A stretch of DNA of 64,000 bases from assembly GCA_030041335.1 (NCBI GenBank), contig JASHOB010000215.1:1-64000 (forward strand), written 5' to 3'. This document shows positions 1 through 64,000 of the stretch, in pieces. The position numbers and the translations under genes are program-made. The notes beneath the pieces are model-generated. The model was not told the DNA's origin, made no database searches, and saw only the letters and a list, made by a program, of their open reading frames with translations. The stretch comes from Alphaproteobacteria bacterium. GTDB taxonomy: Bacteria > Pseudomonadota > Alphaproteobacteria > ATCC43930 > CGMCC-115725. The first letter of the stretch is position 1, and every line of letters starts with the position of its first letter.

Positions 1-948
1 TTCTATGGCAAGGTCGAGGACGAAGGCATCCGCTGCTGCTATCACGGCTGGCTGTTCGGCGTCGACGGCACGTGCCTCGACCAGCCGTGCGAGCCGGAGC
101 ACGGGCTCCACCGCGAGGTCGCGCGCCAGCCCTGGTACCCGGTCGAGGAACGCTATGGGCTGGTGTTCGCCTATCTGGGGCCGCCCGAAAAGAAGCCGAT
201 CCTGCCGCGCTATGACATTCTCGAGGAACTCGAGCCGAACCAGGAGATACTGGCGCGACAGATGGGAGCGCAGACCGGGGACGCCAGCATGCCGGTGGCG
301 CCCTATAGCTGGGTCCATCTCAACGACAACGTTATCGATCCCTACCACGTCTACGTGCTGCACTCGACCTTCTCGAACGTGCAGTTCTCACACCAGTTCA
401 TCATCAAGCCGCACAAGGTCGGTTTCTTCCAAAGCGATGTTGGCATTTGTTACTCGGCCGTGCGCGACATGGGCGACGGCCGGCTCTTGGACCGGGTTTC
501 CTCGTTTATCATGCCATGCATCATGAGCGTGCCGGATACGCGCGGCGATCTGCAGCATCGGCGTTCCTCGCGCATCGGCTGGATCGTGCCGATGGATGAC
601 GAGTCTTTCACGACATTCTCGGCGGGCACGGTAATGAAGGGCGCGAACGCGCTGTTTCAACCGTTGGACTTCAATGGCAAGACCTGGGCACAAATGACTG
701 AAGCCGAGCATCAGGATACGCCCGGCGATTACGAGGCGCAGGCCGGCCAGGGTACGATCAGCCTCCATTCGGAGGAACATCTTGCGCAGTCGGATCGGGG
801 AATCGCGATGATGCGCCGATTGCTGAAGGAACAAATGAAGGTGGTTGCCGCCGGCGGCGACCCCATCAACGTGTCCTACGATCTTTCGAAGGCGACGATC
901 AAAGTGCCGTCGGGCAATTTCTTCCGCGGCAAGGAAGCGGCCGAGTAG
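1..948 (+). CDS. Rieske-type aromatic ring-hydroxylating oxygenase, large subunit (5' end missing)
   Basis: The gene enters from the left edge in frame 1 and stops with TAG at 946-948, leaving about 315 C-terminal residues. The visible part starts inside the Rieske domain: C-C-Y-H-G-W supplies the second Cys and His ligands of the [2Fe-2S] cluster. The catalytic domain follows and includes a DxxHxxxLH-like stretch (DPYHVYVLH) that should hold the mononuclear iron. This architecture fits large terminal subunits such as those acting on phthalate, vanillate or phenylpropionate, which use electrons from a separate reductase to hydroxylate or demethylate aromatic rings. The substrate cannot be read from the sequence. 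No reductase gene follows; the next gene is convergent. The family is clear and the exact reaction is not. Confidence 0.88.
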   Translation, partial: FYGKVEDEGIRCCYHGWLFGVDGTCLDQPCEPEHGLHREVARQPWYPVEERYGLVFAYLGPPEKKPILPRYDILEELEPNQEILARQMGAQTGDASMPVAPYSWVHLNDNVIDPYHVYVLHSTFSNVQFSHQFIIKPHKVGFFQSDVGICYSAVRDMGDGRLLDRVSSFIMPCIMSVPDTRGDLQHRRSSRIGWIVPMDDESFTTFSAGTVMKGANALFQPLDFNGKTWAQMTEAEHQDTPGDYEAQAGQGTISLHSEEHLAQSDRGIAMMRRLLKEQMKVVAAGGDPINVSYDLSKATIKVPSGNFFRGKEAAE

Positions 949-1042
949 GGACTCGCTCGCTTCCTCGCCCGTTGCCGATCCGCAATTGCCGGTCGGTTGG
1001 TTGCGGCCTGCCGGGTCAGCCGGCGCTGTCACGTCGCGGCGA

Positions 1043-2431
1043 CTAGGGTGGGTTGTTCCCGGAAATATCGATCAAGGTTGGCGGCGGTACACTCGCAATA
1101 GGGGCCGCGACGGAGATGCCCGCGCTCACCGCGGCGCGCTTCGGAATTTGCCAACTCAGGCTGCCGAATTCTTGGCAGTGCGGGCAATGGGGCGACCACG
1201 CCTGCAGCTCGGCGCCGCAATGTCCGCAAACATAGGCCGGATCGGCAACCGATGTGGCGGCCGCCCGTCCAAGCCAGGCGCGCGCGGCGGCCGCGTCGCC
1301 GTGCTCGAGTTCTTCGAGGCGTGCCATCAGCCGGCACACACGCGGGCTGGGATTGGCGTCACCGGCGCCAGCCGCCTGCAAGTGCCGGCGCGCTTCGCCC
1401 CACAGTTTGGCATCGAGCGCGGCCTCGGCCAGCGCCAGTTGACTTTCCACATGGTCCGGATTCGCCGCTGCCAGCTTTTCCACGCGTTTCAGTCGGCGTA
1501 CCGGTGTCTCTTGGGTGAATAGACCGACGAAAGCCGCTGCGAGATCCGGCTTCGGCGCCTCGCGCCATGCCGCCAGCAAGGTGCGCATGGCGCGGCGGGA
1601 GCGCTCCTGCGTCGTGTACAATTGCGCCAGATGGATCGTGGCGGGAGCGAAAGTGCGGTCGTGCGCCACCGATTTTTCCGCGAGCGCAGTTGCTTTGGCG
1701 CTGTCCCCCGCGGCGTCGGCGGCCCGGCTTTGTTCGTGCAGAAGAACGGCGCGATGGTGCCGCCCGATCGAGGCCTCGATGGCCTTGCGGCCCATGGCCT
1801 CGACCAGCGTCGCCTCGGCTTCGATCCATTGTCCGGCCCGCGCTCGCAAATGATAGAGCCGGTGCAGGACCCAAGGCGTCTTCGGCCGCAATTCCTTGGC
1901 GCGTTCGACGAGCTTGAGCGCTGCCGCCTCGTCACCGGCATGTAAGGCTTGCATCAACAGGCCGCGCACACCGAGGAATTCGGTCTCGGCGCGTTCCAGC
2001 ATCGCGCTGAAATATCTCTGCGCGGCGGTGTGATCACCATTCAACTGCGCCGCCTGCGCCGAAAGCAGCAGTGTCAGCGGCGGATCGGCCAGCAGCGCAT
2101 CGGCGCGGCGCGAGTGTCGCGCCGCTTCCTCAGGGTCTCCGGCAGCGACCGCAACCATGCCTTGGGTCAGCGCACGAAAACCCGCTTCCCGCCTGCGTTC
2201 GCGCCGCCAGCGCAGAAAGGTGCTAGGTCCGGTCACGAGCCGTCGCAGGAGGTGAAACAAACCGGCGGCAACCATCCCCAGCAGCGCCACGCTCAACACC
2301 AACACCGAAACATTGGTGTCGACGCGCCAGCCTTGCCAGTCGAGCTCGACGGCGCCCGGACGGTCGGCGACGAAAATGGCGGCCGCGATCAAAATGGCGA
2401 TGACAATCAGCGCGGGCAGCGCGCGGATCAC
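1043..2431 (-). CDS. hemY: HemY-like tetratricopeptide inner-membrane protein of the heme operon
   Basis: This is the last gene of the hemC-hemD-Mic60-like-hemY operon. I place the start at GTG 2431, giving 462 residues (V-I-R-A-L-P-A-L...), because it overlaps the upstream stop as GTGA, like the other junctions in this operon, and because HemY proteins typically begin with this hydrophobic segment. An upstream ATG at 2482 would add 17 residues. Two N-terminal membrane segments (about residues 4-22 and 38-62) are followed by a HemY_N/TPR-rich region. The C-terminus has a small zinc-ribbon-like CGHC...CPHC motif and a Pro-rich tail. HemY of this type is not the protoporphyrinogen oxidase of the same name; it is a TPR membrane protein of unclear biochemical role found next to hemCD. 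Confidence 0.9.
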   Translation of the reverse strand: MIRALPALIVIAILIAAAIFVADRPGAVELDWQGWRVDTNVSVLVLSVALLGMVAAGLFHLLRRLVTGPSTFLRWRRERRREAGFRALTQGMVAVAAGDPEEAARHSRRADALLADPPLTLLLSAQAAQLNGDHTAAQRYFSAMLERAETEFLGVRGLLMQALHAGDEAAALKLVERAKELRPKTPWVLHRLYHLRARAGQWIEAEATLVEAMGRKAIEASIGRHHRAVLLHEQSRAADAAGDSAKATALAEKSVAHDRTFAPATIHLAQLYTTQERSRRAMRTLLAAWREAPKPDLAAAFVGLFTQETPVRRLKRVEKLAAANPDHVESQLALAEAALDAKLWGEARRHLQAAGAGDANPSPRVCRLMARLEELEHGDAAAARAWLGRAAATSVADPAYVCGHCGAELQAWSPHCPHCQEFGSLSWQIPKRAAVSAGISVAAPIASVPPPTLIDISGNNPP

Positions 2432-3513
2432 GGGCTGTTCCCGGACTCGGGGGCGTTTGACCGAGCCATTTCGTTCCGCCACAGCGTTGCCAGGGTCGTT
2501 TCGGTTGTCAGCCGCCGTTTGGCCTGTGCCAACCAGGGCGCCGCGGCCTTGGCGGCGTTGACTGGCAGATCGTCGAGCGCCGCGACCGCGGCAGCGAGAT
2601 CACCGGCGCGCAGTGCCGCGTCAGCCTTCGTCACCGCGGCCTCAGCCGCGTCGCGCGGAAGGGCCCCGCCCGGGCCAATACGGCGAATTACCACCAGCCG
2701 CTCGATGCGCGAGCGCATTTGCTGCCACCAGCTGGCATTCGCGTCGTCTTGCGGCGAGCGCAAAATCGCGGGTGCAACGCTGCGGTCGAAGCGCTCGGCA
2801 AGAGCGGCGGTGGTCGGCAAGCCGCCTTTGGCACGATCGTCCAAAGAATCGAGCCCATCCTTCATCGCGGCGTCATCCCCGGCCAAAGCCTTAGCGGCCG
2901 CGAGCTCTGCTGTGAACGGAGCCGCGCCCTCGGCGGCAATGCGCAAATTGGCAAGTGCTATCAACCGCGCCCGATGCGCGCCACTGGCGGCGACCGCGGT
3001 CTTGATGTTCGCTTCCAGTTTGGCAAGGCGGTCGCTGGTCGCGCCGTCGTTCGCCGTCAGTTTTTCGATTTGATCCTGGAGTGCCTTAATCGCTGCGGCG
3101 CTTTCCGAATCTTGCCCAGGCGCGGTCGCTGCCGATGCGGTGGGCGCAACCGGTCGCGTTTCGAGCCGAGACAACCGCGTCTCCTCATCCTTGATGGTCC
3201 CCTCAATGTCATCGAGTCGCGACAGCCGCGCGGCTTGTTGTTTGAGCGCCAGCTCGTCGGCATCAAGACGCCCCTGCAACTCGCGAATGGCGGCATCGTC
3301 GGGTTTGGCCGCGGTCAACGGCCGTGAACCCCAAGGCAGCAACTGCGCCGCGCCCGGCGCCCAAAACGGCGAGGTAATCACCGCCAGCAGGATCAATGCC
3401 AGCGTCAGGCCCAGGAGCGCGATCAGGATCTGCGGACGAGTGACGCCGGTCTTCCCGGTCACGGCTTCCGGCGACGGCGGTGGCGCTTCCTGGTCCGGTT
3501 CGACGACCGTCAT
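2428..3513 (-). CDS. Mic60/mitofilin-like inner membrane protein
   Basis: A protein of 361 residues starting at ATG 3513, which overlaps the hemD stop as ATGA; a longer reading to 3651 would run deep into hemD and is not needed. It has a short Pro-rich cytoplasmic N-terminus, one membrane segment (about residues 29-50, ILIALLGLTLALILLAV), a long Ala/Glu/Arg-rich coiled coil (about 75-170) and a C-terminal helical region resembling the mitofilin signature. Alphaproteobacteria carry a Mic60 homolog between hemD and hemY, where it shapes intracytoplasmic or envelope membranes. Position and domain order both match. It is probably co-translated with hemD and hemY through 4-nt overlaps on both sides. 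Confidence 0.82.
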   Translation of the reverse strand: MTVVEPDQEAPPPSPEAVTGKTGVTRPQILIALLGLTLALILLAVITSPFWAPGAAQLLPWGSRPLTAAKPDDAAIRELQGRLDADELALKQQAARLSRLDDIEGTIKDEETRLSRLETRPVAPTASAATAPGQDSESAAAIKALQDQIEKLTANDGATSDRLAKLEANIKTAVAASGAHRARLIALANLRIAAEGAAPFTAELAAAKALAGDDAAMKDGLDSLDDRAKGGLPTTAALAERFDRSVAPAILRSPQDDANASWWQQMRSRIERLVVIRRIGPGGALPRDAAEAAVTKADAALRAGDLAAAVAALDDLPVNAAKAAAPWLAQAKRRLTTETTLATLWRNEMARSNAPESGNSP

Positions 3514-4238
3514 GCGGGGACTATCTCGTCGAGGACCGCCAACAATGACGGCAGATTCGGCATAGGCGCGGTAGCGACGGCGCGCCATTGCATGCTGCTC
3601 AGCGCTGCCGCCACGTTCCCACTCAAAGCCACCGTCACCATGTCCTTGCATTGCTCCGCCAGCCCGGCCTGGCGCGCGAGCCTAACAAAGGTCTCGGCGC
3701 TGCGGGGAGAGAAAAACAGCGCCAACCCGACCTCTCCGCGCCGCAACGCGGCTGCGACCTCTGGCGCCAGCGCTTGGGCGGCCACCGCACGATAGAGGAC
3801 GACGTGTCGCACGCCGTAGCTTTTGGCGGCGAGCAGCGCTTCGAGATCACCTGCCGTATCCCGCCCCCCCGCATGGAGGAGCGGGCCGTTGTTAGGCGCG
3901 AGACGTGATGCGACGAGCGCTACCAGATCGGTGACGTCGCCCGCGGCACTGACGACGACACGAAAGCCGGCGATGCGCGCCATCGCGGCGCTCGCGTCGC
4001 CAACGCAATAGGCAGGCAGCTCGAAACGGTCGCTGGCCTGAGCAAAGGCGCGCACGCCATTGGCACTGGTAAACAACACCGCCTGAACGCCTGCCAGCGC
4101 CCCCCGAAGGCGCACGGCGCCGTCGGGTTCGGGCTCGATTTCAAGGAGCGGCGCCAGCAACGGTTCGATCCCGCGAGCGCGAAGCGCGTCCGCGACCGGC
4201 GCCGCATTATCGGCGGGCCGCGTCACCAGCGCCTTCAT
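3510..4238 (-). CDS. hemD: Uroporphyrinogen-III synthase
   Basis: 242 residues. It cyclises hydroxymethylbilane with inversion of ring D to give uroporphyrinogen III in the cytoplasmic tetrapyrrole pathway. The start is ATG 4238 (M-K-A-L-V-T-R-P), whose ATGA overlaps the hemC stop; the open frame extends upstream inside hemC, but that part is an artefact of overlapping frames. The opening V-T-R-P, the FTSANGVRAF motif (about 58-67) and the late FFSPRSAETF motif (about 178-187) are the usual two-lobe HemD landmarks. HemD sequences diverge strongly, so operon position supports the call. It is coupled to the Mic60-like gene by another ATGA overlap. Confidence 0.93.
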   Translation of the reverse strand: MKALVTRPADNAAPVADALRARGIEPLLAPLLEIEPEPDGAVRLRGALAGVQAVLFTSANGVRAFAQASDRFELPAYCVGDASAAMARIAGFRVVVSAAGDVTDLVALVASRLAPNNGPLLHAGGRDTAGDLEALLAAKSYGVRHVVLYRAVAAQALAPEVAAALRRGEVGLALFFSPRSAETFVRLARQAGLAEQCKDMVTVALSGNVAAALSSMQWRAVATAPMPNLPSLLAVLDEIVPA

Positions 4239-5176
4239 GAAAAGAAACCGGGTCCTGCGCGGCGCGCGAGTTCGCGACCCGCATCCGCCGCCAACGCCAA
4301 TGCCTCGCTCGGCGCCCCGTCCCGCGCGGTCATGAGGCGGGTGCTGCCGTCGGGTTTGAAGAGCGCGGCCCGGAACCGCAATCTGCCAGCCCCAATCTGT
4401 GCAAGTGCCGCGATCGGCGTGCGGCAATCGCCGCCGAGTTCGGCCACAAAAGCCCGCTCGGTGGCGACGCAGAGCGAGCTTGGCGCATGATTGATCGCCG
4501 TCACGTAGCCCGCGGCACGCTCATCTTCGGTGCGGATTTCGAGAGCAATCGCGCCCTGGGCAGGCGCTGGCAGCATGTCTTCCACTGGCACGATCGCGGT
4601 GGCGCAACCTTCAAGATCAAGCCGTTTCAAGCCGGCGAGCGCCAGAACCGCAGCGTCCACTTCGCCGGCCTCGAGTTTTTTGATCCGAGTCTCGATATTG
4701 CCACGCATCGCTAACACTTTGAGGTCCGCCCGCTCATATAGAATCTGCGCCCTGCGGCGCGGCGAAGATGTGCCAACCACGGCGCCGTAGGCCAGTGCCC
4801 GCAGGCTGTCGGCGCGTCGCGACAGAAATGCGTCACGGGGGTCCTCTCGTGGCAGGCATCCGGCCAGGATCAGGCCCGACGGCAGAACAGTAGGCATGTC
4901 CTTGCCGGAATGGACGGCGATGTCGATGCGGCGGTCGAGCAGCGCTTCCTCGATCTCCTTGGTGAAGACAGCCTTGCCACCGATCGCGTCGAGTGACCGA
5001 TCCTGCACTCGGTCGCCGGTGGTGCGTATGACCACGGTCTCGATAGCGCCTGGGGGCGCCAATTCGGCGTGGGCCGCAGCCAATGCAGTCGCGACCTCTG
5101 CCGTTTGCGCCAGCGCCAGGGCACTCCCTCGTGTGCCGATGCGTAGGCCGATGCGCAACAACGCTTGTTGGGTCAT
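4235..5176 (-). CDS. hemC: Hydroxymethylbilane synthase (porphobilinogen deaminase)
   Basis: 313 residues, first gene of the heme operon. It polymerises four porphobilinogen units into hydroxymethylbilane. Visible landmarks are IGTRGSALALAQ near the N-terminus, HSGKDMP at 89-95 containing the catalytic Asp, GTSSPRRRAQ at 135-144, and the GGDCRTPIA segment whose Cys251 should carry the dipyrromethane cofactor. Length and motifs are complete. It is transcribed divergently from tsaD with only 65 nt between the two starts, so both promoters must share that gap. Confidence 0.97.
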   Translation of the reverse strand: MTQQALLRIGLRIGTRGSALALAQTAEVATALAAAHAELAPPGAIETVVIRTTGDRVQDRSLDAIGGKAVFTKEIEEALLDRRIDIAVHSGKDMPTVLPSGLILAGCLPREDPRDAFLSRRADSLRALAYGAVVGTSSPRRRAQILYERADLKVLAMRGNIETRIKKLEAGEVDAAVLALAGLKRLDLEGCATAIVPVEDMLPAPAQGAIALEIRTEDERAAGYVTAINHAPSSLCVATERAFVAELGGDCRTPIAALAQIGAGRLRFRAALFKPDGSTRLMTARDGAPSEALALAADAGRELARRAGPGFFS

Positions 5177-5241
5177 GTCGTTTCTTTAAGCGCTCGCGGT
5201 CCGCGATGGAAGAGGCGGCGCCGACGGGTTAATGTCGCGGC

Positions 5242-6306
5242 ATGTTAATGCTCGGGATAGAGACGAGTTGTGACGAAACCGCCGCCGCCATCGTCTCCGA
5301 CGAAGGCGTGGGGCCGGCGCGTATCCGGTCCGACCTTGTGTTCTCGCAATTGGCGGAACACAGACCTTATGGCGGCATCGTACCGGAGATTGCCGCCCGT
5401 GCTCATCTCGATCGGCTCGACGCGTTAATCGCCGGCGCTCTGGACGAGGCCAACGTTGGCTTCGGCGATCTCGCTGGGGTTGCCGCGACAGGCGGTCCGG
5501 GCTTGATCGGCGGCGTAATCGTCGGAGTGATGGAGGCGAAAGCGATCGCGCTCGCCCGTCGCTTGCCCTTTATCGCGGTCAATCATCTCGAGGGGCACGC
5601 ACTGACAGCCCGGCTGAGCGACGAGGTCGCGTTTCCCTTCCTCTTGCTGCTGGTCTCGGGCGGGCATTGTCAGTTGCTGGCCGTCGAGGGAGTCGGGCGC
5701 TATCGCCGGCTCGGCACCACGCTCGACGATGCCGTCGGCGAGGCTTTCGATAAGGGCGCCAAACTGCTGGGCTTGGGCTATCCGGGCGGTCCCGCCATTG
5801 AAATTGCGGCCCGTCGCGGCGACGCGTCGCGCGTCGCCTTGCCGCGGCCGATGAAGGGACGCGCCGGCTGCGATTTCTCCTTTGCCGGACTCAAGACAGC
5901 ACTGCGGGAGCGGGTCGACGAGCAACGCGAATTGTCGGATTCATTTTGCGCCAATGCCGCGGCCGCGCTACAGCAAGCCATCGGCGAGTGCCTGGTCGAT
6001 CGTACCGCCAACGCGCTCGCGATGTTTCGCGATCTGTGCCCCGACGGCCGCACGCTTGTGATCGCGGGCGGCGTTGCCGCCAATCAGGCCTTGCGCGCGC
6101 GCCTTGCCGCAGAGGCGGCGAGCCAGGAGTTCGCGTTCGTCGCGCCGCCACCCAAACTCTGCACCGACAACGCGGCAATGATCGCCTGGGCCGGGATCGA
6201 ACGCCTCAAGCTCGGCTTCACCGACCCGCTCGATTTTGCGCCGCGGCCACGCTGGCCGCTCGATGCCAAGGCGCCGCCGGCATTGGGAGCCGGCGTCAAA
6301 GCCTAA
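5242..6306 (+). CDS. tsaD: tRNA N6-adenosine threonylcarbamoyltransferase
   Basis: 354 residues. TsaD transfers the threonylcarbamoyl group from its adenylate to A37 of ANN-decoding tRNAs, working with TsaB and TsaE. The N-terminal GIETSCDET motif, the metal-binding HLEGH (H115, H119), SGGH, and the C-terminal CTDNAAMIAWAG motif with its metal Asp are all present. The start is ATG 5242; ATG 5248 is a close alternative. It faces away from hemC and overlaps the convergent gene downstream by 4 nt at the stops. The partners TsaB and TsaE are not in the window. Confidence 0.97.
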   Translation: MLMLGIETSCDETAAAIVSDEGVGPARIRSDLVFSQLAEHRPYGGIVPEIAARAHLDRLDALIAGALDEANVGFGDLAGVAATGGPGLIGGVIVGVMEAKAIALARRLPFIAVNHLEGHALTARLSDEVAFPFLLLLVSGGHCQLLAVEGVGRYRRLGTTLDDAVGEAFDKGAKLLGLGYPGGPAIEIAARRGDASRVALPRPMKGRAGCDFSFAGLKTALRERVDEQRELSDSFCANAAAALQQAIGECLVDRTANALAMFRDLCPDGRTLVIAGGVAANQALRARLAAEAASQEFAFVAPPPKLCTDNAAMIAWAGIERLKLGFTDPLDFAPRPRWPLDAKAPPALGAGVKA

Positions 6307-6776
6307 TATCGCGGGCAGGCCAGGTTCGCCCTGACCGCTGCGATTTGGTCAGGATCGAACAATCGACCGGAGCAAGCGGCATTGTTCTGCTCGACCGCAC
6401 CATTATAGCGCGCCACCGCGTCGGCGTACCGTTGGTTTACTTCACGATAGGATCGCGCGGCGGCATCGCGCCGCGCCAGCAATGCGCTGAATGCCTCGAT
6501 CGCACTGCGATCATCGGTATTGACGCGCGGCCGCTCCTCCTCGACCTCGCGCGACATCGCGTCCGCATCGCTCCTGGCACGCTCCCAGTCTCCCCGGGCC
6601 CTGCTCATTTCGCGGCCTTGGATTGCAACCTCCCGTTGAGCACAGAGGCATTGCTGCACGGCCAACACCGAAGTAGTGACATCTTGGGCCCGGCCCGGCG
6701 CGCCGGCCATTATCAAGCCGACCGCCCCGGCGGCTGCGGTGATGATGATTGCCCTTGTTCTTGCACACATCGCCAA
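6303..6776 (-). CDS. Exported coiled-coil protein of unknown function
   Basis: 157 residues. A Sec signal peptide is visible (positive start, hydrophobic core about residues 9-24, cleavage near A-P-G-R-A-Q at 26-31). The mature part is a charged, mostly helical chain with a C-L-C pair just after the signal, an Arg/Glu/Asp-rich heptad-like middle (about 45-110), and two more cysteines near the end (CSGR and ACPRY) that could form disulfides in the periplasm. I do not recognise a family. The stop overlaps the tsaD stop on the other strand by 4 nt. The gene stands alone, with a gap of about 280 nt upstream holding its promoter and that of the GFA gene. Confidence 0.65.
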   Translation of the reverse strand: MAMCARTRAIIITAAAGAVGLIMAGAPGRAQDVTTSVLAVQQCLCAQREVAIQGREMSRARGDWERARSDADAMSREVEEERPRVNTDDRSAIEAFSALLARRDAAARSYREVNQRYADAVARYNGAVEQNNAACSGRLFDPDQIAAVRANLACPRY

Positions 6777-7000
6777 TCCTTTCAGCCAAGTTGGGAGCGC
6801 CCAACTGGCCTGGACGCACCTGACGCTAGATTATAACCGCTGAAATACGCTTTCATCACCCGCAACGGCCGTTGCGGTGGTTGACCCTAAGGCAGGGAGC
6901 CCGCTAGCCGCCGGAGCCGCTGGTGGGAGAGGATTTGCGGAGACGGTCCCGACGAGGGTCGCGGAACGCTGGTTTGGCTGAGGACGGCGCCGCCCGAAAG

Positions 7001-7029
7001 TTGGTCGCGGCCGGGGGTTTTTCTATAAT
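7001..7029 (+). promoter_or_regulatory. Sigma-70-like promoter of the GFA-family gene
   Basis: A perfect -10 hexamer TATAAT (7024-7029) lies 17 nt after TTGGTC (7001-7006), which shares T-T-G with the -35 consensus. Transcription should begin near 7036. A strong ribosome binding site AAGGAGGG follows at 7043-7050, then GTG at 7055. The promoter therefore argues against the upstream ATG at 7028, which lies inside the -10 box. Confidence 0.6.
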
Positions 7030-7054
7030 GCGTTTTTGGATCAAGGAGGGCGCT

Positions 7055-7468
7055 GTGGGCGAGCGGATCGCGAGATGTGGCTGCGGTCAGCTGTGCGTGA
7101 CTGTCACCGGCGAGCCGGACAGGGTGGTGATGTGCAATTGCAGCGCGTGCCAGCGGCGCAGCGGCAGCCAATTCGGTTCTGGTGCTTTTTTCCAGCGCAC
7201 CAATGTGGTGATCAGCGGCGATTATAAGAGCTACACGCGGATCGGCGACAGCGGCAAGCCCTTGACCAACTACTTCTGTCCGACTTGCGGTACCAATATC
7301 GCCTGGGAGGCCGAGGTCCGGCCGGGCTGGATTGGAGTCGCGGTCGGCGCCTTTGCCGATTCAAGTTTTCCGCCGCCGACCATCGTGCTTTACGACGACC
7401 AGCGCCATCGCTGGATCACACCGCCGGCCGACGCACGGATCATGCCCGGTAGCGCGCGTTCGCGCTAA
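7055..7468 (+). CDS. GFA/CENP-V family zinc protein (glutathione-dependent formaldehyde-activating enzyme-like)
   Basis: 137 residues from GTG 7055, chosen because AAGGAGGG sits 4 nt upstream and the promoter overlaps the earlier ATG at 7028. Zinc-binding cysteines appear in the usual order: CGCGQLC at the start, CNCSACQRRSG, then FCPTCGTN. The fold is known from Gfa, reported to bind S-hydroxymethylglutathione, but most family members have unknown substrates, so formaldehyde chemistry is only a possibility. It is convergent with ctaA, with the stops overlapping by 4 nt. Confidence 0.85.
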   Translation: MGERIARCGCGQLCVTVTGEPDRVVMCNCSACQRRSGSQFGSGAFFQRTNVVISGDYKSYTRIGDSGKPLTNYFCPTCGTNIAWEAEVRPGWIGVAVGAFADSSFPPPTIVLYDDQRHRWITPPADARIMPGSARSR

Positions 7469-8571
7469 CGGCCCTGAAAACAGTGGCGGGCATAAAGCGC
7501 CGCTGTTACCAGCAATACCGCGCCGGCCTGGTGCGCCGCGGCGACTGGCAGCGCGACAACGCTGAGCAAGGTTGCGATGCCAAGTGCCGCTTGGACGGTC
7601 GCCGCCGCGGCCAAAAGATCGAGCGCCCGACGCGCCGCCCCAGCGACCCGGCCTCGACCATAGAGCCACCCGAATGCAATCACGAGCCATGTTGTCTCGG
7701 CGAGAACGCGATGATTGAACTGTGCCGCCGCCGGGTTTTCGAACCAGTTCCGCCACAACGGCGACAGCGCGGCGTATTCGCCCGGGATAATACGATCGCC
7801 CATCAACGGAAAGGTGTTGTAGATCGAGCCGGCGCGTAAGCCTGCGACGAACGCGCCGGCGACGAGCGTGAGGGCGACGAGGATCAGCACCGAATTCAAG
7901 ACGCGCCTGATGCCGATTTGTCGCTCCGTCGAAAACGACGATAAGGTTTCGGCTCTCGGCTGCTTCCGAGCCCGGCTTTCATCGGGGCGACGAAGCAGAT
8001 CGAAGGCCACCCACAGGATTGCGCCATAGATCACGATCGCGGCGAAGAGATGAGCCGCCAGCCGGTATTGACTTACCTCGATACGATGCTCGAGCCCGCT
8101 TTTCACCATGTACCAGCCGAGTAAGCCTTGGAGCGCGCCCAGCACGAAGATCAGCGCCAGCTTCGGCCACAGCGAGCGGCCGATGCGACCCCGGCACAGG
8201 AACCAAAGGAACGGCAGAAAGAACGCGATGCCGATGAGCCGACCCCAGAGCCGATGCAGATATTCCCAGAAGTAAATGCCCTTGAACTGGTCGAGCGTCA
8301 TGCCGGCGTGGATGGCGTGGAATTGCGGAATCAACTGATAGCGCGCAAATGCATCTTGCCACTGCGCCGGCGACAAAGGCGGCAACACGCCTTCGACCGG
8401 CTGCCATTCGGTGATCGACAATCCCGACTCGGTGAGCCGCGTGATGCCGCCGATCACTATCATCAAAAAAATCATCGCGGCGCAGGCGATGAGCCACCAG
8501 GCGATGGCGCGATCGAAGGTCACGCGTGTCGTGGCCGGCGTCAGGGAGTTAGCGGCAGCAGCGGAACTCAT
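7465..8571 (-). CDS. ctaA: Heme A synthase (COX15/CtaA type)
   Basis: 368 residues with about eight membrane segments. It oxidises the C8 methyl of heme O to the formyl of heme A for aa3-type cytochrome oxidase. The histidines expected to bind the two hemes are visible: HAIHAGM, EYLHRLWGR and AAHL in the first half, NHRVLAE and HQAGA in the second half. The GGITRLTESGLSI motif near residues 41-53 is typical of the alphaproteobacterial and mitochondrial class. CtaB and oxidase subunits are not in the window. The upstream ADYC gene on the same strand is 100 nt away, so a shared transcript is possible. Confidence 0.95.
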   Translation of the reverse strand: MSSAAAANSLTPATTRVTFDRAIAWWLIACAAMIFLMIVIGGITRLTESGLSITEWQPVEGVLPPLSPAQWQDAFARYQLIPQFHAIHAGMTLDQFKGIYFWEYLHRLWGRLIGIAFFLPFLWFLCRGRIGRSLWPKLALIFVLGALQGLLGWYMVKSGLEHRIEVSQYRLAAHLFAAIVIYGAILWVAFDLLRRPDESRARKQPRAETLSSFSTERQIGIRRVLNSVLILVALTLVAGAFVAGLRAGSIYNTFPLMGDRIIPGEYAALSPLWRNWFENPAAAQFNHRVLAETTWLVIAFGWLYGRGRVAGAARRALDLLAAAATVQAALGIATLLSVVALPVAAAHQAGAVLLVTAALYARHCFQGR

Positions 8572-8671
8572 CGTCGGGAAGACAGTGACTCAGGCACCGA
8601 GCGGCTGACAAGGGCAGGTGACAATGTGCCGCTGTTCGCCTTCCGTCTGGCACTGTCGTGCCAGCGCGCTC

Positions 8672-9934
8672 TCACGCAGGAGGCTGACCCGCGGACGGGC
8701 TCGGCGATTTGGTGAAGATCAACGCTGGGTCGCGTTCGTCGCAGGAATTGCCAAGCCGCGCTTTCGGCAGATTGGCGCATTCCGTACGCAGATCCTTCAG
8801 GGTCATCCGCGCCGGCGGCCGCATATGATTGACGCAGGACGCACCGTCGGCATCCCATGCCGCCTCAAAGCTCATGCCGTCGGCCGCACGCAGCGGCTGA
8901 ATGCCGAGCCGGTCGTAGAGTGCAAGCCCATGTTTTTCGTCGCCGTGGCTTTGGCCGGTGCCACAGTAATCCGCGCGCAAGGCGCGGACACAGGCTTGAT
9001 GGTAATCCCACAAATCGGTGCCATTGGTCGTTTTTCGCCAGGGCCGATAGCCAAGCGTCACGCACCGTGCTGCCGCCGTGCCGAGGCAGATGACGCTGAT
9101 CTGGCCCGGCGTGTGCGTGTGTACGCCGGCCGTCCAGCCGCCGGACATTGGAAAGCCTAAGCCGCCATGGTCTCCTTGGCAGTACGGCGTGGCCGCACCG
9201 TCGGCGTCGAGCCGGCTGAACCGGTAGAGCATGACCTCGCCCGTTGCATCATGCGGATCGGCAGCGGCTGCGTCGATGCGCAAGCGCATGCCGTTGGCCT
9301 CGATGATCCGCCCGACCGGCTCGCCGGGACCAAAGCCAAAATTGCCGACACTCTCGAAATGACCGGCGACAATTCGCAGATCCGAATTGGCAACGACTTC
9401 ACCCGGCGCGGCCAGGTGGTCGAAACGGATCGCCACGGCGGAACCGCACACGATCATGGCTGCCAGCACAATTGTGGCGCTCCAGCGCAACCCCAAAGCC
9501 AAGCGACGATTGCGAGACTGACCCGATTTATCGCCAGGCAATTCGGGAGCTACTGTCGGGGCCGATGCCGTGCCCTCGAATGTTGGCCAAGGCGGGCCCG
9601 CCGGCGGCGCGTGGTTTCCGGTCGCTGCGGCTTCACGACAAGAGTCGAGCGCCGTCGCGGCGTGCGGATTGGCCAACACCTGCTCGCGCGACTCATCCGA
9701 TACCCGAGCGCCCTCGCTATGCCGGGGCAAGACCGGCCCGCCAGGCTCATTGCCGTGTCGGCCGTCTGAGCCGTAATCCGGATCGACACCGATGCGAGCT
9801 TCCCCTTCAAGCACGCCCCGCACGTCATCGAGCAAGCTGACCAAGCCCGGCGACTCCGGAACCTTGGATCCGGGACCGACGGGTTTGTCGCTGCCGGAGC
9901 GCTGATTGCGCTCGGCGGCATCGTCTTCTGTCAA
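8672..9934 (-). CDS. Membrane-anchored ADYC-domain protein
   Basis: 420 residues. The first 140 are polar, Pro/Gly/Asp-rich and probably disordered and cytoplasmic. One membrane helix follows (about 148-168, WSATIVLAAMIVCGSAVAI), then a periplasmic domain. That domain contains the sequence L-R-A-D-Y-C-G near residue 320 plus six further cysteines, matching the ADYC domain named after this motif, usually found in exported proteins of unknown function. The combination with a long disordered N-terminus is less usual. It stands between the hydroxybutyryl-CoA dehydrogenase gene and ctaA on the same strand. No enzymatic motif is seen. Confidence 0.7.
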   Translation of the reverse strand: MTEDDAAERNQRSGSDKPVGPGSKVPESPGLVSLLDDVRGVLEGEARIGVDPDYGSDGRHGNEPGGPVLPRHSEGARVSDESREQVLANPHAATALDSCREAAATGNHAPPAGPPWPTFEGTASAPTVAPELPGDKSGQSRNRRLALGLRWSATIVLAAMIVCGSAVAIRFDHLAAPGEVVANSDLRIVAGHFESVGNFGFGPGEPVGRIIEANGMRLRIDAAAADPHDATGEVMLYRFSRLDADGAATPYCQGDHGGLGFPMSGGWTAGVHTHTPGQISVICLGTAAARCVTLGYRPWRKTTNGTDLWDYHQACVRALRADYCGTGQSHGDEKHGLALYDRLGIQPLRAADGMSFEAAWDADGASCVNHMRPPARMTLKDLRTECANLPKARLGNSCDERDPALIFTKSPSPSAGQPPA

Positions 9935-9964
9935 ATCATCCTCGACGCTAGGTGACTGGCGCGG

Positions 9965-10867
9965 TCAACGCGTTGGCACCGGCTTCTCCCCTCGATAGTC
10001 GTAGAAGCCGCGGCCGCTTTTGCGGCCGAGCCAACCCGCTTCAACGTATTTGACCAGGAGCGGACAGGGCCGATATTTCGAATCGGCCAGGCCCTCGTGC
10101 AATACCTGCATTACGGCGAGGCAGGTGTCGAGGCCGATGAAATCGGCGAGCTCAAGCGGCCCCATCGGGTGGTGCGCTCCGAGCTTCATTGCGGTGTCGA
10201 TCGCCTCGACCGTGCCAACGCCCTCGTAGAGTGTGTAAACCGCCTCATTGATCATTGGCAGGAGGATGCGGTTGACGATGAAGGCGGGAAAATCCTCTGC
10301 CGCGACCGGCGTCTTGCCGAGTTTCAGAGCCAGGGCGCGAATCGTCTGAAACGTCGTCTCGTCAGTGGCGATACCGCGAATCAGCTCGACGAGCTGCATC
10401 GCCGGCACCGGATTCATGAAATGCATGCCGATAAAGCGGGCCGGGCGGTCGGTCGATGCCGCCAAACGCGTGATCGAAATCGACGACGTGTTGGAGGCGA
10501 CGATGGCATGGTCATTTAACGCCGGCACCAACTTGACGAAAATGTCGCGCTTCAGCTCCTCGCGCTCGGTGGCAGCCTCGATAACGACGTCGCACTCGGT
10601 TAAGGGCTTGAAGTCTGAACCGGTGCGAATCCGCCTTAGCGCTGCATTTTTTTCTTCTTCGCCAAGCTTGCCGCGCGCCACTTGGCGTTCGAGATTCTTG
10701 TTGATATTGGCGACAGCCGTGTCGAGTGCCTTGGCGTTGACGTCCTCGAGCATTACCTCGTAACCCGCCAATGCCGCGACCTGGGCGATGCCACTGCCCA
10801 TTTGGCCGGCGCCAATAACGCCAATGTTCTTGATGTCGTCGATGGCAAGTGACATGGCGGTCTCCAT
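9965..10867 (-). CDS. hbd: 3-hydroxybutyryl-CoA dehydrogenase
   Basis: 300 residues from ATG 10867, which overlaps the etfA stop by one base (TGATG); an in-frame ATG at 10855 gives 296 residues and fits family starts equally well. The Rossmann motif [14 protein letters not shown] binds NAD(P). The catalytic His lies in [15 protein letters not shown], and the C-terminal helical domain with [13 protein letters not shown] is complete. It interconverts acetoacetyl-CoA and 3-hydroxybutyryl-CoA in butyrate, polyhydroxybutyrate or fatty-acid metabolism. Being the third gene after etfB and etfA ties it to acyl-CoA oxidation, in which ETF carries electrons from acyl-CoA dehydrogenases. Confidence 0.94.
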
Positions 10868-11811
10868 CAGCGTTTCAACTTTGCCAGTTCGGCGTCCAAC
10901 GCGGGCACGATCTTGAACAAATCGCCCACCAAGCCGTAATCGGCGACTTGGAAGATCGGCGCCTCTTCGTCCTTGTTGATGGCGACGATGACTTTCGAAT
11001 CCTTCATGCCAGCCAGGTGCTGGATCGCGCCCGAGATGCCGACCGCGATGTAGAGGTCGGGGGCCACGATCTTGCCGGTCTGGCCGACTTGATAGTCGTT
11101 GGGGACAAAGCCGGCATCGACCGCCGCTCGCGAGGCGCCGACCGCGGCGCCGAGCTTGTCGGCGAGGGATTCGAGCAGCTTGAAATTTTCACCGTTCTGC
11201 ATCCCCCGCCCGCCCGAAACGACAACGCGGGCGCTAGTCAGTTCGGGGCGTTCGGATCGCGTGAGTTCGGCGCTGACAAAGTGCGAAAGGCCGGTCGTGG
11301 CCGTCGCCACGACTCTCTCGATGGGTGCGTGGCCGCCTTCCTTTGCCTCCGCGGGAAAGGCGGTGCCGCGGACTGTTATGATCTTGATCGCATCTTTCGA
11401 CTGAACGGTTGCCAATGCGTTCCCGGCATAGATCGGCCTGACGAAAGTGTCGGGCGAGACCACCCCGGCAATGTCGGAAATCGGTGCAACGTCGAGCAGT
11501 GCTGCAACGCGAGGCATGATGTTCTTGCCGTTGGTAGTGGCTGGCGCCAACACGTGGGAATAGGCGGGCGCAAGCTTGAGCAGCAGATTGGCGATTTCTT
11601 CGGCCAACATGTGATCGTAGGCCGCAGCGTCAGCGAGCAGCACTTTGGCGACGTCACCAAGCTTGGCAGCCGCGTCCGCGGCGGCGCCGCAATCTTTACC
11701 AGCGATCAGGAGATGTACGTCGCCACCGATCGCGTGTGCGGCAGCGAGCGCGCTCAGCGTCGCCGGCTTTATCGAATCGCCGTCATGCTCGGCCAGAACC
11801 AGCTGCACCAT
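10867..11811 (-). CDS. etfA: Electron transfer flavoprotein, alpha subunit
   Basis: 314 residues. It forms a heterodimer with EtfB, binds FAD, and passes electrons from acyl-CoA and related dehydrogenases to ETF-ubiquinone oxidoreductase. The FAD-binding C-terminal half is intact: [10 protein letters not shown] (about 198-207), [20 protein letters not shown], and [14 protein letters not shown] near the end. The ATG at 11811 overlaps the etfB stop by one base, and its own stop overlaps the hbd start, so the three genes look like one translationally coupled operon. Confidence 0.97.
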
Positions 11812-12560
11812 CAGATCACCCGCGCCTCGTTGCGAAGCTTGTCGATCAGCTCCTCGACGGTCTTAACCTTGACGCCGGCTTGGCGCTTGGGCGGCTCCTC
11901 GACTTTGAGCACGGTAAGGTGGGGGGTCACGTCGATCCCGAGCTCGCCTGCTGTGAGCTTGGCGATGGTCTTCTTTTTCGCCTTCATAATGTTGGGCAGC
12001 GAGGCATAGCGCGGCTCGTTCAGGCGCAGGTCGGTGGTGATCAGCGCCGGTAGTTTCAGCGCCTCCGTCTCGAGGCCGCCGTCAACTTCGCGTGTCACCA
12101 ATGCCGTATCGCCCTCGATTTTAAGCTTCGAGGCGAAGGTGCCCTGCGGCCAACCCAAAAGTGCCGCAAGCATTTGGCCGGTGGCGTTGCTGTCGTCATC
12201 GATTGCCTGCTTGCCCAGAATGATCAGCTGCGGCTGTTCCTTTTCGGCGATGGCTTTGAGCAGCTTTGCCACCGCCAACGGCTGCAGCTCGACGTCGGTC
12301 TCAACGTGGATGCCGCGATCGGCGCCCATCGCGAGCGCGGTACGGATGGTCTCCTGTACCGGCGCCGGCCCCATCGATACCGCAACGATTTCGGTGGCAA
12401 CGCCAGCCTCCTTGAGGCGCACCGCTTCCTCGACGCCGATCTCGTCGAACGGGTTCATTGACATTTTGACATTGGCGGTTTCGACGCCAGTATGATCCGA
12501 CTTGACGCGGATTTTCACGTTGTAATCGATGACGCGTTTGACGGCGACCAACAGCTTCAT
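11811..12560 (-). CDS. etfB: Electron transfer flavoprotein, beta subunit
   Basis: 249 residues. EtfB carries AMP and the docking loop for partner dehydrogenases. It begins with [13 protein letters not shown], and the family signature [17 protein letters not shown] (about 163-179) and the late PNIMKAKKK motif are present. It is the first gene of the etfB-etfA-hbd operon. A 10-bp-arm inverted repeat lies about 46 nt upstream of the start and is a candidate operator. Confidence 0.97.
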
Positions 12561-12605
12561 GCGGATCTTCCTTCGATCGCCTGTTCGCTTCGGGGCGGCG
12601 GCGGT

Positions 12606-12627
12606 TCATTGTGCAGATGCACAATGA
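12606..12627. promoter_or_regulatory. Inverted repeat upstream of etfB, candidate operator
   Basis: Arms TCATTGTGCA and TGCACAATGA are perfect reverse complements around a 2-nt centre (GA). The site lies 46-67 nt upstream of the etfB ATG, where a repressor would block transcription. The arms contain TGCA as in targets of several acyl-CoA or PHB-linked regulators, but I cannot assign a protein. A terminator role is unlikely because no T-run follows. Confidence 0.55.
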
Positions 12628-12803
12628 GAAGGCAAGAGGCTCGGCACGCAGGGAGTCGGTTGAATGTCAACCCTTTGCCCGTCCTACGATTGCGTGGGCG
12701 TTCCGGGGAAGGGTCGTCTCGTTGACTGTTCGGGCGACGACGCGACGGCCTTGGCCTCTCTCAATGTCGCGGGACGCTTACCCTATCGGCTTGCCAAGCC
12801 GCA

Positions 12804-13484
12804 TCAGCGATAAAGGTGTATGCGTACCGGCTGATCGAAAGCATCGCCGTACCGCGCCGCAGTTTCGGCAAAGCGGTGCTGCACCGCGGGCGCCAGCACT
12901 GCCGCCTCGCTATAGCCGTTGAACCGCATATTCGCGATCATTCGGGCTGCGAACGCGTCGAAACTAGCGTAGTGACGAACATCGACATAAGAAAGCACGC
13001 GTTGGTTGACAAAATGTGGCGCAGCGTGACGCGCGAGCGCAGCGGCCGCAGCGGCGCGTACCTCGGTCTCGTCATGGAAAAGCTCGACAATGTATTGATG
13101 GGGACCCTCAGCCACCGGCTCGGCGACATAGAGACGCCCGTCGGGGCGTAGCACCCGCCGCGCCTCGGCAAGCGCGGCGGCCAGCTGTCCCCGTGGCACG
13201 TGATGCAGCGAGAACACGAAAAGCACCAGATCGAACGTCGCGTCCGGCGCGGGAAGCGTTTGAGCAGCGGCTTGGACTAATTGCCAGGCCCCGGTTCCGA
13301 CGGCTAAACGCGAAGCGGGCGCCATAAATGGGTCGAACCCAGTGACAAAGCCGCCCTGCGCCGCGAGTTCGCGACCGAGCGCACCTTCGCCACAGCCAAT
13401 ATCGGCGATCACCAGGCCGGCAACCGGCCCGACCGCCTTCAAGAGCGCATCGACATGGGAATGACGCCCAAGATCATCAACCAT
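12804..13484 (-). CDS. Class I SAM-dependent methyltransferase
   Basis: 226 residues with a Methyltransf_11-like fold. Motif I is IADIGCGEGALGREL (about 27-41), followed by an acidic post-I residue in GFDPF and the DLVLFVFSLHHV motif (about 83-94), where LHHV is typical of UbiE-like small-molecule methyltransferases. The C-terminal part gives no clue to the substrate. It is a single gene, separated from etfB by about 240 nt with no recognisable gene, and its start is close to the tRNA-Ser on the other strand. Confidence 0.85.
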   Translation of the reverse strand: MVDDLGRHSHVDALLKAVGPVAGLVIADIGCGEGALGRELAAQGGFVTGFDPFMAPASRLAVGTGAWQLVQAAAQTLPAPDATFDLVLFVFSLHHVPRGQLAAALAEARRVLRPDGRLYVAEPVAEGPHQYIVELFHDETEVRAAAAAALARHAAPHFVNQRVLSYVDVRHYASFDAFAARMIANMRFNGYSEAAVLAPAVQHRFAETAARYGDAFDQPVRIHLYR

Positions 13485-13558
13485 CCCGTCATTCTAGCAC
13501 CGGGCGACATCGCGCTTCCACGGCGCAGAATCATGTTTTAGGCTCCACTGCCTGCCGA

Positions 13559-13650
<92 letters not shown>

Positions 13651-13842
13651 ACCCCAGGTTTTCTGCCATTTTTCCCAGTCAAAAAAATGTTCCCTAGTTC
13701 GGAATCGGTTTTCGACGAAAAAATGACGAGTAATCTTTTCTTGCCGTGAAGCGGCCAAGCGCATCCAGCGCACCCCAGATCGACGCCAGCGACAAAGCGG
13801 ATCATCGACTGGCTCTCAACGCTATCGCCGCGTCAGGAATTC

Positions 13843-13854
13843 GCATGGTAAGGT
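13843..13854 (+). promoter_or_regulatory. Conserved 12-mer upstream of cyclase gene 1
   Basis: GCATGGTAAGGT ends 27 nt before the ATG at 13882. Closely related 12-mers sit at almost the same distance before the other two cyclase genes (30528-30539 and 36067-36078, minus strand). It may be a core promoter element or a shared regulator site. Confidence 0.4.
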
Positions 13855-13881
13855 TGCAGCAGGCTGGGGGGATCACCGGCA

Positions 13882-15663
13882 ATGAGCGAAACCCGCAAGC
13901 TCGCCGCGATTCTGGCCGCGGATGTTGCTGGGTATAGTCGCCTCACGGCGACTGACGAAGAACGCACCATAGCGCGGTTGCGTGGTCTCCGAACTGACCT
14001 GATCGATCCTGCCATTTCGGTTCACAACGGCCACGTCGTGAAGCGCACCGGCGACGGCATTCTCATCGAATTTCGCAGTGTTGTTGACGCCGTGCGGTGT
14101 TCTATCGAAGTGCAGAGCGGCATGGTTGAGCGCAATCGCGGCCTACCTCCCGAACGACAGATTTGGTTTCGCACCGGTATTCACCTCGGCGACGTGATCG
14201 AGGAAGCAGACGGCGACCTAATGGGCGACGGCGTTAACATCGCGTCGCGTCTCGAAAACATCTGCGAGCCCGGCGCGATTTGCCTTTCCGAACAAGCCTA
14301 TTGGCAGGTCAAGTCCCGGCTCGACCTTGCGGTCAGTGATCTGGGCAACAAGGAACTCAAGAACATTCCCGAATCTGTGCATGTGTTTTCGTTGGAGGTC
14401 GGGAAGCCGGCGCAGGCAAAAACCGTCGAGTCATCACAACCATCGCAGCCACTTGGCCCACCGCGTTTGTCCATCGTGGTTATTCCCTTTGCAAACATCG
14501 GCGGCGACCCAGAGCAGGAATACTTCGTCGACGGCGTGGCGGAGAGCCTGACCACCGATCTGTCGCGTATCGCCGGGTCGTTCGTCATCGCGCGCAACAC
14601 CGCGTTCACGTACAAGGGCAAGCCGGTCGATGTGAAACAGATCGGCCGCGAGCTGAACGTCCGCTACGTGCTCGAAGGCTCGGTGCAACGAGGTGGCAAT
14701 CGCCTGCGCGTCAATGTCCAGCTCATCGACGCCGAAACCGGCAACCACCTCTGGGCCGAACGCTTCGACAAGCCTGTCGCCGACCTCTTCGACATGCAGG
14801 ACGAGATCGTCGCGCGCTTAGCCAATCAACTCGGCACACAATTAGTCGAGGCTGAGGCGCGGCGCGCCCAGCACGCGCCGCACCCCGACTCGATGGATCT
14901 TTATTTTCAGGGGCAGGCTTGGGCCAATAAGGGGATGAGGCCGGAGTATATGGCACAGGCGCGCAGCTTCTTCGAACGCGCCCTGACGCTCGATCCGGGC
15001 AATGTCGAAGCGCTCACGGCCATGGCATGGATCGATGCGAATTTTGGCCAATTGATTGGCGACAAGAAGACAAAGACAACACGCCTCAAGGCAGCCGAGG
15101 TGGCGCTGATCAAGGTTCTCTCAATAGCTCCTGAGCACGCCGCAGCCCACCTTTGTATGGGCCTGGTCCAAGTCTGGACCGACCGCGCGGCCCAAAGCAT
15201 TGACGAATTTGGACGAGCGCTGGCGTTGAATAGAAACTTGGCTGATGCCCACGGCGCCATGGGTTCGGCCAAGACTTACCTTGGTCGCAGTGAAGACAGC
15301 GACGCCCATTTGATTGAGGCCATCCGCCTCTCTCCGCGCGATACGCGCGCCTATATCTGGAGCACCATTGCCGCCCGCTCCAAGCTACTTCTTGGCCAGG
15401 ATAACGAAGCGGTCGTGCGGTGCGTTCGAGCGATCGAGGCCAACCGGAATCATCCGCTCGTCCATTTCTATCTCGCCGCCGCCTTGGCGCATCTCGGCAG
15501 ACTAGACGAAGCGCGGGGAGCAACCGAGGCCGGGCTAGCACTTGATCCAACATTCACGATCTCTCGCTACCGGGCCAACGCGCCAAGCAGCAACGAGACC
15601 TATCTCGCGCAAACCAAACGCATCTATGAAGGCATGCGCATGGCCGGAGTACCGGAGGGATGA
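13882..15663 (+). CDS. Class III adenylate/guanylate cyclase with TolB-like and TPR regions (paralog 1)
   Basis: 593 residues. The N-terminal cyclase homology domain (about 1-170) has both metal-binding aspartates (D14 in AADVAGYS, D58 in KRTGDG), the purine-recognising Lys54, the substrate-loop Asp in MGDGVNIA, and the transition-state Asn/Arg pair in NIASRLE, so it should convert ATP to cAMP, or possibly GTP to cGMP. A TolB/FlgO-like domain follows (about 195-325, PFANIGGDPEQEYFVDG). TPR repeats fill 330-590. No membrane segment is visible, so a cytosolic protein is likely. Its stop overlaps a further ATG as ATGA, where a relic of another cyclase begins. Two paralogs lie at 28.7 and 34.3 kb. 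Confidence 0.9.
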   Translation: MSETRKLAAILAADVAGYSRLTATDEERTIARLRGLRTDLIDPAISVHNGHVVKRTGDGILIEFRSVVDAVRCSIEVQSGMVERNRGLPPERQIWFRTGIHLGDVIEEADGDLMGDGVNIASRLENICEPGAICLSEQAYWQVKSRLDLAVSDLGNKELKNIPESVHVFSLEVGKPAQAKTVESSQPSQPLGPPRLSIVVIPFANIGGDPEQEYFVDGVAESLTTDLSRIAGSFVIARNTAFTYKGKPVDVKQIGRELNVRYVLEGSVQRGGNRLRVNVQLIDAETGNHLWAERFDKPVADLFDMQDEIVARLANQLGTQLVEAEARRAQHAPHPDSMDLYFQGQAWANKGMRPEYMAQARSFFERALTLDPGNVEALTAMAWIDANFGQLIGDKKTKTTRLKAAEVALIKVLSIAPEHAAAHLCMGLVQVWTDRAAQSIDEFGRALALNRNLADAHGAMGSAKTYLGRSEDSDAHLIEAIRLSPRDTRAYIWSTIAARSKLLLGQDNEAVVRCVRAIEANRNHPLVHFYLAAALAHLGRLDEARGATEAGLALDPTFTISRYRANAPSSNETYLAQTKRIYEGMRMAGVPEG

Positions 15664-15880
15664 GCGGGACGCGGAAGCTCACGGCGATTCTCGCGGGCCG
15701 CAAGGCCACTATCCATTACGTATGTATGCGGCAGACACCTTGTGTAATTTGCGGTGCTGTCCCGAAGCCGGTTAAGGGCCGGCCCACAGCCAATCGAGTA
15801 GTGCTCGATTTTCCGTAGGGGCTTTCTCGACAGTCTTCGCAAAGTCGGTATGCCGGAGCAATGAGCGGGACGCGCAAGCT
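15660..15880 (+). pseudogene. Relics of two further cyclase-TPR genes
   Basis: ATG 15660 overlaps the stop of cyclase 1 as ATGA and begins M-S-G-T-R-K-L-T-A-I-L-A, the standard start of this cyclase family, but similarity ends after about 12 codons. At 15823-15864 another frame reads F-L-D-S-L-R-K-V-G-M-P-E-Q-stop, the typical tail of the same family (compare the K-T-G-L-P-E end of paralog 2). Its TGA again overlaps an ATG at 15861 that starts M-S-G-T-R-K-L and then dies. This looks like a collapsed tandem array in which the body of one copy and nearly all of the next are deleted. Confidence 0.65.
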
Positions 15881-15979
15881 CTTAATGGCTGAGAGTTCGT
15901 GTGGCCTTTTTGTCTTCCGACGATCCTTTTTCACGGAGTGGAAGCCAACCGATGAAATGATAACCACAGGGAGGAAGCG

Positions 15980-16129
15980 ATGAAGGCAGTGATCGGCGTT
16001 ATGATGATGACGTTCATCGTTATTGTGTTCTCCACCAGTAGGGTACTCGCCGAGGATTTTTGCACGCCGAATCACAACGTGGAACATGGCTCCGCGGAAA
16101 CAAGTGGCTTGACATGGCGCCGGAACTGA
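15980..16129 (+). CDS. Very short exported peptide, possibly a remnant
   Basis: 49 residues with a strong ribosome binding site (GGGAGGAAG) directly ahead of ATG 15980. The first 25 residues form a clear signal peptide (M-K-A-V-I-G-V-M-M-M... ending V-L-A-E), and the remaining 24 have one Cys and no known motif. It could be a genuine secreted peptide or the 5' stump of a larger exported protein cut by the rearrangements seen just upstream. The stretch from 16130 to 16385 holds no gene apart from a palindrome. Confidence 0.4.
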   Translation: MKAVIGVMMMTFIVIVFSTSRVLAEDFCTPNHNVEHGSAETSGLTWRRN

Positions 16130-16305
16130 CGCGGCGGTCTTTTGGCTAACAACGCCACGCTGGCCTGGACTTGGAGGTGCAAAGTACAGCACGTTCGGTG
16201 CTAATCTTCGGCGCCGACGCCGCCCACGACTTGACACGCAAAGATCGTCTGACGCTCGGAAACGGTTCGGCGATGCGAACCGGCGCGCCATATGGCCTTC
16301 CGTTA

Positions 16306-16321
16306 TCACCCATATGGGTGA
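16306..16321. promoter_or_regulatory. 16-bp perfect palindrome upstream of the lipocalin-like gene
   Basis: TCACCCATATGGGTGA is self-complementary over its full 16 bases and lies 65-80 nt upstream of the ATG at 16386. Position and symmetry suit a dimeric repressor or activator. I cannot name the regulator. Confidence 0.5.
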
Positions 16322-16385
16322 GGCGGATAGCGCAACGCGACTGTAGCCTCCAGTCATTAAGCAACATACCCAGGGGTAACGTCTT

Positions 16386-16856
16386 ATGGAGAGCGTCGTA
16401 TCCAGCGGGATGGCAGCCGAAGCGACGAGCTTGAGCGAGCAAGTTCATGGCACAAGCTGGCATATCGTCTCTTTAACGGTCACGCCGCCGAACGGCAGTC
16501 CGATGCATCCCGCCGGGCGGAACCCGACGGGCTACACGATCTTCGACCGTACGGGCCATTTCATCACTATGACCTCGAACCCCGACGCTCCTAAATTTGC
16601 GTCCGACAACCTCCACACGGGGACGGATGCTGAGCTGCGCGCCGCCTGGCAGGGGCTCTTGTCGGCTTTCGGAACCTACAAGGTCGATGACAAAAGCAAC
16701 ACGCTCATCATGCATGTGGAGGGCGCGAATTTCCCTAATTGGATCGGGACGGACCTCCATGTCGTGCCCGCGTTGCAAGGCAATCGGATGACCTGGACGA
16801 ACCCGCAGGGAGCGGCCAAGGCGCCAGTCGTCTTGATATGGGAGCGCTTGCGCTGA
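16386..16856 (+). CDS. Lipocalin-like domain protein
   Basis: 156 residues. After about 20 variable residues comes G-T-S-W-H-I-V-S-L, then NPTGYTIFDRTGHFITM, the hallmark of the lipocalin-like (Lipocalin_5) family, a short beta-barrel expected to bind small hydrophobic ligands. The end WERLR is also usual for the family. AGGGG upstream of ATG 16386 serves as ribosome binding site. No signal peptide is obvious. The next gene starts 37 nt downstream on the same strand, so the two probably form a small operon. The ligand is unknown. Confidence 0.75.
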   Translation: MESVVSSGMAAEATSLSEQVHGTSWHIVSLTVTPPNGSPMHPAGRNPTGYTIFDRTGHFITMTSNPDAPKFASDNLHTGTDAELRAAWQGLLSAFGTYKVDDKSNTLIMHVEGANFPNWIGTDLHVVPALQGNRMTWTNPQGAAKAPVVLIWERLR

Positions 16857-16893
16857 GACTTGCAGCAGCCGCCAAACTACAGGAGGGCAAAAA

Positions 16894-17211
16894 ATGGAAG
16901 GGACGGCTTTCGTATTAGTCCGCTCCGTCGTTGCGAAACCCGACGATCGCGAGCAATTTGATCGATGGTATCAAACGGATCATATTCCTCTCATTTATTC
17001 CAAGATCGCAAATGTCAATCAATCTTGGCGATTTTGGAGCAAAAGTGATGCGCCGGTCCATTATATCCTGTCAGAGTTTTCAAACATGAGCGAGCTTCAG
17101 GCGAGTTCCGAGGGCTTCAAATACCTAATCGATGATTTTGATCGTACTTGGGGTTCACGCGCGACCCGGACACGCGACATCATTGAGAAGGTTCAACATT
17201 TCAGTCGGTGA
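16894..17211 (+). CDS. EthD-like dimeric alpha/beta-barrel protein
   Basis: 105 residues, preceded by the ribosome binding site AGGAGGG. The pattern (beta-strand F-V-L-V-R-S-V-V, then D-D-R-E-Q-F-D-R-W-Y-Q-T-D-H-I-P, and later HYILSEFSN) matches the EthD/ABM ferredoxin-like fold, in which WYxxxHIP is the most conserved part. Members bind or modify small aromatic or polyketide-like compounds, often as dimers. Lys, Asn and Ile codons are more frequent than in neighbouring genes, hinting at recent transfer. It lies 37 nt after the lipocalin-like gene, and the two could act on the same ligand. Confidence 0.6.
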   Translation: MEGTAFVLVRSVVAKPDDREQFDRWYQTDHIPLIYSKIANVNQSWRFWSKSDAPVHYILSEFSNMSELQASSEGFKYLIDDFDRTWGSRATRTRDIIEKVQHFSR

Positions 17212-17874
17212 TATCTGCCGCACATTCGATGTCCGCTTTTGACCCAAAGCTCCAACGCTGCTTTTGGTGTTCGGACAATCGGCATCGACGATGTAGCGGC
17301 GACTGATTGGTGGGGTAGGCGGGGCAGTCCCTGCCTACCACACAATCCAATCATATTCGGCCTGTCGTTTGGTGGTGTTCCGAGCATCTCGTAGTCGAGA
17401 ACGCATTCCCCGGGTATGAAAAAGTCCGACGCCTACCGATGACTGCGGCCATTTGGCACCGCATTTGCAGAATTCGGTTGAGCGCCACGAAGTCGGCGAT
17501 GCGGTAGTCGGGACCGAGCTCTTGGCTCAGCGCCTCGGGATCGACTCCAGATATTTTTATCTTAGTGTGACCTACTTCACGCTGCGGTCTCATTGCAGCG
17601 TGCAATATGGTGGGAAGAATCCCGAAACGCATGAGGCCAGTTTCAATGTTGAAACCTGGCTGTTCAGCAAAGTGGCCGACGGCTTTCGGGATCACGAGAA
17701 ACAATGCGATCCTCGTCGGCGATGTATCGGCGAGCCGTCGGGGCTGTTGGCACCGAGCAACGGCTCCCGATTTGGGATACGTCGCCGGCCACGCCGCCGG
17801 GCAGTGCGTGGCCCCGAGGGCATGAAAATACGAATTGATGATTTTTGGGTCAGCGCGGCTCAAGGAGAAATCAA
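17212..17874 (+). other. Intergenic stretch with a CRP-like site
   Basis: No reading frame here is convincing: those on both strands have odd composition and no recognisable domain. At 17566-17581 the sequence TGTGA-CCTACT-TCACG matches the CRP consensus at 9 of 10 positions. It lies about 295 nt upstream of the lectin gene, rather far for direct activation. The ribosome binding site AAGGAGA at 17862-17868 belongs to the lectin. Confidence 0.4.
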
Positions 17875-19092
17875 ATGAGCGACTACTTCTTCATCAAGAA
17901 CAAGAATGGCAACGTGATCGACATTGAACACGCATCCAACAAACCGGGAACGCCACTCGACGCCTTTACCAAAAAGTCGACTAACAACGACAACCAGCTT
18001 TGGGAGTTCGTCACCGATCCTTCAGGTTCGGGCTATTTTTTCATCAAGAACAAGAATGGCAACGTGATCGACATTGAGCGGGGTAACACCACGGCGGGCC
18101 TGGCGGATGGAATGCCGCTTGACGCCTTCACTCAGAAGTCAGCCGGCGTAACACAACAGAGCGACAATCAGCTTTGGTTGTTCATGAAAGATCCCGCTGG
18201 TTCAGGCTATCACTTCATCGTCAGCAGACTCGACGGCAATGTGATAGACATTAAGGGGGCCTCTAACACGCCAGGAACGGCGCTCGTTTCGTTCCCGCTG
18301 AAACCGACCAATAACGACAACCAGCTTTGGACCGTGGAGGGGGGAGCATTCCCATCGCCGGTGTCGGCGGTGTCTGCCCCCGCTGCCGGCCTGCGTAGCA
18401 ATTCCAACTACAAATTTTTCAGCAACTGCAATCCGCTTTTGGGTATCACAATTATCATCGATGTGAGCCAGGATATTATCTGCCAATCCAACTCCGGCTC
18501 TACCAGCGGTTTCAGCTTTCAACTGAACTGCTACTCACCCCTCCATCATGAGCTTGCCTACCAGCAGTTTGTCCTTGGTCTCCTTGGCACCAGCCTTCAG
18601 TACAATATCCAGGGCGGGGTGGCAGGAGGCGCCCCTCTCTTCAACGTCGGCTACGCATCGCTGGCATCGCTGTCAAATCCCGTATTGCCTGCAGGATATC
18701 GGCTCATGATCGCTTTTAACACGCAAAGCACGCTCGTCAGCAGGGCGGGCTTCACGGTGTGGGACAATTTCGGAAATACGGTTGCGGAGCAGACGGTCTT
18801 AATGTCCTCTATCGATAACGTGCCGTCGCCTTCTGTCGGTTCGGCGCCTGTTGTTGCCTTCGACGTGAACTTAGTCGGTCCGGAGAACGGTGAATCGGTC
18901 GTGCTCTCCTCGGGAGCGGGTTCGATCACGTACATTAATCAGGTGGGGAACCTCCAACTCGTGCCCTTATCGCAGCTGCCTTCCTGCGCCGATACGAGAG
19001 GCGGAACGACGGAGACAGCTAACAGTGTCTATGGCGTCTTACCCTCCTTTCCGAATGACACCTTTAAACAGTCCTTCAATGTAACCGGGTGA
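17875..19092 (+). CDS. Ricin-type beta-trefoil lectin with a C-terminal beta-rich domain
   Basis: 405 residues from ATG 17875 (AAGGAGA upstream). Residues 1-160 hold three beta-trefoil repeats, each of the form FxIKNKNGNVIDIxxASNxPGTPL...NDNQLW, with the Q-x-W signature present in every repeat. This points to carbohydrate binding. Repeats 1 and 2 share 38 identical bases at the DNA level, so the duplication is recent. Residues 180-405 form a Ser/Asn/Gly-rich domain with few charged residues that I cannot assign; it could be the effector part. No N-terminal signal peptide is seen, so export, if it occurs, would need another route. It lies in a zone of small secreted-type proteins. Confidence 0.75.
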   Translation: MSDYFFIKNKNGNVIDIEHASNKPGTPLDAFTKKSTNNDNQLWEFVTDPSGSGYFFIKNKNGNVIDIERGNTTAGLADGMPLDAFTQKSAGVTQQSDNQLWLFMKDPAGSGYHFIVSRLDGNVIDIKGASNTPGTALVSFPLKPTNNDNQLWTVEGGAFPSPVSAVSAPAAGLRSNSNYKFFSNCNPLLGITIIIDVSQDIICQSNSGSTSGFSFQLNCYSPLHHELAYQQFVLGLLGTSLQYNIQGGVAGGAPLFNVGYASLASLSNPVLPAGYRLMIAFNTQSTLVSRAGFTVWDNFGNTVAEQTVLMSSIDNVPSPSVGSAPVVAFDVNLVGPENGESVVLSSGAGSITYINQVGNLQLVPLSQLPSCADTRGGTTETANSVYGVLPSFPNDTFKQSFNVTG

Positions 19093-19415
19093 GTGGCATC
19101 TCGCGATCACTGGGCCATCGCTGTCGGTCCTGAGAGATCTGGAAAGGGGTGGTATCAGTTGTGAGCGGGCCTCGGAGACTCGAAGCAGGGTCGGAGGCTT
19201 GACATTTGGCCGAGCGAAGGCAGGAAAACATTGTCCGGTGTGAGGGAAACGTTCTGAACAGCTAAAGGGCGATTGCATCGAGCGAGCGTCTCCTCGCAGA
19301 ACTAGACAAATTGAAAGCGAGCAAAATTGCGCGTCTCGTTATTCATTATAGACTAAACCGGGTGCCCGCATCTGCGAGCCGGCCCTGACCATCAACCGAG
19401 AGGAAACCTCGAGCA
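19093..19415 (+). other. Intergenic stretch, nothing recognised
   Basis: This stretch lies between the lectin and the Cys-rich repeat protein. I see no gene, RNA or clear promoter pair. TTGACA at 19199-19204 looks like a -35 hexamer but has no matching -10 at the right distance. Confidence 0.4.
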
Positions 19416-19670
19416 ATGGCCATCAAGACCCTAGCTGCCGCGACATTAGCGGCGATGATCACGTTCCCACTTGCATCGTCCGGTGCACAGCCAGCGGCGG
19501 AATGCCCCCAGGGATATACCTTGCATCCGCGACTCAACCTCTGCGTTGCGGAACCAACCTGTCCTCCGGGATCTACCTTGCACCCGCGGCTCCATCGTTG
19601 CGTTACGCCGCCAACTTGCCCTTCGGGGTCTACCTGGCACCCGAAGCTGCACCACTGTGTCACAGCTTGA
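19416..19670 (+). CDS. Small secreted Cys/His repeat protein
   Basis: 84 residues. The signal peptide covers about 1-24 (ending S-S-G-A-Q). The mature protein is three tandem repeats of about 20 residues with the form C-P-x-G-x-T-L-H-P-R-L-x-x-C-V, each with two Cys, a His and a conserved Leu-His-Pro. The pairs could form disulfides or bind a metal together with the histidines. AGAGGAAAC upstream serves as ribosome binding site. I do not recognise a named family; related chitin-binding or metal-binding Cys repeats exist but differ in spacing. Confidence 0.65.
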   Translation: MAIKTLAAATLAAMITFPLASSGAQPAAECPQGYTLHPRLNLCVAEPTCPPGSTLHPRLHRCVTPPTCPSGSTWHPKLHHCVTA

Positions 19671-20107
19671 TCGCGGTGGTCGGGACAAGGACACGCGGAA
19701 CGGGGACGATGGTAGTAGTCTTTGGGTGGCCGGGTTGCGTTCACTAGCGGCCGCTACAAGAGTTCGACCGGCAACCTCAAATTTGACCTGAGCGCGGACC
19801 GCCGGGCGAGGCTAATCGTTGGCCGGTTGTCTGAACCGTTTTGGCGACAGGTGCCTCAAGCTCGCGAGGCATCTGGGCCTCGCTGTCGGGAAGACCTTGC
19901 GCGGTATGAGTGGGGGCGCAGGCCTCGGCAGTTCAGCCTCGATTAAGTGCTTCGTGGCGTGGCACCACGACGCTTGCCCCGGCGCGAGGATCTGTCGCGC
20001 ATGGCTCTGAATGGCCGCCGCCAGGGACTTAGGGCGCGATTTGTCGCTGGGTATCGCCGCGCTAACGGACGAATCAAGGCCGACAGCGCCGCCACATTGG
20101 CGATCAG
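19671..20107 (-). other. Intergenic stretch, nothing recognised
   Basis: This is the region between the repeat protein and the small gene behind the ferric-reductase-like gene. Open frames are present on both strands but none has a ribosome binding site or a family resemblance. Confidence 0.35.
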
Positions 20108-20203
20108 CTAACCAGTCGCGCGCAGGAGCGCAAACAACGCCGACATCAGAATCACAATTACACCCGTGGCAATGACCAGCCGACCGGCAAACAAACGGCG
20201 CAT
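20108..20203 (-). CDS. 31-residue single-pass membrane protein
   Basis: ATG 20203 follows the ferric-reductase-like stop by 12 nt and has a strong ribosome binding site, GGAGG, 6 nt upstream. The product M-R-R-L-F-A-G-R-L-V-I-A-T-G... is one hydrophobic helix (about residues 8-28) with a positive N-terminus, the shape of small oxidase- or transporter-associated subunits. It is too short for most gene finders. Its place suggests an accessory subunit of the reductase, but no family is recognised. Confidence 0.5.
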   Translation of the reverse strand: MRRLFAGRLVIATGVIVILMSALFALLRATG

Positions 20204-20215
20204 CGACGACCTCCA

Positions 20216-21538
20216 CTACGCGAAGCTGTACCGCTCGGAATGGTACTTCGACAGCGGCACACCCAACCCCTTAAGGGCCTTTTCAATTGCATCCATCATC
20301 ACGTCCGGTCCACAGATGAAATACTCATGGTCTGCATAGTGCGACGGCAGATGACGCGTGAACATCTCAGCGGTGATGAAGCCCCGCTCTCCCGTCCACC
20401 CTGTGGCGGCATTCTCCAGCACGTGGACGGTCGTGAGGTCGAGCCGTGCCCTCAGCGTCTCCAAATCCTCACGGAAGGTGATCGATTCCCAGTCCTTGCT
20501 GCCGTAGAACAGAATCACCGGACGCCTGTCGCCGCGGTCGGCAAGGGTGCGGATCATGCTCATCATCGGCGTGATGCCGATGCCGCCAGCGATCAGCACG
20601 TGCATGTCTGCCGGGTTGCCGATGGTGAACGCGCCATACGGACCATCAAGGTACACACGCTTCCCCACCGGCGCTTTGTCAATCGCGCTGGTGAAGTCGC
20701 CGAGATTCCTGATCGACATTTCGACCTGCCCGTCCGCGATCTCTGCGCTCGACGAGAACGAGAACGGATGGCCAGTGATCTTGAAGGGACTTCCGTACAC
20801 TGTCAGCCAGCCGAATTGGCCCGGCTTGAAGCGGAAGCCAGGGTGCCCGTCCGGGTGCATAACCAACGTGGTCGTATCGCCCCGCTCCCGGCGCACTTCC
20901 GAAACGCGATAGGGCCGGCGGAGCAAGATCAGCGGCTTGATGATGCGCACGTAAAGTAGGAGCCCGATCCACAAGATCGTCAGGCATATCCACAGCGCCC
21001 GCTTCCAAGGATCGGCCAGGTAAAAGCCCCAAGCCACCATATGCAGGAGTCCACAGGTGACGGCGGCAACAGCGAGCACAATATGTGTGACGTGCCAGGT
21101 CTCATATCCGATTTTCAGCTTCGTCCTCCAGAGGGCCGTCACGACCAACGTGATCAGCGACAACAACGACATGAAGGCGAAAACGGCGCCCCACGGCAAC
21201 TCATCGTAATCGGGCAGCGTGAACAGTTCCGGCTGAACAGCAAACATGATCAGAGGGTGCGCCACGACCAAGCCGACCGCGATTAGCGAGATCTGCCGGT
21301 GAAAATAATAGATGACGTCCTCGCCCCACGGCGCGGTGACATAACGGAAACGCGCTGTGAGGCCGAACTGCAGGCCCATCATCGCTAACCCGGAATAGCC
21401 AATCGCGGCTGAAAACTCGGTCCAGAAATCACGTGTCGCCGGAAAAGACCCTATCAGCAGTGCGAACAAAGGGGCGAGAATGAAGAACAGGTAGATTAAG
21501 ACCCAAACAGCTCCACGCACTGTGTAATGAAGTTGCAT
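20216..21538 (-). CDS. Ferric-reductase-like flavocytochrome (NADPH-oxidase type)
   Basis: 440 residues. The N-terminal half has about six membrane helices with histidines placed for two b-hemes (FHRQISL, AHPLIMF, WHVTHIVLA, LHMVAW). The C-terminal half is a ferredoxin-reductase module: HPFSFSSS for FAD, GPYGAFT, and AGGIGITPMMSMIR plus FICGPDVMMDAIEKAL for NAD(P)H. Such proteins carry electrons from NAD(P)H across the membrane to ferric iron, oxygen or another acceptor; the acceptor is not predictable. It shares a likely operon with a 31-residue membrane protein 12 nt downstream. Confidence 0.87.
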   Translation of the reverse strand: MQLHYTVRGAVWVLIYLFFILAPLFALLIGSFPATRDFWTEFSAAIGYSGLAMMGLQFGLTARFRYVTAPWGEDVIYYFHRQISLIAVGLVVAHPLIMFAVQPELFTLPDYDELPWGAVFAFMSLLSLITLVVTALWRTKLKIGYETWHVTHIVLAVAAVTCGLLHMVAWGFYLADPWKRALWICLTILWIGLLLYVRIIKPLILLRRPYRVSEVRRERGDTTTLVMHPDGHPGFRFKPGQFGWLTVYGSPFKITGHPFSFSSSAEIADGQVEMSIRNLGDFTSAIDKAPVGKRVYLDGPYGAFTIGNPADMHVLIAGGIGITPMMSMIRTLADRGDRRPVILFYGSKDWESITFREDLETLRARLDLTTVHVLENAATGWTGERGFITAEMFTRHLPSHYADHEYFICGPDVMMDAIEKALKGLGVPLSKYHSERYSFA

Positions 21539-21629
21539 GGATGAATTCTGCTCTCTGATCTGGGGTGCCGGCCAATTGTACGAGAGGCCAATGAGCGAGA
21601 CACTGAACGCCGGATGGCGCGGGGAGTGT

Positions 21630-22043
21630 TCACTTGTCGGGAACGGACAGGTTCCTCCTCAGCATGAAGATGGTAGTTGCAAAAGAGGCAATTAACACGG
21701 ACGAGACCAACCCCGACAGCGCGCCCACGAGCGGTAAGGGCGGTGGTGTTGTGAGGTCGATAGCAAGTTCGTGGCCCGCAAGTCCGCCAATAACGGACGC
21801 GATGACCACCCACAAAAAATCGATGCCCATTGGCGTCGTGGATGTGGCGCTCCGCTCGAGGACAAAGTTGCGGATGACCAGCGCTAAGATGGCAGCAACG
21901 ATCGCGCAAAGAATGGCCAGCACAACATGTCTTGCGAACAAGCCGCCGAGCACAATCCCGACGAGGGCGCCGCTTACGAGCCCGGCCAGGACCATCGCGA
22001 GGACACTCGCTGTAACCAACCCGCTCTCGTGACGCGCATTCAT
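21630..22043 (-). CDS. Four-helix membrane protein of unknown function
   Basis: 137 residues with four predicted membrane helices (about 10-34, 36-60, 75-95 and 105-127). Gly/Ala-rich glycine-zipper-like stretches (GLVSGALVGIVLGGL) occur in the first helix. A polar Pro-rich loop separates helices 3 and 4. It lies 91 nt upstream of the ferric-reductase-like gene on the same strand, so the two may be co-transcribed. No family recognised. Confidence 0.55.
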   Translation of the reverse strand: MNARHESGLVTASVLAMVLAGLVSGALVGIVLGGLFARHVVLAILCAIVAAILALVIRNFVLERSATSTTPMGIDFLWVVIASVIGGLAGHELAIDLTTPPPLPLVGALSGLVSSVLIASFATTIFMLRRNLSVPDK

Positions 22044-22711
22044 TTTCCACTCCCCGCGCTTGGGTCTATGAGGGTGATGCCAAGGGTTGCGCTGGCCGAA
22101 GAATGCCGGTGTCGGCGGGACCGGGTGGTCGTGGCGGGTTACGCGCCTGACCGGGTGATGCCAGGGGTCGCGTGCTGCCGGACAATGATAGTGGCGGCGG
22201 ACTGGGCGGCCGCGAGGCTGCTATTGTCTGTCGCTGAGGCAGCACTGGTTTCGTCGTCGTTGACGGCGACAGCTTCGGCTGGCCGCCCAAGAACGATCCC
22301 TGGATTACCTTTGCCGTCATGATCCAATCCCTGTCGATCTGGGTTTTGGAACGATGTGGTCGCCACTTGCCGGCGTAAGGCTGACGGACTACGGCGACGA
22401 ATAGTCTATCTCAAAACGCCTAGTCGGCGAAGGGCACTCAACTTGCCCCTTACAATTGGGCGCCACCCTGAGCGGGATCGGGCGCAGTGACGTGTTCTAG
22501 TGCGCGTCGCCGTGGGGGAACGTTCCGCAAGGTAACCGTCATAGGCGTGGTTGCGCCGCGAAGCGGTTAGCTCGAAGTCGGTATCGTTAGTGAGCCGAGG
22601 TGGTGCTCGTGCACACTGACTCATTTGGGTCATGGGGTGCCGATTCGGTCTCGACCGCGGCGATGTCGAAGCCGGCCGACTCGATCAAATCGTCCACTCC
22701 GGACGCAGGGA
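22044..22711 (-). other. Intergenic stretch with short imperfect direct repeats
   Basis: Related segments of the form GGGTGATGCCARGGGTYGCG occur near 22073 and 22155. They are about 82 bp apart, with a more diverged one between. No gene is supported; the small open frames lack ribosome binding sites and known domains. Confidence 0.3.
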
Positions 22712-23887
22712 TTATGTCGGGCTGCCAAAACCTTGAGCGAACAGGTGCTTCGCCAAGGGATAAAAGATGTCGGTGGTGGCGTTCGAGAAATTCGACGCCT
22801 GGTTACCCGCGAGGACGAAAGTTGCGTCAGCCCCCGGCAGATAGAACATAGCGGTGGTATAGCCGAGTATCGCCCCATTGTGGCCGACAAACTTGCCGAT
22901 CCTGGCGATGCCAAGGCCGTAGGCGACGCTGAGCCCACCCGATTCGGAGATCAGGCCGAATTGCGTCTGTTCTTTATGAGTTTCGGGCTTGAGCAGAGTG
23001 CCGGTCGCGAGCGCCCTGGCCCAAATGCGAAGATCATCACGCGTGGAAATCATTGCGCCGGCGGTCCAGGCGACGTTCGGATTGGTGTTGGTATAATCCC
23101 GGAATGGTCCCTTACCATTGGCGCCGGCATAGTAGCCGTGCGCGAACGGCGCCGGGATGGCGGAATTCGTCGGAAAGCTTGTGCTGCGAAGCCTGAGAGG
23201 AACCAGAACCTGCTCCTCGATGATCTGCGCCACCGGTTTGCGGGCCACCTTCTCCAGGATCATCCCGAGAAGTATGTAGTTGGTATCGCAATACGAAACC
23301 TTTTCGCCTGGCGCAAAATCGGGTGCATGGCGCTTCACGATTCCAATGACGTTATCCGGGCTGAAAGGCATCATCGGATTGGTCACGAAATCCTTCCCGA
23401 ACTCATCGTCCATGGTGAAATCGTAGATGCCGGACGTCATGCCGAGAAGGTTGCGTATCGTGATAATGTCGGCGTTCGGAAGCCCCTCGATATAGGTCGA
23501 GAGCTTGTCATCGAGACGGAGCTTGCCGAGGTCGACGAGCTGTAAGATCGCGGTAGCGACAAAGGTCTTGGTGATACTCGCAATGCGGACATGGTCACTG
23601 CCGCGCATAGGAACGTTGGCGGCGATGTCACCCCTGCCGAAGGAAGCCCTCCAGTTGCCGCGGCCGGGAGCCCAGATCCCAACGACGAGGCCGGGCTGCC
23701 GTTCTTTCGTCATGCCATTCTTCGCGATCGCGGTGAGCACGTCCTGATCATTCGGGGAGAATGCGGCCGCGGGAGTTACACCAGGCCTCGTCTGCGGGTT
23801 GGTGACGATGTTGCGCTCAGCCACCGCGGTGCCGCAGAGGCAGAACGGAGCGGCGATGGCTGCCTTGAGCAAGTCGCGCTTGCGCAT
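22712..23887 (-). CDS. Exported serine hydrolase of the class C beta-lactamase / DD-peptidase family
   Basis: 391 residues. A signal peptide is visible (residues 1-23, with R-K-R ahead of a short hydrophobic core). The catalytic motif S104-I-T-K107 is intact. The second motif, usually YxN, reads Y199-C-D, as in some esterase-like members, and the third is H-N-G instead of K-T-G. These changes favour an esterase or D-aminopeptidase-like role over true beta-lactamase activity. It probably acts in the periplasm on a D-amino-acid peptide, ester or lactone. No regulatory ampR-like neighbour is present. Confidence 0.85.
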   Translation of the reverse strand: MRKRDLLKAAIAAPFCLCGTAVAERNIVTNPQTRPGVTPAAAFSPNDQDVLTAIAKNGMTKERQPGLVVGIWAPGRGNWRASFGRGDIAANVPMRGSDHVRIASITKTFVATAILQLVDLGKLRLDDKLSTYIEGLPNADIITIRNLLGMTSGIYDFTMDDEFGKDFVTNPMMPFSPDNVIGIVKRHAPDFAPGEKVSYCDTNYILLGMILEKVARKPVAQIIEEQVLVPLRLRSTSFPTNSAIPAPFAHGYYAGANGKGPFRDYTNTNPNVAWTAGAMISTRDDLRIWARALATGTLLKPETHKEQTQFGLISESGGLSVAYGLGIARIGKFVGHNGAILGYTTAMFYLPGADATFVLAGNQASNFSNATTDIFYPLAKHLFAQGFGSPT

Positions 23888-24477
23888 TGGGGCCTTCCGG
23901 CGACGCCCTCTTTCTGGACGAGTCGAGCGCCCCTCGTATCACGTCACCGCAGCCCCCGCCAGTCCTCTAGCTTTATGATTGATGACGCCTATTGGATCGC
24001 AAAAGAGCGGAGAACCAGGATCGGATCGACGGCCATTCTGCTTTCCTTTGCCGCAAGGCTTCGCGTCGGGATCTCGCTGCCATCACTCTTCGAAGCGCTT
24101 TGCGGATCGTTCCGAGACTTTCACGCAGATGGTTGGGCTGTCCTCCGAAAGACACCGCGCCGCGTTTGCGCACTCTGTCTTTCTCGTCACGGCGTTCGTC
24201 TCGACCATCGCCGGCAATCCCGCTACTTGCTGGCTATCCATAGCCGCTTGGCAGCCACCGTCAGGGGCCGATGCCACCCTAAGTCGGCACCATCGGTAAG
24301 GTGTTCGCCGGCGACTTGCATATGGCGGTCTAATGCGACGTGAGAGAGTGCCACGTCATGGCCAGACCCTCGACCTTGAGGAACTGGCCCGCGAACTCGG
24401 TGCCGACTAGCCATTGGCCGATTTCGTGGCGCGGAGCCGGTGCAGCAAGTGCGGTGCCAAGTGGAGGCAACTCTCGG
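23888..24477. other. Intergenic stretch, nothing recognised
   Basis: About 590 nt between the serine hydrolase and the GST gene. The open frames on the plus strand are short or run through from the antisense of the hydrolase. No domain, RNA or repeat was identified. Confidence 0.35.
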
Positions 24478-25113
24478 TCAGGCAAGCATCGGCGTCATTC
24501 CGGGCTCGGCCTTGGCCATGGCTCGCCGATAGGCGGGCCGCCGGCCGATGCGCTCGAGGTAGGCCCTCAGGTTCGGATAGCCATCAATCGAGGTTCCGCG
24601 AAATGCCCGGCTGGTGGTCAGGCAGTAAACCATCATGATGTCGGCAGTGCTGAGGTCGGCGCCGCCAAAGAACGGCGCGGCGCCGAGCCTGTCCTCCACC
24701 ATCGCCCAACACCGGCGGCTGCGATCTTCGACAAAAGCCGCGGCCGGATTGCCTTCGCCCCGCCCAGCCAGCACCAGTTGCATCATCAGCGTGGTCATGA
24801 AGGTTCCGTTCGACCAGTGGAACCAGAACAGGTGCTCGGCAAAACCGGCATCGTCGGGCCGCGGGATGAGCCGTTCCCCGCCATGGCGCGCACAGATGTA
24901 GTCGCAGATCGCGCCGCTCTCGCCCAGAACCAGGTCGCCGTCGGTAATCACCGGGGCGATACCCATCGGGTGCAGCGCCTTATACTCGTCCGGCGCGAGC
25001 CGATTGTCCGCCCGACGCTCGTAGCGTTTCAACTCGTAGTCGAGTTCCAGTTCCTCGCATAGCCAAACGATGCGTTCAGACTGGGAAACCCCTAGGTGAT
25101 GAACCATCAGCAT
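24478..25113 (-). CDS. Glutathione S-transferase family protein
   Basis: 211 residues. The N-terminal thioredoxin-like domain (1-78) carries S-Q-S-E-R-I-V-W-L-C-E-E-L at the usual catalytic position and the cis-Pro motif G-I-A-P-V-I-T-D followed by L-G-E-S-G-A-I. The all-alpha C-terminal domain has the conserved DLSTADIMM N-capping box (about 153-161). It probably conjugates or reduces electrophiles with glutathione in the cytoplasm. It is monocistronic; the regions on both sides are empty. Confidence 0.9.
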   Translation of the reverse strand: MLMVHHLGVSQSERIVWLCEELELDYELKRYERRADNRLAPDEYKALHPMGIAPVITDGDLVLGESGAICDYICARHGGERLIPRPDDAGFAEHLFWFHWSNGTFMTTLMMQLVLAGRGEGNPAAAFVEDRSRRCWAMVEDRLGAAPFFGGADLSTADIMMVYCLTTSRAFRGTSIDGYPNLRAYLERIGRRPAYRRAMAKAEPGMTPMLA

Positions 25114-25739
25114 ATCCTACCGTCCTTCCCCGCGCACATCATTGTAGCGCCACTTGCATCCGACCCGACGCGGCCACACACCGGTGCCGACCCGCTCCGC
25201 CGCAACTTGGCGAGCCAGTCTCGGGGTCACTCGCCGCTCACGTCAATCATGGATCAACGACGTTCTGGACGCAGCCATAGGCCAAATTGCTCCTCATTCT
25301 AGGGGTATAGATCGGGCTACGATCTCTTTCCTTCATCAAAAAGTTTAGGTTTTATATGTAGCTACAGAGTTTCATTGGTTGAGACCCGCTCCGCCAAAGT
25401 CCCTGACGCTAGAAATGCCCATAACAGACGCTTTCCTGGTTGGCTTGCCGGGCTGGCGCTGCGAGTTGGTCATGCGTAGGGCGCTGAATGCCGCTCCAAA
25501 ATCCAAGGTCCCGAGGGGTCGCCGCGCATCGATGCGCTGATGAAGGCGTGTAAGAAATCGACTAACGCTGAGACGGGGCAGCGCCGTCCCGATGTCATGG
25601 GCTTTACTCCCTACTGACGGCAGGCAAGCAAAGGAGTGACAGACGACTGCCTTCATGTCGCCTTGTGCGGTGGGATAGAATTGGCCCCATAGGTGGCAGC
25701 TGACATGCTTCTCTCGAGAGACACATATTGAAGGTCCGA
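25114..25739. other. Intergenic stretch, nothing recognised
   Basis: About 630 nt between divergent genes. No reading frame has support from start signals or similarity. The short phrase I-D-A-L-M-K-A-C-K-K readable near 25529 faintly resembles V-D-A-L-M-R-L-C-K near 27636, which may be debris of a common element. Confidence 0.3.
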
Positions 25740-26741
25740 ATGAGCGACAATCTCGGAATCTTGTTCTTTTTTGCGTTCTTCGGTTTCCTCGCCGCCACGG
25801 GCTCCATCGCTTGCGCCGGCAATGTCGGCTTCGAGAGGATCCAGATCGCCAACGGCACGGAGCTGCCCTTGACGGGTGGGGTCTGGTATCCCACCGCCGC
25901 CTCGGCGACGGAGCATAACTTAGGGCTCTTCACCCAGACCGCCGCGATCGACGCGCCAATTCTCGGCCGCAACTTGGCTTTGGTCGTGCTCTCGCACGGC
26001 GGCGGTTCCTCCTACGAAGCCCACTACGACACGGCCCTCGCCCTCGCGCGCGCCGGATTCGTTGCCGCAGCGATCAATCATGCCGGCGACACCTATGACG
26101 ACCAAAGTCAGGTCTTGCGATTGTGGCGCCGGCCGGCCCAGCTTCGGCGGTTGGTGTCCTATATGTTGGACGAATGGCCGCAGCACGCACAGTTGAATCC
26201 CGCCCGCGTCGGCGCATTCGGCTTCTCCAATGGCGGCTTCACTGTCCTGGTCGCCGCGGGTGGAGTTCCGGACCTTAACAGGACCGCCCCGTATTGCCTG
26301 GCGCACCCGGATCATGACCTCTGCCGGGCGCTCAAGCAGGCTGGTGTCGATCCGCATCTCGGCGCCGCTGTTCCACCGGGAGCCTGGATCTCTGAACCTC
26401 GCATAAAGGCCATCGTCGTTGCCGCTCCGGCGTTTGGTTTTGCCTTCAGCACCGATGGACTAAGGAACGTGCGCGTTCCGGTCCAGCTCTGGCGTGCGGC
26501 GGAGGACTATCATCAGCCAAATGCCTGGTACGACGAAGCCGTGCGCCTCGCTCTGCCGCGGCCGCCGGAATATCACGTCGTCGTGGGCGCGAACCATTAC
26601 GGCTTCCTGCCGCCCTGCACGACCCGCCTCGCCCATCGAGTGCCGAAAATCTGCGCCGATCCCCCTGGCTTCAACCGCGGTGCGTTCCATCAGGCCTTCG
26701 ACGCCCAGGTGGTGCGGTTCTTCGAGAGTACCTTGCGCTAG
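25740..26741 (+). CDS. Exported alpha/beta hydrolase (dienelactone-hydrolase / PAF-acetylhydrolase-like)
   Basis: 333 residues from ATG 25740; a TTG at 25728 would add four residues. The signal peptide is about 1-25 (ending S-I-A-C-A-G). The hydrolase core shows VVLSHGGGSSYEAH (oxyanion region), the nucleophile elbow G-F-S-N-G-G (about residues 160-165), and a late G-A-N-H-Y-G-F histidine. This is the pattern of secreted esterases or carboxypeptidases annotated as predicted dienelactone hydrolases. The substrate is unknown. It stands alone. Confidence 0.83.
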   Translation: MSDNLGILFFFAFFGFLAATGSIACAGNVGFERIQIANGTELPLTGGVWYPTAASATEHNLGLFTQTAAIDAPILGRNLALVVLSHGGGSSYEAHYDTALALARAGFVAAAINHAGDTYDDQSQVLRLWRRPAQLRRLVSYMLDEWPQHAQLNPARVGAFGFSNGGFTVLVAAGGVPDLNRTAPYCLAHPDHDLCRALKQAGVDPHLGAAVPPGAWISEPRIKAIVVAAPAFGFAFSTDGLRNVRVPVQLWRAAEDYHQPNAWYDEAVRLALPRPPEYHVVVGANHYGFLPPCTTRLAHRVPKICADPPGFNRGAFHQAFDAQVVRFFESTLR

Positions 26742-26943
26742 TTGATCGGGCCGCGTCCCACCGAAGTGATCTGAGCCGCCGACGATAAGCGCCTCGTCGC
26801 TCGCAGAGCTAACGCCGGGTCAAGAGTTCATCGTGCGCTTGGCGCTGAATGGCCGCGCGAAGAATCTCCGGCAGCATTGGGACCGGTGGGTCGTCACCTC
26901 GTCGAAACCGTGTTGGCCCTGTGGAGGTCTCATCGGCGTTCGC

Positions 26944-27534
26944 CTACCAAATAAATGGGATCAATGACCACGTCTTTCGCCGGTATTCGGCGTATCCGTG
27001 CCCGAACCGTGCGGCAAGCGCTCTATCCTCGACCGTGATGCGCCAAATGAACGGAAGGCATCCGAACACCAAAAGCGTGATGAGGCCGATCCAGTTACCG
27101 ATGGCAATGCCGAACCCGAGAAATGTCATAACGATGCCGGTATACGCTGGGTTGCGAAGATAGCGGTAGGGGCCGGTTGTGATGAGCCGATGCTCCTGCC
27201 GCACGACGACGCGGGTATTGAAAAACCTGCCAAGTGTTTGGATCGCCCAGAGGCGGAACGCGATACCTGCCCAAACGAGCGCAACGCCGATGGCAACCGC
27301 TTTGCTGTGCATCGTGAATTGCGGCAGAACATGCGGAATCGTGAAGACGCCGAACACAACTGCAATGCTCAACGCGGCAATCAAGAGTGTTCTGCTGCCG
27401 CGATCCTGAAATACGGCGCTCGCATCGCGCCGCTCGCGTACGATGAGCCATATCTCGATGACGATCCACGACCAATAACTGACCGATAGGAGGACGGTAT
27501 ACAATATGGACGGGTACGCAAGTGAGGTAACCAT
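26944..27534 (-). CDS. Isoprenylcysteine carboxyl methyltransferase (ICMT)-family membrane protein
   Basis: 196 residues with about five membrane helices. The family signature is complete: G-P-Y-R-Y-L-R-N-P-A-Y-T-G (about 122-134), then a hydrophobic segment and the closing E-D-R-A-L-A-A-R-F-G-H-G-Y-A-E-Y motif. These form the SAM- and lipid-binding part of ICMT-like enzymes. In bacteria the substrates are unknown small lipophilic molecules or lipids. A second, frameshifted member lies about 600 nt away on the other strand (28134-28629). Confidence 0.85.
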   Translation of the reverse strand: MVTSLAYPSILYTVLLSVSYWSWIVIEIWLIVRERRDASAVFQDRGSRTLLIAALSIAVVFGVFTIPHVLPQFTMHSKAVAIGVALVWAGIAFRLWAIQTLGRFFNTRVVVRQEHRLITTGPYRYLRNPAYTGIVMTFLGFGIAIGNWIGLITLLVFGCLPFIWRITVEDRALAARFGHGYAEYRRKTWSLIPFIW

Positions 27535-28133
27535 CTTTGATGTATAGCACGCGTTCCGCGACCCAGCGCTCCCTTGCGTAATTGCCGTGAAGGCAGCGAT
27601 CCACGCGTGCCACTATCCGCATTGGGACCAGCGGGTCGACGCGCTGATGCGACTGTGTAAGATCGACACCACCGGCAATATGGCGAAGCTGCTTACGCGA
27701 GTGCGCAAGCGTGGAAAGGTCGTTGAGGCATGGGCCGCCTCTGTCCGCCGGGCGCAAACGGTTTGGGAGACCCGCAAGAGGGCTCACTCAATGACGGCAA
27801 TTGTTCCTCGTTTTGGCTTTGATCCTTCTCAATTCCGAAAAGACGTCGGATAGGCCGGAATGGACGGCGCAAGACCGTTACCACCAATACTTTGAACCAA
27901 ATCAAATAGGGCGGAATAGCGGTTTCTGAGAGCGCTTCTTTTTGACGTCAGGCGCATCGATTTTCCATCAAAAGATGCCTCGTTATATTTCATTACGTGA
28001 CGGGCTCAACGGCAACCCGCGCATCCCCGATCGACGCCGCGCCACGCGTTGGTCATTCGTGTGAATGTGTTGTCAATGATGAAGCGGCCCCTGGGGGTCA
28101 CGATGTTTTCTGGCACTCCGGAGGAGACCCCAA
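27535..28133. other. Intergenic stretch between two ICMT-like genes
   Basis: No gene is supported. A weak FNR-like site, TTGAA-CCAA-ATCAA, is at 27893-27906. The ribosome binding site GGAGGAG at 28120-28126 serves the frameshifted gene downstream. Confidence 0.3.
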
Positions 28134-28629
28134 ATGGGCCGAGCCAGCCATCAGGGTGGTGATTCTGCAACGGCACGGCCTATCGTGCGGCCGCCGTTGC
28201 TCTTTCTCGGCGGTCTGATCTTAGGGATTGCTCTGGATCGAGTGCTACCGCTGCCGTTCAGGCCGTCCGGGACCGCTGTGGTCTGCAGGGTCGGAGGTGG
28301 TGGATTGGTTGCTCTCGGCGCGTCGATGTTTGTCGCGGCGGTTCGCAACTTCGCTCGCGCGTCAACGCCGGTGCCATCGACGCAGCCTGTTCGCGCGCTG
28401 GTGACAACGGGCGTTCACGGTGTGAGTCGCAATCCAATCTACGTTGGCATGTTTCTGTCCTAATATTGGTATTGGTCTGGTAGCGCTGAGCCCGTGGATA
28501 CTCGTCCTCACGCTGCTGGTCGTGATCGTCATGCGCCACGGCGTGGTCGCGCGCGAGGAGGCTTATCTCGAACGGCGCTTTGCGGACGCCTACCGCGATT
28601 ATAAGGCGCGTGTCCGCCGCTGGCTGTAG
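28134..28629 (+). pseudogene. Frameshifted ICMT-family methyltransferase
   Basis: The first part (28134-28463) reads from ATG with ribosome binding site GGAGGAG and carries membrane segments and the motif G-V-H-G-V-S-R-N-P-I-Y-V-G-M-F-L-S before a stop. The rest of the family motif continues in another frame: I-G-I-G-L-V-A-L-S-P-W... ending E-E-A-Y-L-E-R-R-F-A-D-A-Y. Removing one A from TCCTAATATT near 28464 restores S-Y-I-G-I-G and a single protein of about 164 residues. This is either a very recent loss or a base-call error. Confidence 0.8.
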
Positions 28630-28723
28630 TGACCAGAGCCGTCAGCGGGGCGGCCTTTTTCTCTCGTGCCAGGCGTAGGAAATACCGCGGCTGAACGCGC
28701 ACGCGAACGACGCGGACCTGGCG

Positions 28724-30496
28724 TTATTCGGGCAACCCCGTTTTTTGCAAGCCGCTTGCCAGCGAATTCAGTAATTCCGGTCGCATGATGGCTGAAAAAT
28801 ATTCTGTGAAAGGACCGACTCGGAAGGTCGGCTCGAGTTCTAGAACGCGGCGCGAGACTGAATTGACCTCGTCGCTGCGACCGGCCAAAGCGAGCGCTGC
28901 CGCCAGGAAAATATGGATCACGCTAAAGCCCGGATTCGTCTGAGCTGCTTCGAATAGGAGCGCCGACGCTTCAGCGTACCGTCCCTCACGCAGGCGGACA
29001 AAACCGCGAGCGGAATGCGACAAGAAACTCAGCGGGTCGAATGGACTTAGCCGCAAGGCTCGTACTGCATAGTCTTCGGCAATCGCGGCGTCGCCGCTCA
29101 TGCTGTTTATATGTGCGCCCCAAAATAGCGCAGTCGCGCAGGAGCCATTTAGCAATAACGCGCGGGCGACCGCACCGGAAGCGGCCTGAAAATCACGTCC
29201 CAGATGCAGAAGCGCGACGGTCGCGACGCTGAGTGCCGTCGGATCCTCGGTGCCGTGTGTCAGCGCCAAGCGAGCATGGCGCACGCCCGCAATCGCGTCT
29301 GCCTCGTTAAACCCGCCGCGCGTTACACGAATTTCCAAACCCCAAGACAGGTAGGCATGGGCAACGGCATAGTTGGGATCGAGCGTAAGAGCCTGTTCGA
29401 GATACCCAATACCGACACTGGCGTCCGCCGGCATTGCCGATGCGAAATGTGGTAGGGCACGCAGATAGAGGTCATAAGCATCGAGGCTGTCTGGCCGCCG
29501 GCGCCGCGCCCGTTCAATCTCAGCGCGGCGGACATTGGGCTCGATCACGCCGACAACCGTTTCTGTAATCCTGTCCTGGAGGTCGAATACATCTTCGAGC
29601 GCCCCATCGAACTTGTCGGCCCAAAGATGGGTGCCGTTTTCGGCTTCGACCAACTGTCCCGTGATGCGAACGCGATTGCCCGCCTTGCGCACGCTGCCTT
29701 CCAGCACATAGCGCACACCAAGTTCTCGACCCACTTGGCGGATGTCGGGCGACTTGCCCTTGTACGCAAAACTCGAATTGCGGGCTACCACGAACAGCCA
29801 GTTAATCCGCGATAAACCGGTGATGACGTCCTCAACCATGCCATCGGCGAAGTATTCCTGCTCAGGATCGCCGCTCATATTCTGAAATGGCAAGACCACG
29901 ATCGATGGCTTATCGGGGAGCGCCATTCTCATCTTAGGCGAATCCGGCGCGGCTGGCTTTCCTGACCCAGGCTTGCTGACCTCAAGCGCCAAGACATGTA
30001 CCGGTTCCGGAATGTTCTTGAGTTCTTTGCGACCGAGGTCGGTAACCGCGAGATCGAGCCGAGACCGAACGTGCCGATAGGCATCTTCGGAGAGACAAAT
30101 AGCGCCGGGTTCGCAAATGCCTTCGAGCCGCGCGGCGATGTTAACGCCGTCCCCCATCAGGTCGCCGTCGTGCTCGACGATCACGTCGCCGAGATGAATG
30201 CCGACGCGGAATTCGATTCGTTTCTCGGGCGCGACATTGGCGTTCCGCGGAATCATGCCCCGCTGTAGCTCGAGCGCCGCACGCACTGCATCGACGATGC
30301 TGGGAAATTCGCTCAGCCGGCCGTCGCCCGTGGTCTTGAAGGTACGACCGTTATGGGCAGCGATCACCGGATCGATCAGCTCATGCCGCAACGCGCGCAG
30401 ACGCGACACTGTGCCTTCCTCGTCCGCCGCAGAAAGACGGCTAAAGCCGACGACATCAGCAGCCAATATAGCCGCAAGCTTTCGGGTCTCACTCAT
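28724..30496 (-). CDS. Class III adenylate/guanylate cyclase with TolB-like and TPR regions (paralog 2)
   Basis: 590 residues. Domain order as in paralog 1: cyclase (1-170), TolB/FlgO-like (about 195-320, PFQNMSGDPEQEYFADG) and TPR repeats to the end (K-T-G-L-P-E). Metal ligands D14 and D58 and Lys54 (F-K-T-T-G-D-G) are intact, and the Asn/Arg pair is in NIAARLE, so activity is expected. The middle of the TPR region differs clearly from paralogs 1 and 3, suggesting different input partners. The conserved upstream 12-mer is GCATGTTAAAGT (30539 to 30528). It stands alone, about 100 nt from the frameshifted ICMT gene. Confidence 0.9.
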   Translation of the reverse strand: MSETRKLAAILAADVVGFSRLSAADEEGTVSRLRALRHELIDPVIAAHNGRTFKTTGDGRLSEFPSIVDAVRAALELQRGMIPRNANVAPEKRIEFRVGIHLGDVIVEHDGDLMGDGVNIAARLEGICEPGAICLSEDAYRHVRSRLDLAVTDLGRKELKNIPEPVHVLALEVSKPGSGKPAAPDSPKMRMALPDKPSIVVLPFQNMSGDPEQEYFADGMVEDVITGLSRINWLFVVARNSSFAYKGKSPDIRQVGRELGVRYVLEGSVRKAGNRVRITGQLVEAENGTHLWADKFDGALEDVFDLQDRITETVVGVIEPNVRRAEIERARRRRPDSLDAYDLYLRALPHFASAMPADASVGIGYLEQALTLDPNYAVAHAYLSWGLEIRVTRGGFNEADAIAGVRHARLALTHGTEDPTALSVATVALLHLGRDFQAASGAVARALLLNGSCATALFWGAHINSMSGDAAIAEDYAVRALRLSPFDPLSFLSHSARGFVRLREGRYAEASALLFEAAQTNPGFSVIHIFLAAALALAGRSDEVNSVSRRVLELEPTFRVGPFTEYFSAIMRPELLNSLASGLQKTGLPE

Positions 30497-30527
30497 ACCG
30501 ACTCAATCACCCCAACCTCCATACCCG

Positions 30528-30539
30528 ACTTTAACATGC
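30528..30539 (-). promoter_or_regulatory. Conserved 12-mer upstream of cyclase gene 2
   Basis: On the minus strand the sequence is GCATGTTAAAGT, ending 31 nt before the ATG at 30496. It is shared with minor changes by the other two cyclase genes of the window. Confidence 0.4.
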
Positions 30540-30984
30540 AATTCCGAGCAACATGCATTACCGGTAGGTTAATCGGGCAGAGTGACCGAGCAATTGAACG
30601 ACAGCCGCACCCCTTGGCTGCTCGGGGGCTGGGATCCTAAGGTCGCCGGCAGGGTTTCGGCTGCTTGGGCCTTCGCACCGCCGAAATCGGCCGGATAGGG
30701 ATGCTAGTTAGTGGCCGGGCTTAGGGCCGCTCTATCCAAGGCAGGTTAGGGGCGAATGACCGGATCGGCGCATGCCGGCTCTGCGGGGAAGTGGCTCCGA
30801 CCGAGCGCGTGGGGCCAGGCGCTGGCACGCGAGGAGCAAGGCTTGAGCGGGGCACACCGGCGAGCCGCCCGGCGCAGAATCGCCCCACTGCAAGTTAGCC
30901 TCGGCGGCGGCCTCCGCCTGGCGGTTCAGGCGACATAGCTCGGAATCCGATCGATTGCATAGTGGGATCCGCCGCCGTCCGCAC
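30540..30984. other. Intergenic stretch, nothing recognised
   Basis: No supported gene lies between cyclase 2 and the two-gene operon of small proteins. Small open frames exist on both strands without start signals or similarity. Confidence 0.35.
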
Positions 30985-31215
30985 TTACGCTTTACGGACC
31001 AATGCAGCTCGTCCGTCATGCGTTGCCACCTGGAGTTTTGCATGCAGGTTGGCGAGCGTCACCGTCTCAAATTCACGGGGCACATCGAGAACCTGCACGC
31101 GCTCTCCCGACTTCGGAACATAGCTCAACGTGGCGCGAACCGGACCACCCGGAGCCGGTTCGCCGAACAGCGACAGGATGTTTCCGTGAGCGTCGCTAAC
31201 GACAGTTAATCGCAT
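30985..31215 (-). CDS. Small hypothetical protein, second gene of a CRP-box operon
   Basis: 76 residues. GGAGA lies 7 nt ahead of the ATG at 31215, and the gene starts 20 nt after the 31236-31502 gene, so the two form an operon. It begins with a beta-strand-like M-R-L-T-V-V-S-D-A-H-G-N-I and continues with alternating hydrophobic residues (V-Q-V-L-D-V-P-R-E-F). No membrane segment and no known domain are seen. Confidence 0.55.
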   Translation of the reverse strand: MRLTVVSDAHGNILSLFGEPAPGGPVRATLSYVPKSGERVQVLDVPREFETVTLANLHAKLQVATHDGRAALVRKA

Positions 31216-31235
31216 GGCAAATCTCCATGAGCCGG

Positions 31236-31502
31236 TCAGTCAAACCAAGACGTCTGAATATTGTAGGTAACGACAAACTTGGTGTTGTTGGTGACTGAGA
31301 AGTTGAAGCCGTAGGTTCCGTTTCCCTCGTTGAAGTTCACTCCGTTCTCGTCGTAATTCAGCGTCACTCCTGGAGGCGATGTCGGCTGGGGTTGCGTAAT
31401 CGTGATACCCTGCCAACCGTTGTCATCCCAAGTGAAAGTCCATCCCTGCGTTTGGCCGGGAGAGATCGTGATCCCGCTGCCGCCGGGGAAAATAGTTGAC
31501 AT
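31236..31502 (-). CDS. Small Asn/Gly/Thr-rich beta protein, first gene of a CRP-box operon
   Basis: 88 residues with ribosome binding site AAGGAG 9 nt ahead of the ATG. The composition (Asn, Thr, Gly, Trp, few Lys/Arg) and alternating pattern, for example G-W-T-F-T-W-D-D-N-G-W-Q-G-I-T-I-T, suggest a small extracellular-type beta-sandwich, yet no signal peptide is present. No family recognised. A perfect CRP-type site lies about 114 nt upstream of the start (centre near 31616.5). Style and regulation resemble the G1 peptidase locus at 37 kb, so the genes may serve one programme. Confidence 0.6.
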   Translation of the reverse strand: MSTIFPGGSGITISPGQTQGWTFTWDDNGWQGITITQPQPTSPPGVTLNYDENGVNFNEGNGTYGFNFSVTNNTKFVVTYNIQTSWFD

Positions 31503-31607
31503 GTCACGCGCTCCTTCCGCTTCAGCTAATTTCTGGTGGTAGGGTCGGCGCTAGCCGGCCCTAAGATCGCTGATGCGAAGCATCTTACGTTGAGCGCGCG
31601 GCGACTT

Positions 31608-31625
31608 GTGTGATCTGCGTCACAC
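31608..31625. promoter_or_regulatory. CRP-type site upstream of the small-protein operon
   Basis: GTGTGA-TCTGCG-TCACAC contains the perfect CRP half-sites TGTGA and TCACA with the correct 6-nt spacer, and the symmetry extends to 6-bp arms. It is the nearest regulatory site upstream of the 31502 start, with about 105 nt between site and ATG. Confidence 0.6.
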
Positions 31626-32018
31626 TGCATTAGTTTGTTGGCGCTCTTGATTTCATTCAGGCCGTCTCAGCCAAACGGCGCGATACTGGTCCAATTGCGA
31701 TGGACGGCTGCGATGCCATCTTGGTTCTTGTGAGGCACCGCACGCGTCAGTTCTGCCTCGCACCAACGATCCGAACCATGAGGAAGCGTCGTGACCAAGT
31801 GACTGACAACATCGCGACGATAGCATCGATGGTCGGGTGCCGCCCCAGAGATTGCACCTCTGCCCGCGAGCCGGCTTCGTCACGGCCAACCGACGAAGCG
31901 CGGACTTTGTCCCGAGACAGATTGCCGAGATTTCACAGCGGCTTAGCTAACCGCGTGGCAGATGGCGGCTTAACCGCGCATGGAGGCCTGACGCACGGTC
32001 GCGCATTGTGGCGCTAAC
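31626..32018. other. Intergenic stretch, nothing recognised
   Basis: This region lies between the CRP-type site and the terminator of the methyltransferase gene. No gene, RNA or repeat is supported. Confidence 0.35.
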
Positions 32019-32038
32019 AAAAAAGGCCGTCCCCGGCC
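32019..32038 (-). terminator. Rho-independent terminator after the methyltransferase gene
   Basis: On the minus strand the stem GGCCG/CGGCC encloses a GGGA tetraloop and is followed by six T residues. It is about 97 nt past the stop of the methyltransferase gene at 32135-32938. Confidence 0.6.
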
Positions 32039-32134
32039 AGATCGTCGAGCGGTTCGCGATGGAGGCGGCGGCAGCCGCGCCTTTACCGCTCTTTCTAAAC
32101 ATCACCGATGGTCGATAGTCGCGTCGCCGCACCT

Positions 32135-32938
32135 TTACGGCGCCCTACCCCGCACAAAGTAGAGAGCCGTGTAGCTGCATGTGTCAGCACGGTCCAGGTA
32201 CCCAAGCAAGTCACCGACGAAGTGATCTGCTTTCGCCTCTCCGCCAAGAATCTGGGCTATGTACGACCGCGCTGCCGCTAGCTGCTCGACCCAGTTTCGC
32301 TTTCGATCCGGGTCTATCGCACCAAGAATTGTGAAAAGACGATCCGGTTCGAAATCGACCTTGATGTCCACGAGTCCGGCTGCTTTGAACATCGGTGCCA
32401 TCTTGCGGCCGACGAATGGATCCACCAGACCCCGAAATACCCGGTCCAACACTGGCTGAAGCACAGGGTCTTCGGGCCAATGCGTCACCGCAAAACCATC
32501 GAAGTTCGCACATACCACGAACGCGCCGGCCTTGCTTACTCGGCGAAATTCGGCAATCGCCAAGTGCGGTTCCTTCACCCACTGCAACACGTATTTTGAC
32601 CACACGATGTCGAAAGAAGCGTCTGGGAACGGTAGGTGAAAAATATCCCCTTGTTGAAATTCAACATTTGTCAGCCCGTCCAGCACCGCTCTTTCGTGCG
32701 CAAAGGCCACGTAGTCATGCCGCACGTCTACCCCAACGATCCGCGCGGTCGGGTGCGCTGAAGCCAGCAATCGAGCCATCGATCCCGAGCCGCATCCGGC
32801 GTCGAGGATGCGCGCGTGAGGAGGAACCGATAGGAATGAAAGATGGTCCGGCAACCGGGCAAGAATCGCCTGCCGCTCCAGACGCTCGCATTCCGTGGCG
32901 CTGTGAATGGCGTAGGGTCGAGAAAGCTCGCTCTCCAT
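32135..32938 (-). CDS. Class I SAM-dependent methyltransferase
   Basis: 267 residues. Motif I is ILDAGCGSGSMARLL (about 44-58), the acidic post-I residue is in GVDVRHDYV, and FDIVWSKYVLQWV forms the motif near 108-120. The N-terminus Y-A-I-H-S-A-T-E-C-E-R-L resembles methyltransferases that act on small molecules in modification clusters. The gene lies 38 nt downstream of the substrate-binding protein gene on the same strand, so co-transcription is likely, but that gives no substrate. Confidence 0.87.
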   Translation of the reverse strand: MESELSRPYAIHSATECERLERQAILARLPDHLSFLSVPPHARILDAGCGSGSMARLLASAHPTARIVGVDVRHDYVAFAHERAVLDGLTNVEFQQGDIFHLPFPDASFDIVWSKYVLQWVKEPHLAIAEFRRVSKAGAFVVCANFDGFAVTHWPEDPVLQPVLDRVFRGLVDPFVGRKMAPMFKAAGLVDIKVDFEPDRLFTILGAIDPDRKRNWVEQLAAARSYIAQILGGEAKADHFVGDLLGYLDRADTCSYTALYFVRGRAP

Positions 32939-32976
32939 CTGTCCTCAGTGCATCCAGGCGAGCTTCGTGATGGGTG

Positions 32977-34182
32977 TCAGCTACCCGCCACCGAAATGAT
33001 TTCGCCGAACGGGGCCTGGTGTTGCCCATCGAACCGGTACATTTGCATCTGGCCGATGGGGTAGTAATTGGTGGGGCTCGTGTTCAAGGTCACTCCCGGC
33101 AAAAGATTGTCGAGTTCTACGCTTTTGAGATTGGTTGCCTGCCTCATGATGTTTTCGCGACTTAGGTCAGTCCCGCAGCGCTTGAGGACCTGGAGAACCG
33201 ACTGGGCAAAACCGTACCCCGCAAAATAGCCAGCGTCGGCCTTGTCGGCAGACGGCAGATATTTGTTCATGAAGGCGACCCATCGCTTCATGCCAGGATC
33301 GTCATTCCAGCGTGGATCAGTCTGGTCCTTGTACGGCAAGGCTGTAACAACCCCGATTGCGTTCTCGACGCCGGCAGGCCGATAGACGGAACCGATCGAG
33401 GCCGACGGCAGACAGATGATTCGCAATGGCTTCCAGCCGATAGCGGCGACCTTGCGTATTGTCTGCGCGGCAAACTTTGGTGTCGCCGCGATCACCAAGA
33501 CGTCGGCACCTGAAGCCTGCAGCTGGAGGACCTGCGAATCGACCGTGGGGTCGCTCACTTCATAGGTAGCTTCTTTGACGACTAACTGCCCGTAGCGATC
33601 ACCGAACACGTCCCTGAGACCATTGACGTAATCCCTGCCAAAGTCATCGTTTTGATAAAGCAGCGCGATCTTCGCGTCAGGCTTTTCCTTCAGTAGGTAT
33701 TTTCCGTAAATGCGTGCCTCGATGCGATAGCTGGGGCCGAATGCCATCGTCCACGGGAAATGCTGATAGTCGCCAAACTTGTGCGCTCCAGTGGCGATGA
33801 GGAGCTGCGGGATTCTCCGCTCGTTAAGGTACTTCTCTGTCGCACTGTTGGTGGGCGTTCCCAGCGAACCGAAAATGAAGGCGACATTCTCTTGCTCGAT
33901 GAGCTTACGCGTCTGTTCGAGTGTTTTCGGCGGGCTATAACCGTCGTCGAGCGAAATTAGGTTGATCCTGCGCCCATTGACGCCGCCATTGTCGTTGACC
34001 ATGGCGAAAAAGGCCATCTCGGCCTTGCCGACCGCGGAATAGGCGGATGCCGGACCGCTGTAGGGCATTGTCTGGCCAATTTTGATTTCGCTGTCGGTGA
34101 TGCCGGGCGCGTTTTCCGCAAGAGCGGCCCCGGATGAGAGTGCGAAGCTCGCGAGGCCAGCGACGATGAGATTCTTCCACAC
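32977..34182 (-). CDS. ABC transporter substrate-binding protein, branched-chain amino acid (LivJ) type
   Basis: 401 residues from GTG 34182, chosen because AGGGAGG sits 4 nt upstream; reading from 34224 would place extra residues before the signal peptide. The signal peptide is about 1-22 (ending A-A-L-A-E). The mature protein shows the periplasmic binding fold type I with I-K-I-G-Q-T-M-P-Y-S-G-P and the G-R-R-I-N-L-I-S-L-D-D-G-Y motif. Relatives bind branched amino acids, amides or aromatic acids. No permease or ATPase genes are adjacent, so this is an orphan receptor. Confidence 0.88.
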   Translation of the reverse strand: MWKNLIVAGLASFALSSGAALAENAPGITDSEIKIGQTMPYSGPASAYSAVGKAEMAFFAMVNDNGGVNGRRINLISLDDGYSPPKTLEQTRKLIEQENVAFIFGSLGTPTNSATEKYLNERRIPQLLIATGAHKFGDYQHFPWTMAFGPSYRIEARIYGKYLLKEKPDAKIALLYQNDDFGRDYVNGLRDVFGDRYGQLVVKEATYEVSDPTVDSQVLQLQASGADVLVIAATPKFAAQTIRKVAAIGWKPLRIICLPSASIGSVYRPAGVENAIGVVTALPYKDQTDPRWNDDPGMKRWVAFMNKYLPSADKADAGYFAGYGFAQSVLQVLKRCGTDLSRENIMRQATNLKSVELDNLLPGVTLNTSPTNYYPIGQMQMYRFDGQHQAPFGEIISVAGS

Positions 34183-34287
34183 GATTTCCTCCCTCTTTTC
34201 AGTTCCCGATGGTTGAACCTCCATTGAATGAATTACAGCGACATCTCTTGGTGGTGGTTCCGGGGCACCCTGTTTTTACGCGACCGT

Positions 34288-36039
34288 TCATCCCTCCGGC
34301 ACTCCGGCTTTGCGCATGCCGTCGATTTGACGCTCACGCTGCGCCAGATAGTTTGGGTTGTCGCCCCATTCGCCGGCGCGATATCGCCGAATCGTAAAGC
34401 GCGGATCAAGCGTGAGCCCGACCTGTACCGCAGCCTCCGCTTCGTCGATCTGACCTAGCCGCGCCAAGGCGGCGGCAAGGAGAAAATGTGAGAGGGGAAT
34501 ATTCCGGTTGATCTCAATGACATGCCGGTACCACACGACCGCTTCCGCCTCGGCGCCGAGAGCGAATTTGGCGAAGGCGATACAGTGAGTCCAGACATAG
34601 AGGAGCGTGTCACGCGGGCTAAGCCGGATCGCTTCCTGGATGTGGCTTTCGGTTTCCTCCGGGCGGCCAACGACCGCCTTGGCGAAACCGATAAAGGCAT
34701 GTGCGTTCGCTAGATTGCGGTCCAGCGCCAGGGCCCGTTCGAATTCAGCGATGCCCTGGTCAGCGCGCTTGGTGAACACAAATACATTCCCCAACCAGAA
34801 ATGCGCCTGAGCGTTATTGGGTGCCAAGGACAAAGTCCGAGTCAGCCACGCCTCCGCCGCGGTCAAGCGCGATAGTTGGTTATCTGTCAGGTGAGCGCCG
34901 CCGACGATGCAATCCGTCGCCGCGATGCCGACCGATGCACTAATATTGCCAGGGTCGAGCACCAGGGCGCGTTCGAAGAAGTCGCGCGCCCGTCCCAGAA
35001 GGTCGGATGTCGTGCCCCTGTTCAGCCAAGTTTGGCCCCGGAAATAGAGGTCCATCGAATCCGCATTCAGCGACTTTTCAGCGCGGCGCGCTTCGAAAGC
35101 CACCACCTCCGCGCCCAATTGGTTGGCGAGACGGGCGATGATCTCGTCCTGCATATCGAACAGGTCGCCAATGGCCTTGTCGAAGCGCTCCGCCCAGAGA
35201 TGATCGCCGCTCATGGCGTCGACCAACTGCACATTCACCCAAAGGCGATTGCCGCTTCGCTGCGCTGATCCTTCGAGCACGTAACGCACATTCAGCTCGC
35301 GTCCGATCTGCTTCACGTCGGTGGGCTTGCCCCTGTAGGTGAATGCGGTGTTGCGCGCGATCACGAACGCGTCGCTGATACGCGATAGATCGGCGGTTAG
35401 GCTCTCGGTCACGCCATCCACAAAATATTCCTGCTCAGGATCCCCGCCGATATTGGCGAAGGGGAGGACCACGATGGAAAGGTGTGGTGGTTCAGCCGGT
35501 CTCGCGTTCCCGGGGCGGCTAACCTCAATCGCATACACATGGACCGTCGCGGCGGTGTTCTTCAGCTCCTTGTTGCCGAGATCCTTAACAGGGAGATCGA
35601 GCCTCGATTTGACCTGCCGATAGGCGTCCTCGGACAGGCAAATCGCCCCGGGCTCGCAAATCTTTTCCAGACGCGAAGCAATGTTGACGCCGTCGCCCAT
35701 TAAGTCACCGTCCGCTTCCTCGATCACATCGCCGAGGTGAATACCGGCGCGGAACAGAATTTGCCGTTCTGGCGGAAGTCCGGCATTGCGCTCGAGCATG
35801 CCATTCTGCACTTCGATCGAACACCGAACGGCGTCAACGACACTGCGGAATTGGATCAAAATGGCGTCGCCGGTTCGATTTACGACGTGGCCATGGTGTA
35901 CCGAGACGGCCGGGTCGATAAGGTCAGCTCTGAGACGGCGCAACCGTACTATGGTGCGCTCTTCGTCGGTTGCCGTGAGGCAACGACACCCAGCAACATC
36001 CGCAGCCAGAATCGCGGCGAGCTTGCGAGTTTCGCTCAT
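34288..36039 (-). CDS. Class III cyclase with TolB-like and TPR regions (paralog 3, altered active site)
   Basis: 583 residues, closest to paralog 1 in all three regions. Metal ligands D14 and D58 and the NIASRLE motif are kept. The lysine expected to recognise the purine is Asn54 (V-N-R-T-G-D instead of V-K-R-T-G-D), and the normally conserved A-G-Y-S-R after D14 reads A-G-C-R-C. By analogy with other class III cyclases these changes should reduce or alter activity, perhaps leaving a sensor or a heterodimer partner. The TolB-like and TPR regions are intact. The upstream element is ACATGTTAAAGT (36078 to 36067). Confidence 0.88.
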   Translation of the reverse strand: MSETRKLAAILAADVAGCRCLTATDEERTIVRLRRLRADLIDPAVSVHHGHVVNRTGDAILIQFRSVVDAVRCSIEVQNGMLERNAGLPPERQILFRAGIHLGDVIEEADGDLMGDGVNIASRLEKICEPGAICLSEDAYRQVKSRLDLPVKDLGNKELKNTAATVHVYAIEVSRPGNARPAEPPHLSIVVLPFANIGGDPEQEYFVDGVTESLTADLSRISDAFVIARNTAFTYRGKPTDVKQIGRELNVRYVLEGSAQRSGNRLWVNVQLVDAMSGDHLWAERFDKAIGDLFDMQDEIIARLANQLGAEVVAFEARRAEKSLNADSMDLYFRGQTWLNRGTTSDLLGRARDFFERALVLDPGNISASVGIAATDCIVGGAHLTDNQLSRLTAAEAWLTRTLSLAPNNAQAHFWLGNVFVFTKRADQGIAEFERALALDRNLANAHAFIGFAKAVVGRPEETESHIQEAIRLSPRDTLLYVWTHCIAFAKFALGAEAEAVVWYRHVIEINRNIPLSHFLLAAALARLGQIDEAEAAVQVGLTLDPRFTIRRYRAGEWGDNPNYLAQRERQIDGMRKAGVPEG

Positions 36040-36066
36040 TGCCCGTGATCCCCACCCTCCAAAACA

Positions 36067-36078
36067 ACTTTAACATGT
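36067..36078 (-). promoter_or_regulatory. Conserved 12-mer upstream of cyclase gene 3
   Basis: ACATGTTAAAGT on the minus strand ends 27 nt before the ATG at 36039. It overlaps a 10-bp palindrome TAACATGTTA at 36071-36080. Confidence 0.4.
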
Positions 36079-36243
36079 TATCTGAGCGGGGTTAATCGGG
36101 TGGGGAGCGGCGTCCGTTAATTCCCGGGTGTCTTTTTTGAGCGTTTGCGCCGCTTGGGCTTCGCGTCGCCCTCCGCATAGCGGAACGGCCGGCGCTATTC
36201 CGCTCCCCTGTGCGTGGCCTGCGCCCGTCGATAAGCGCAGCGC

Positions 36244-37215
36244 TCAGGCGCTACCTTCCCAGACCACAAGGCCAACGGTGGGTGAGGCGATGAACGCCTG
36301 AGCCAGGATGGCTCCCTTGTTGCCGGTGATGTTTGACGTGACGCCATCGGGCGAGAAGTTGAAGGCCTTCGCCTGTGTGCTGGCGGTGGCGTTCGTGAAC
36401 ACCGTCGGCGAGAAATCGGGCAGGTCCTTTGAAATCCCCTCGACTGCCCAGATCGCGCGCGTGCCCACCGAAGTAATGTCCTTCCCAGGTGCGGGAATGC
36501 CAACCGTCGTCGCCTGGTTGGTCCGGTAGTTCAGGAATGTGGCGGAGCCGTTCGTCGCACCGGACCACGGTCCGCAGACCAGGCACGACACAAGGTCGCC
36601 CGGTTCGACGGCGAAATTCTTCACCTGGACAGGGGGCGACTTGTACTTTGTCGTAAACCATTCGGTCCACACCCAGTAGTTGACATTGGTACCTGTGATT
36701 GTTGCCGCGGTCCCGGCTTGCAGGAGCTCGTAAGAATCCGGGTCGTTACCGTCAAGACCGACCCAGAAACCGACGGTCAAGGGAGTGGACGGATCACCGG
36801 GGACCGGGATGATTGTCGGCACTGTCCACTCCGCGAAGACGGTGTTCGCCGGCGGGGTGAGGCCAAGTGCCGCGACTGAGACAGTGACGCTCGCCCAGCC
36901 CGACGGGCTGAAATCGGAATTCAGATGTTGCATCGGATCGCGATTGGCCATGACAGGGTCGAAGGCCAGCTCAGCCTGGGTCATGCGCAGGTTCGGCACA
37001 CGCCGCATCACCTTCTGCCAGAGCGCCGACAGCATAGGCTCCTTCGCCGGATCCGGGCGGCGGGGGAAGCCATGCACCGTGAGGGCGCGCGCGTCCGCGG
37101 TGCGCGGATCGAATCCTGCAGGCGGCGGGCGGAAGGTCTGGAACTTGCTGACCTGCTCCTGGAGCTGGTCGCGCTGATCGGTCGGCTGCGAGGCTGGCTC
37201 GGTCACGATGGCCAT
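36244..37215 (-). CDS. G1 (glutamic) peptidase, eqolisin family
   Basis: 323 residues from ATG 37215, preceded by GGGAGAG; an in-frame extension to 37308 runs into the CRP site and is rejected. The fold is the beta-sandwich of scytalidoglutamic peptidase. Key motifs: FWVGLDG (150-156), catalytic Gln166 in S-Y-E-L-L-Q-A-G, the WTEWF strand, AVEPGD, and catalytic Glu259 in IWAVEG. The 100-residue N-terminal part may be a propeptide. No standard signal peptide is seen. Such enzymes are known mainly from fungi and are active at acid pH; bacterial members are fewer. A perfect CRP site lies 66-89 nt upstream of the start. Confidence 0.85.
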   Translation of the reverse strand: MAIVTEPASQPTDQRDQLQEQVSKFQTFRPPPAGFDPRTADARALTVHGFPRRPDPAKEPMLSALWQKVMRRVPNLRMTQAELAFDPVMANRDPMQHLNSDFSPSGWASVTVSVAALGLTPPANTVFAEWTVPTIIPVPGDPSTPLTVGFWVGLDGNDPDSYELLQAGTAATITGTNVNYWVWTEWFTTKYKSPPVQVKNFAVEPGDLVSCLVCGPWSGATNGSATFLNYRTNQATTVGIPAPGKDITSVGTRAIWAVEGISKDLPDFSPTVFTNATASTQAKAFNFSPDGVTSNITGNKGAILAQAFIASPTVGLVVWEGSA

Positions 37216-37319
37216 GGCGTGCTCTCCCGTTCGATCCCGCGATTTGCGGTTGCTCAGATTTTGGGCCTCACCCGGTTTTCTGTGTGTGAAATAGCTCACA
37301 CACAACAAGGCTTTTCAGG
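37201..37319 (-). repeat. 119-bp regulatory repeat, copy A (G1 peptidase promoter)
   Basis: This copy aligns without gaps to 38661-38779 (offset 1460), 99 of 119 identical positions by my count (about 83%). It contains the first five codons (M-A-I-V-T), the ribosome binding site GGGAGAG, the conserved CACCCGGTTTTC block and the CRP site. Confidence 0.85.
37281..37304. promoter_or_regulatory. CRP-type site of the G1 peptidase gene
   Basis: TGTGTGTGA-AATAGC-TCACACACA is a perfect 9-bp-arm palindrome with the CRP spacing; the core is TGTGA-N6-TCACA. Its centre lies about 77 nt upstream of the ATG at 37215. The core half-sites are unchanged in the diverged duplicate at 38745-38760. Confidence 0.7.
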
Positions 37320-37616
37320 CCAGAGCAAACGCTCCAGAGGCGCGACTGCTGCGGCGCTCGCCAGATGGCGTCGACAGTCTGGACCAAAACCGTAAAACGG
37401 CGGCCGGTTTCGGATCTGAGATACTGGCCCACAGGCCCCGGCCGTGGCGGGGAAACGAACGAACATGTATTTCGCGGCGAACTAATCTTGTCATAGCGTG
37501 CCTCAAGCTTTTGAAGCATACGGGAGCGAGGCGCCCCCCCGTATCACTTTGGCAAAATGCGCTGCATCTGGCAGCCCCAAGACGCGGCGACGGCAACCGG
37601 TCGCCGGAACGAGGGC
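37320..37616. other. Intergenic stretch, nothing recognised
   Basis: Spacer between copy A of the regulatory repeat and the small gene behind tauE. No gene or RNA is supported. Confidence 0.35.
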
Positions 37617-37805
37617 TCAGGTCGTTCCGACGATTTCAAAGCCTTGCGGAACCCGGACCTCTTGCGCGCTTCGAAAAGCACCCAGCAGCGATACGATAAT
37701 CGCGAGGACGATTGCCACCGCCTTCAAGCCGTCATTGCACCGGCCGCAGAACCGGTCGATCGGTTCGGCAAGGCGCCGCCATCGTCCCGTCAACGGGGGC
37801 TTCAT
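37617..37805 (-). CDS. 62-residue single-pass membrane protein coupled to tauE
   Basis: ATG 37805 overlaps the TauE/SafE stop as ATGA. The product starts M-K-P-P-L-T-G-R-W-R-R, has one membrane helix (about 27-45, LKAVAIVLAIIVSLLGAF) and a C-x-x-C pair (C20, C23) just before it, followed by a polar tail. Coupling suggests an accessory factor of the exporter; the cysteines could bind metal or be redox-active. No family recognised. Confidence 0.6.
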   Translation of the reverse strand: MKPPLTGRWRRLAEPIDRFCGRCNDGLKAVAIVLAIIVSLLGAFRSAQEVRVPQGFEIVGTT

Positions 37806-38599
37806 AGGCTCGCGCGCAGCATCGTGACGCCGGTAATCAGCAGCACGACGGCGATTACCCGGCTGAGGTCGGCGGCCGAGGTCCGCTGCGCCAGGCGGAC
37901 CCCAAACCAAGCTGCAGCCGCCTGCGCCGGCGCTATCGACGCCCACACCGCGAGATTGATCGAACCCAGTTCGGCTGGGGATCCTGCCCCGGGCGCAAGT
38001 GCGGCGACGACGGTGGCTGGAAGCGCGACCGCTACCCCGACGCTGGCGGCTCGGCCGACGCTCCTGTGCATTGGCACGCCGGAAAGAGTCATGACGATAT
38101 TCGTCAGAATCCCGCCGCCGACTCCGGCAAGACCGGAGCATAAACCGATCGTACCCCCGGCGAGGCTACGTAGGGGTCCGGTTGGCGGCGCTGCCGCGAC
38201 CGCGGCAAACCGGCCCGGGACGCCGAATCGCGCCGCGAAAATCAGGGAGACAAGGCCGAAAAGCCCAGTCATCCAACTGCCGCGAAGATGAGGCGCGGCA
38301 AGCTGCGCGGCGACGACACCTGCGGCAATCCCGGGTCCCCATTCTCGGAGAAAGCCGATGTCGGCATTTCCGGCGCGCCAATGCCCGATCGAAGAGACGA
38401 CCGCCGCCGGCAGGATCGCCGCCAATGACGTGCCGACCGCTATGTGCGCGGCGTGATCAGCCGCGGTGCCCGTGATAATCAGGCCGTAATAGACGACCGG
38501 AACAATGACGACTCCCCCGCCAATCCCGACCAGACCGGCAAGCAGACCCGCCACGGTCCCCGAGAGCGCCCCCAGAGCCACCAACCCAACCGAGTCCAT
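37802..38599 (-). CDS. TauE/SafE-family sulfite/sulfonate exporter-like permease
   Basis: 265 residues with about eight membrane helices and the family's two internal repeats (G-L-L-A-G-L-V-G-I-G-G-G near 17-28 and C-S-G-L-A-G-V-G-G-G-I near 154-164). Relatives export sulfite, sulfoacetate or other organosulfur anions. A sulfite-oxidase-like gene follows the same orientation 619 nt upstream, which supports a sulfur role. Copy B of the 119-bp regulatory repeat, including its CRP site, ends about 60 nt ahead of the start, so this gene may have captured the G1 peptidase promoter. Confidence 0.87.
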   Translation of the reverse strand: MDSVGLVALGALSGTVAGLLAGLVGIGGGVVIVPVVYYGLIITGTAADHAAHIAVGTSLAAILPAAVVSSIGHWRAGNADIGFLREWGPGIAAGVVAAQLAAPHLRGSWMTGLFGLVSLIFAARFGVPGRFAAVAAAPPTGPLRSLAGGTIGLCSGLAGVGGGILTNIVMTLSGVPMHRSVGRAASVGVAVALPATVVAALAPGAGSPAELGSINLAVWASIAPAQAAAAWFGVRLAQRTSAADLSRVIAVVLLITGVTMLRASL

Positions 38600-38636
38600 T
38601 GCGATGATCCCCAGCTGCAGAGGTGAGAAAAAGCGC

Positions 38637-38675
38637 TCAGAGACGGACCTGGCCCGGCTTGGTCACTATCGCCAT
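38637..38675 (-). pseudogene. 12-codon remnant of the G1 peptidase start ahead of tauE
   Basis: In copy B of the repeat the start codon and ribosome binding site GGGAGAG are kept, and the frame reads M-A-I-V-T-K-P-G-Q-V-R-L before TGA, against M-A-I-V-T-E-P-A in the intact gene. It stops 37 nt before the tauE start and could still be translated as a leader. Confidence 0.55.
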
Positions 38676-38779
38676 GACGTGCTCTCCCGTTCGATCCCGC
38701 CATTTGCGGCGAGCGCGATTCTGAGGCTCACCCGGTTTTCTGGGTGTGAAGTAGCTCACACACCATGACGCTTTTCAGG
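38661..38779 (-). repeat. 119-bp regulatory repeat, copy B (ahead of tauE)
   Basis: Second copy of the segment at 37201-37319. Differences cluster between the ribosome binding site and the CACCCGGTTTTC block and at the far end; the CRP half-sites and ribosome binding site are spared. Confidence 0.85.
38744..38761. promoter_or_regulatory. CRP-type site ahead of tauE
   Basis: GTGTGA-AGTAGC-TCACAC keeps the perfect core TGTGA-N6-TCACA although the outer arms of the palindrome in copy A are partly lost. Its centre is about 154 nt upstream of the tauE ATG and 78 nt upstream of the remnant start codon. Confidence 0.6.
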
Positions 38780-39217
38780 GGTTCAAACAGACGGGCGCGA
38801 TCAGCCGAGCCAGCGAAGTCGATCCGGGAAATATCGGGTACGTCTTGGTTAGGGGCGTGTATTCACCGGCTCGGGACGGGAGAAGAGTCTTTGCCTTCGT
38901 CGTCGAGCCGCACAAGGCCGTCGTCGATTGCACGGCCTTGGACCAAAAAAGTCGAGCGAAACTAACGTGTCCGCATCGCCGCTGATTGAGCTTGGCCTTC
39001 CCTAGGGAATTGGCGCGATGCCGCAGAGCGGATGACCAGGCGCAGACTTAGATCGGCTGCCCTTCTGGCATACTTCGGCGCGAAGTGAGGTCCAACTTAT
39101 TCCGGGGCCCGATAATCGGGCCCGTCAGCATCACCAGTCAGGCCGCCTGAAGAAGGCCGTTGAGCTGATTTTCAAGCGAGCGCCCCGCACAGTGTTCACG
39201 TGCGGATGTCCTCGATT
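38780..39217. other. Intergenic stretch with a strong hairpin
   Basis: No gene is supported. At 39105-39123, GGGCCCGA-TAA-TCGGGCCC forms a perfect 8-bp stem about 95 nt past the stop of the sulfite-oxidase-like gene. It lacks a T-run, so it is at best a Rho-assisted terminator or an mRNA 3' end hairpin. Confidence 0.4.
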
Positions 39218-40219
39218 TCATCGCACCGAGATGACAACGCTATGGATGGCATTCCGCGCGGCTGTCGCCCTTTGTGCTGTCCCAGCGCTGTCGATGGCCC
39301 GAGCCCGAATGGTGAAGTCTCCTACGCCGGGGGGCGTCCAGGAGACGACGAAACGCTGCCACGACCATTGTGACCGGGGTTCCAGTGCCGCCATGGCCCA
39401 GCTGGCGCCGTCGTCGGTGCTGACCTCGACCCGCGCCACACCGCGCGCCGCCCATGCCCAGCCCCAAATCGTAGTCGGCTCCATCGCCAACACCGCCGAC
39501 GGTGCAGGCAAAACGATCGCTGATTCGGGTGGTGCCTCCCAGACTGGCCGCGTCCTGCCAGGCGCCTCGTCGTCAGGATCGTTGTAGAGTGTAGTGGTGA
39601 ACGCGCCTTTGGCGCGATGCTCCGTCAGTTCAAGCCGGCACAGCCACTTAACATCGTTGGTGCCGTAATAACCGGGAATAATAAGCCGCACCGGAAATCC
39701 ACGCTCCGGAGCCAAACGCGCACCGTTGATCTCATAAGCGAGCAGCACGCCACCTTCGGCGAGCCGAGCAAGCGGCATGTCTTTCTGGAAATTGCTCCCG
39801 CCCAGGCCTTCGTAGGTGCCGCTATCGAGCCCGTAAGCACAGAGGTACCTCGCCTTGGGCGCAATGCCTGCGCGGGCCAGCAATTCCGCCAAATCGACGC
39901 CGCCCCACACAACATTGCCGACGAGACGCTTGGCGTCGCGGTGGTTCCTCGGATCTCCAGCACATTGATGGAAGGATTCGACCGTTCGCTTCGGCAGTCG
40001 CTTCAGGTCATCGAAAGTGATCTGGCACGGGCGCTCGACCAGGCCACCGACCGAGAGCCGCCACGACGCGGCATCGACCCGTGCGATGCCAAGATGGGCG
40101 ATAAGGAACAAATCGGCCTCGGCAGTAATCCGATCGACCAGCCGGTGTGGCGGCTGAAATCGAATCTGGAAGCCCGCGGGTTCTATCGGCGCCACCGGCA
40201 ATGTCAGATCGTCGTTCAT
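39218..40219 (-). CDS. Sulfite-oxidase-family molybdopterin oxidoreductase
   Basis: 333 residues from ATG 40219; a TTG at 40240 would add seven. The molybdopterin domain holds the Mo-binding Cys86 in F-H-Q-C-A-G-D-P, then G-N-V-V-W-G-G-V and R-L-I-I-P-G-Y-Y-G-T-N-D-V-K-W. The C-terminal Mo-co dimerisation domain (about 225-330) has W-G-W-A-W-A-A-R-G-V-A-R-V-E-V-S. The order equals sulfite oxidase/YedY relatives, though Asp-Pro replaces the usual Asn-Arg after CAG. No signal peptide or heme domain is seen. It probably oxidises sulfite or a related compound with a separate acceptor; the nearby TauE/SafE exporter fits. Confidence 0.85.
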   Translation of the reverse strand: MNDDLTLPVAPIEPAGFQIRFQPPHRLVDRITAEADLFLIAHLGIARVDAASWRLSVGGLVERPCQITFDDLKRLPKRTVESFHQCAGDPRNHRDAKRLVGNVVWGGVDLAELLARAGIAPKARYLCAYGLDSGTYEGLGGSNFQKDMPLARLAEGGVLLAYEINGARLAPERGFPVRLIIPGYYGTNDVKWLCRLELTEHRAKGAFTTTLYNDPDDEAPGRTRPVWEAPPESAIVLPAPSAVLAMEPTTIWGWAWAARGVARVEVSTDDGASWAMAALEPRSQWSWQRFVVSWTPPGVGDFTIRARAIDSAGTAQRATAARNAIHSVVISVR

Positions 40220-40708
40220 GGGGGTAAGCCCTTCGCCCAACGCGACCCTACCTTCGCGAACCGCTCCGGACGCTCAGAACCTACAATGGTTACCATTAAC
40301 CAGTTTTAAGACCTCAAATCCCGTCCTGGGCGCATCTTAGCGCCAGCCCAGGTGCGGGAACCATAGACATGAACTTGATGATTACGCCGACCCTTCACGT
40401 TTGGACTAGCCCTAACGGTGGCAATCCTTGTCGCCCTTCATTCGACACCTGGAAGGGTGCGAGGGGGTCACGCTACTTTGTATTTCTCGGTTACATCTAT
40501 GTCGCCTTAAGACGCCCCGTCACTGGCCGGTCATACCGCGACTTGATCGGTCGGCGCTCTTTGAGGGGCGAAAGTCCTTAGCGTCGCAGTTCAGTCACTA
40601 ATGGCTGCCGCACCACCATCGCGTCGAATCCTGCCGTGAAAAACGGCGCACGGTAACTATCACCCTCGGGCCTGGGGGACATCGCAAACATCGTGCGCCC
40701 GAGAAAGT
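40220..40708. other. Intergenic stretch with an inverted repeat
   Basis: CCTGGGC (40325-40331) and GCCCAGG (40346-40352) form a 7-bp inverted repeat about 106 nt upstream of the sulfite-oxidase-like start. No gene is supported in this stretch. Confidence 0.35.
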
Positions 40709-41695
40709 CTAAGGTACGAGCACGCCTGCGCCCACGATCGTTCCGTCGCGTAACCTTGCCAGGGCCTCATTCGCCTCGGTCAGTGCGAATGGCGTGGTCG
40801 TCGTGCGGATCGGCGCCCGAGCGGCAATCGCCAGAAATTGCTCACCGTCCTGACGTGTCAGGTTCGCGACGGAGCGCACAATCCGCTCCTCCCAGAGGAG
40901 TTGATAGGGGAAGCGAGGGATGTCGCTCATGTGGATGCCGGCGCACACGACCGTGCCGCCTTTCGTCGTCGCTGCCAAAGCGGCGGGCACCAGTGCGCCG
41001 ACGGGCGCGAAGATCAACGCGGCATCGAGCGTCTCGGGCGGCCTTTCTTCCGAGCTACCGGCCCAGACCGCCCCGAGACTGCGCGCGAACTCTTGGCCCG
41101 CTGTGTCGCCGGGTTTGGTGAAGGCATAAACACGCTTGCCGAGATAACGGGCGACCTGCGCCAATATGTGCGCCGCCGCGCCAAAACCATAAAGGCCGAC
41201 GCGCTCTGCGTCACCGGCAAGACGGAGCGCACGATAGCCGATCAGTCCGGCGCACATCAGCGGTGCTGCCTCGATGTCGCTGAATTTTGTTGGTATCGCA
41301 AAACAATAACGCTCGTCGGCGAGAGCGTATTCGGCGTAACCGCCATCGATGTCGTAGCCGGTAAACCGGGCGCGCGAGCAAAGATTTTCACGACCGCTGC
41401 GGCAAAAGACGCATTCGCCGCAGCTCCAGCCAAGCCACGGGACACCGACGCGGTCGCCGGGATGCAGCCCCGCGACCCCTTCGCCCACTGCGGTGACGCT
41501 GCCGACGATCTCATGTCCGGGTACCAAGGGCAGCTTCGGGCGCGTGAGCTCGCCGTCGACGATGTGCAAATCCGTCCGACAGACACCGCATGCATGGACG
41601 CGGATTAAGACCTGCGTTGTTTCCGGGCGCGGCGGTTCCGACAACTCCTGGCGTTCCAGCGGCCGATGAGCGGCGGATAGGACCATGGCGCGCAT
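40709..41695 (-). CDS. Zinc-dependent alcohol dehydrogenase
   Basis: 328 residues from ATG 41695. The catalytic zinc site is in HACGVCRTDLH and VPGHEIVG, and the structural zinc lobe in C-G-E-C-V-F-C-R-S-G-R-E-N-L-C. The cofactor motif is G-L-Y-G-F-G-A-A-A-H, the glycine pattern of the AdhA/AdhP-like class that reduces aldehydes or oxidises primary alcohols with NAD. Genes of this class recur beside universal stress proteins and acetate kinase in low-oxygen regulons of related bacteria. It is transcribed away from the CBS-BON gene across a gap of about 470 nt that contains a FixK/FNR box. Confidence 0.9.
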   Translation of the reverse strand: MRAMVLSAAHRPLERQELSEPPRPETTQVLIRVHACGVCRTDLHIVDGELTRPKLPLVPGHEIVGSVTAVGEGVAGLHPGDRVGVPWLGWSCGECVFCRSGRENLCSRARFTGYDIDGGYAEYALADERYCFAIPTKFSDIEAAPLMCAGLIGYRALRLAGDAERVGLYGFGAAAHILAQVARYLGKRVYAFTKPGDTAGQEFARSLGAVWAGSSEERPPETLDAALIFAPVGALVPAALAATTKGGTVVCAGIHMSDIPRFPYQLLWEERIVRSVANLTRQDGEQFLAIAARAPIRTTTTPFALTEANEALARLRDGTIVGAGVLVP

Positions 41696-42165
41696 GGAGT
41701 ATCCTAGCACGCTTTTCTCGATGGAAGGTGACGATCCGGGATGTCCGGATTCGGCGGCCCCGCTCCGCGATGGGAACATATTCGCCGGGCGCGAAACGGC
41801 ATTAGTCGCACCCGGACATGGTCCTGCCCTTTGACGGTCCTGGAAGGTCGGGGAGCTTGGTTGTGCTCTCCCGGACACCCTGAGCGCGCTGCCAAGCGAC
41901 GGCCTCAGCGACGCACCAACCCGGCCGATATTGATCTGCCGCTGGTTTCATTCCGGCCTCCGAGTTTGGGACCGTTGACGGTCACATGCACGATCGAGTT
42001 CGGGGCAGCGGCCTTGATGCAGATCAAGGCAGGCCGTGCGCGAAGCCGCCAAAAAAAGACTAGAATGCGGGATGGAGAACGAGTGATGCCGGGGTTGCGC
42101 GAACGGGAATGCGCCGAGAAAGCTCGCGACGCAGGAGAATTGAGTCTTGGTGAAAGGGCCTTGGT
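41696..42165 (+). other. Gap between divergent genes with a possible short leader frame
   Basis: Besides the FixK/FNR box at 42014-42027, a 34-codon frame from ATG 42065 ends at TGA 42167-42169 and overlaps the CBS-BON start as ATGA. It may be a coupling leader or chance; no similarity is seen. Confidence 0.3.
42014..42027. promoter_or_regulatory. FixK/FNR box upstream of the CBS-BON gene
   Basis: TTGAT-GCAG-ATCAA is a perfect match to the TTGAT-N4-ATCAA consensus of FNR and FixK. Its centre is about 145 nt upstream of ATG 42166. Confidence 0.75.
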
Positions 42166-42906
42166 ATGAAAACACTGACCGCCGCCGGTGTCATGCAGAA
42201 CAATGTCTTGACGGTGAATTCACACGCGAGCATTGCTGATGCCGCACGCACGATGTTGCGTAACAAAGTTAGTGGTCTTCCCGTGATTGATTGGGAGGGA
42301 CGGCTGGTCGGTATCGTCACCGAAGGGGATCTCCTGCGGCGGAGCGAAATCGGCACGGAACGCCGTCGTTCACGCTGGCTCGAACTACTCCTCGGTCCCG
42401 GGCATGCAGCCGCAGAGTACACAGCGGAAAATGGCCGTAAGGTTTCTGAAGTCATGAGTGACCGGGTGGTTGCCGTCGCTCCGGAGGCGCCACTTGCCGA
42501 AGTCGTGGCCCTGATGGAGCAACATCATATTAAGCGGGTGCCAGTCCTGAGCGGGGAGAAGCTGATTGGTATTGTCAGTCGCGCCGATCTACTCCGCGCG
42601 CTGGCTGACGCGGCTGCCGAAAGCCAAGCGACAATTGCGGACGACGTTCAGATTCGCGAGCAGATCGAACGGGCGATCGACCGCGAGCGCTGGTCGCCGC
42701 GCGCCACGATCAAAATCGACGTCAAGAACGGCATCGTTACGCTGGGCGGGTGCATTACCGACGATCGCGAACGTACCGCCTTAACCGTTCTCGTCGAAAA
42801 CATGCCGGGGGTCAAGAAAGTGCTCGATGAGCTGCTTTGGGTCGAACCGCTTTCCGGCATGGTGCTTGAGCCGTCCGCGAGGGAAGCGGCCGAAAAATCC
42901 GGATAG
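42166..42906 (+). CDS. CBS-BON domain protein
   Basis: 246 residues. Two CBS domains (about 8-60 and 92-148, each with G-L/V-P-V-x... and L-I-G-I-V-S/T) form a Bateman module likely to bind an adenine nucleotide. A BON domain (about 160-230) with V-K-N-G-I-V-T-L-G-G-C-I-T-D follows and may contact membranes or partners. This combination is typical of stress and low-oxygen loci. The tandem universal stress protein gene follows after 18 nt, so the two form an operon, likely under the FixK/FNR box upstream. Confidence 0.9.
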   Translation: MKTLTAAGVMQNNVLTVNSHASIADAARTMLRNKVSGLPVIDWEGRLVGIVTEGDLLRRSEIGTERRRSRWLELLLGPGHAAAEYTAENGRKVSEVMSDRVVAVAPEAPLAEVVALMEQHHIKRVPVLSGEKLIGIVSRADLLRALADAAAESQATIADDVQIREQIERAIDRERWSPRATIKIDVKNGIVTLGGCITDDRERTALTVLVENMPGVKKVLDELLWVEPLSGMVLEPSAREAAEKSG

Positions 42907-42924
42907 GACGACGCGCTGAAGGGG

Positions 42925-43791
42925 TTGGAAATGGACGGGCCATATAAAGACATCCTGGTGCATCTTGACAATTCGTCTCGCTGCGATGTGCGCCTGAACA
43001 TCGCTATGGAGTTGGCAGCGCGCGGCGGAGCGCATGTCGCTGCTCTTTACGTAACGAGACCGCCGTCGCTGGCGATGTTCATAGGCGACGCCTCGGTTTA
43101 TGACATGCGGATGACTGACGAAATCCTGCGCCAACGACGCGAATACGAGGAGGAAGCCAGCCGCACGATTGAGAAACGCTTCGAGGAAGCGTGCCTGAAA
43201 TTTTCCGTCGAGGGACAGTTTCGGCGCGTCGAAGGCGTTGCTGCAGAAAGCGTCGCGAAGCACGCACACTATGCGGATCTGGTCATCGTCGGACAGAATG
43301 ATCCGGATCGTCCGTCAGCGTACGGCGAATCGGACATTGCTGAGATCGCCATTCTGGAATCCGGCCGGCCGGTACTCGTCATTCCCTATTTCGGGGAAAT
43401 TAGGCCGGTCGGGCACACGGTATTGGTCGGGTGGAAGAGCGGACGCGAAGCGGCACGGGCCGTCAACGACGCACTTCCTCTCTTATCCCGGGCGAATTCC
43501 GTGACGGTCCTGACCATCGACCCGGAAGGGGGCATCAGCGCAGAGGGCAAGGCACCGGCGAGCGATATGTGCGCGCATTTGGCGCGGCACGGCATCACGG
43601 CGTCGGCGGCACATACGCTGTCGGCGGATGTCGGCGAAGGGGACGTGTTGTTGAACCACGTCAGCGATCTCGGAGTTGATCTCCTGGTCGCGGGCGGCTA
43701 TGGCCACTCGCGCGCGCGCGAACTGATTCTCGGAGGCGCAACGCGGTCCCTGCTCGCCACGATGACGGTGCCCGTTCTGTTTTCGCACTGA
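42925..43791 (+). CDS. Tandem universal stress protein
   Basis: 288 residues with two UspA folds. The first (1-150) starts Y-K-D-I-L-V-H-L-D-N-S and lacks a full nucleotide motif. The second (about 160-288) ends in G-G-Y-G-H-S-R-A-R-E-L-I-L-G-G-A-T-R-S, the G-2x-G-9x-G-(S/T) ATP-binding pattern. Such proteins accumulate under oxygen or nutrient limitation. It is the second gene after the CBS-BON gene. Confidence 0.92.
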   Translation: MEMDGPYKDILVHLDNSSRCDVRLNIAMELAARGGAHVAALYVTRPPSLAMFIGDASVYDMRMTDEILRQRREYEEEASRTIEKRFEEACLKFSVEGQFRRVEGVAAESVAKHAHYADLVIVGQNDPDRPSAYGESDIAEIAILESGRPVLVIPYFGEIRPVGHTVLVGWKSGREAARAVNDALPLLSRANSVTVLTIDPEGGISAEGKAPASDMCAHLARHGITASAAHTLSADVGEGDVLLNHVSDLGVDLLVAGGYGHSRARELILGGATRSLLATMTVPVLFSH

Positions 43792-43851
43792 ACATCGAGA
43801 CTCCGAATGGCGGGCGGTTGCAGCAAGCGATTGCTGTACCGGTCCGCGATG

Positions 43852-44547
43852 TTAGCTGCGCATCACGAGATCGTGGATCGAGGTGCAATGGCGGACGAGA
43901 TTCTCACGCGAGCAGACGAATTGCTTCAGCGGCGTGTCGATATCATAAAAATAGATGTTAGCGATGAAGCCATAGATTCCGGCATCGACGCTGGTCGGTT
44001 TTGCGCCATGCACATATCCGCCGTCCGGGATGAGATTGGCGAGGACGGCTAAATCGGCGACACCGCGCGCGTAGGCTGCCGCAGGCGTGTATCTGCCGAT
44101 ACCTTGGAAGTGATAGCGCTGAAAATTGAATTCGCGCGCTTTGGTCAATCCGTCTTCGGTAAGGCTCGGGTGCTCGCGCATTAGTGCTGCGCGGAACGCG
44201 GGCCAATAGCGCTCATCCTTCCAGCGCGAATAGGACATCACCCAGTAGAGGTCGTCGAGCAGGCGAACAACAAGGAGGTTCAAGTCGCGTTCGCGCGGAC
44301 CGAGCGCGGCGTTGATCGTCAGCCCGAATCTGCTAATCAGGTGGGCGACGATGGTCTCGCTGTCGCCGATCGCCTCGCCGTCGTCGACGACGTAGGGAAG
44401 CTGCCCGCGCGGCGCTGCCGACGCATCAAAGACGTGCTCATGCACGAACGGCAGTCCCGCGAGGCGCATGAAAGCAAAGACCTTCAGCCCGTAGCCGTTG
44501 TTGTCGGCGACGCCGAAGAGAGTTGGGTAAGAGTAGAGAGTAATCAT
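43852..44547 (-). CDS. GST/metaxin-like protein (Faxc-type)
   Basis: 231 residues from ATG 44547. The N-terminal thioredoxin-like domain begins [15 protein letters not shown] and has [19 protein letters not shown], as in the GST-like Tom37/metaxin/Faxc group. The C-terminal helical domain has a late [11 protein letters not shown] motif. Function is unclear; glutathione use is not assured. An apparent 35-residue extension upstream encodes the tail of the phosphoketolase relic, so it is excluded. Confidence 0.82.
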
Positions 44548-44625
44548 GACCGCCACCCCGCGCCGCTGTCTCGTCGTCGCAGCCTGGTACCATGGCACAA
44601 GGCTTGGCCTCGGGCGGCTAACCGA

Positions 44626-45168
44626 CCAGCGCCAATCCTTGACCTCGGGCATGTGCTCGCGGTGCTGGCAGAAATGGGCTCTGTGATCGATGAGTTTGTC
44701 GCGCGGCCGGTCTGGCTAGGGCCGCCTCGTCGCCGAGTTGCGGCAACCGGTCGATCACATCGGCGACGAGAAGAAAGCGGTCGAGGACCTTGCGCACAAT
44801 CATGGCGATCCGGGATCATCGTCATGCCTTCCTCCTGGTAGCCGCAAACATGGAAATTATTGTGGTTGGTGCGGCGAAAGACGAGCCTGTGGATTAGCCC
44901 GGGATAACCATGATAAGCAGAGATCGCGGGCTCGATCTCGGTGAACAACGCATCGAGGTCGTTTCCTGTCCGGCCATGCGGATGCTCCTCATGGGGCTGG
45001 CGCGTCATCAATTCGACCACATTCACCCCTTGGATCTTAAGGTCGGGAAAGATGGCGGTGAAGGATGTCCACGGCGGCGAGAGCCCAACGTCGAGACATC
45101 CGTGGCGCAGGCAATGATCTGGCCGCGGGAGCAACGCCGTGACGCCAGCAAATTCGGAGGCTTGTGAC
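44626..45168 (-). pseudogene. Decayed phosphoketolase, C-terminal part
   Basis: Phosphoketolase C-terminal motifs appear in order but in different frames: E-F-A-G near 45150, [13 protein letters not shown] and the Q-P-H-E-E-H-P-H-G segment in one frame, followed by [11 protein letters not shown] and [10 protein letters not shown]. After a shift comes [16 protein letters not shown], and after another [11 protein letters not shown] and [10 protein letters not shown]. The first two thirds of the enzyme (active-site part) are absent. A working enzyme would split xylulose-5-phosphate to acetyl phosphate, the substrate of the acetate kinase 6 kb away. Confidence 0.88.
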
Positions 45169-45289
45169 ATGGCAAATTCCTCGAAGTTCTTGGTGATTGA
45201 GGCCGATTCGGCGTTGACCTGGACCAAATTTCGATCTTGCCGGTTTCTATTTTACGCGAACGACCGATGACCCACTACGTTCCTGATTC

Positions 45290-45766
45290 ATGACGAGCGA
45301 ACCACAAACGCAAAGCCTTTTTGACCGCATCTTGGTCGCGACCGACGGTTCCGATGGTGCGACGACGGCGCTGCGCGCGGCGATCGATCTTGCGGCGCAG
45401 GCCCGAGCGGATCTCGTCGTGTTGAACGTCTTTGAACGCGATGAAAGCTCCGTCATCCATGCCCCGGGGACAAGCGAACCGGCTGGTGACGACGCCAAAG
45501 AGATTGCATCGAGGACGGTTCTTGGCGCAGCGAAAACGATCGTGGACGAGCGTCCCGGCATAACAGCAGCCTTCGTGTTTCTGGAGGGTGATGCCGCCAC
45601 CGAAATTCTCCGCTACGCCTCCGACATGGGGGCCGACCTTATCGTGCTGGGACGGTCCGGCCGAAACCGCATCGTAGGCCTGGTCCTCGGTAGCGTGTCG
45701 CAGAAAGTCGTGAGTTTAGCGCCCCAGCCCACCTTGATTGTGCCGCCCGCCGTCAGCGGCCGCTGA
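45290..45766 (+). CDS. Universal stress protein, single domain
   Basis: 158 residues. One UspA fold: F-D-R-I-L-V-A-T-D-G-S-D at the start and G-R-S-G-R-N-R-I-V-G-L-V-L-G-S near the end, the full ATP-binding motif. It stands alone between the phosphoketolase relic and the RMD1 gene. No FixK/FNR box is visible right upstream. Confidence 0.92.
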   Translation: MTSEPQTQSLFDRILVATDGSDGATTALRAAIDLAAQARADLVVLNVFERDESSVIHAPGTSEPAGDDAKEIASRTVLGAAKTIVDERPGITAAFVFLEGDAATEILRYASDMGADLIVLGRSGRNRIVGLVLGSVSQKVVSLAPQPTLIVPPAVSGR

Positions 45767-46084
45767 AGGGAGCGCGCGCTTCTCCGACCATTCAAGGTGC
45801 CTCGCCGAGGCCGTGAGCGGGGCTACAAGCGATGGGCGATCGCCATCGATGAGAGCGGCAATCGGACAAACGTCGCACCGAGGGCTCCTGCCTTCGTCCA
45901 AACCAAAGGCGCACTTGGCAATCTCCCCGTTCGCCGGCGGAAAAGGAGCTTTTCTCGAGGCCAAAGCTCCGGCCGGGATATGTTTCCGGAGACGGCCCCG
46001 CAAATACCACCCGACGGATTGCGACCGGAAGCGCTTGCCCGTGGTAATGGCTGCGCCTTCGACGCGGTGCAACGGGATTAAGCT
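45767..46084. other. Intergenic stretch, nothing recognised
   Basis: Spacer between convergent genes. A minus-strand frame with C-D-V-C-P-I-A is not supported by a start signal or family match. Confidence 0.35.
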
Positions 46085-46903
46085 TCAGATGATGTACTGG
46101 TAGAGCGACAGAACGAGCTCGGCGACAATCAGCGCCACGATGTACCATTCGACCCGCAGGCTGCTGCGGTTTTGCAGCAGACCGAGCAGCGTCTCGGCGG
46201 TCCGCGATATAACCTCGAGTTTGCGGTCGAGAGCACGGCTGCGTTCGCGTAGCTCATATTCCTCGGCGAGACGCAGATAGAGTCTTTCGAGTTCCGGATG
46301 TTCCCATAGCAGTTCCGGCTTTTCGCCAGTCTCCACGCGCCCGACCATGCGATGCTCCATGTGGAGCACGTCGCCAATCTGGCGCACTAAAGCTGCGCCA
46401 TAGGCCGCAATGCGGCCTCGTTCCCGCAAGTCGGCCGCGAGCGGTTCGATGCGGTCGAAAATTCCGGCGATCCTTGTTTCGTAGTGCGCCAGAATCAGGC
46501 TTTTGGCGAGAGCATCGGCAACGACCTGAAAGCATTCCACTGTCGCGCTCCGGACCAGGATCGTACCGGTCAGGTCTGCCTGCATATCGGCTTCGGGCCT
46601 GACCTGAAGTCGAGCATAATCGGTTTCGGGTACCGCCGAAGGGCCGGCGATGTGCGGTGCAAGCCGTTCCAAGATGTCGTTCTCGGCCTCCGGTGCGACG
46701 TTAAAGAGCACGACCACGCCGTAGCGGAAAAACACACCAAGGCCGTTCTCGCCGCACGGCAGCGCGAGCGGCGTGAGTGCCAGAGGCTCGACGGGTTCGA
46801 GCGCCCGAGTCTCGATACGATCGCCGACGTAAAGCGCCTTGATCGGAACCGTCTCTGGCATCCGCTGGGGGAACGTCGGTAATTTGGTTTCGGCTAACGC
46901 CAT
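46085..46903 (-). CDS. RMD1/YagE-family (DUF155) membrane protein
   Basis: 272 residues. The central region has F-F-R-Y-G-V-V-V-L-F-N, typical of the RMD1 (DUF155) family. Long helices with E-H-R-M-V-G-R and L-E-V-I-S-R-T-A-E-T-L follow, and one C-terminal membrane helix (about 250-270, VEWYIVALIVAELVLSLYQYI) anchors it. The yeast and mitochondrial relatives act in membrane or translation-linked processes; the bacterial role is unknown. Confidence 0.85.
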   Translation of the reverse strand: MALAETKLPTFPQRMPETVPIKALYVGDRIETRALEPVEPLALTPLALPCGENGLGVFFRYGVVVLFNVAPEAENDILERLAPHIAGPSAVPETDYARLQVRPEADMQADLTGTILVRSATVECFQVVADALAKSLILAHYETRIAGIFDRIEPLAADLRERGRIAAYGAALVRQIGDVLHMEHRMVGRVETGEKPELLWEHPELERLYLRLAEEYELRERSRALDRKLEVISRTAETLLGLLQNRSSLRVEWYIVALIVAELVLSLYQYII

Positions 46904-47065
46904 GACGAACGTCGCAATCTGCTCCGAAAAATGTTGAGGCAGTGCTGCAAGAACCCTGCGGTTCTCGACCGATCATAACCCTATGGATACCTGGTTGTGT
47001 TCGATAGTTTCTCTGCGCCTGTCACGTTGCGGTTGGACGATCGATTTGACGTCAAGACCATGCCG

Positions 47066-47755
47066 CTAGAGATCGCCACGAAACAGTCGGCCGATGCCGG
47101 CGGTTACGGTCATTGCCAACGCGCCCCAGAGCAATACCCGGAGGCTTCCCCGGGTCATTTCCGCACCGCCAGTGCGCGCCGCGAAGGCGCCTAGAACAGC
47201 AAGAGAGATCAACGAACCGCCGACCACAGCGAGTGAAAACGCAGAAGAGGGGACGACAATGGCGGTTGCCAAGGGAATCGCGGCGCCGACGGTGAAGCTC
47301 GCTGCCGATGCGGCCGCGGCTTGAAGCGGACGGGCGCGAAGTTGTTCGCTGATCCCGAGTTCCTCACGGGCATGGGTCCCGAGCGCATCGCGCATCATGA
47401 GTTGGCGGGCTACTTGCGCCGCCAGGTCGGGGTCCAGTCCGCGTTCGACATAGATCGACGCCAGTTCTTCGTGTTCCGCTTCGGCATCTGCCACAAGTCC
47501 GGCGCGCTCAAGTGCCAGGTCGGCCTCTTCAATGTCCGCCTGCGAACTAACCGAGACATATTCACCAGCCGCCATTGCCATGGCTCCGGCGACAAGGCCC
47601 GCGATACCGGCGATAAGCACTTGCCCACGTGGAGCCGCCGCAGATGCCACTCCCAAGAGCAGGCTTGCCGTCGAAATTACCCCATCGTCCGCGCCAAGCA
47701 CCGCGGCCCGAAGCCACCCGCTGCGCTGGGTACGGTGATGCTGTTCACGCGGCAT
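47066..47755 (-). CDS. VIT-family iron/manganese transporter
   Basis: 229 residues. The first helix carries V-L-G-A-D-D-G-V-I-S-T, and helix 2 G-A-M-A-M-A-A-G-E-Y-V-S-V-S-S-Q, both hallmarks of VIT1/CCC1 transporters. An acidic, helical metal-binding segment (about 75-130) and three C-terminal helices follow. It should export Fe(II) or Mn(II) from the cytoplasm. The small membrane gene at 47853-48029 is 97 nt upstream on the same strand and the FixK/FNR box lies before it, so low-oxygen control of metal handling is plausible. Confidence 0.93.
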   Translation of the reverse strand: MPREQHHRTQRSGWLRAAVLGADDGVISTASLLLGVASAAAPRGQVLIAGIAGLVAGAMAMAAGEYVSVSSQADIEEADLALERAGLVADAEAEHEELASIYVERGLDPDLAAQVARQLMMRDALGTHAREELGISEQLRARPLQAAAASAASFTVGAAIPLATAIVVPSSAFSLAVVGGSLISLAVLGAFAARTGGAEMTRGSLRVLLWGALAMTVTAGIGRLFRGDL

Positions 47756-47852
47756 GTTTCGTCCGCCTCACTTGACCTTTGTGCAGCGTGCGAAAGCAGC
47801 AATTTGACGAACGCTCAATTGTCAAATCAAGCTTTGGGACGGCACGGTCCAA

Positions 47853-48029
47853 TCATGGCGAAACTTGGGCAGGCGCACTGTAGGAAGAATATCGGGCACG
47901 GATTGTGTTCTCGGCATTCGTGATCAGGAGAATCAGGGAAACGACACCACCAAAAATGACCGCATAACGCAATATCTGAACGCTGTCGTCGCGGAACACC
48001 TTGGCCCTTGCCTGCATGACTCCTTCCAT
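47853..48029 (-). CDS. 58-residue single-pass membrane protein near a FixK/FNR box
   Basis: ATG 48029 has GAGGG upstream (spacing 4); ATG 48017 with GGAAGGAG is an alternative. The protein has a positive N-terminus, one membrane helix (about 18-37, QILRYAVIFGGVVSLILLIT) and a polar C-terminus. It is the first gene on the minus strand after the FixK/FNR box at 48074-48087, which it shares with the divergent Lon-like gene. No family recognised. Confidence 0.55.
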   Translation of the reverse strand: MEGVMQARAKVFRDDSVQILRYAVIFGGVVSLILLITNAENTIRARYSSYSAPAQVSP

Positions 48030-48073
48030 TGACCCTCGCGAGGTTGTTCTACCCGCGATAGACTTGGCGCTCT

Positions 48074-48087
48074 TTGACGGAGATCAA
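48074..48087. promoter_or_regulatory. FixK/FNR box in the divergent promoter of the Lon-like gene
   Basis: TTGAC-GGAG-ATCAA has the TTGA-N6-TCAA core and one mismatch to the full consensus. It lies about 45 nt before ATG 48126 and 51 nt before the divergent ATG 48029. Confidence 0.6.
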
Positions 48088-48125
48088 TCGGACCGGAGCT
48101 CAAAGAGAGGTCTCGTCGATGGCAA

Positions 48126-50651
48126 ATGAAAGAAAGCGGAATGGTCGGTGAGCCATTACCCGCGGGCGCTCGGGAAGTCGGGACAGGATCGGATGCGGCG
48201 TCGGCCGACAAGAACGGCTGGCAAACCGGCGCGGCCATTCCCGCGGAATTGTTGCGGCGCGCCGCCGCATTCGGCGATCTGACATTCACGACCAGTGAGG
48301 ATCTCCCGCTGCTTACCGGTCTCGTTGGGCAGGAACGCGCGGTAGAAGCGGTCGAGTTCGGCATTGCCATGCAACGGCCTGGCTTCAATGTCTTTGCCTT
48401 TGGACCGAACGGCAGCGGCAAGCGATCGCTGGTTCAAGAGCTGCTGGAGCAGCGCGCCGCGAGCGCGCCGGTGCCCTCAGATTGGTGCTACGTCAACAAT
48501 TTCGGTGATCCGCGACGTCCACATTGTCTTGAATTGCCGACCGGTCGCGCGGTGCCATTGCGCGATGCGATGAAGCATCTTGTGTCGGAGCTGCGGATCG
48601 TCCTCCCCGCGGCGTTCGAACGGGAAGATTACCGTTCGCGACGCGAAGTCATTGATCAGCAATTCAAGCATCGCCAGGACGAAGCTTTCGGCGAATTGGA
48701 ACGCAAGGCAGAGGCCAAGAGCATCGGCTTGTTGCGGACGCCGACGGGTTTGGCGCTTGCCCCGGTCCAAAATGGCGAAGTAATGCCGCCCGATGCGTTT
48801 AAGCGTCTGCCGGGGGAAGATCGCCAGCGCATCGGCGACGAGATCGCGACGCTCCAGACCGAACTCGAGGGCATTATTCGCCAGATACCGAGTTGGGAAC
48901 GCGAGCACCGTGACGCGGTGAGGAAGCTCACCCGCGACACCACCGCTGGTGTCGTCAGTGGTCTCTTCACCGACATTCGCCGCGGCTTTGACGACCTTGC
49001 CGACGTGTCGGCTTATCTCGAAGCGGTGCAGCAAGACATCCTCGAACATGCCGACGATTTTATTGCGCCCAATCGATCAGAAAATCAGGCTGCCGCCCCA
49101 TCCGACATCGCCGGCGAATTTCCGTTCCGGCGCTATCAAGTCAATGTTGTAGTCGATAATTCCCAGTCCCGGGGAGCGCCGATCATTTGGGAAGATCGGC
49201 CGACCCATCAGAACCTTGTCGGTCGGTTGGAGCATCTGGCGCGGTTAGGAACGCTCATAACCGATTTTAATCTCATCGTTCCGGGCGCCTTGCACCGGGC
49301 GAATGGCGGCTACCTCGTCCTCGATGCCCGCCGCCTGCTCACCGCGAATTTCGGTTGGGAGGCGCTGAAGCAATCACTGCGCGCCGGCGAAATTCGCATC
49401 ATATCTCTCGAGCAGATGCTCAGCCTCGCCAGCACCGTCTCGCTCGAGCCCGAGCCGATCCCGCTTCAGGTCAAGGTCGTGCTGATTGGTCCGCCGCCGG
49501 TCTACTACATTCTTGCCGATGCCGATCCCGACTTCCTCGATCTATTCAAGGTCGCCGCCGAGTTCGAAGAACGCCTCGATCGCAGTCCGGAGACGATGGC
49601 TCTCTATGCGCGTCTCGTCGCTACGTCCGCCCGACGCAACCAACTACGCCCGTTGGACCATGACGGGGTCGCGCGCGTGGTCGAGGAAGCGGTTAGAATC
49701 GGCGGCGATGGCGACAAACTTACCACACATGTCTCGACGCTAAGCGACTTGATGCAAGAGGCCGATCACCTTGCCGGCATTGCCGGAAAGACGGTAATGG
49801 GCGCATCCGATATCGAAGCGGCCGTCAGAGCGCGGCGTCGCCGGGCGGATCGCCTCTATTGGCGCCTTCAGGAAGAGATCGAGCGCCAAACTATACGCAT
49901 TGAGACGGACGGCGAACGGATCGGTCAAATCAATGGTCTTTCGGTTTACACGCTCGGTGGCATGAGTTTCGGTCATCCGACGCGCATTACCGCGCAGGTG
50001 CGCTTCGGCCGAGGCGAACTGGTCGATATCGAGCGCGAGGTCGCGCTCGGTGGTCCCATTCATTCGAAGGGTGTCCTCATTCTATCGGGCTTCTTGGGCG
50101 GCCGGTTCGGACGAAGCGGGCCGCTTTCCCTCACTGCCAGTCTGGTCTTCGAGCAATCCTACGGCATGGTCGAGGGCGACAGCGCGTCGGCCGCGGAGCT
50201 CTTTGCGCTGATGTCAGCGCTCTCGGAAACGCCGATCCGACAGTGCTTTGCCGTGACTGGATCCGTTGATCAGCTCGGGCGCATTCAGGCGATTGGCGGC
50301 GTCAATGAAAAGATCGAGGGCTATTTCGATGTTTGTCAAGCCCGCGGTCTGACCGGCCATCAGGGCGTCATCATTCCGGCGACCAATGTGCGGCATTTGA
50401 TGCTGAGATCCGACATCGTCGTCGCAGCCAAGGCGGGTCAGTTCCGCGTGATTCCGATTGATACGGTGGATCAAGGTCTGGAGCTTCTCATCGGCTTGCC
50501 GGCGGGGAGTATCGACATCACCGGCAACTATCCGGAAGGCACGGTCAATCGGCGCGTCGCCGCACGGCTGGCGGCGCTCGCGCGTCAATCCCGGCCGTCG
50601 GAATCGCGACCGCGCGGTCCACGGCGGCGGCGCGAGGACGAGCGTGACTGA
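48126..50651 (+). CDS. Lon-like ATP-dependent protease (LonB-type AAA)
   Basis: 841 residues as read from ATG 48126. The start is uncertain: the AGAGAGG upstream is better spaced for an out-of-frame ATG at 48119 whose frame closes after 10 codons, and ATG 48141 is another option. Walker A is GPNGSGKR (93-100). The C-terminal Lon protease domain has the catalytic pair Ser686 (E-G-D-S-A-S) and Lys729 (V-N-E-K-I-E-G), 43 residues apart as in E. coli Lon. It should degrade unfolded or regulated proteins at the expense of ATP. The gene behind it overlaps by 8 nt, with acetate kinase next. Confidence 0.9.
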   Translation: MKESGMVGEPLPAGAREVGTGSDAASADKNGWQTGAAIPAELLRRAAAFGDLTFTTSEDLPLLTGLVGQERAVEAVEFGIAMQRPGFNVFAFGPNGSGKRSLVQELLEQRAASAPVPSDWCYVNNFGDPRRPHCLELPTGRAVPLRDAMKHLVSELRIVLPAAFEREDYRSRREVIDQQFKHRQDEAFGELERKAEAKSIGLLRTPTGLALAPVQNGEVMPPDAFKRLPGEDRQRIGDEIATLQTELEGIIRQIPSWEREHRDAVRKLTRDTTAGVVSGLFTDIRRGFDDLADVSAYLEAVQQDILEHADDFIAPNRSENQAAAPSDIAGEFPFRRYQVNVVVDNSQSRGAPIIWEDRPTHQNLVGRLEHLARLGTLITDFNLIVPGALHRANGGYLVLDARRLLTANFGWEALKQSLRAGEIRIISLEQMLSLASTVSLEPEPIPLQVKVVLIGPPPVYYILADADPDFLDLFKVAAEFEERLDRSPETMALYARLVATSARRNQLRPLDHDGVARVVEEAVRIGGDGDKLTTHVSTLSDLMQEADHLAGIAGKTVMGASDIEAAVRARRRRADRLYWRLQEEIERQTIRIETDGERIGQINGLSVYTLGGMSFGHPTRITAQVRFGRGELVDIEREVALGGPIHSKGVLILSGFLGGRFGRSGPLSLTASLVFEQSYGMVEGDSASAAELFALMSALSETPIRQCFAVTGSVDQLGRIQAIGGVNEKIEGYFDVCQARGLTGHQGVIIPATNVRHLMLRSDIVVAAKAGQFRVIPIDTVDQGLELLIGLPAGSIDITGNYPEGTVNRRVAARLAALARQSRPSESRPRGPRRRREDERD

Positions 50652-51432
50652 GTTTGAGATCAAGCGCGTCGTCATCGCTTGCGACGCGGCGGCCGACGTG
50701 CAGCTGGCGGCGGCGGCAGCGGCGGCACTCGCAGCGCGACATGGCGCGCCATTGTATGGTATTTTTTTCGAGGACGAAAATCTGCATCGTCTCGCCCAAC
50801 TGGAAATCGCAGCACATATCGGCCTTGCAGCCGACATCCCGTTGCCGGCAGCGCCTGGCGATGTGCTGAATGACATCCTCCACATGCGCGGCGGCACCAT
50901 GCGTCGGGCGCTCGAAACGGCGGCCGCCCGGCATCATTTGTCGTGGTCGTTCGACCGCGTGCTCTCAACCGAATCACTGCCGGCGAGCGAGGGCGACGTT
51001 CTGGTGATCGAAGCGGCGAGGAGGCCGTTTTCGGGGCGGTGGCGGCCGCGTTCCCGACTGCTCTCGTCCATGGTCGGCAACGCGAACACGTTCCTGCTGC
51101 GCCGAGGCCGCGAGGGCCGCGTAACCGTGGTCATGACGCCGCGCGATGCCGCCACCTGCGAGCACCTCGTTAGTGCGGTGCTCGCATTCGCCGAGCGCGA
51201 TCAGACCGTCGTGTTTATGTCGTCGGCGGCGCAAATACGGGACCTGGCCCAACGAAGCGCCGAATACGCACATAAATTGATGTTCGAGCCACGGCCGGAC
51301 GAGATTGCCGATATTCTATTGCGATTGGCTCAGCTCGATCCAAACTTGTTGGTGGTCAGCGCAGAGGAGAATATGAAGGTCCGCAATGCCCTTGCCGACG
51401 CCACCAGCTGCGATCTACTGGTGGTGAAGTGA
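50644..51432 (+). CDS. Universal-stress-like protein of the Lon-like/acetate kinase operon
   Basis: 262 residues from GTG 50644, which overlaps the Lon-like gene by 8 nt. The N-terminus F-E-I-K-R-V-V-I-A-C-D-A-A-A-D, then G-I-F-F-E-D-E-N-L, resembles a UspA-type alpha/beta fold. A second half with V-T-V-V-M-T-P-R-D-A-A follows and ends L-L-V-V. No ATP motif is present. Conserved next to Lon-like and ackA genes in other alphaproteobacteria as far as I recall; function unknown. Confidence 0.75.
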   Translation: MTEFEIKRVVIACDAAADVQLAAAAAAALAARHGAPLYGIFFEDENLHRLAQLEIAAHIGLAADIPLPAAPGDVLNDILHMRGGTMRRALETAAARHHLSWSFDRVLSTESLPASEGDVLVIEAARRPFSGRWRPRSRLLSSMVGNANTFLLRRGREGRVTVVMTPRDAATCEHLVSAVLAFAERDQTVVFMSSAAQIRDLAQRSAEYAHKLMFEPRPDEIADILLRLAQLDPNLLVVSAEENMKVRNALADATSCDLLVVK

Positions 51433-51462
51433 GGGGAATATTGGACAGCCAGTCCCGGACCG

Positions 51463-52656
51463 ATGCGAGAGCCCATCCTGATCATCAATGCAGGTTCTTC
51501 GAGCGTCAAATTCTCGCTGTTCGAGACTGAAGCAGACCGTTCTCTCGCGATGCGCGCCCACGGCCAGGTCGAGGGCATCGGCATCGCCCCGCGCCTGGAG
51601 GTTGCCGACGGCTTGAGCGGCAAGGCCACCACCGAGCCGGTGGCCGGCGCCGGACATGGCGGCGCGATCGATGCAATCCATCGCTGGTTCGTCGGTCACA
51701 TCGCAGACGAGTCGAGTTTCGACGGGGTGGGTCACCGCATCGTGCATGGTGGTACCGATTATGCTGCGCCAGTGCTGATCGACAACGCCGTAATGGCGGC
51801 GTTGGAAGCGCTGGCGCCACTGGCGCCGCTTCATCAACCGCACAATATCGCCGCGATCCGCGCCGTGTCGGCGGTGGCACCCCGACTGCGCCAAGTAGCC
51901 TGCTTCGATACCGCGTTCCACGCGGATCAGCCGCCGCTTGCCCGGGCATTTGCTTTGCCGCGCGAGCTGACGGCGAAAGGGATCCGGCGCTACGGGTTTC
52001 ACGGACTTTCTTGCGAATACATCGTCTCGGCGATGCCGCGCGTCGCGCCGCAATGCGCCGACAAGAAACTTATCGTCGCGCATCTCGGTAACGGCGCCAG
52101 CCTAACCGCGATCGATCGCGGACACAGTATTGCCACCACCATGAGCTTTACCGCTCTTGACGGGCTGCCCATGGGCACCCGTTCGGGCAGTCTCGATCCT
52201 GGTGTGATCCTGTATTTACTGCAGCACGAGGGCCTCGACGCGGCTCGCATCCAAGATTTGCTCTATGAGCGCTCGGGCCTGTTGGGCGTATCGGAACTGT
52301 CAAGCGATATGCGAGCACTGCTGGCGAGCGATCTGCCGGCTGCCAAGGAAGCCGTCGACCTGTTCGTCTATCGGATTGGCCGCGAGCTCGGGTCGTTGGT
52401 CGCGGCATTGGGTGGCCTCGACGCCCTGATCTTCACTGCCGGCATCGGCGAACATGCCGCGGCGATTCGCGGGCGCGTGTGCGGGGACGCATCGTGGCTG
52501 GGGATCGTCCTCGACGACGATGCGAACGCGCGCGATGGCCCACTTATTTCGAGGCCGAATTCGGCGGTCTCCGCTTGGGTGATTCCGACGGACGAGAATC
52601 TCATGATCGCGACGCACACGCGGCGTCTTTTGGACGAGGACCGGACACGCCCCTAA
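51463..52656 (+). CDS. ackA: Acetate kinase
   Basis: 397 residues. It interconverts acetyl phosphate and acetate with ATP. Motifs: N-A-G-S-S-S-V-K-F (N-terminal phosphate loop), C-F-D-T-A-F-H with the catalytic Asp, H-L-G-N-G-A-S, and G-T-R-S-G-S-L-D-P-G. The length is complete. No phosphotransacetylase gene follows, so its acetyl phosphate may have come from the phosphoketolase now seen as a pseudogene at 44.6-45.2 kb. It lies 30 nt after the Usp-like gene. Confidence 0.95.
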   Translation: MREPILIINAGSSSVKFSLFETEADRSLAMRAHGQVEGIGIAPRLEVADGLSGKATTEPVAGAGHGGAIDAIHRWFVGHIADESSFDGVGHRIVHGGTDYAAPVLIDNAVMAALEALAPLAPLHQPHNIAAIRAVSAVAPRLRQVACFDTAFHADQPPLARAFALPRELTAKGIRRYGFHGLSCEYIVSAMPRVAPQCADKKLIVAHLGNGASLTAIDRGHSIATTMSFTALDGLPMGTRSGSLDPGVILYLLQHEGLDAARIQDLLYERSGLLGVSELSSDMRALLASDLPAAKEAVDLFVYRIGRELGSLVAALGGLDALIFTAGIGEHAAAIRGRVCGDASWLGIVLDDDANARDGPLISRPNSAVSAWVIPTDENLMIATHTRRLLDEDRTRP

Positions 52657-53047
52657 AAATCCCTCCTTGCAGCTCCCGATATTCGCGAGCCGCCCGGTGT
52701 GACCGGGGTCCGGCGCCATTCAACCGAAAGATGTGAGAGTCCTGATTCGCCGCGATGTACAGCCGGCGGCGCTGTCTTGATCGTGTCGTAGCGGCATCGC
52801 GACCGCCGCGCCTGATTGGCGGCCAGGCTCCTTACTCGCCGGCCGGGATACGGTCGGAGCGGGCCTCGCAATGTCGGGAATTGGGACGCGGCCTCTCGCC
52901 CCGGCGAGCCCGCGACCGGCGGCGCAACTATCCCTTTGCACGTGCGAGAAACCCTGAGGATCGATGCGTCGTTGGCGGCCGCGACGCCGACCGCACTCGC
53001 CTGCCGATTTTCTTGATCTCCGATATGGCGCCGCACCCGGTGACGCC
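52657..53047. other. Intergenic stretch, nothing recognised
   Basis: No gene or RNA is supported between ackA and the FixK/FNR box ahead of the dioxygenase. Confidence 0.35.
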
Positions 53048-53061
53048 TTGATTCAAATCAA
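53048..53061. promoter_or_regulatory. FixK/FNR box upstream of the extradiol dioxygenase gene
   Basis: TTGAT-TCAA-ATCAA matches the consensus TTGAT-N4-ATCAA perfectly. It lies 57-70 nt ahead of ATG 53119. Confidence 0.75.
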
Positions 53062-53118
53062 ATCGTCACACCGCCAAATGCCCGATCTTGCCGGTCGTTA
53101 TCGCTCGGAGAACGTCTC

Positions 53119-54132
53119 ATGGCAAAGATTGTCCTCGGTATTGCGACCTCTCACGGACCGATGTTGGCGACGCTGCCCGATCAATGGCATTTGCGCGCCA
53201 ATGATGACAAGGCGATGTCAGCGCTGTGGTATCAGGGGGTGCGCTACACTTTCGACCAGCTCGTCCGGCTCCGCGCACCTGAGCATATGGAAAAACAAAT
53301 CACGCACGACGTTTGGTGCCGCCGCTACGCAGCGTGCCAAAGCGCGCTCCATCGCTTGGCGCAGGTCTTCGCCGAAGCTTCTCCGGATGCCGCGGTCATC
53401 ATCGGCGACGATCAGATGGAGATTTTCACCGACTACGACATGCCGGCCTTCAGCATCTATTATGGCGAGACGATCGAGAACATACCCTTCACTGACGCGC
53501 AGAAGGCGGCGATGACCCCCGGCATGCTGATCGCCGAGGGCGGCCACCACGGGGTTGAACCCGAAACCTTCCCGGGGCTGCCGGCACTGGCCCGCCACTT
53601 GATCAGCGCAATGATCACGGCGGAATTCGATGTTTCGGCGGCGAGGCGACTTCCCAATTCCGCGTCGTTTCCGACAAGCGGCATTCCGCACGCCTATGGC
53701 TTTGTCTATCGCCAGATCATGAAGGACAAGGCCGTAGCAAACGTGCCGGTGTTCGTAAACACGTTTTTCCCGCCCAATCAGCCGAGCGCCAGCCGGTGCT
53801 TCCGTTTCGGCAAGGCGCTGGGCCGCGCCATCGCATCATGGGACGCCGACAAGCGTGTGGCGGTCATTGCATCGGGCGGCATGTCGCATTTTGTCATCGA
53901 CGAGCCATTCGACCGCGGCCTGCTCTCCGCGATCGAACGGCATGACGAAGCGCGATTTCACACGATCCCCGACGCCTATATGCAATCGGGGACTTCGGAG
54001 GTGAAGAATTGGGTTGCCGCCGCGGGCGCGCTCCTCGATTCGGGGTTGGAGATGACCCTGGTCGATTATGTTCCTTGCTATCGCTCCGCGGCCGGCACGG
54101 GAACGGCACAAGCTTTCGCTTATTGGCGGTAG
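53119..54132 (+). CDS. LigB-family (class III) extradiol dioxygenase
   Basis: 337 residues. It begins M-A-K-I-V-L-G-I-A-T-S-H-G-P-M-L with an early metal-binding His. G-D-D-Q-M-E-I-F (about 95-102), G-I-P-H-A-Y-G-F (about 190-197) and A-S-G-G-M-S-H-F (about 254-261) are the LigB-type metal and catalytic motifs. Such enzymes open catechol-type rings between or beside the hydroxyls using Fe(II) and oxygen. Control by a FixK/FNR box is odd for an oxygenase and may reflect an alternative substrate or oxygen scavenging. Confidence 0.86.
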   Translation: MAKIVLGIATSHGPMLATLPDQWHLRANDDKAMSALWYQGVRYTFDQLVRLRAPEHMEKQITHDVWCRRYAACQSALHRLAQVFAEASPDAAVIIGDDQMEIFTDYDMPAFSIYYGETIENIPFTDAQKAAMTPGMLIAEGGHHGVEPETFPGLPALARHLISAMITAEFDVSAARRLPNSASFPTSGIPHAYGFVYRQIMKDKAVANVPVFVNTFFPPNQPSASRCFRFGKALGRAIASWDADKRVAVIASGGMSHFVIDEPFDRGLLSAIERHDEARFHTIPDAYMQSGTSEVKNWVAAAGALLDSGLEMTLVDYVPCYRSAAGTGTAQAFAYWR

Positions 54133-54196
54133 GCGTCGTCGGAACCTTTCCAACGCAGCGTAGATCTGGCGAAATCGGACGGTGGGGAAGGGTCAG

Positions 54197-55483
54197 GTGC
54201 GATCGGCAAAAACAAGCCCGTTTGGCAGATTTCTCAACATACTTGGGCCTGGCCTCGTTACCGGTGCGGCCGACGACGATCCTTCGGGCATCGCAACCTA
54301 TTCACAGACCGGCGCCCAATTCGGCTATGGGCAACTATGGATCGCATTCTTTACCCTGCCGTTGATGACGGCGATTCAAGAAGCGTGCGCACGAATCGGT
54401 CTCGTCACGGGTAAAGGCATTGTCGCCGTCGTCAAAGAACAATATGGCAGGAGCATTGCCTACGGCGTCGTCTTCTTGGTCCTTGTTGCTAACACAATCA
54501 ATCTCGGCGCCGACATTGGCGCGATGGCAGCGGCGGCAGAACTGATCATTCCGGCAAATTTTGCCATTTGGACACTCCTCTTTACCGCGGTCATTTTGCT
54601 TCTCGAGGTGTTCACGAGTTATCGATTATACGCGTCGATCCTCAAATGGCTGGCGCTCACTCTGTTATCCTACGTGATCACCGTGATTATCGTGCCGCAG
54701 CCCTGGGCCACGATTTTGCGAGCCACTTTTGTCCCGCATATCGAGTTCAACTTCGCCTTCTTGTTCATTATCACCGGCGTCATCGGCACCACGATTTCGC
54801 CCTATATGTTCTTCTGGGAAGCAAACGAAGAAGTCGAGGAGGAACGGGCACGCCACCTTCTGGTGAGAGGTGGTAGGCCAAATGTCAACCGGCGCGACAT
54901 CCGCAATATGCGCATCGACAATTTCACCGGGATGTTCTCGTCGAACATCGTTACCTGGTGCATTATCGTAACCACCGCCACGGTGCTCTACGGCAACGGC
55001 GTCAGAGACATCGCGACATCCGCGGACGCGGCGAAGGCGCTCGAACCGCTGGTTCGTTCCTTCCCTAACGCCGGGTACATCGCCAAAGTCATTTTTTCCG
55101 TGGGCGTGATAGGGCTGGGCCTGTTGGCAGTGCCGGTGCTGTCGGGTTCCGCGTCTTACGCGGTCGCAGAGGCCGTTAATTGGCAGGCAAGCCTCAGCTA
55201 CAAACTGAAACGCGCGCACGGCTTCTACGGTGTCATCACCATCGCAACGCTACTCGGTCTCTCGATCAATTTCGTCGGCATCGACCCGATCAAAGCCCTG
55301 ATTGTCACCGCCGTCATAAACGGCGTGGTGGCGGTCCCGCTGATCCTGCTGATCGCCAGGATTGCCGCCAACCCAGAAATCATGGGCGAGTTCAGAAGTG
55401 GTTGGCTGTCGAATGCCTTCGTGTGGGTTACTTTCTTGTTCATGGGTGCGGCAGCTATTGGCATGTTTGCCACCTACTTCTAG
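54197..55483 (+). CDS. NRAMP-related metal transporter lacking the canonical motifs
   Basis: 428 residues from GTG 54197, preceded by GGGAAGGG; GTG 54182 would add five. About eleven membrane helices. The classical NRAMP motif D-P-G-N in helix 1 reads D-P-S-G (28-31, in A-D-D-D-P-S-G), and M-P-H in helix 6 is replaced by I-S-P-Y-M-F-F-W. These substitutions resemble the NRAMP-related group associated with magnesium or manganese transport. A function in Mg(II)/Mn(II) import is possible. It lies 64 nt after the dioxygenase gene on the same strand. Confidence 0.85.
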   Translation: MRSAKTSPFGRFLNILGPGLVTGAADDDPSGIATYSQTGAQFGYGQLWIAFFTLPLMTAIQEACARIGLVTGKGIVAVVKEQYGRSIAYGVVFLVLVANTINLGADIGAMAAAAELIIPANFAIWTLLFTAVILLLEVFTSYRLYASILKWLALTLLSYVITVIIVPQPWATILRATFVPHIEFNFAFLFIITGVIGTTISPYMFFWEANEEVEEERARHLLVRGGRPNVNRRDIRNMRIDNFTGMFSSNIVTWCIIVTTATVLYGNGVRDIATSADAAKALEPLVRSFPNAGYIAKVIFSVGVIGLGLLAVPVLSGSASYAVAEAVNWQASLSYKLKRAHGFYGVITIATLLGLSINFVGIDPIKALIVTAVINGVVAVPLILLIARIAANPEIMGEFRSGWLSNAFVWVTFLFMGAAAIGMFATYF

Positions 55484-55637
55484 ATGGCAGGCTGCGCCAG
55501 CTGACCCGGTGACGCTGCCAAAAGGGCCGCTTCAGGAGGCGACTCGCTGTGGTTGGTGGTGGCGCGCACCTCTGGAAAAATAGCCGCGATCCGTTGCCGG
55601 GGGTCGCGCCCAGCGCCCGCGTCGTTGAAAGCACAGC

Positions 55638-57206
55638 TCAGCTGATCAGCCGTTCGACATTGTCGATATGGTCCGCCTCGGAGGCGGGTTTGTCCCAGCG
55701 GATGCGGTGGATACGTGGAAATCGCATCGCTACGCCCGATTTGTGGCGGGTCGAGCGATGGATGCTGTCGAATGCGATCTCCAGTACCAGCTCCGGGGTC
55801 ACCGCGCGCACCGGGCCGAAACGCTCGGTGGTATGCTCCCGTACCCAGCGGTCGAGCCGGCGCAGTTCGTCGTCGGTGAAACCGAAATAGGCCTTGCCGA
55901 CAGGTACCAGCTCGTCGCCACGCCACACACCGAACGTATAGTCGGAATAGAACGAGGAGCGCTTGCCGTGGCCGCGCTGTGCGTACATCAGTACGGTGTC
56001 GAGCGTGAGTGCGTCCCGTTTCCATTTGAACCACGGGCCCCGGGGTCGGCCCGAAACATAGGCGGAGTCGGCTCGCTTGAGCATGATGCCTTCGATGCCA
56101 CGCCCGCGCGCGCCGGCGCGCAATTCCTTCAGCTCGTGCCATGTCTGAAAAGGAAGCAGCGGCGACAGATCCATCATCGCAGGCTGCCTCGCCGCGTACC
56201 AGTTTTCGAGACGCGCGCGGCGCTCGTCGAAGGTCAACGCCCGCAAATCCTGGCCGCCGCTTTCGAGCAAATCGTATAGCCGGACCCAGGCGGGGAATTC
56301 CGCCATCGTTTTGGGACTTGCCACCTTCCGGTTGAGGCGTTGCTGCAAGTCGTTGAAGCTCGCGACCTCGCCGTCGCGCATCACCAGCAGTTCGCCGTCG
56401 AGTACCACCCCCGCCGGCATCGCCGCGACGAGCTCGGGAAAGGCGGTGCCGATATCATCCCCGCTGCGCGAATAAAGCCGGCGCTGGTCGCCGCGTGCCA
56501 CCAGCTGCACGCGGACACCGTCCCATTTCCATTCGGCGCGATAGCCGGTGGCGTCGAGCTTGTCGAGATCGGCGTCGTCGAGCGGCTGTGCCAACATGAT
56601 GGGCGTGAAGGTCGGTTGGCCTGCGATGGTGGGCCGCGGCGCCCGGCCTTCGAGCCATTGAAACAGCTCGCGATAGGGCGGGGCCACGCCGTGCCAGACG
56701 GTTTCGATGTCGTCGAGCGGCACCGCGGCCCACTCGGCGAGCGCCGTCTTGGCGAGCCGCGCCGAGACGCCAACCCGCAACCCGCCGGTCACCAGCTTTA
56801 AGAGGGCCCAACGCCCGGTGGCATCGAGCGCATCGAGCCACCCGGCCAGCCGAGCCGGTGCATCGACACGCGTTGCCGCATGCAATTTTTCCACAATGTC
56901 CTTAAGACGCGGCGGCGATTCCGCTGCCGCTGCCGGTGATCGCCAGATCAGCGACACGGTCTCCGCGAGATCGCCGACGAAATCGTAGGAAAGATCGAAC
57001 AGCGTCTCGTCGATGCGCTCCAACACCAGCGCGCGGATCTGCGAAGGCTTCACCTCCCGGAAGGCGAGCTCGCCGGTCATTGCCGCCAACGCCCAGCCTC
57101 GGTCAGGGTCGGGCGCACTGCGGAAATATTCCTTGATCAGCGTCAGCTTGCCGTTTCGCGCCGGGGTGAAAATCAAGCCGTCGAGCAGCGCCGCGAACCG
57201 CTCCAT
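55638..57206 (-). CDS. ATP-dependent DNA ligase of the ligase-exonuclease pair
   Basis: 522 residues from ATG 57206, overlapping the exonuclease stop by one base (TAATG). The N-terminal domain (1-190) resembles archaeal-type and LigB ligases. The nucleotidyltransferase domain has K227 in E-W-K-W-D-G (motif I) and L-D-G-E-L-L-V. An OB-fold with motif V (M-L-K-R-A-D-S) and the C-terminal R-F-P-R-I-H-R-I-R-W-D-K follow. A much longer open frame upstream is an antisense artefact. It seals nicks with ATP, probably in repair. Confidence 0.92.
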   Translation of the reverse strand: MERFAALLDGLIFTPARNGKLTLIKEYFRSAPDPDRGWALAAMTGELAFREVKPSQIRALVLERIDETLFDLSYDFVGDLAETVSLIWRSPAAAAESPPRLKDIVEKLHAATRVDAPARLAGWLDALDATGRWALLKLVTGGLRVGVSARLAKTALAEWAAVPLDDIETVWHGVAPPYRELFQWLEGRAPRPTIAGQPTFTPIMLAQPLDDADLDKLDATGYRAEWKWDGVRVQLVARGDQRRLYSRSGDDIGTAFPELVAAMPAGVVLDGELLVMRDGEVASFNDLQQRLNRKVASPKTMAEFPAWVRLYDLLESGGQDLRALTFDERRARLENWYAARQPAMMDLSPLLPFQTWHELKELRAGARGRGIEGIMLKRADSAYVSGRPRGPWFKWKRDALTLDTVLMYAQRGHGKRSSFYSDYTFGVWRGDELVPVGKAYFGFTDDELRRLDRWVREHTTERFGPVRAVTPELVLEIAFDSIHRSTRHKSGVAMRFPRIHRIRWDKPASEADHIDNVERLIS

Positions 57207-58216
57207 TATTCCTCGTCCTCGTAACCGACAAGCGACAAGGCGCGGGCCGTTACGCCCATCCGGCTGGCCTGATAGAGCAGCGCTTCCTCCGCACCATGGG
57301 TCACCCACAGCTCGCCTGGCTTCACCTCGTCGATCGTCGCGACCAGTTCGTCCCAGTCGGCGTGGTCGGAAATCACCAGCGGCAATTCGATCCCGCTTGC
57401 TTTGGCACGCTGCCTGACCCGCATCCAGCCGGACGCGCTGGCCGTGCGCGGATCCGGAAGACGCCGCGCCCACACTTCGTTTTGAGCGCCGGGCGGTGCG
57501 AGCACGATCTTTCCGGCGAGTTCGGTCTTCGCGACGCCGCCGATTGGCTGCAACGCGCCAAGAGGCACGCCTTGGGCCTGATAGACACCGCATAGGCCGA
57601 AAAGTGCGCCATGCATAAAGATCGGCGCCTCGTAGCCCTGGCGGCGCAGCAGCGCGATGACGCGCTGGCACTTGCCTAAGGCATAAACCCCGACCAGATG
57701 CGCGCGCTCTGGAAACAGCATCAGCGATTGCAGCAGCTTTTCGATCTCGTCGACATCGGGCGGATGGCGGAACACGGGCAGCCCGAACGTCGCCTCGGTA
57801 ATAAAAATATCGCATTGCTGCGGCTCGAAGGGCGGGCAGGTCAGATCGGCTCGGCGTTTGTAGTCCCCAGAAACCACCACGCGTTGGCCGCGATAATCGA
57901 TCACGACCTGCGCGCTGCCCAAGATGTGGCCGGCCGGGACGAGCTTGACGTCGACGCCTTCCAGGGAGAGCGCCTCGCCGTAAGGCAAGGGTTGATAGGA
58001 GGTGGCGTCCCCGGGGTGGCGGTGGCGCATGATTGCCACCGTGCCCGGCGTGGCCAGAACGCGGCGGTGGCCGGCCCGGGCATGGTCGCCATGGCCATGG
58101 GTGATGACGGCGCGATCAACCGGCCAACGCGGATCGATAAAAAAGTCGCCGGGCTCGCAATAGAGCCCATTGGCGGTGACGCGCAGCCAGTCTTCAGGGG
58201 AACCGGGAGCGGACAT
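57206..58216 (-). CDS. Ligase-associated DNA exonuclease (metallo-beta-lactamase fold)
   Basis: 336 residues. The metal-binding motif H40-G-H-G-D-H45 and the later G-H-I-L-G-S-A-Q and S-G-D-Y-K-R are those of beta-CASP/MBL nucleases, and the C-terminal H-A-D-W-D-E-L supplies another metal ligand. In related bacteria it belongs to a repair set with an ATP-dependent ligase, an Lhr-type helicase and the phosphoesterase PdeM. Here only ligase and exonuclease are present. Confidence 0.92.
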   Translation of the reverse strand: MSAPGSPEDWLRVTANGLYCEPGDFFIDPRWPVDRAVITHGHGDHARAGHRRVLATPGTVAIMRHRHPGDATSYQPLPYGEALSLEGVDVKLVPAGHILGSAQVVIDYRGQRVVVSGDYKRRADLTCPPFEPQQCDIFITEATFGLPVFRHPPDVDEIEKLLQSLMLFPERAHLVGVYALGKCQRVIALLRRQGYEAPIFMHGALFGLCGVYQAQGVPLGALQPIGGVAKTELAGKIVLAPPGAQNEVWARRLPDPRTASASGWMRVRQRAKASGIELPLVISDHADWDELVATIDEVKPGELWVTHGAEEALLYQASRMGVTARALSLVGYEDEE

Positions 58217-58508
58217 CTCCTCATCCTAGCGCACTTGCCGTTTCGCGCCTTGAGGCATTGGCAGCGGCCCCTATGTTCTCCCGACATCCCCGAGGCTGGC
58301 GGGGCGTTGCATGCCGTTTGGCGCTTTGGCCGGAACCAGATCTTCCTGATCGCGTTGCCTTGTCAGGCGTCGGCTGCTGGCGACGTGGGCGCGCTTCCAT
58401 GTGCGCGACAGCGTGTCGACCTGTCGCTGACGCCGCTGTCGCGGCAACTTTGCTTCGGCACAGTCCTGGGCTAGGTTGCCTACTGGTGATGATGGAGCTG
58501 GCATCTTG

Positions 58509-59372
58509 ATGAAAAAATTATGCCTGGTGGCAACGCTGGTGTTGCTATTGCCGATAATGACACTGCAATATGCTGCGGCGCAGGCGAGTAAGACGCTGCA
58601 GCCGACATCGCAGCAAAAGGTTATTCACGATCCAGTAGAATTCAAAACCTATATGGACGCGCTGCATCTGAAAGACGCGGCTGCGCGCGGCGCGGCCATG
58701 GAGCAGTTCGCGGCGCGCTATCCCAAGAGCACCGCCTATGCTGAGGCGTTGCAGCAGGCGATAGCAGCCTATCAGGCCGCCGGCAACGCCGCCAAAGTAG
58801 CCGAGACCGCCGAGCGTCTGCTGAAGTTCGATCCGAAAAATGTAGAGGCGCTGGCAATCCTGACCTTCGTCAAGATGAATCGCGGCACCGCGGCTGCGGC
58901 CGCCGAGGCCAAAGCCTATGCCGAACGTGGCCTGCAGCTGCTGCCGGGGTGGCAGAGTCCGCCCGGGGTACCGAAGGCCGAATTCGCGGCGATGCGCCGC
59001 CAGACCGCCGGCGTGTTCTATGAGGCGATCGGTCTCGCAGCGCTATTCGCCAAGGATTATTCGGCCGCACGCGACGCTCTCGCCAAAGCGGTAGAGGGTG
59101 GAACCGGCAGCTTCGTCGATCCCTATCGACTTGCCGTTGCCGAGCTCGAACCGACGCCGCCCGATCCGCAAGGCTTTTGGTATATCGCCAAGTCGATCAA
59201 TCTGGCTAAGAAGCAGGATCCTGCCGCTGCCGAAAAGATCGAGGCCTACGCGCAGGCTAAGTACAAGAACTACCACGGCAGCACGGAGGGCTGGGACGCG
59301 CTGGTTGCGTCTGCGGCAAAGGAGCGGGCGCCGCCCAAGCACTTCACGGTCAAGCCCGGAGCGGCCAAATAG
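58509..59372 (+). CDS. Exported TPR-like protein
   Basis: 287 residues from ATG 58509 (M-K-K-L-C-L-V-A...), which begins a clear signal peptide (about 1-25, ending Y-A-A-A-Q-A); an in-frame ATG at 58476 would place 11 residues before it. The mature part contains helix pairs of TPR type (Y-P-K-S-T-A-Y-A-E-A-L and the F-D-P-K-N-V-E-A-L-A-I-L motif). It is probably a periplasmic scaffold or interaction protein. No partner is suggested by the context. Confidence 0.75.
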   Translation: MKKLCLVATLVLLLPIMTLQYAAAQASKTLQPTSQQKVIHDPVEFKTYMDALHLKDAAARGAAMEQFAARYPKSTAYAEALQQAIAAYQAAGNAAKVAETAERLLKFDPKNVEALAILTFVKMNRGTAAAAAEAKAYAERGLQLLPGWQSPPGVPKAEFAAMRRQTAGVFYEAIGLAALFAKDYSAARDALAKAVEGGTGSFVDPYRLAVAELEPTPPDPQGFWYIAKSINLAKKQDPAAAEKIEAYAQAKYKNYHGSTEGWDALVASAAKERAPPKHFTVKPGAAK

Positions 59373-59942
59373 TCAGCGGTTGGCGCCAGGGCGCCACAGT
59401 ACGTCGGCGCCGCCGCGGTCATTGACATGACGTGCCATCACGAACAGGTGATCCGACAGGCGATTGAGATATTTCATCGCTTCAGCGTTGACCGGGCTTT
59501 CACGCGCGAGCTTGACTGCGATGCGCTCGGCGCGACGCGCAACGGTGCGCGCGAGATGGAGATAGGCAGCGCATGGCGTGCCGCCCGGCAGCACAAATGA
59601 ATCAAGCGGCTTCAAATCCGCATTAAGCGCATCGATCTCTTGCTCGAGACGCGTCACCTGGGCCGCAACGAGGCGCAACGCGCCGGCGCGGCGCTTGCTA
59701 TCGTTCGGCAATGAGAGGTCGGCACCGAGATCGAAGAGATCATGCTGAATTCGCGCCAGCATCGCATCGGTCGCCGGCGGCGCGTGAAGGCGCGCAAGGC
59801 CGATCGTCGCATTCACCTCGTCGACCGTGCCGGTGACCGTGACGCGGAGATCGTCCTTCGGCACCCGGCTGCCGTCGACGAGCGAGGTCTCGCCCTTGTC
59901 GCCGCCGCGCGTGTAGATGCGGGTCAGTTTGACCATCGTCAC
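59373..59942 (-). CDS. Cob(I)alamin adenosyltransferase (PduO type)
   Basis: 189 residues. It attaches the adenosyl group of ATP to cobalamin. The N-terminal T-R-G-G-D-K-G-E-T-S-L nucleotide motif and the R-T-V-A-R-R-A-E-R motif are complete, as is S-D-H-L-F-V-M-A-R. The start is GTG 59942, which overlaps the stop of the preceding small gene as GTGA; ATG 59936 (M-V-K-L-T-R-I-Y-T) is an alternative. It ends directly beside the TPR gene stop. Confidence 0.95.
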   Translation of the reverse strand: MTMVKLTRIYTRGGDKGETSLVDGSRVPKDDLRVTVTGTVDEVNATIGLARLHAPPATDAMLARIQHDLFDLGADLSLPNDSKRRAGALRLVAAQVTRLEQEIDALNADLKPLDSFVLPGGTPCAAYLHLARTVARRAERIAVKLARESPVNAEAMKYLNRLSDHLFVMARHVNDRGGADVLWRPGANR

Positions 59943-60133
59943 GGGTGCCGGAACAGCAGCATGAAGAGCGCGAAGAACAAAATCGCCAGCGCCTGAAACA
60001 GTATGCGCGAGCGCATCAGCTTGTTGGAGCGGTGCGGATTGTCGCCCCGTGCCATCGAAATCAAGCCGAGACCGAGCGAACCCAATGCACCCACCATCGC
60101 GATCACGACCAGGATGGGGAACAGATAACGCAT
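59939..60133 (-). CDS. Small two-helix membrane protein coupled to the adenosyltransferase gene
   Basis: 64 residues with two membrane helices (about 4-27 and 45-61) and a basic loop containing N-P-H-R-S-N-K-L-M-R-S-R. This is the pattern of the 'twin transmembrane' proteins found ahead of cobalamin adenosyltransferase genes in alphaproteobacteria. The function is not known. The 4-nt overlap at the stop implies translational coupling. Confidence 0.75.
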   Translation of the reverse strand: MRYLFPILVVIAMVGALGSLGLGLISMARGDNPHRSNKLMRSRILFQALAILFFALFMLLFRHP

Positions 60134-60172
60134 TGTTCTTTATAGCGCGTTGAGCGCCCCCTATAAAACAAG

Positions 60173-61168
60173 ATGATGAAATCCGCCCGCCTCTTTGTGC
60201 TTCTCCTCGGCGTATTGGTCATCGCCGCGGCCGCTACCACCGGGTATTGGTATTGGACCGCGAACCGCCTTCGGGACGGGTTGGAAAAATGGGCAGCCAA
60301 GCGGCGTTCCGAAGGCTACGCGCTCAATTGGAGCAGGGAAACGATCGGCGGATTTCCGCTGTCGTTCCGTATTGCCCTTGCCGACATGTCGATCGCGCGC
60401 GGCAACGCCTATCACATCGTCGTCCCCGAGATCATCGGCGTCGCGTCGGCGTGGAACCTGACGCACTGGCAGGTCGCCGCGGCCGACGGCGGCAGCGGCA
60501 CGGTACAGGGCTTTGAGGCTCCGATAGTGGCGCAATCGGCGCTGGGCGAGGTCATGCTCGGCCCCACACTTAGCGATGTCAGCATTTCCATCCTGCGGCT
60601 CGCCGGCGGCGGCGCCACCGCCGGGGAACTGATCGCCCATGTCACCGTGCCGCGTCAGGTACCCCGCGGCCATCGCGACCTTGGACTCGAGGCCACGTGC
60701 CAGCTCTACCACCTGGTTCTGCCCAAGCCGGTAACCGCGCTCGGCGACACCATCGAAAGCTTTGCTTTCGATCTCGCCGTCCTGGGGCGGGTGCCGCCCG
60801 ACGATTGGCGTCAGGCGCTGGCGGCATGGCGTGATGCCGGGGGCACCGTCGAGTTGAGGCAGGCCGATCTGCAATGGGGCAGTTTGTGGCTCGAGATGAA
60901 TGGCACGCTGGCGCTTGACGGCGACCTGCAGCCGACTGCGGCGATGACCGCCAGCATCATTAATCACGATGCGCTGATCGACGCCGCTGTGGCCGCCGGG
61001 ACGATATCGCAAAAGAACGGGATTCTGGTGAAGCTGGCGCTCGATCTCATCGCCCGCCACCAGGTCCACGGCCAAACGCGGCTCACCGCCCCGGTGACAC
61101 TGGAGGGCGGCGAACTCTCGATCGGTCGGGCGACCATTGGCAAAGTCCCGCACATCGAATGGCGGTGA
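60173..61168 (+). CDS. DUF2125-domain envelope protein
   Basis: 331 residues. One N-terminal membrane helix or uncleaved signal (about 7-29) is followed by the DUF2125 fold: L-R-D-G-L-E-K-W-A, then G-G-F-P-L-S-F-R-I-A-L and beta-rich repeats to the end. These proteins are found across alphaproteobacteria with unknown function; the beta-rich form suggests lipid or envelope association. The FAH gene lies 42 nt downstream. Confidence 0.85.
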   Translation: MMKSARLFVLLLGVLVIAAAATTGYWYWTANRLRDGLEKWAAKRRSEGYALNWSRETIGGFPLSFRIALADMSIARGNAYHIVVPEIIGVASAWNLTHWQVAAADGGSGTVQGFEAPIVAQSALGEVMLGPTLSDVSISILRLAGGGATAGELIAHVTVPRQVPRGHRDLGLEATCQLYHLVLPKPVTALGDTIESFAFDLAVLGRVPPDDWRQALAAWRDAGGTVELRQADLQWGSLWLEMNGTLALDGDLQPTAAMTASIINHDALIDAAVAAGTISQKNGILVKLALDLIARHQVHGQTRLTAPVTLEGGELSIGRATIGKVPHIEWR

Positions 61169-61210
61169 CTTGTTATAGTGGGGCGCCACGAACCCAAGCG
61201 GGAGGAAGCC

Positions 61211-62152
61211 GTGAAACTGTTGTCTTTCGCCACTGACGCCGGTCCGCATGTTGGTGCCAAGCTCGATGATGGCGTGATCGACCTGACGCGGGCGCTGGCG
61301 GAGACGCATCCGACTATGCGCGAAAGCGGTTCGCTGTTGGCTGTCATTCAAGCCGGCATCGACATCGATCGCGTCGGCGCCGCTTCGATCGCCGAGCTTG
61401 GAGCGGCGAAACGGCTTGACGCGTTTCGCGTCGCCGCGCCGAAATATCTGCCGCCGGTACTGCGACCATCGAAGATTCTTGCGCTCGCGCTCAACTATCA
61501 GGAGCATATCAACGAGGCCAATCTGAGCTTCTACAATGAGCCGATCGTGTTTGAAAAATACCCGGCGAACATGATCGGCGATGGCGACGAGATTGAACTG
61601 CCGCCCTTTCCACAAAAGGTGGATGAGGAGCACGAGTTGGCATTGGTGGTCGGTCGGGCCTGCCGCCATATCCGTCCGTCCGAAGCGCCCGATCACATCT
61701 TCGGCTACACCATTTGCAATGACGTCTCGGCGCGGGATCGCCAGGGTGAACGGCTCAAAATGGGCCAACCCTATTCTTACGCGAAGAATTTCGCGACATT
61801 CTGTCCGATCGGGCCTTGGGTGGTGACGCGTGCCGAACTGCCCGACGCGCGCAACCTTGACATGGAAGTGCGGGTTAACGGTCAATCGCGGCGCAAAGGC
61901 AACACCAGGGACATGATCTTCGACCCCTACGAGGTGTTGGCCTACTGCTCCGACTATACCCCGATGGAGCCGGGTGATGTGATTTCACTCGGCACTTTCG
62001 CCGGATACAAGCGCATCGCAGTTGGTGACGAGGTCGAGTTGATCATCGACCGGATCGGCACGCTCAAGAACAAGGTGGTCGCCGCCAAAGCGCCGTGGCG
62101 CAATTTCGCCGAGGGCGTTGCCACCGGGCCATTGGTGCGCCAGAAAAGCTAA
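61211..62152 (+). CDS. Fumarylacetoacetate hydrolase-family protein
   Basis: 313 residues from GTG 61211, with GGGAGGAAG just upstream. The FAH core is complete: A-L-N-Y-Q-E-H, D-E-E-H-E-L-A-L-V-V-G with metal-binding glutamates, and N-D-V-S-A-R-D-R-Q with the metal Asp. Members hydrolyse fumarylpyruvate-like diketo acids or hydrate and decarboxylate intermediates of aromatic breakdown; the substrate is not predictable. The aromatic oxygenase genes in this window are distant. Confidence 0.9.
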   Translation: MKLLSFATDAGPHVGAKLDDGVIDLTRALAETHPTMRESGSLLAVIQAGIDIDRVGAASIAELGAAKRLDAFRVAAPKYLPPVLRPSKILALALNYQEHINEANLSFYNEPIVFEKYPANMIGDGDEIELPPFPQKVDEEHELALVVGRACRHIRPSEAPDHIFGYTICNDVSARDRQGERLKMGQPYSYAKNFATFCPIGPWVVTRAELPDARNLDMEVRVNGQSRRKGNTRDMIFDPYEVLAYCSDYTPMEPGDVISLGTFAGYKRIAVGDEVELIIDRIGTLKNKVVAAKAPWRNFAEGVATGPLVRQKS

Positions 62153-62204
62153 CTAATCATTGCACCCCGCGGTGCGCCTCATTAGAGGTGGGCGGGGGGC
62201 GATC

Positions 62205-63632
62205 ATGCGGCTGGCGCTGCGCATATTTCTGGTCGTGATTTTCGGGGCCGCCTACTGGCAGGCGGTCCGCGGCTACGGCTTCGGTCTTAACGCCGAATAC
62301 GAGACGATTGCCAAGGACGTCGCCGGCACCGGCTTTTGGCTGGCGCTGGCGCTGATCGCGACGGAACTGCTGCGCGTCTTCGTCATGCGGCGGGCGCGAC
62401 GCGAAGGGTTGGCGAGCCAGATGCCGCGCCTGCTCTTCGACATCGCAAGCATCCTGGCTTTCTTCTGCGCCGGCATCCTGATCGTTTCGCAGGTGTTCGG
62501 GCTGGAACTGACCGGCCTGCTGTTCACGTCCGGCATCATCGCGGCGGCGGCCGGTTTCGCTTTGCAGCCAACGGCGACTGATCTGATCGCCGGCATCTCC
62601 CTCAATTTTCGCGAAGGCACGGTGAAGATCGGCGATTGGGTCCAGGTCGCCAACGGCGTCGTCGGCAAGGTGTCGCAAATCACGTGGAGCGACACGCATC
62701 TCGTCACCTTGGACGATCGCATGATCGTGGTGCGCAACAGCAAGCTCGTCGAGCTGCAGTTGATGAACTACAATGCGCCGCGCCGCCCTTATCAGAACAA
62801 GCTGCGGATCACCGTCGGTTATGAGGCGCCGCCTGAACGGGTCGCCGCGATTCTGACAACGGCGATGAAGGCGGTGCCCAATCTGCTTGCCGATCCGGAA
62901 CCCTATGTGATCATCGAGGAGTTCGCCGATAACGGCGTGCCCTATTCCATGTATTTTCATGTGCCCGACTATCCCGAAGCGCCGTTCATCACTCATCAGG
63001 TCGCGATCAACGCACTCAGATTCCTCGACCAGGCCGGTTTCGCACCTGCCTATCCGCGGCGCGAAATATTCGATGGGCACGAGGCGCGGGCCGCACGCGG
63101 CATCGAGCGGCGAATTGACATCGCGGCGATTCTGCGGCGAGTGCCGTTGTTCGATTCTTTCGGCCCTGAGGAAATTGGTGAATTGGCGGGCGGCGTCGCA
63201 CTGCTGCAATGGAAACCCGGTGCCATCGTGGTACGCGAAGGTGACGAAGGCAAATCCTTGTTCGTCGTGGTCTCGGGCCTGCTCGACGTGTTCAAGCAGA
63301 TGGAGGGTGGCGAACAGCGCAAGGTCGGGCTGCTGGCACCCGGCCAAGTCTTCGGAGAGTGGTCGTTGCTGACCGGCGCCGCACGCAGCGCCACCGTGAC
63401 CGCAGCCGTGGACACGGGACTGATCGAAATCGACAAGGAGCGATTGGAGCCAATTCTGACCCGCTATCCCGAAACCCTGGCGGAGCTGAGCCGCATCGAG
63501 GCCGAACGGTCGGCCAGCAACGTCAACGTCATGGCGTTTACGCCGGCGGAGCGCCAAGAGATCGCGAGCGTCGGCATGGCGTCGTTCTTGCGCGCGAAAA
63601 TCATGCGCTTTTTCGCAACATCGGCGCCTTGA
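62205..63632 (+). CDS. MscS-family channel with C-terminal cyclic-nucleotide-binding domain
   Basis: 475 residues from ATG 62205; a TTG at 62160 would add 15. Three to four N-terminal membrane helices are followed by the pore helix and MscS beta domain (G-F-A-L-Q-P-T-A-T-D-L-I-A-G at 117-130, G-D-W-V-Q-V-A-N). Residues 302-430 form a cNMP domain whose phosphate-binding cassette is F-G-E-W-S-L-L-T-G-A-A-R-S-A-T-V (383-398), with E385 and R394 for the cyclic nucleotide. It should be a cyclic-nucleotide-gated, mechanosensitive-like channel (bCNG) and a possible effector of the cyclases at 13.9-36 kb. Confidence 0.93.
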   Translation: MRLALRIFLVVIFGAAYWQAVRGYGFGLNAEYETIAKDVAGTGFWLALALIATELLRVFVMRRARREGLASQMPRLLFDIASILAFFCAGILIVSQVFGLELTGLLFTSGIIAAAAGFALQPTATDLIAGISLNFREGTVKIGDWVQVANGVVGKVSQITWSDTHLVTLDDRMIVVRNSKLVELQLMNYNAPRRPYQNKLRITVGYEAPPERVAAILTTAMKAVPNLLADPEPYVIIEEFADNGVPYSMYFHVPDYPEAPFITHQVAINALRFLDQAGFAPAYPRREIFDGHEARAARGIERRIDIAAILRRVPLFDSFGPEEIGELAGGVALLQWKPGAIVVREGDEGKSLFVVVSGLLDVFKQMEGGEQRKVGLLAPGQVFGEWSLLTGAARSATVTAAVDTGLIEIDKERLEPILTRYPETLAELSRIEAERSASNVNVMAFTPAERQEIASVGMASFLRAKIMRFFATSAP

Positions 63633-63787
63633 CGCGGGCTTCCTCGTTCGGCCCATTCTCGTGATGCGGGATCGGACGCTCGCGGCCTGGTCATGCGGCT
63701 TTGCGGCCTCGAGCCCGCCTGAGACGAGCGCCCCTAATCGTCTCCGCTTTTCGCCCTGGCAAGCCCTTGCCGCACGGGCTGCCTTGC
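63633..63787. other. Short spacer between convergent genes
   Basis: Spacer between the MscS-type channel gene and the truncated gene at the right edge. Nothing was recognised. Confidence 0.3.
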
Positions 63788-64000
63788 TCAAGTGCGTGAC
63801 GCGGAACCTCGCTTCGGCCGGCGAACCAGCCTCACCTTTCCGCTGCGGCCACCGCCGCAGAAGAAGCTATCGCCGCCATCCGACTCAAGTCCCGACACAT
63901 CTGCTCCGGGCGGCATCTCGAGTCTCTCCAGCGCGCGTCCGGTTCGCGGCTCGATTCGCCTCAGATCGCTCTGGTCACCTTCGACGGTGCCATGCCACAG
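63788..64000 (-). CDS. C-terminal end of a protein continuing past the window (possible beta-propeller)
   Basis: The frame enters from the right edge and ends with TGA at 63790-63788, giving 70 residues. It reads L-W-H-G-T-V-E-G-D-Q-S-D-L-R-R-I and later M-P-P-G-A-D-V-S-G-L-E-S-D-G, then F-F-C-G-G-G-R-S-G-K. The W-H-G-T, R-I-E-P-R-T-G and G-L-E-x-D-G features resemble repeat blades of lyase- or glutamine-cyclotransferase-like beta-propellers. The coding nature is fairly sure from composition; the family is a guess. Confidence 0.5.
   Translation of the reverse strand: MWHGTVEGDQSDLRRIEPRTGRALERLEMPPGADVSGLESDGGDSFFCGGGRSGKVRLVRRPKRGSASRT

Follow-up and report, generated by a model that had tools for sequence, protein, structure and literature searches.

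What does a perfect TGTGA-N6-TCACA palindrome do when it occurs three times within a few kilobases, and which protein reads it? The case comes from a 64-kb window (the whole stretch of DNA that was analysed) of an alphaproteobacterial genome of 5.17 Mb in 262 contigs. The first-pass annotation had taken the three palindromes for CRP-type sites in promoter position and placed them in a local cAMP programme together with neighbouring adenylate cyclases. Our preferred explanation, to which we give a probability of about 0.8 as a whole, is that they are operators of one CRP-family activator encoded on another contig (C51:11432-12136) and belong to a regulon that would extend through the genome and the family.

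Candidate operators and their genes

The three palindromes are where the first-pass annotation placed them, and the pattern search found no others in the window. Dinucleotide shuffles of the window gave a mean of 0.02 perfect palindromes and never reached three. Each palindrome lies upstream of a minus-strand gene: that of an 88-aa small protein (ATG at 31502), a Peptidase_A4/G1 gene (ATG at 37215), and tauE, whose ATG at 38599 stands behind a 12-codon leader ORF that starts at 38675. By sequence and placement they look like candidate CRP-type operators at the usual position for activation by CRP, which agrees with the earlier assignment. The features of the three putative promoters are as follows:

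30985..31215, minus strand: small protein of 76 aa, encoded downstream of the 88-aa protein in its operon
31236..31502, minus strand: orphan small protein of 88 aa, encoded by the first of two genes in an operon; no Pfam family passes the cut-off
31582..31587, minus strand: -10-like hexamer TAAGAT, 21 nt from the TCACA of site 1, predicted TSS near 31575 (spacing read from the sequence, promoter function putative)
31609..31624, no strand assigned: CRP-type site 1, TGTGACGCAGATCACA in minus-strand reading (pattern search)
36244..37215, minus strand: Peptidase_A4 gene (glutamic peptidase G1, eqolisin; PF01828, 2.4e-25)
37258..37263, minus strand: -10-like hexamer CAAAAT, 21 nt from the TCACA of site 2, predicted TSS near 37251
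37285..37300, no strand assigned: CRP-type site 2, TGTGAGCTATTTCACA in minus-strand reading (pattern search)
37802..38599, minus strand: TauE/SafE-family membrane protein, tauE (PF01925, 2.5e-36)
38718..38723, minus strand: -10-like hexamer CAGAAT, 21 nt from the TCACA of site 3, predicted TSS near 38711
38745..38760, no strand assigned: CRP-type site 3, TGTGAGCTACTTCACA in minus-strand reading (pattern search)

No relatives of the 88-aa protein were found in the 60 genomes searched, and G1 peptidases are present in four of 61 genomes. The peptidase of the window has the conserved Q166 and reads AIWAVE where a relative reads AEWIVE, which leaves the catalytic Glu of its Gln/Glu dyad ambiguous; it has no PDB match at 0.1. 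For the G1 peptidase, conservation of the site in relatives is mixed. No CRP-type site is present at the two loci that match best, whereas a divergent pair of G1-peptidase-like genes in genome G021 (L026 769, G021:C423) has a one-mismatch site, TGTGAGCCGCCACACA, with CATAAT 21 nt on, although the peptidase gene concerned is more distant from that of the window than the two best matches. Co-regulation of the G1 peptidase may thus be older than the window genome, a suggestion from a single case that is not proof.

The motif is not confined to the window. The window genome contains 14 perfect sites versus one for the reversed pattern, and 55 versus 20 when up to one mismatch is allowed, so much of the excess consists of perfect sites. 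The enrichment above chance that a CRP-type reading presupposes is therefore present genome-wide, and across the family (37 genomes) there are 204 sites versus eight for the reversed control. Of the 14 perfect sites, only one (L005) falls within a gene that is confidently coding, that of a response regulator; the rest are at or outside gene edges, as judged by ORF reading rather than annotation. The eleven sites outside the window are distributed over ten other contigs, near unrelated genes that include a sodium/proton exchanger, an MlaC-type protein, a dCache cyclase, and small orphan proteins. The site next to the dCache sensor adenylate cyclase (L006, C100:1506-1521) is directly ahead of that gene, lacks a class II -10, and could possibly form a feedback loop. 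Judging from these counts, the motif is the mark of a putative genome-wide and family-wide regulon.

A candidate CRP protein and its likely ligand

Three proteins of the window genome have an HTH_Crp_2 domain above the Pfam cut-off. The C51 protein is the only one with an SRExxNK recognition helix (LSRETTNKQL); the other two have TETVSR helices, which we take to be of the FixK/FNR type. It combines a cNMP-binding domain (PF00027, 9.6e-25) with HTH_Crp_2 (PF13545, 2e-16), and it possesses the R-E of the recognition helix and the E/R/S and T-T residues of the nucleotide pocket, whose roles are established for E. coli CRP. With few exceptions, both the RExxNK helix and the FGEIALLDG..R(S/T)A pocket are conserved in its orthologues in the family. 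The CRP-type regulator proposed in the first pass thus has a concrete candidate, with a matching helix and a conserved pocket.

Presence of the protein and abundance of the motif go together. Among family genomes at least 90% complete, with the window genome left out and a close CRP orthologue defined by E below 1e-30, the 11 carriers have 3-25 sites (mean 8.8) and the 10 genomes without an orthologue have 0-4 (mean 0.8; one-sided p = 1.6e-4, which like the other p values given here treats related sites and genomes as independent and is optimistic). G029 (15 sites), G018 (nine sites), G035, and G023 have many sites yet no detected orthologue; all four are 77-82% complete, and crp may just not have been assembled in them. 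G012 is complete, has no detected orthologue, and has four sites.

The surroundings of crp also carry sites. In the window genome a perfect site (L030 1468, C51:11399-11414) follows the crp stop codon at a distance of 17 bp, and no gene is obvious beyond it. G014, G017, G022, and G034 likewise have a site shortly after crp, which in all of these but G014 precedes a gene resembling helix-turn-helix or response-regulator genes. In G004 and G014 a placement suggestive of autoregulation is seen, with perfect sites 108-117 bp upstream of crp. A scan of genome contigs with the single C51 protein found no relative; an alignment-based scan found many, mostly in Bradyrhizobium and alphaproteobacterial MAGs, and the nearest named carriers are alphaproteobacterial MAGs, Bradyrhizobium, and a Skermanella. 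The named CRP loci (367 kb) contain only eight perfect sites, two of them no more than 120 bp ahead of the crp match, and we rejected crp autoregulation as a general rule.

The best PDB match of the C51 protein is M. tuberculosis CRP (Rv3676; 3d0s, 1e-31), which shares the SRET.NK helix and belongs to a different phylum, with distant full-length similarity and other regulon content. Its operator type is the same as that found here (PMC5449483). E. coli CRP has the identical 16-bp consensus, but the C51 protein is closer to the mycobacterial protein, has N-K where the E. coli helix has G-R, and the targets found here are not sugar-catabolic genes. Two alphaproteobacterial proteins offer closer company by lineage. 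CgrA of Rhodospirillum centenum is a CRP-type protein with TGTGA-N6-TCACA as its binding site and belongs to a cGMP pathway (PMC4681086); compared by description rather than by sequence, it resembles the C51 protein in its operator and differs in that pathway. Clr of Sinorhizobium meliloti is a cNMP-dependent activator of class I- and class II-like promoters (PMC10127613) and, unlike the C51 protein, has the consensus GTNNCNNNNGNNAC and a diverged recognition helix (cluster G). The consensus GTNNCNNNNGNNAC calls for C at position 6 together with G at position 11, a combination absent from all three window sites, and position 6 is C in only 18% of 65 sites; membership in a Clr (cluster G) regulon was rejected.

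The ligand was approached through the cyclases. About 40 cyclase domains are encoded at scattered places in the window genome. A Lys of the adenylate type accompanied by Asp or Thr occurs in 25 of the 38 domains examined, and the guanylate-type Glu in none, so cAMP is likely to be the signal bound by the C51 protein. The class III cyclase located beside crp, in divergent orientation, also has its adenylate-type residues intact (Lys/Thr). The window contributes three class III cyclases:

13882..15663, plus strand: cyclase paralogue with the full adenylate-cyclase residue set
28724..30496, minus strand: cyclase with TPR repeats and the full adenylate-cyclase residue set
34288..36039, minus strand: cyclase with TPR repeats and Asn in place of the adenine-specifying Lys

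These had been described as three adenylate cyclase paralogues, which is right for the number of cyclase genes, but the full adenylate residue set is found in two only; the cyclase at 34288-36039 may differ in substrate or activity. The proposal that cAMP is the signal remains plausible, with its role as ligand deduced from cyclase residues. The same operators and the same protein could instead respond to cGMP or to both nucleotides. CgrA binds the identical palindrome in a cGMP-triggered pathway of cyst development (PMC4681086), Clr responds to both nucleotides (PMC10127613), and both proteins are alphaproteobacterial. Set against the adenylate-type residues of most of the cyclase domains examined, including the one adjoining crp (K/T), and the lack of the guanylate-type Glu in all 38, we consider this alternative unlikely.

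Promoter architecture

In E. coli, 21-22 nt between site and -10 corresponds to CRP centred near -41.5, the class II arrangement, and this is the distance found here. All three window sites have a -10-like hexamer at 21 nt. The spacing idea was formed on these promoters and then tested on other sites: a hexamer at 21 or 22 nt is present at 22 of 52 sites in relatives versus about 1.8 by chance, and in a hold-out set of sites fetched later at 23 of 74 versus 2.6 expected (p ~3e-15). No -10 peak was found at the class I distance in the sites tested, hold-out included. Among the window genome's own sites, six of 13 have the hexamer, and three of the ten outside the hypothesis-forming set (p 0.009). 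A peak at a single, predicted distance in two site sets is hard to explain otherwise, and is the strongest evidence for a role of the motif as a class II activator site.

We infer that a CRP dimer, most likely loaded with cAMP, would bind TGTGA-N6-TCACA centred near -41.5 and activate a sigma-70-type RNA polymerase at a class II promoter, composed of the site, 21-22 nt, and the -10 hexamer. The predicted targets in the window, which would be switched on, are the operon of the 88-aa and 76-aa proteins, the G1 peptidase gene, and tauE. CRP-type activation at the three sites appears well supported. Alternatively, the sites could be repressor operators or have no effect, with the -10 spacing at the window promoters a coincidence. 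A palindrome that overlaps the -35 region can block polymerase, the hexamer is present at only six of the 13 own sites, and the hexamers of the window promoters match TATAAT at four of six positions. The spacing peak coincides exactly with the class II distance of E. coli and reappeared in the hold-out set, which makes repression or inertness quite improbable, and we continue to favour activation.

A duplicated cassette and the reach of the proposed regulon

Sites 2 and 3 are not independent observations, because both lie within one 124-bp segment that is present twice in the window, the copies being 86-91% identical. The block common to the copies begins some 20 bp ahead of the CRP site, takes in the leader, and reaches the first codons:

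37196..37319, minus strand: promoter/leader cassette, copy 1, at the G1 peptidase (segment comparison)
38637..38675, minus strand: relic leader ORF MAIVTKPGQVRL*, 12 codons, remainder of the peptidase start codon region
38656..38779, minus strand: copy 2 of the promoter/leader cassette, in front of tauE (86-91% identity to copy 1)

A third copy is located on another contig (L220, C142:38038-38145). Behind it comes a 38-codon ORF resembling part of the peptidase N-terminus; none of 2000 shuffles scored as high as the match of its KEPVLPALLRRVLQQVPN to KEPMLSALWQKVMRRVPN of the peptidase. Another perfect CRP site is found 227 bp from this copy. The cassette copies, the relic ORF, and the remnant on C142 together indicate the copying of a single peptidase promoter. 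Of the resulting copies, one drives tauE or could do so, and another heads a probable peptidase remnant; tauE thus seems to have been brought under CRP control through duplication of the peptidase promoter, 5' leader, and start codon.

The duplication also bears on the local cAMP programme of the first-pass annotation, in which neighbouring cyclases would act on neighbouring CRP promoters. Three of the 14 perfect sites fall within 7.15 kb (p 0.002), and the window has three cyclases in 64 kb where 0.5 are expected (p 0.014). Once the duplicated cassette is merged, the clustering of sites is lost (p 0.19); cAMP is diffusible, the approximately 40 cyclase domains are scattered through the genome, and the substrate residue is altered in one window cyclase. 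A local programme is accordingly very doubtful, and the genome-wide regulon takes its place. The cNMP-gated channel that had been drawn into the programme does have a cyclic-nucleotide-binding domain, but is of the MscS type, with nothing linking it to the promoters:

62160..63632, plus strand: MscS-type mechanosensitive channel with a C-terminal cyclic-nucleotide-binding domain

The probability that the palindromes arose by chance is practically negligible in view of the window shuffles, the genome-wide and family-wide reversed controls, and the hold-out spacing.

Control of genes by CRP is a known mechanism, here in a little-studied bacterium, and the general picture of CRP regulation is unchanged. 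The analysis predicts a CRP regulon with exact start sites in a family represented here mostly by incomplete genomes, and offers a clear example of promoter capture, in which a transporter gene is preceded by a copied peptidase promoter. In its operator and its class II spacing the family apparently follows the E. coli type, and in this it departs from rhizobial Clr, which has been studied better. More tentatively, this uncharacterised alphaproteobacterial family might have a CRP regulon that is mostly class II and consists largely of orphan small, secreted, and envelope proteins, in which the G1 peptidase promoter and leader act as a portable cassette that recruits genes such as tauE.
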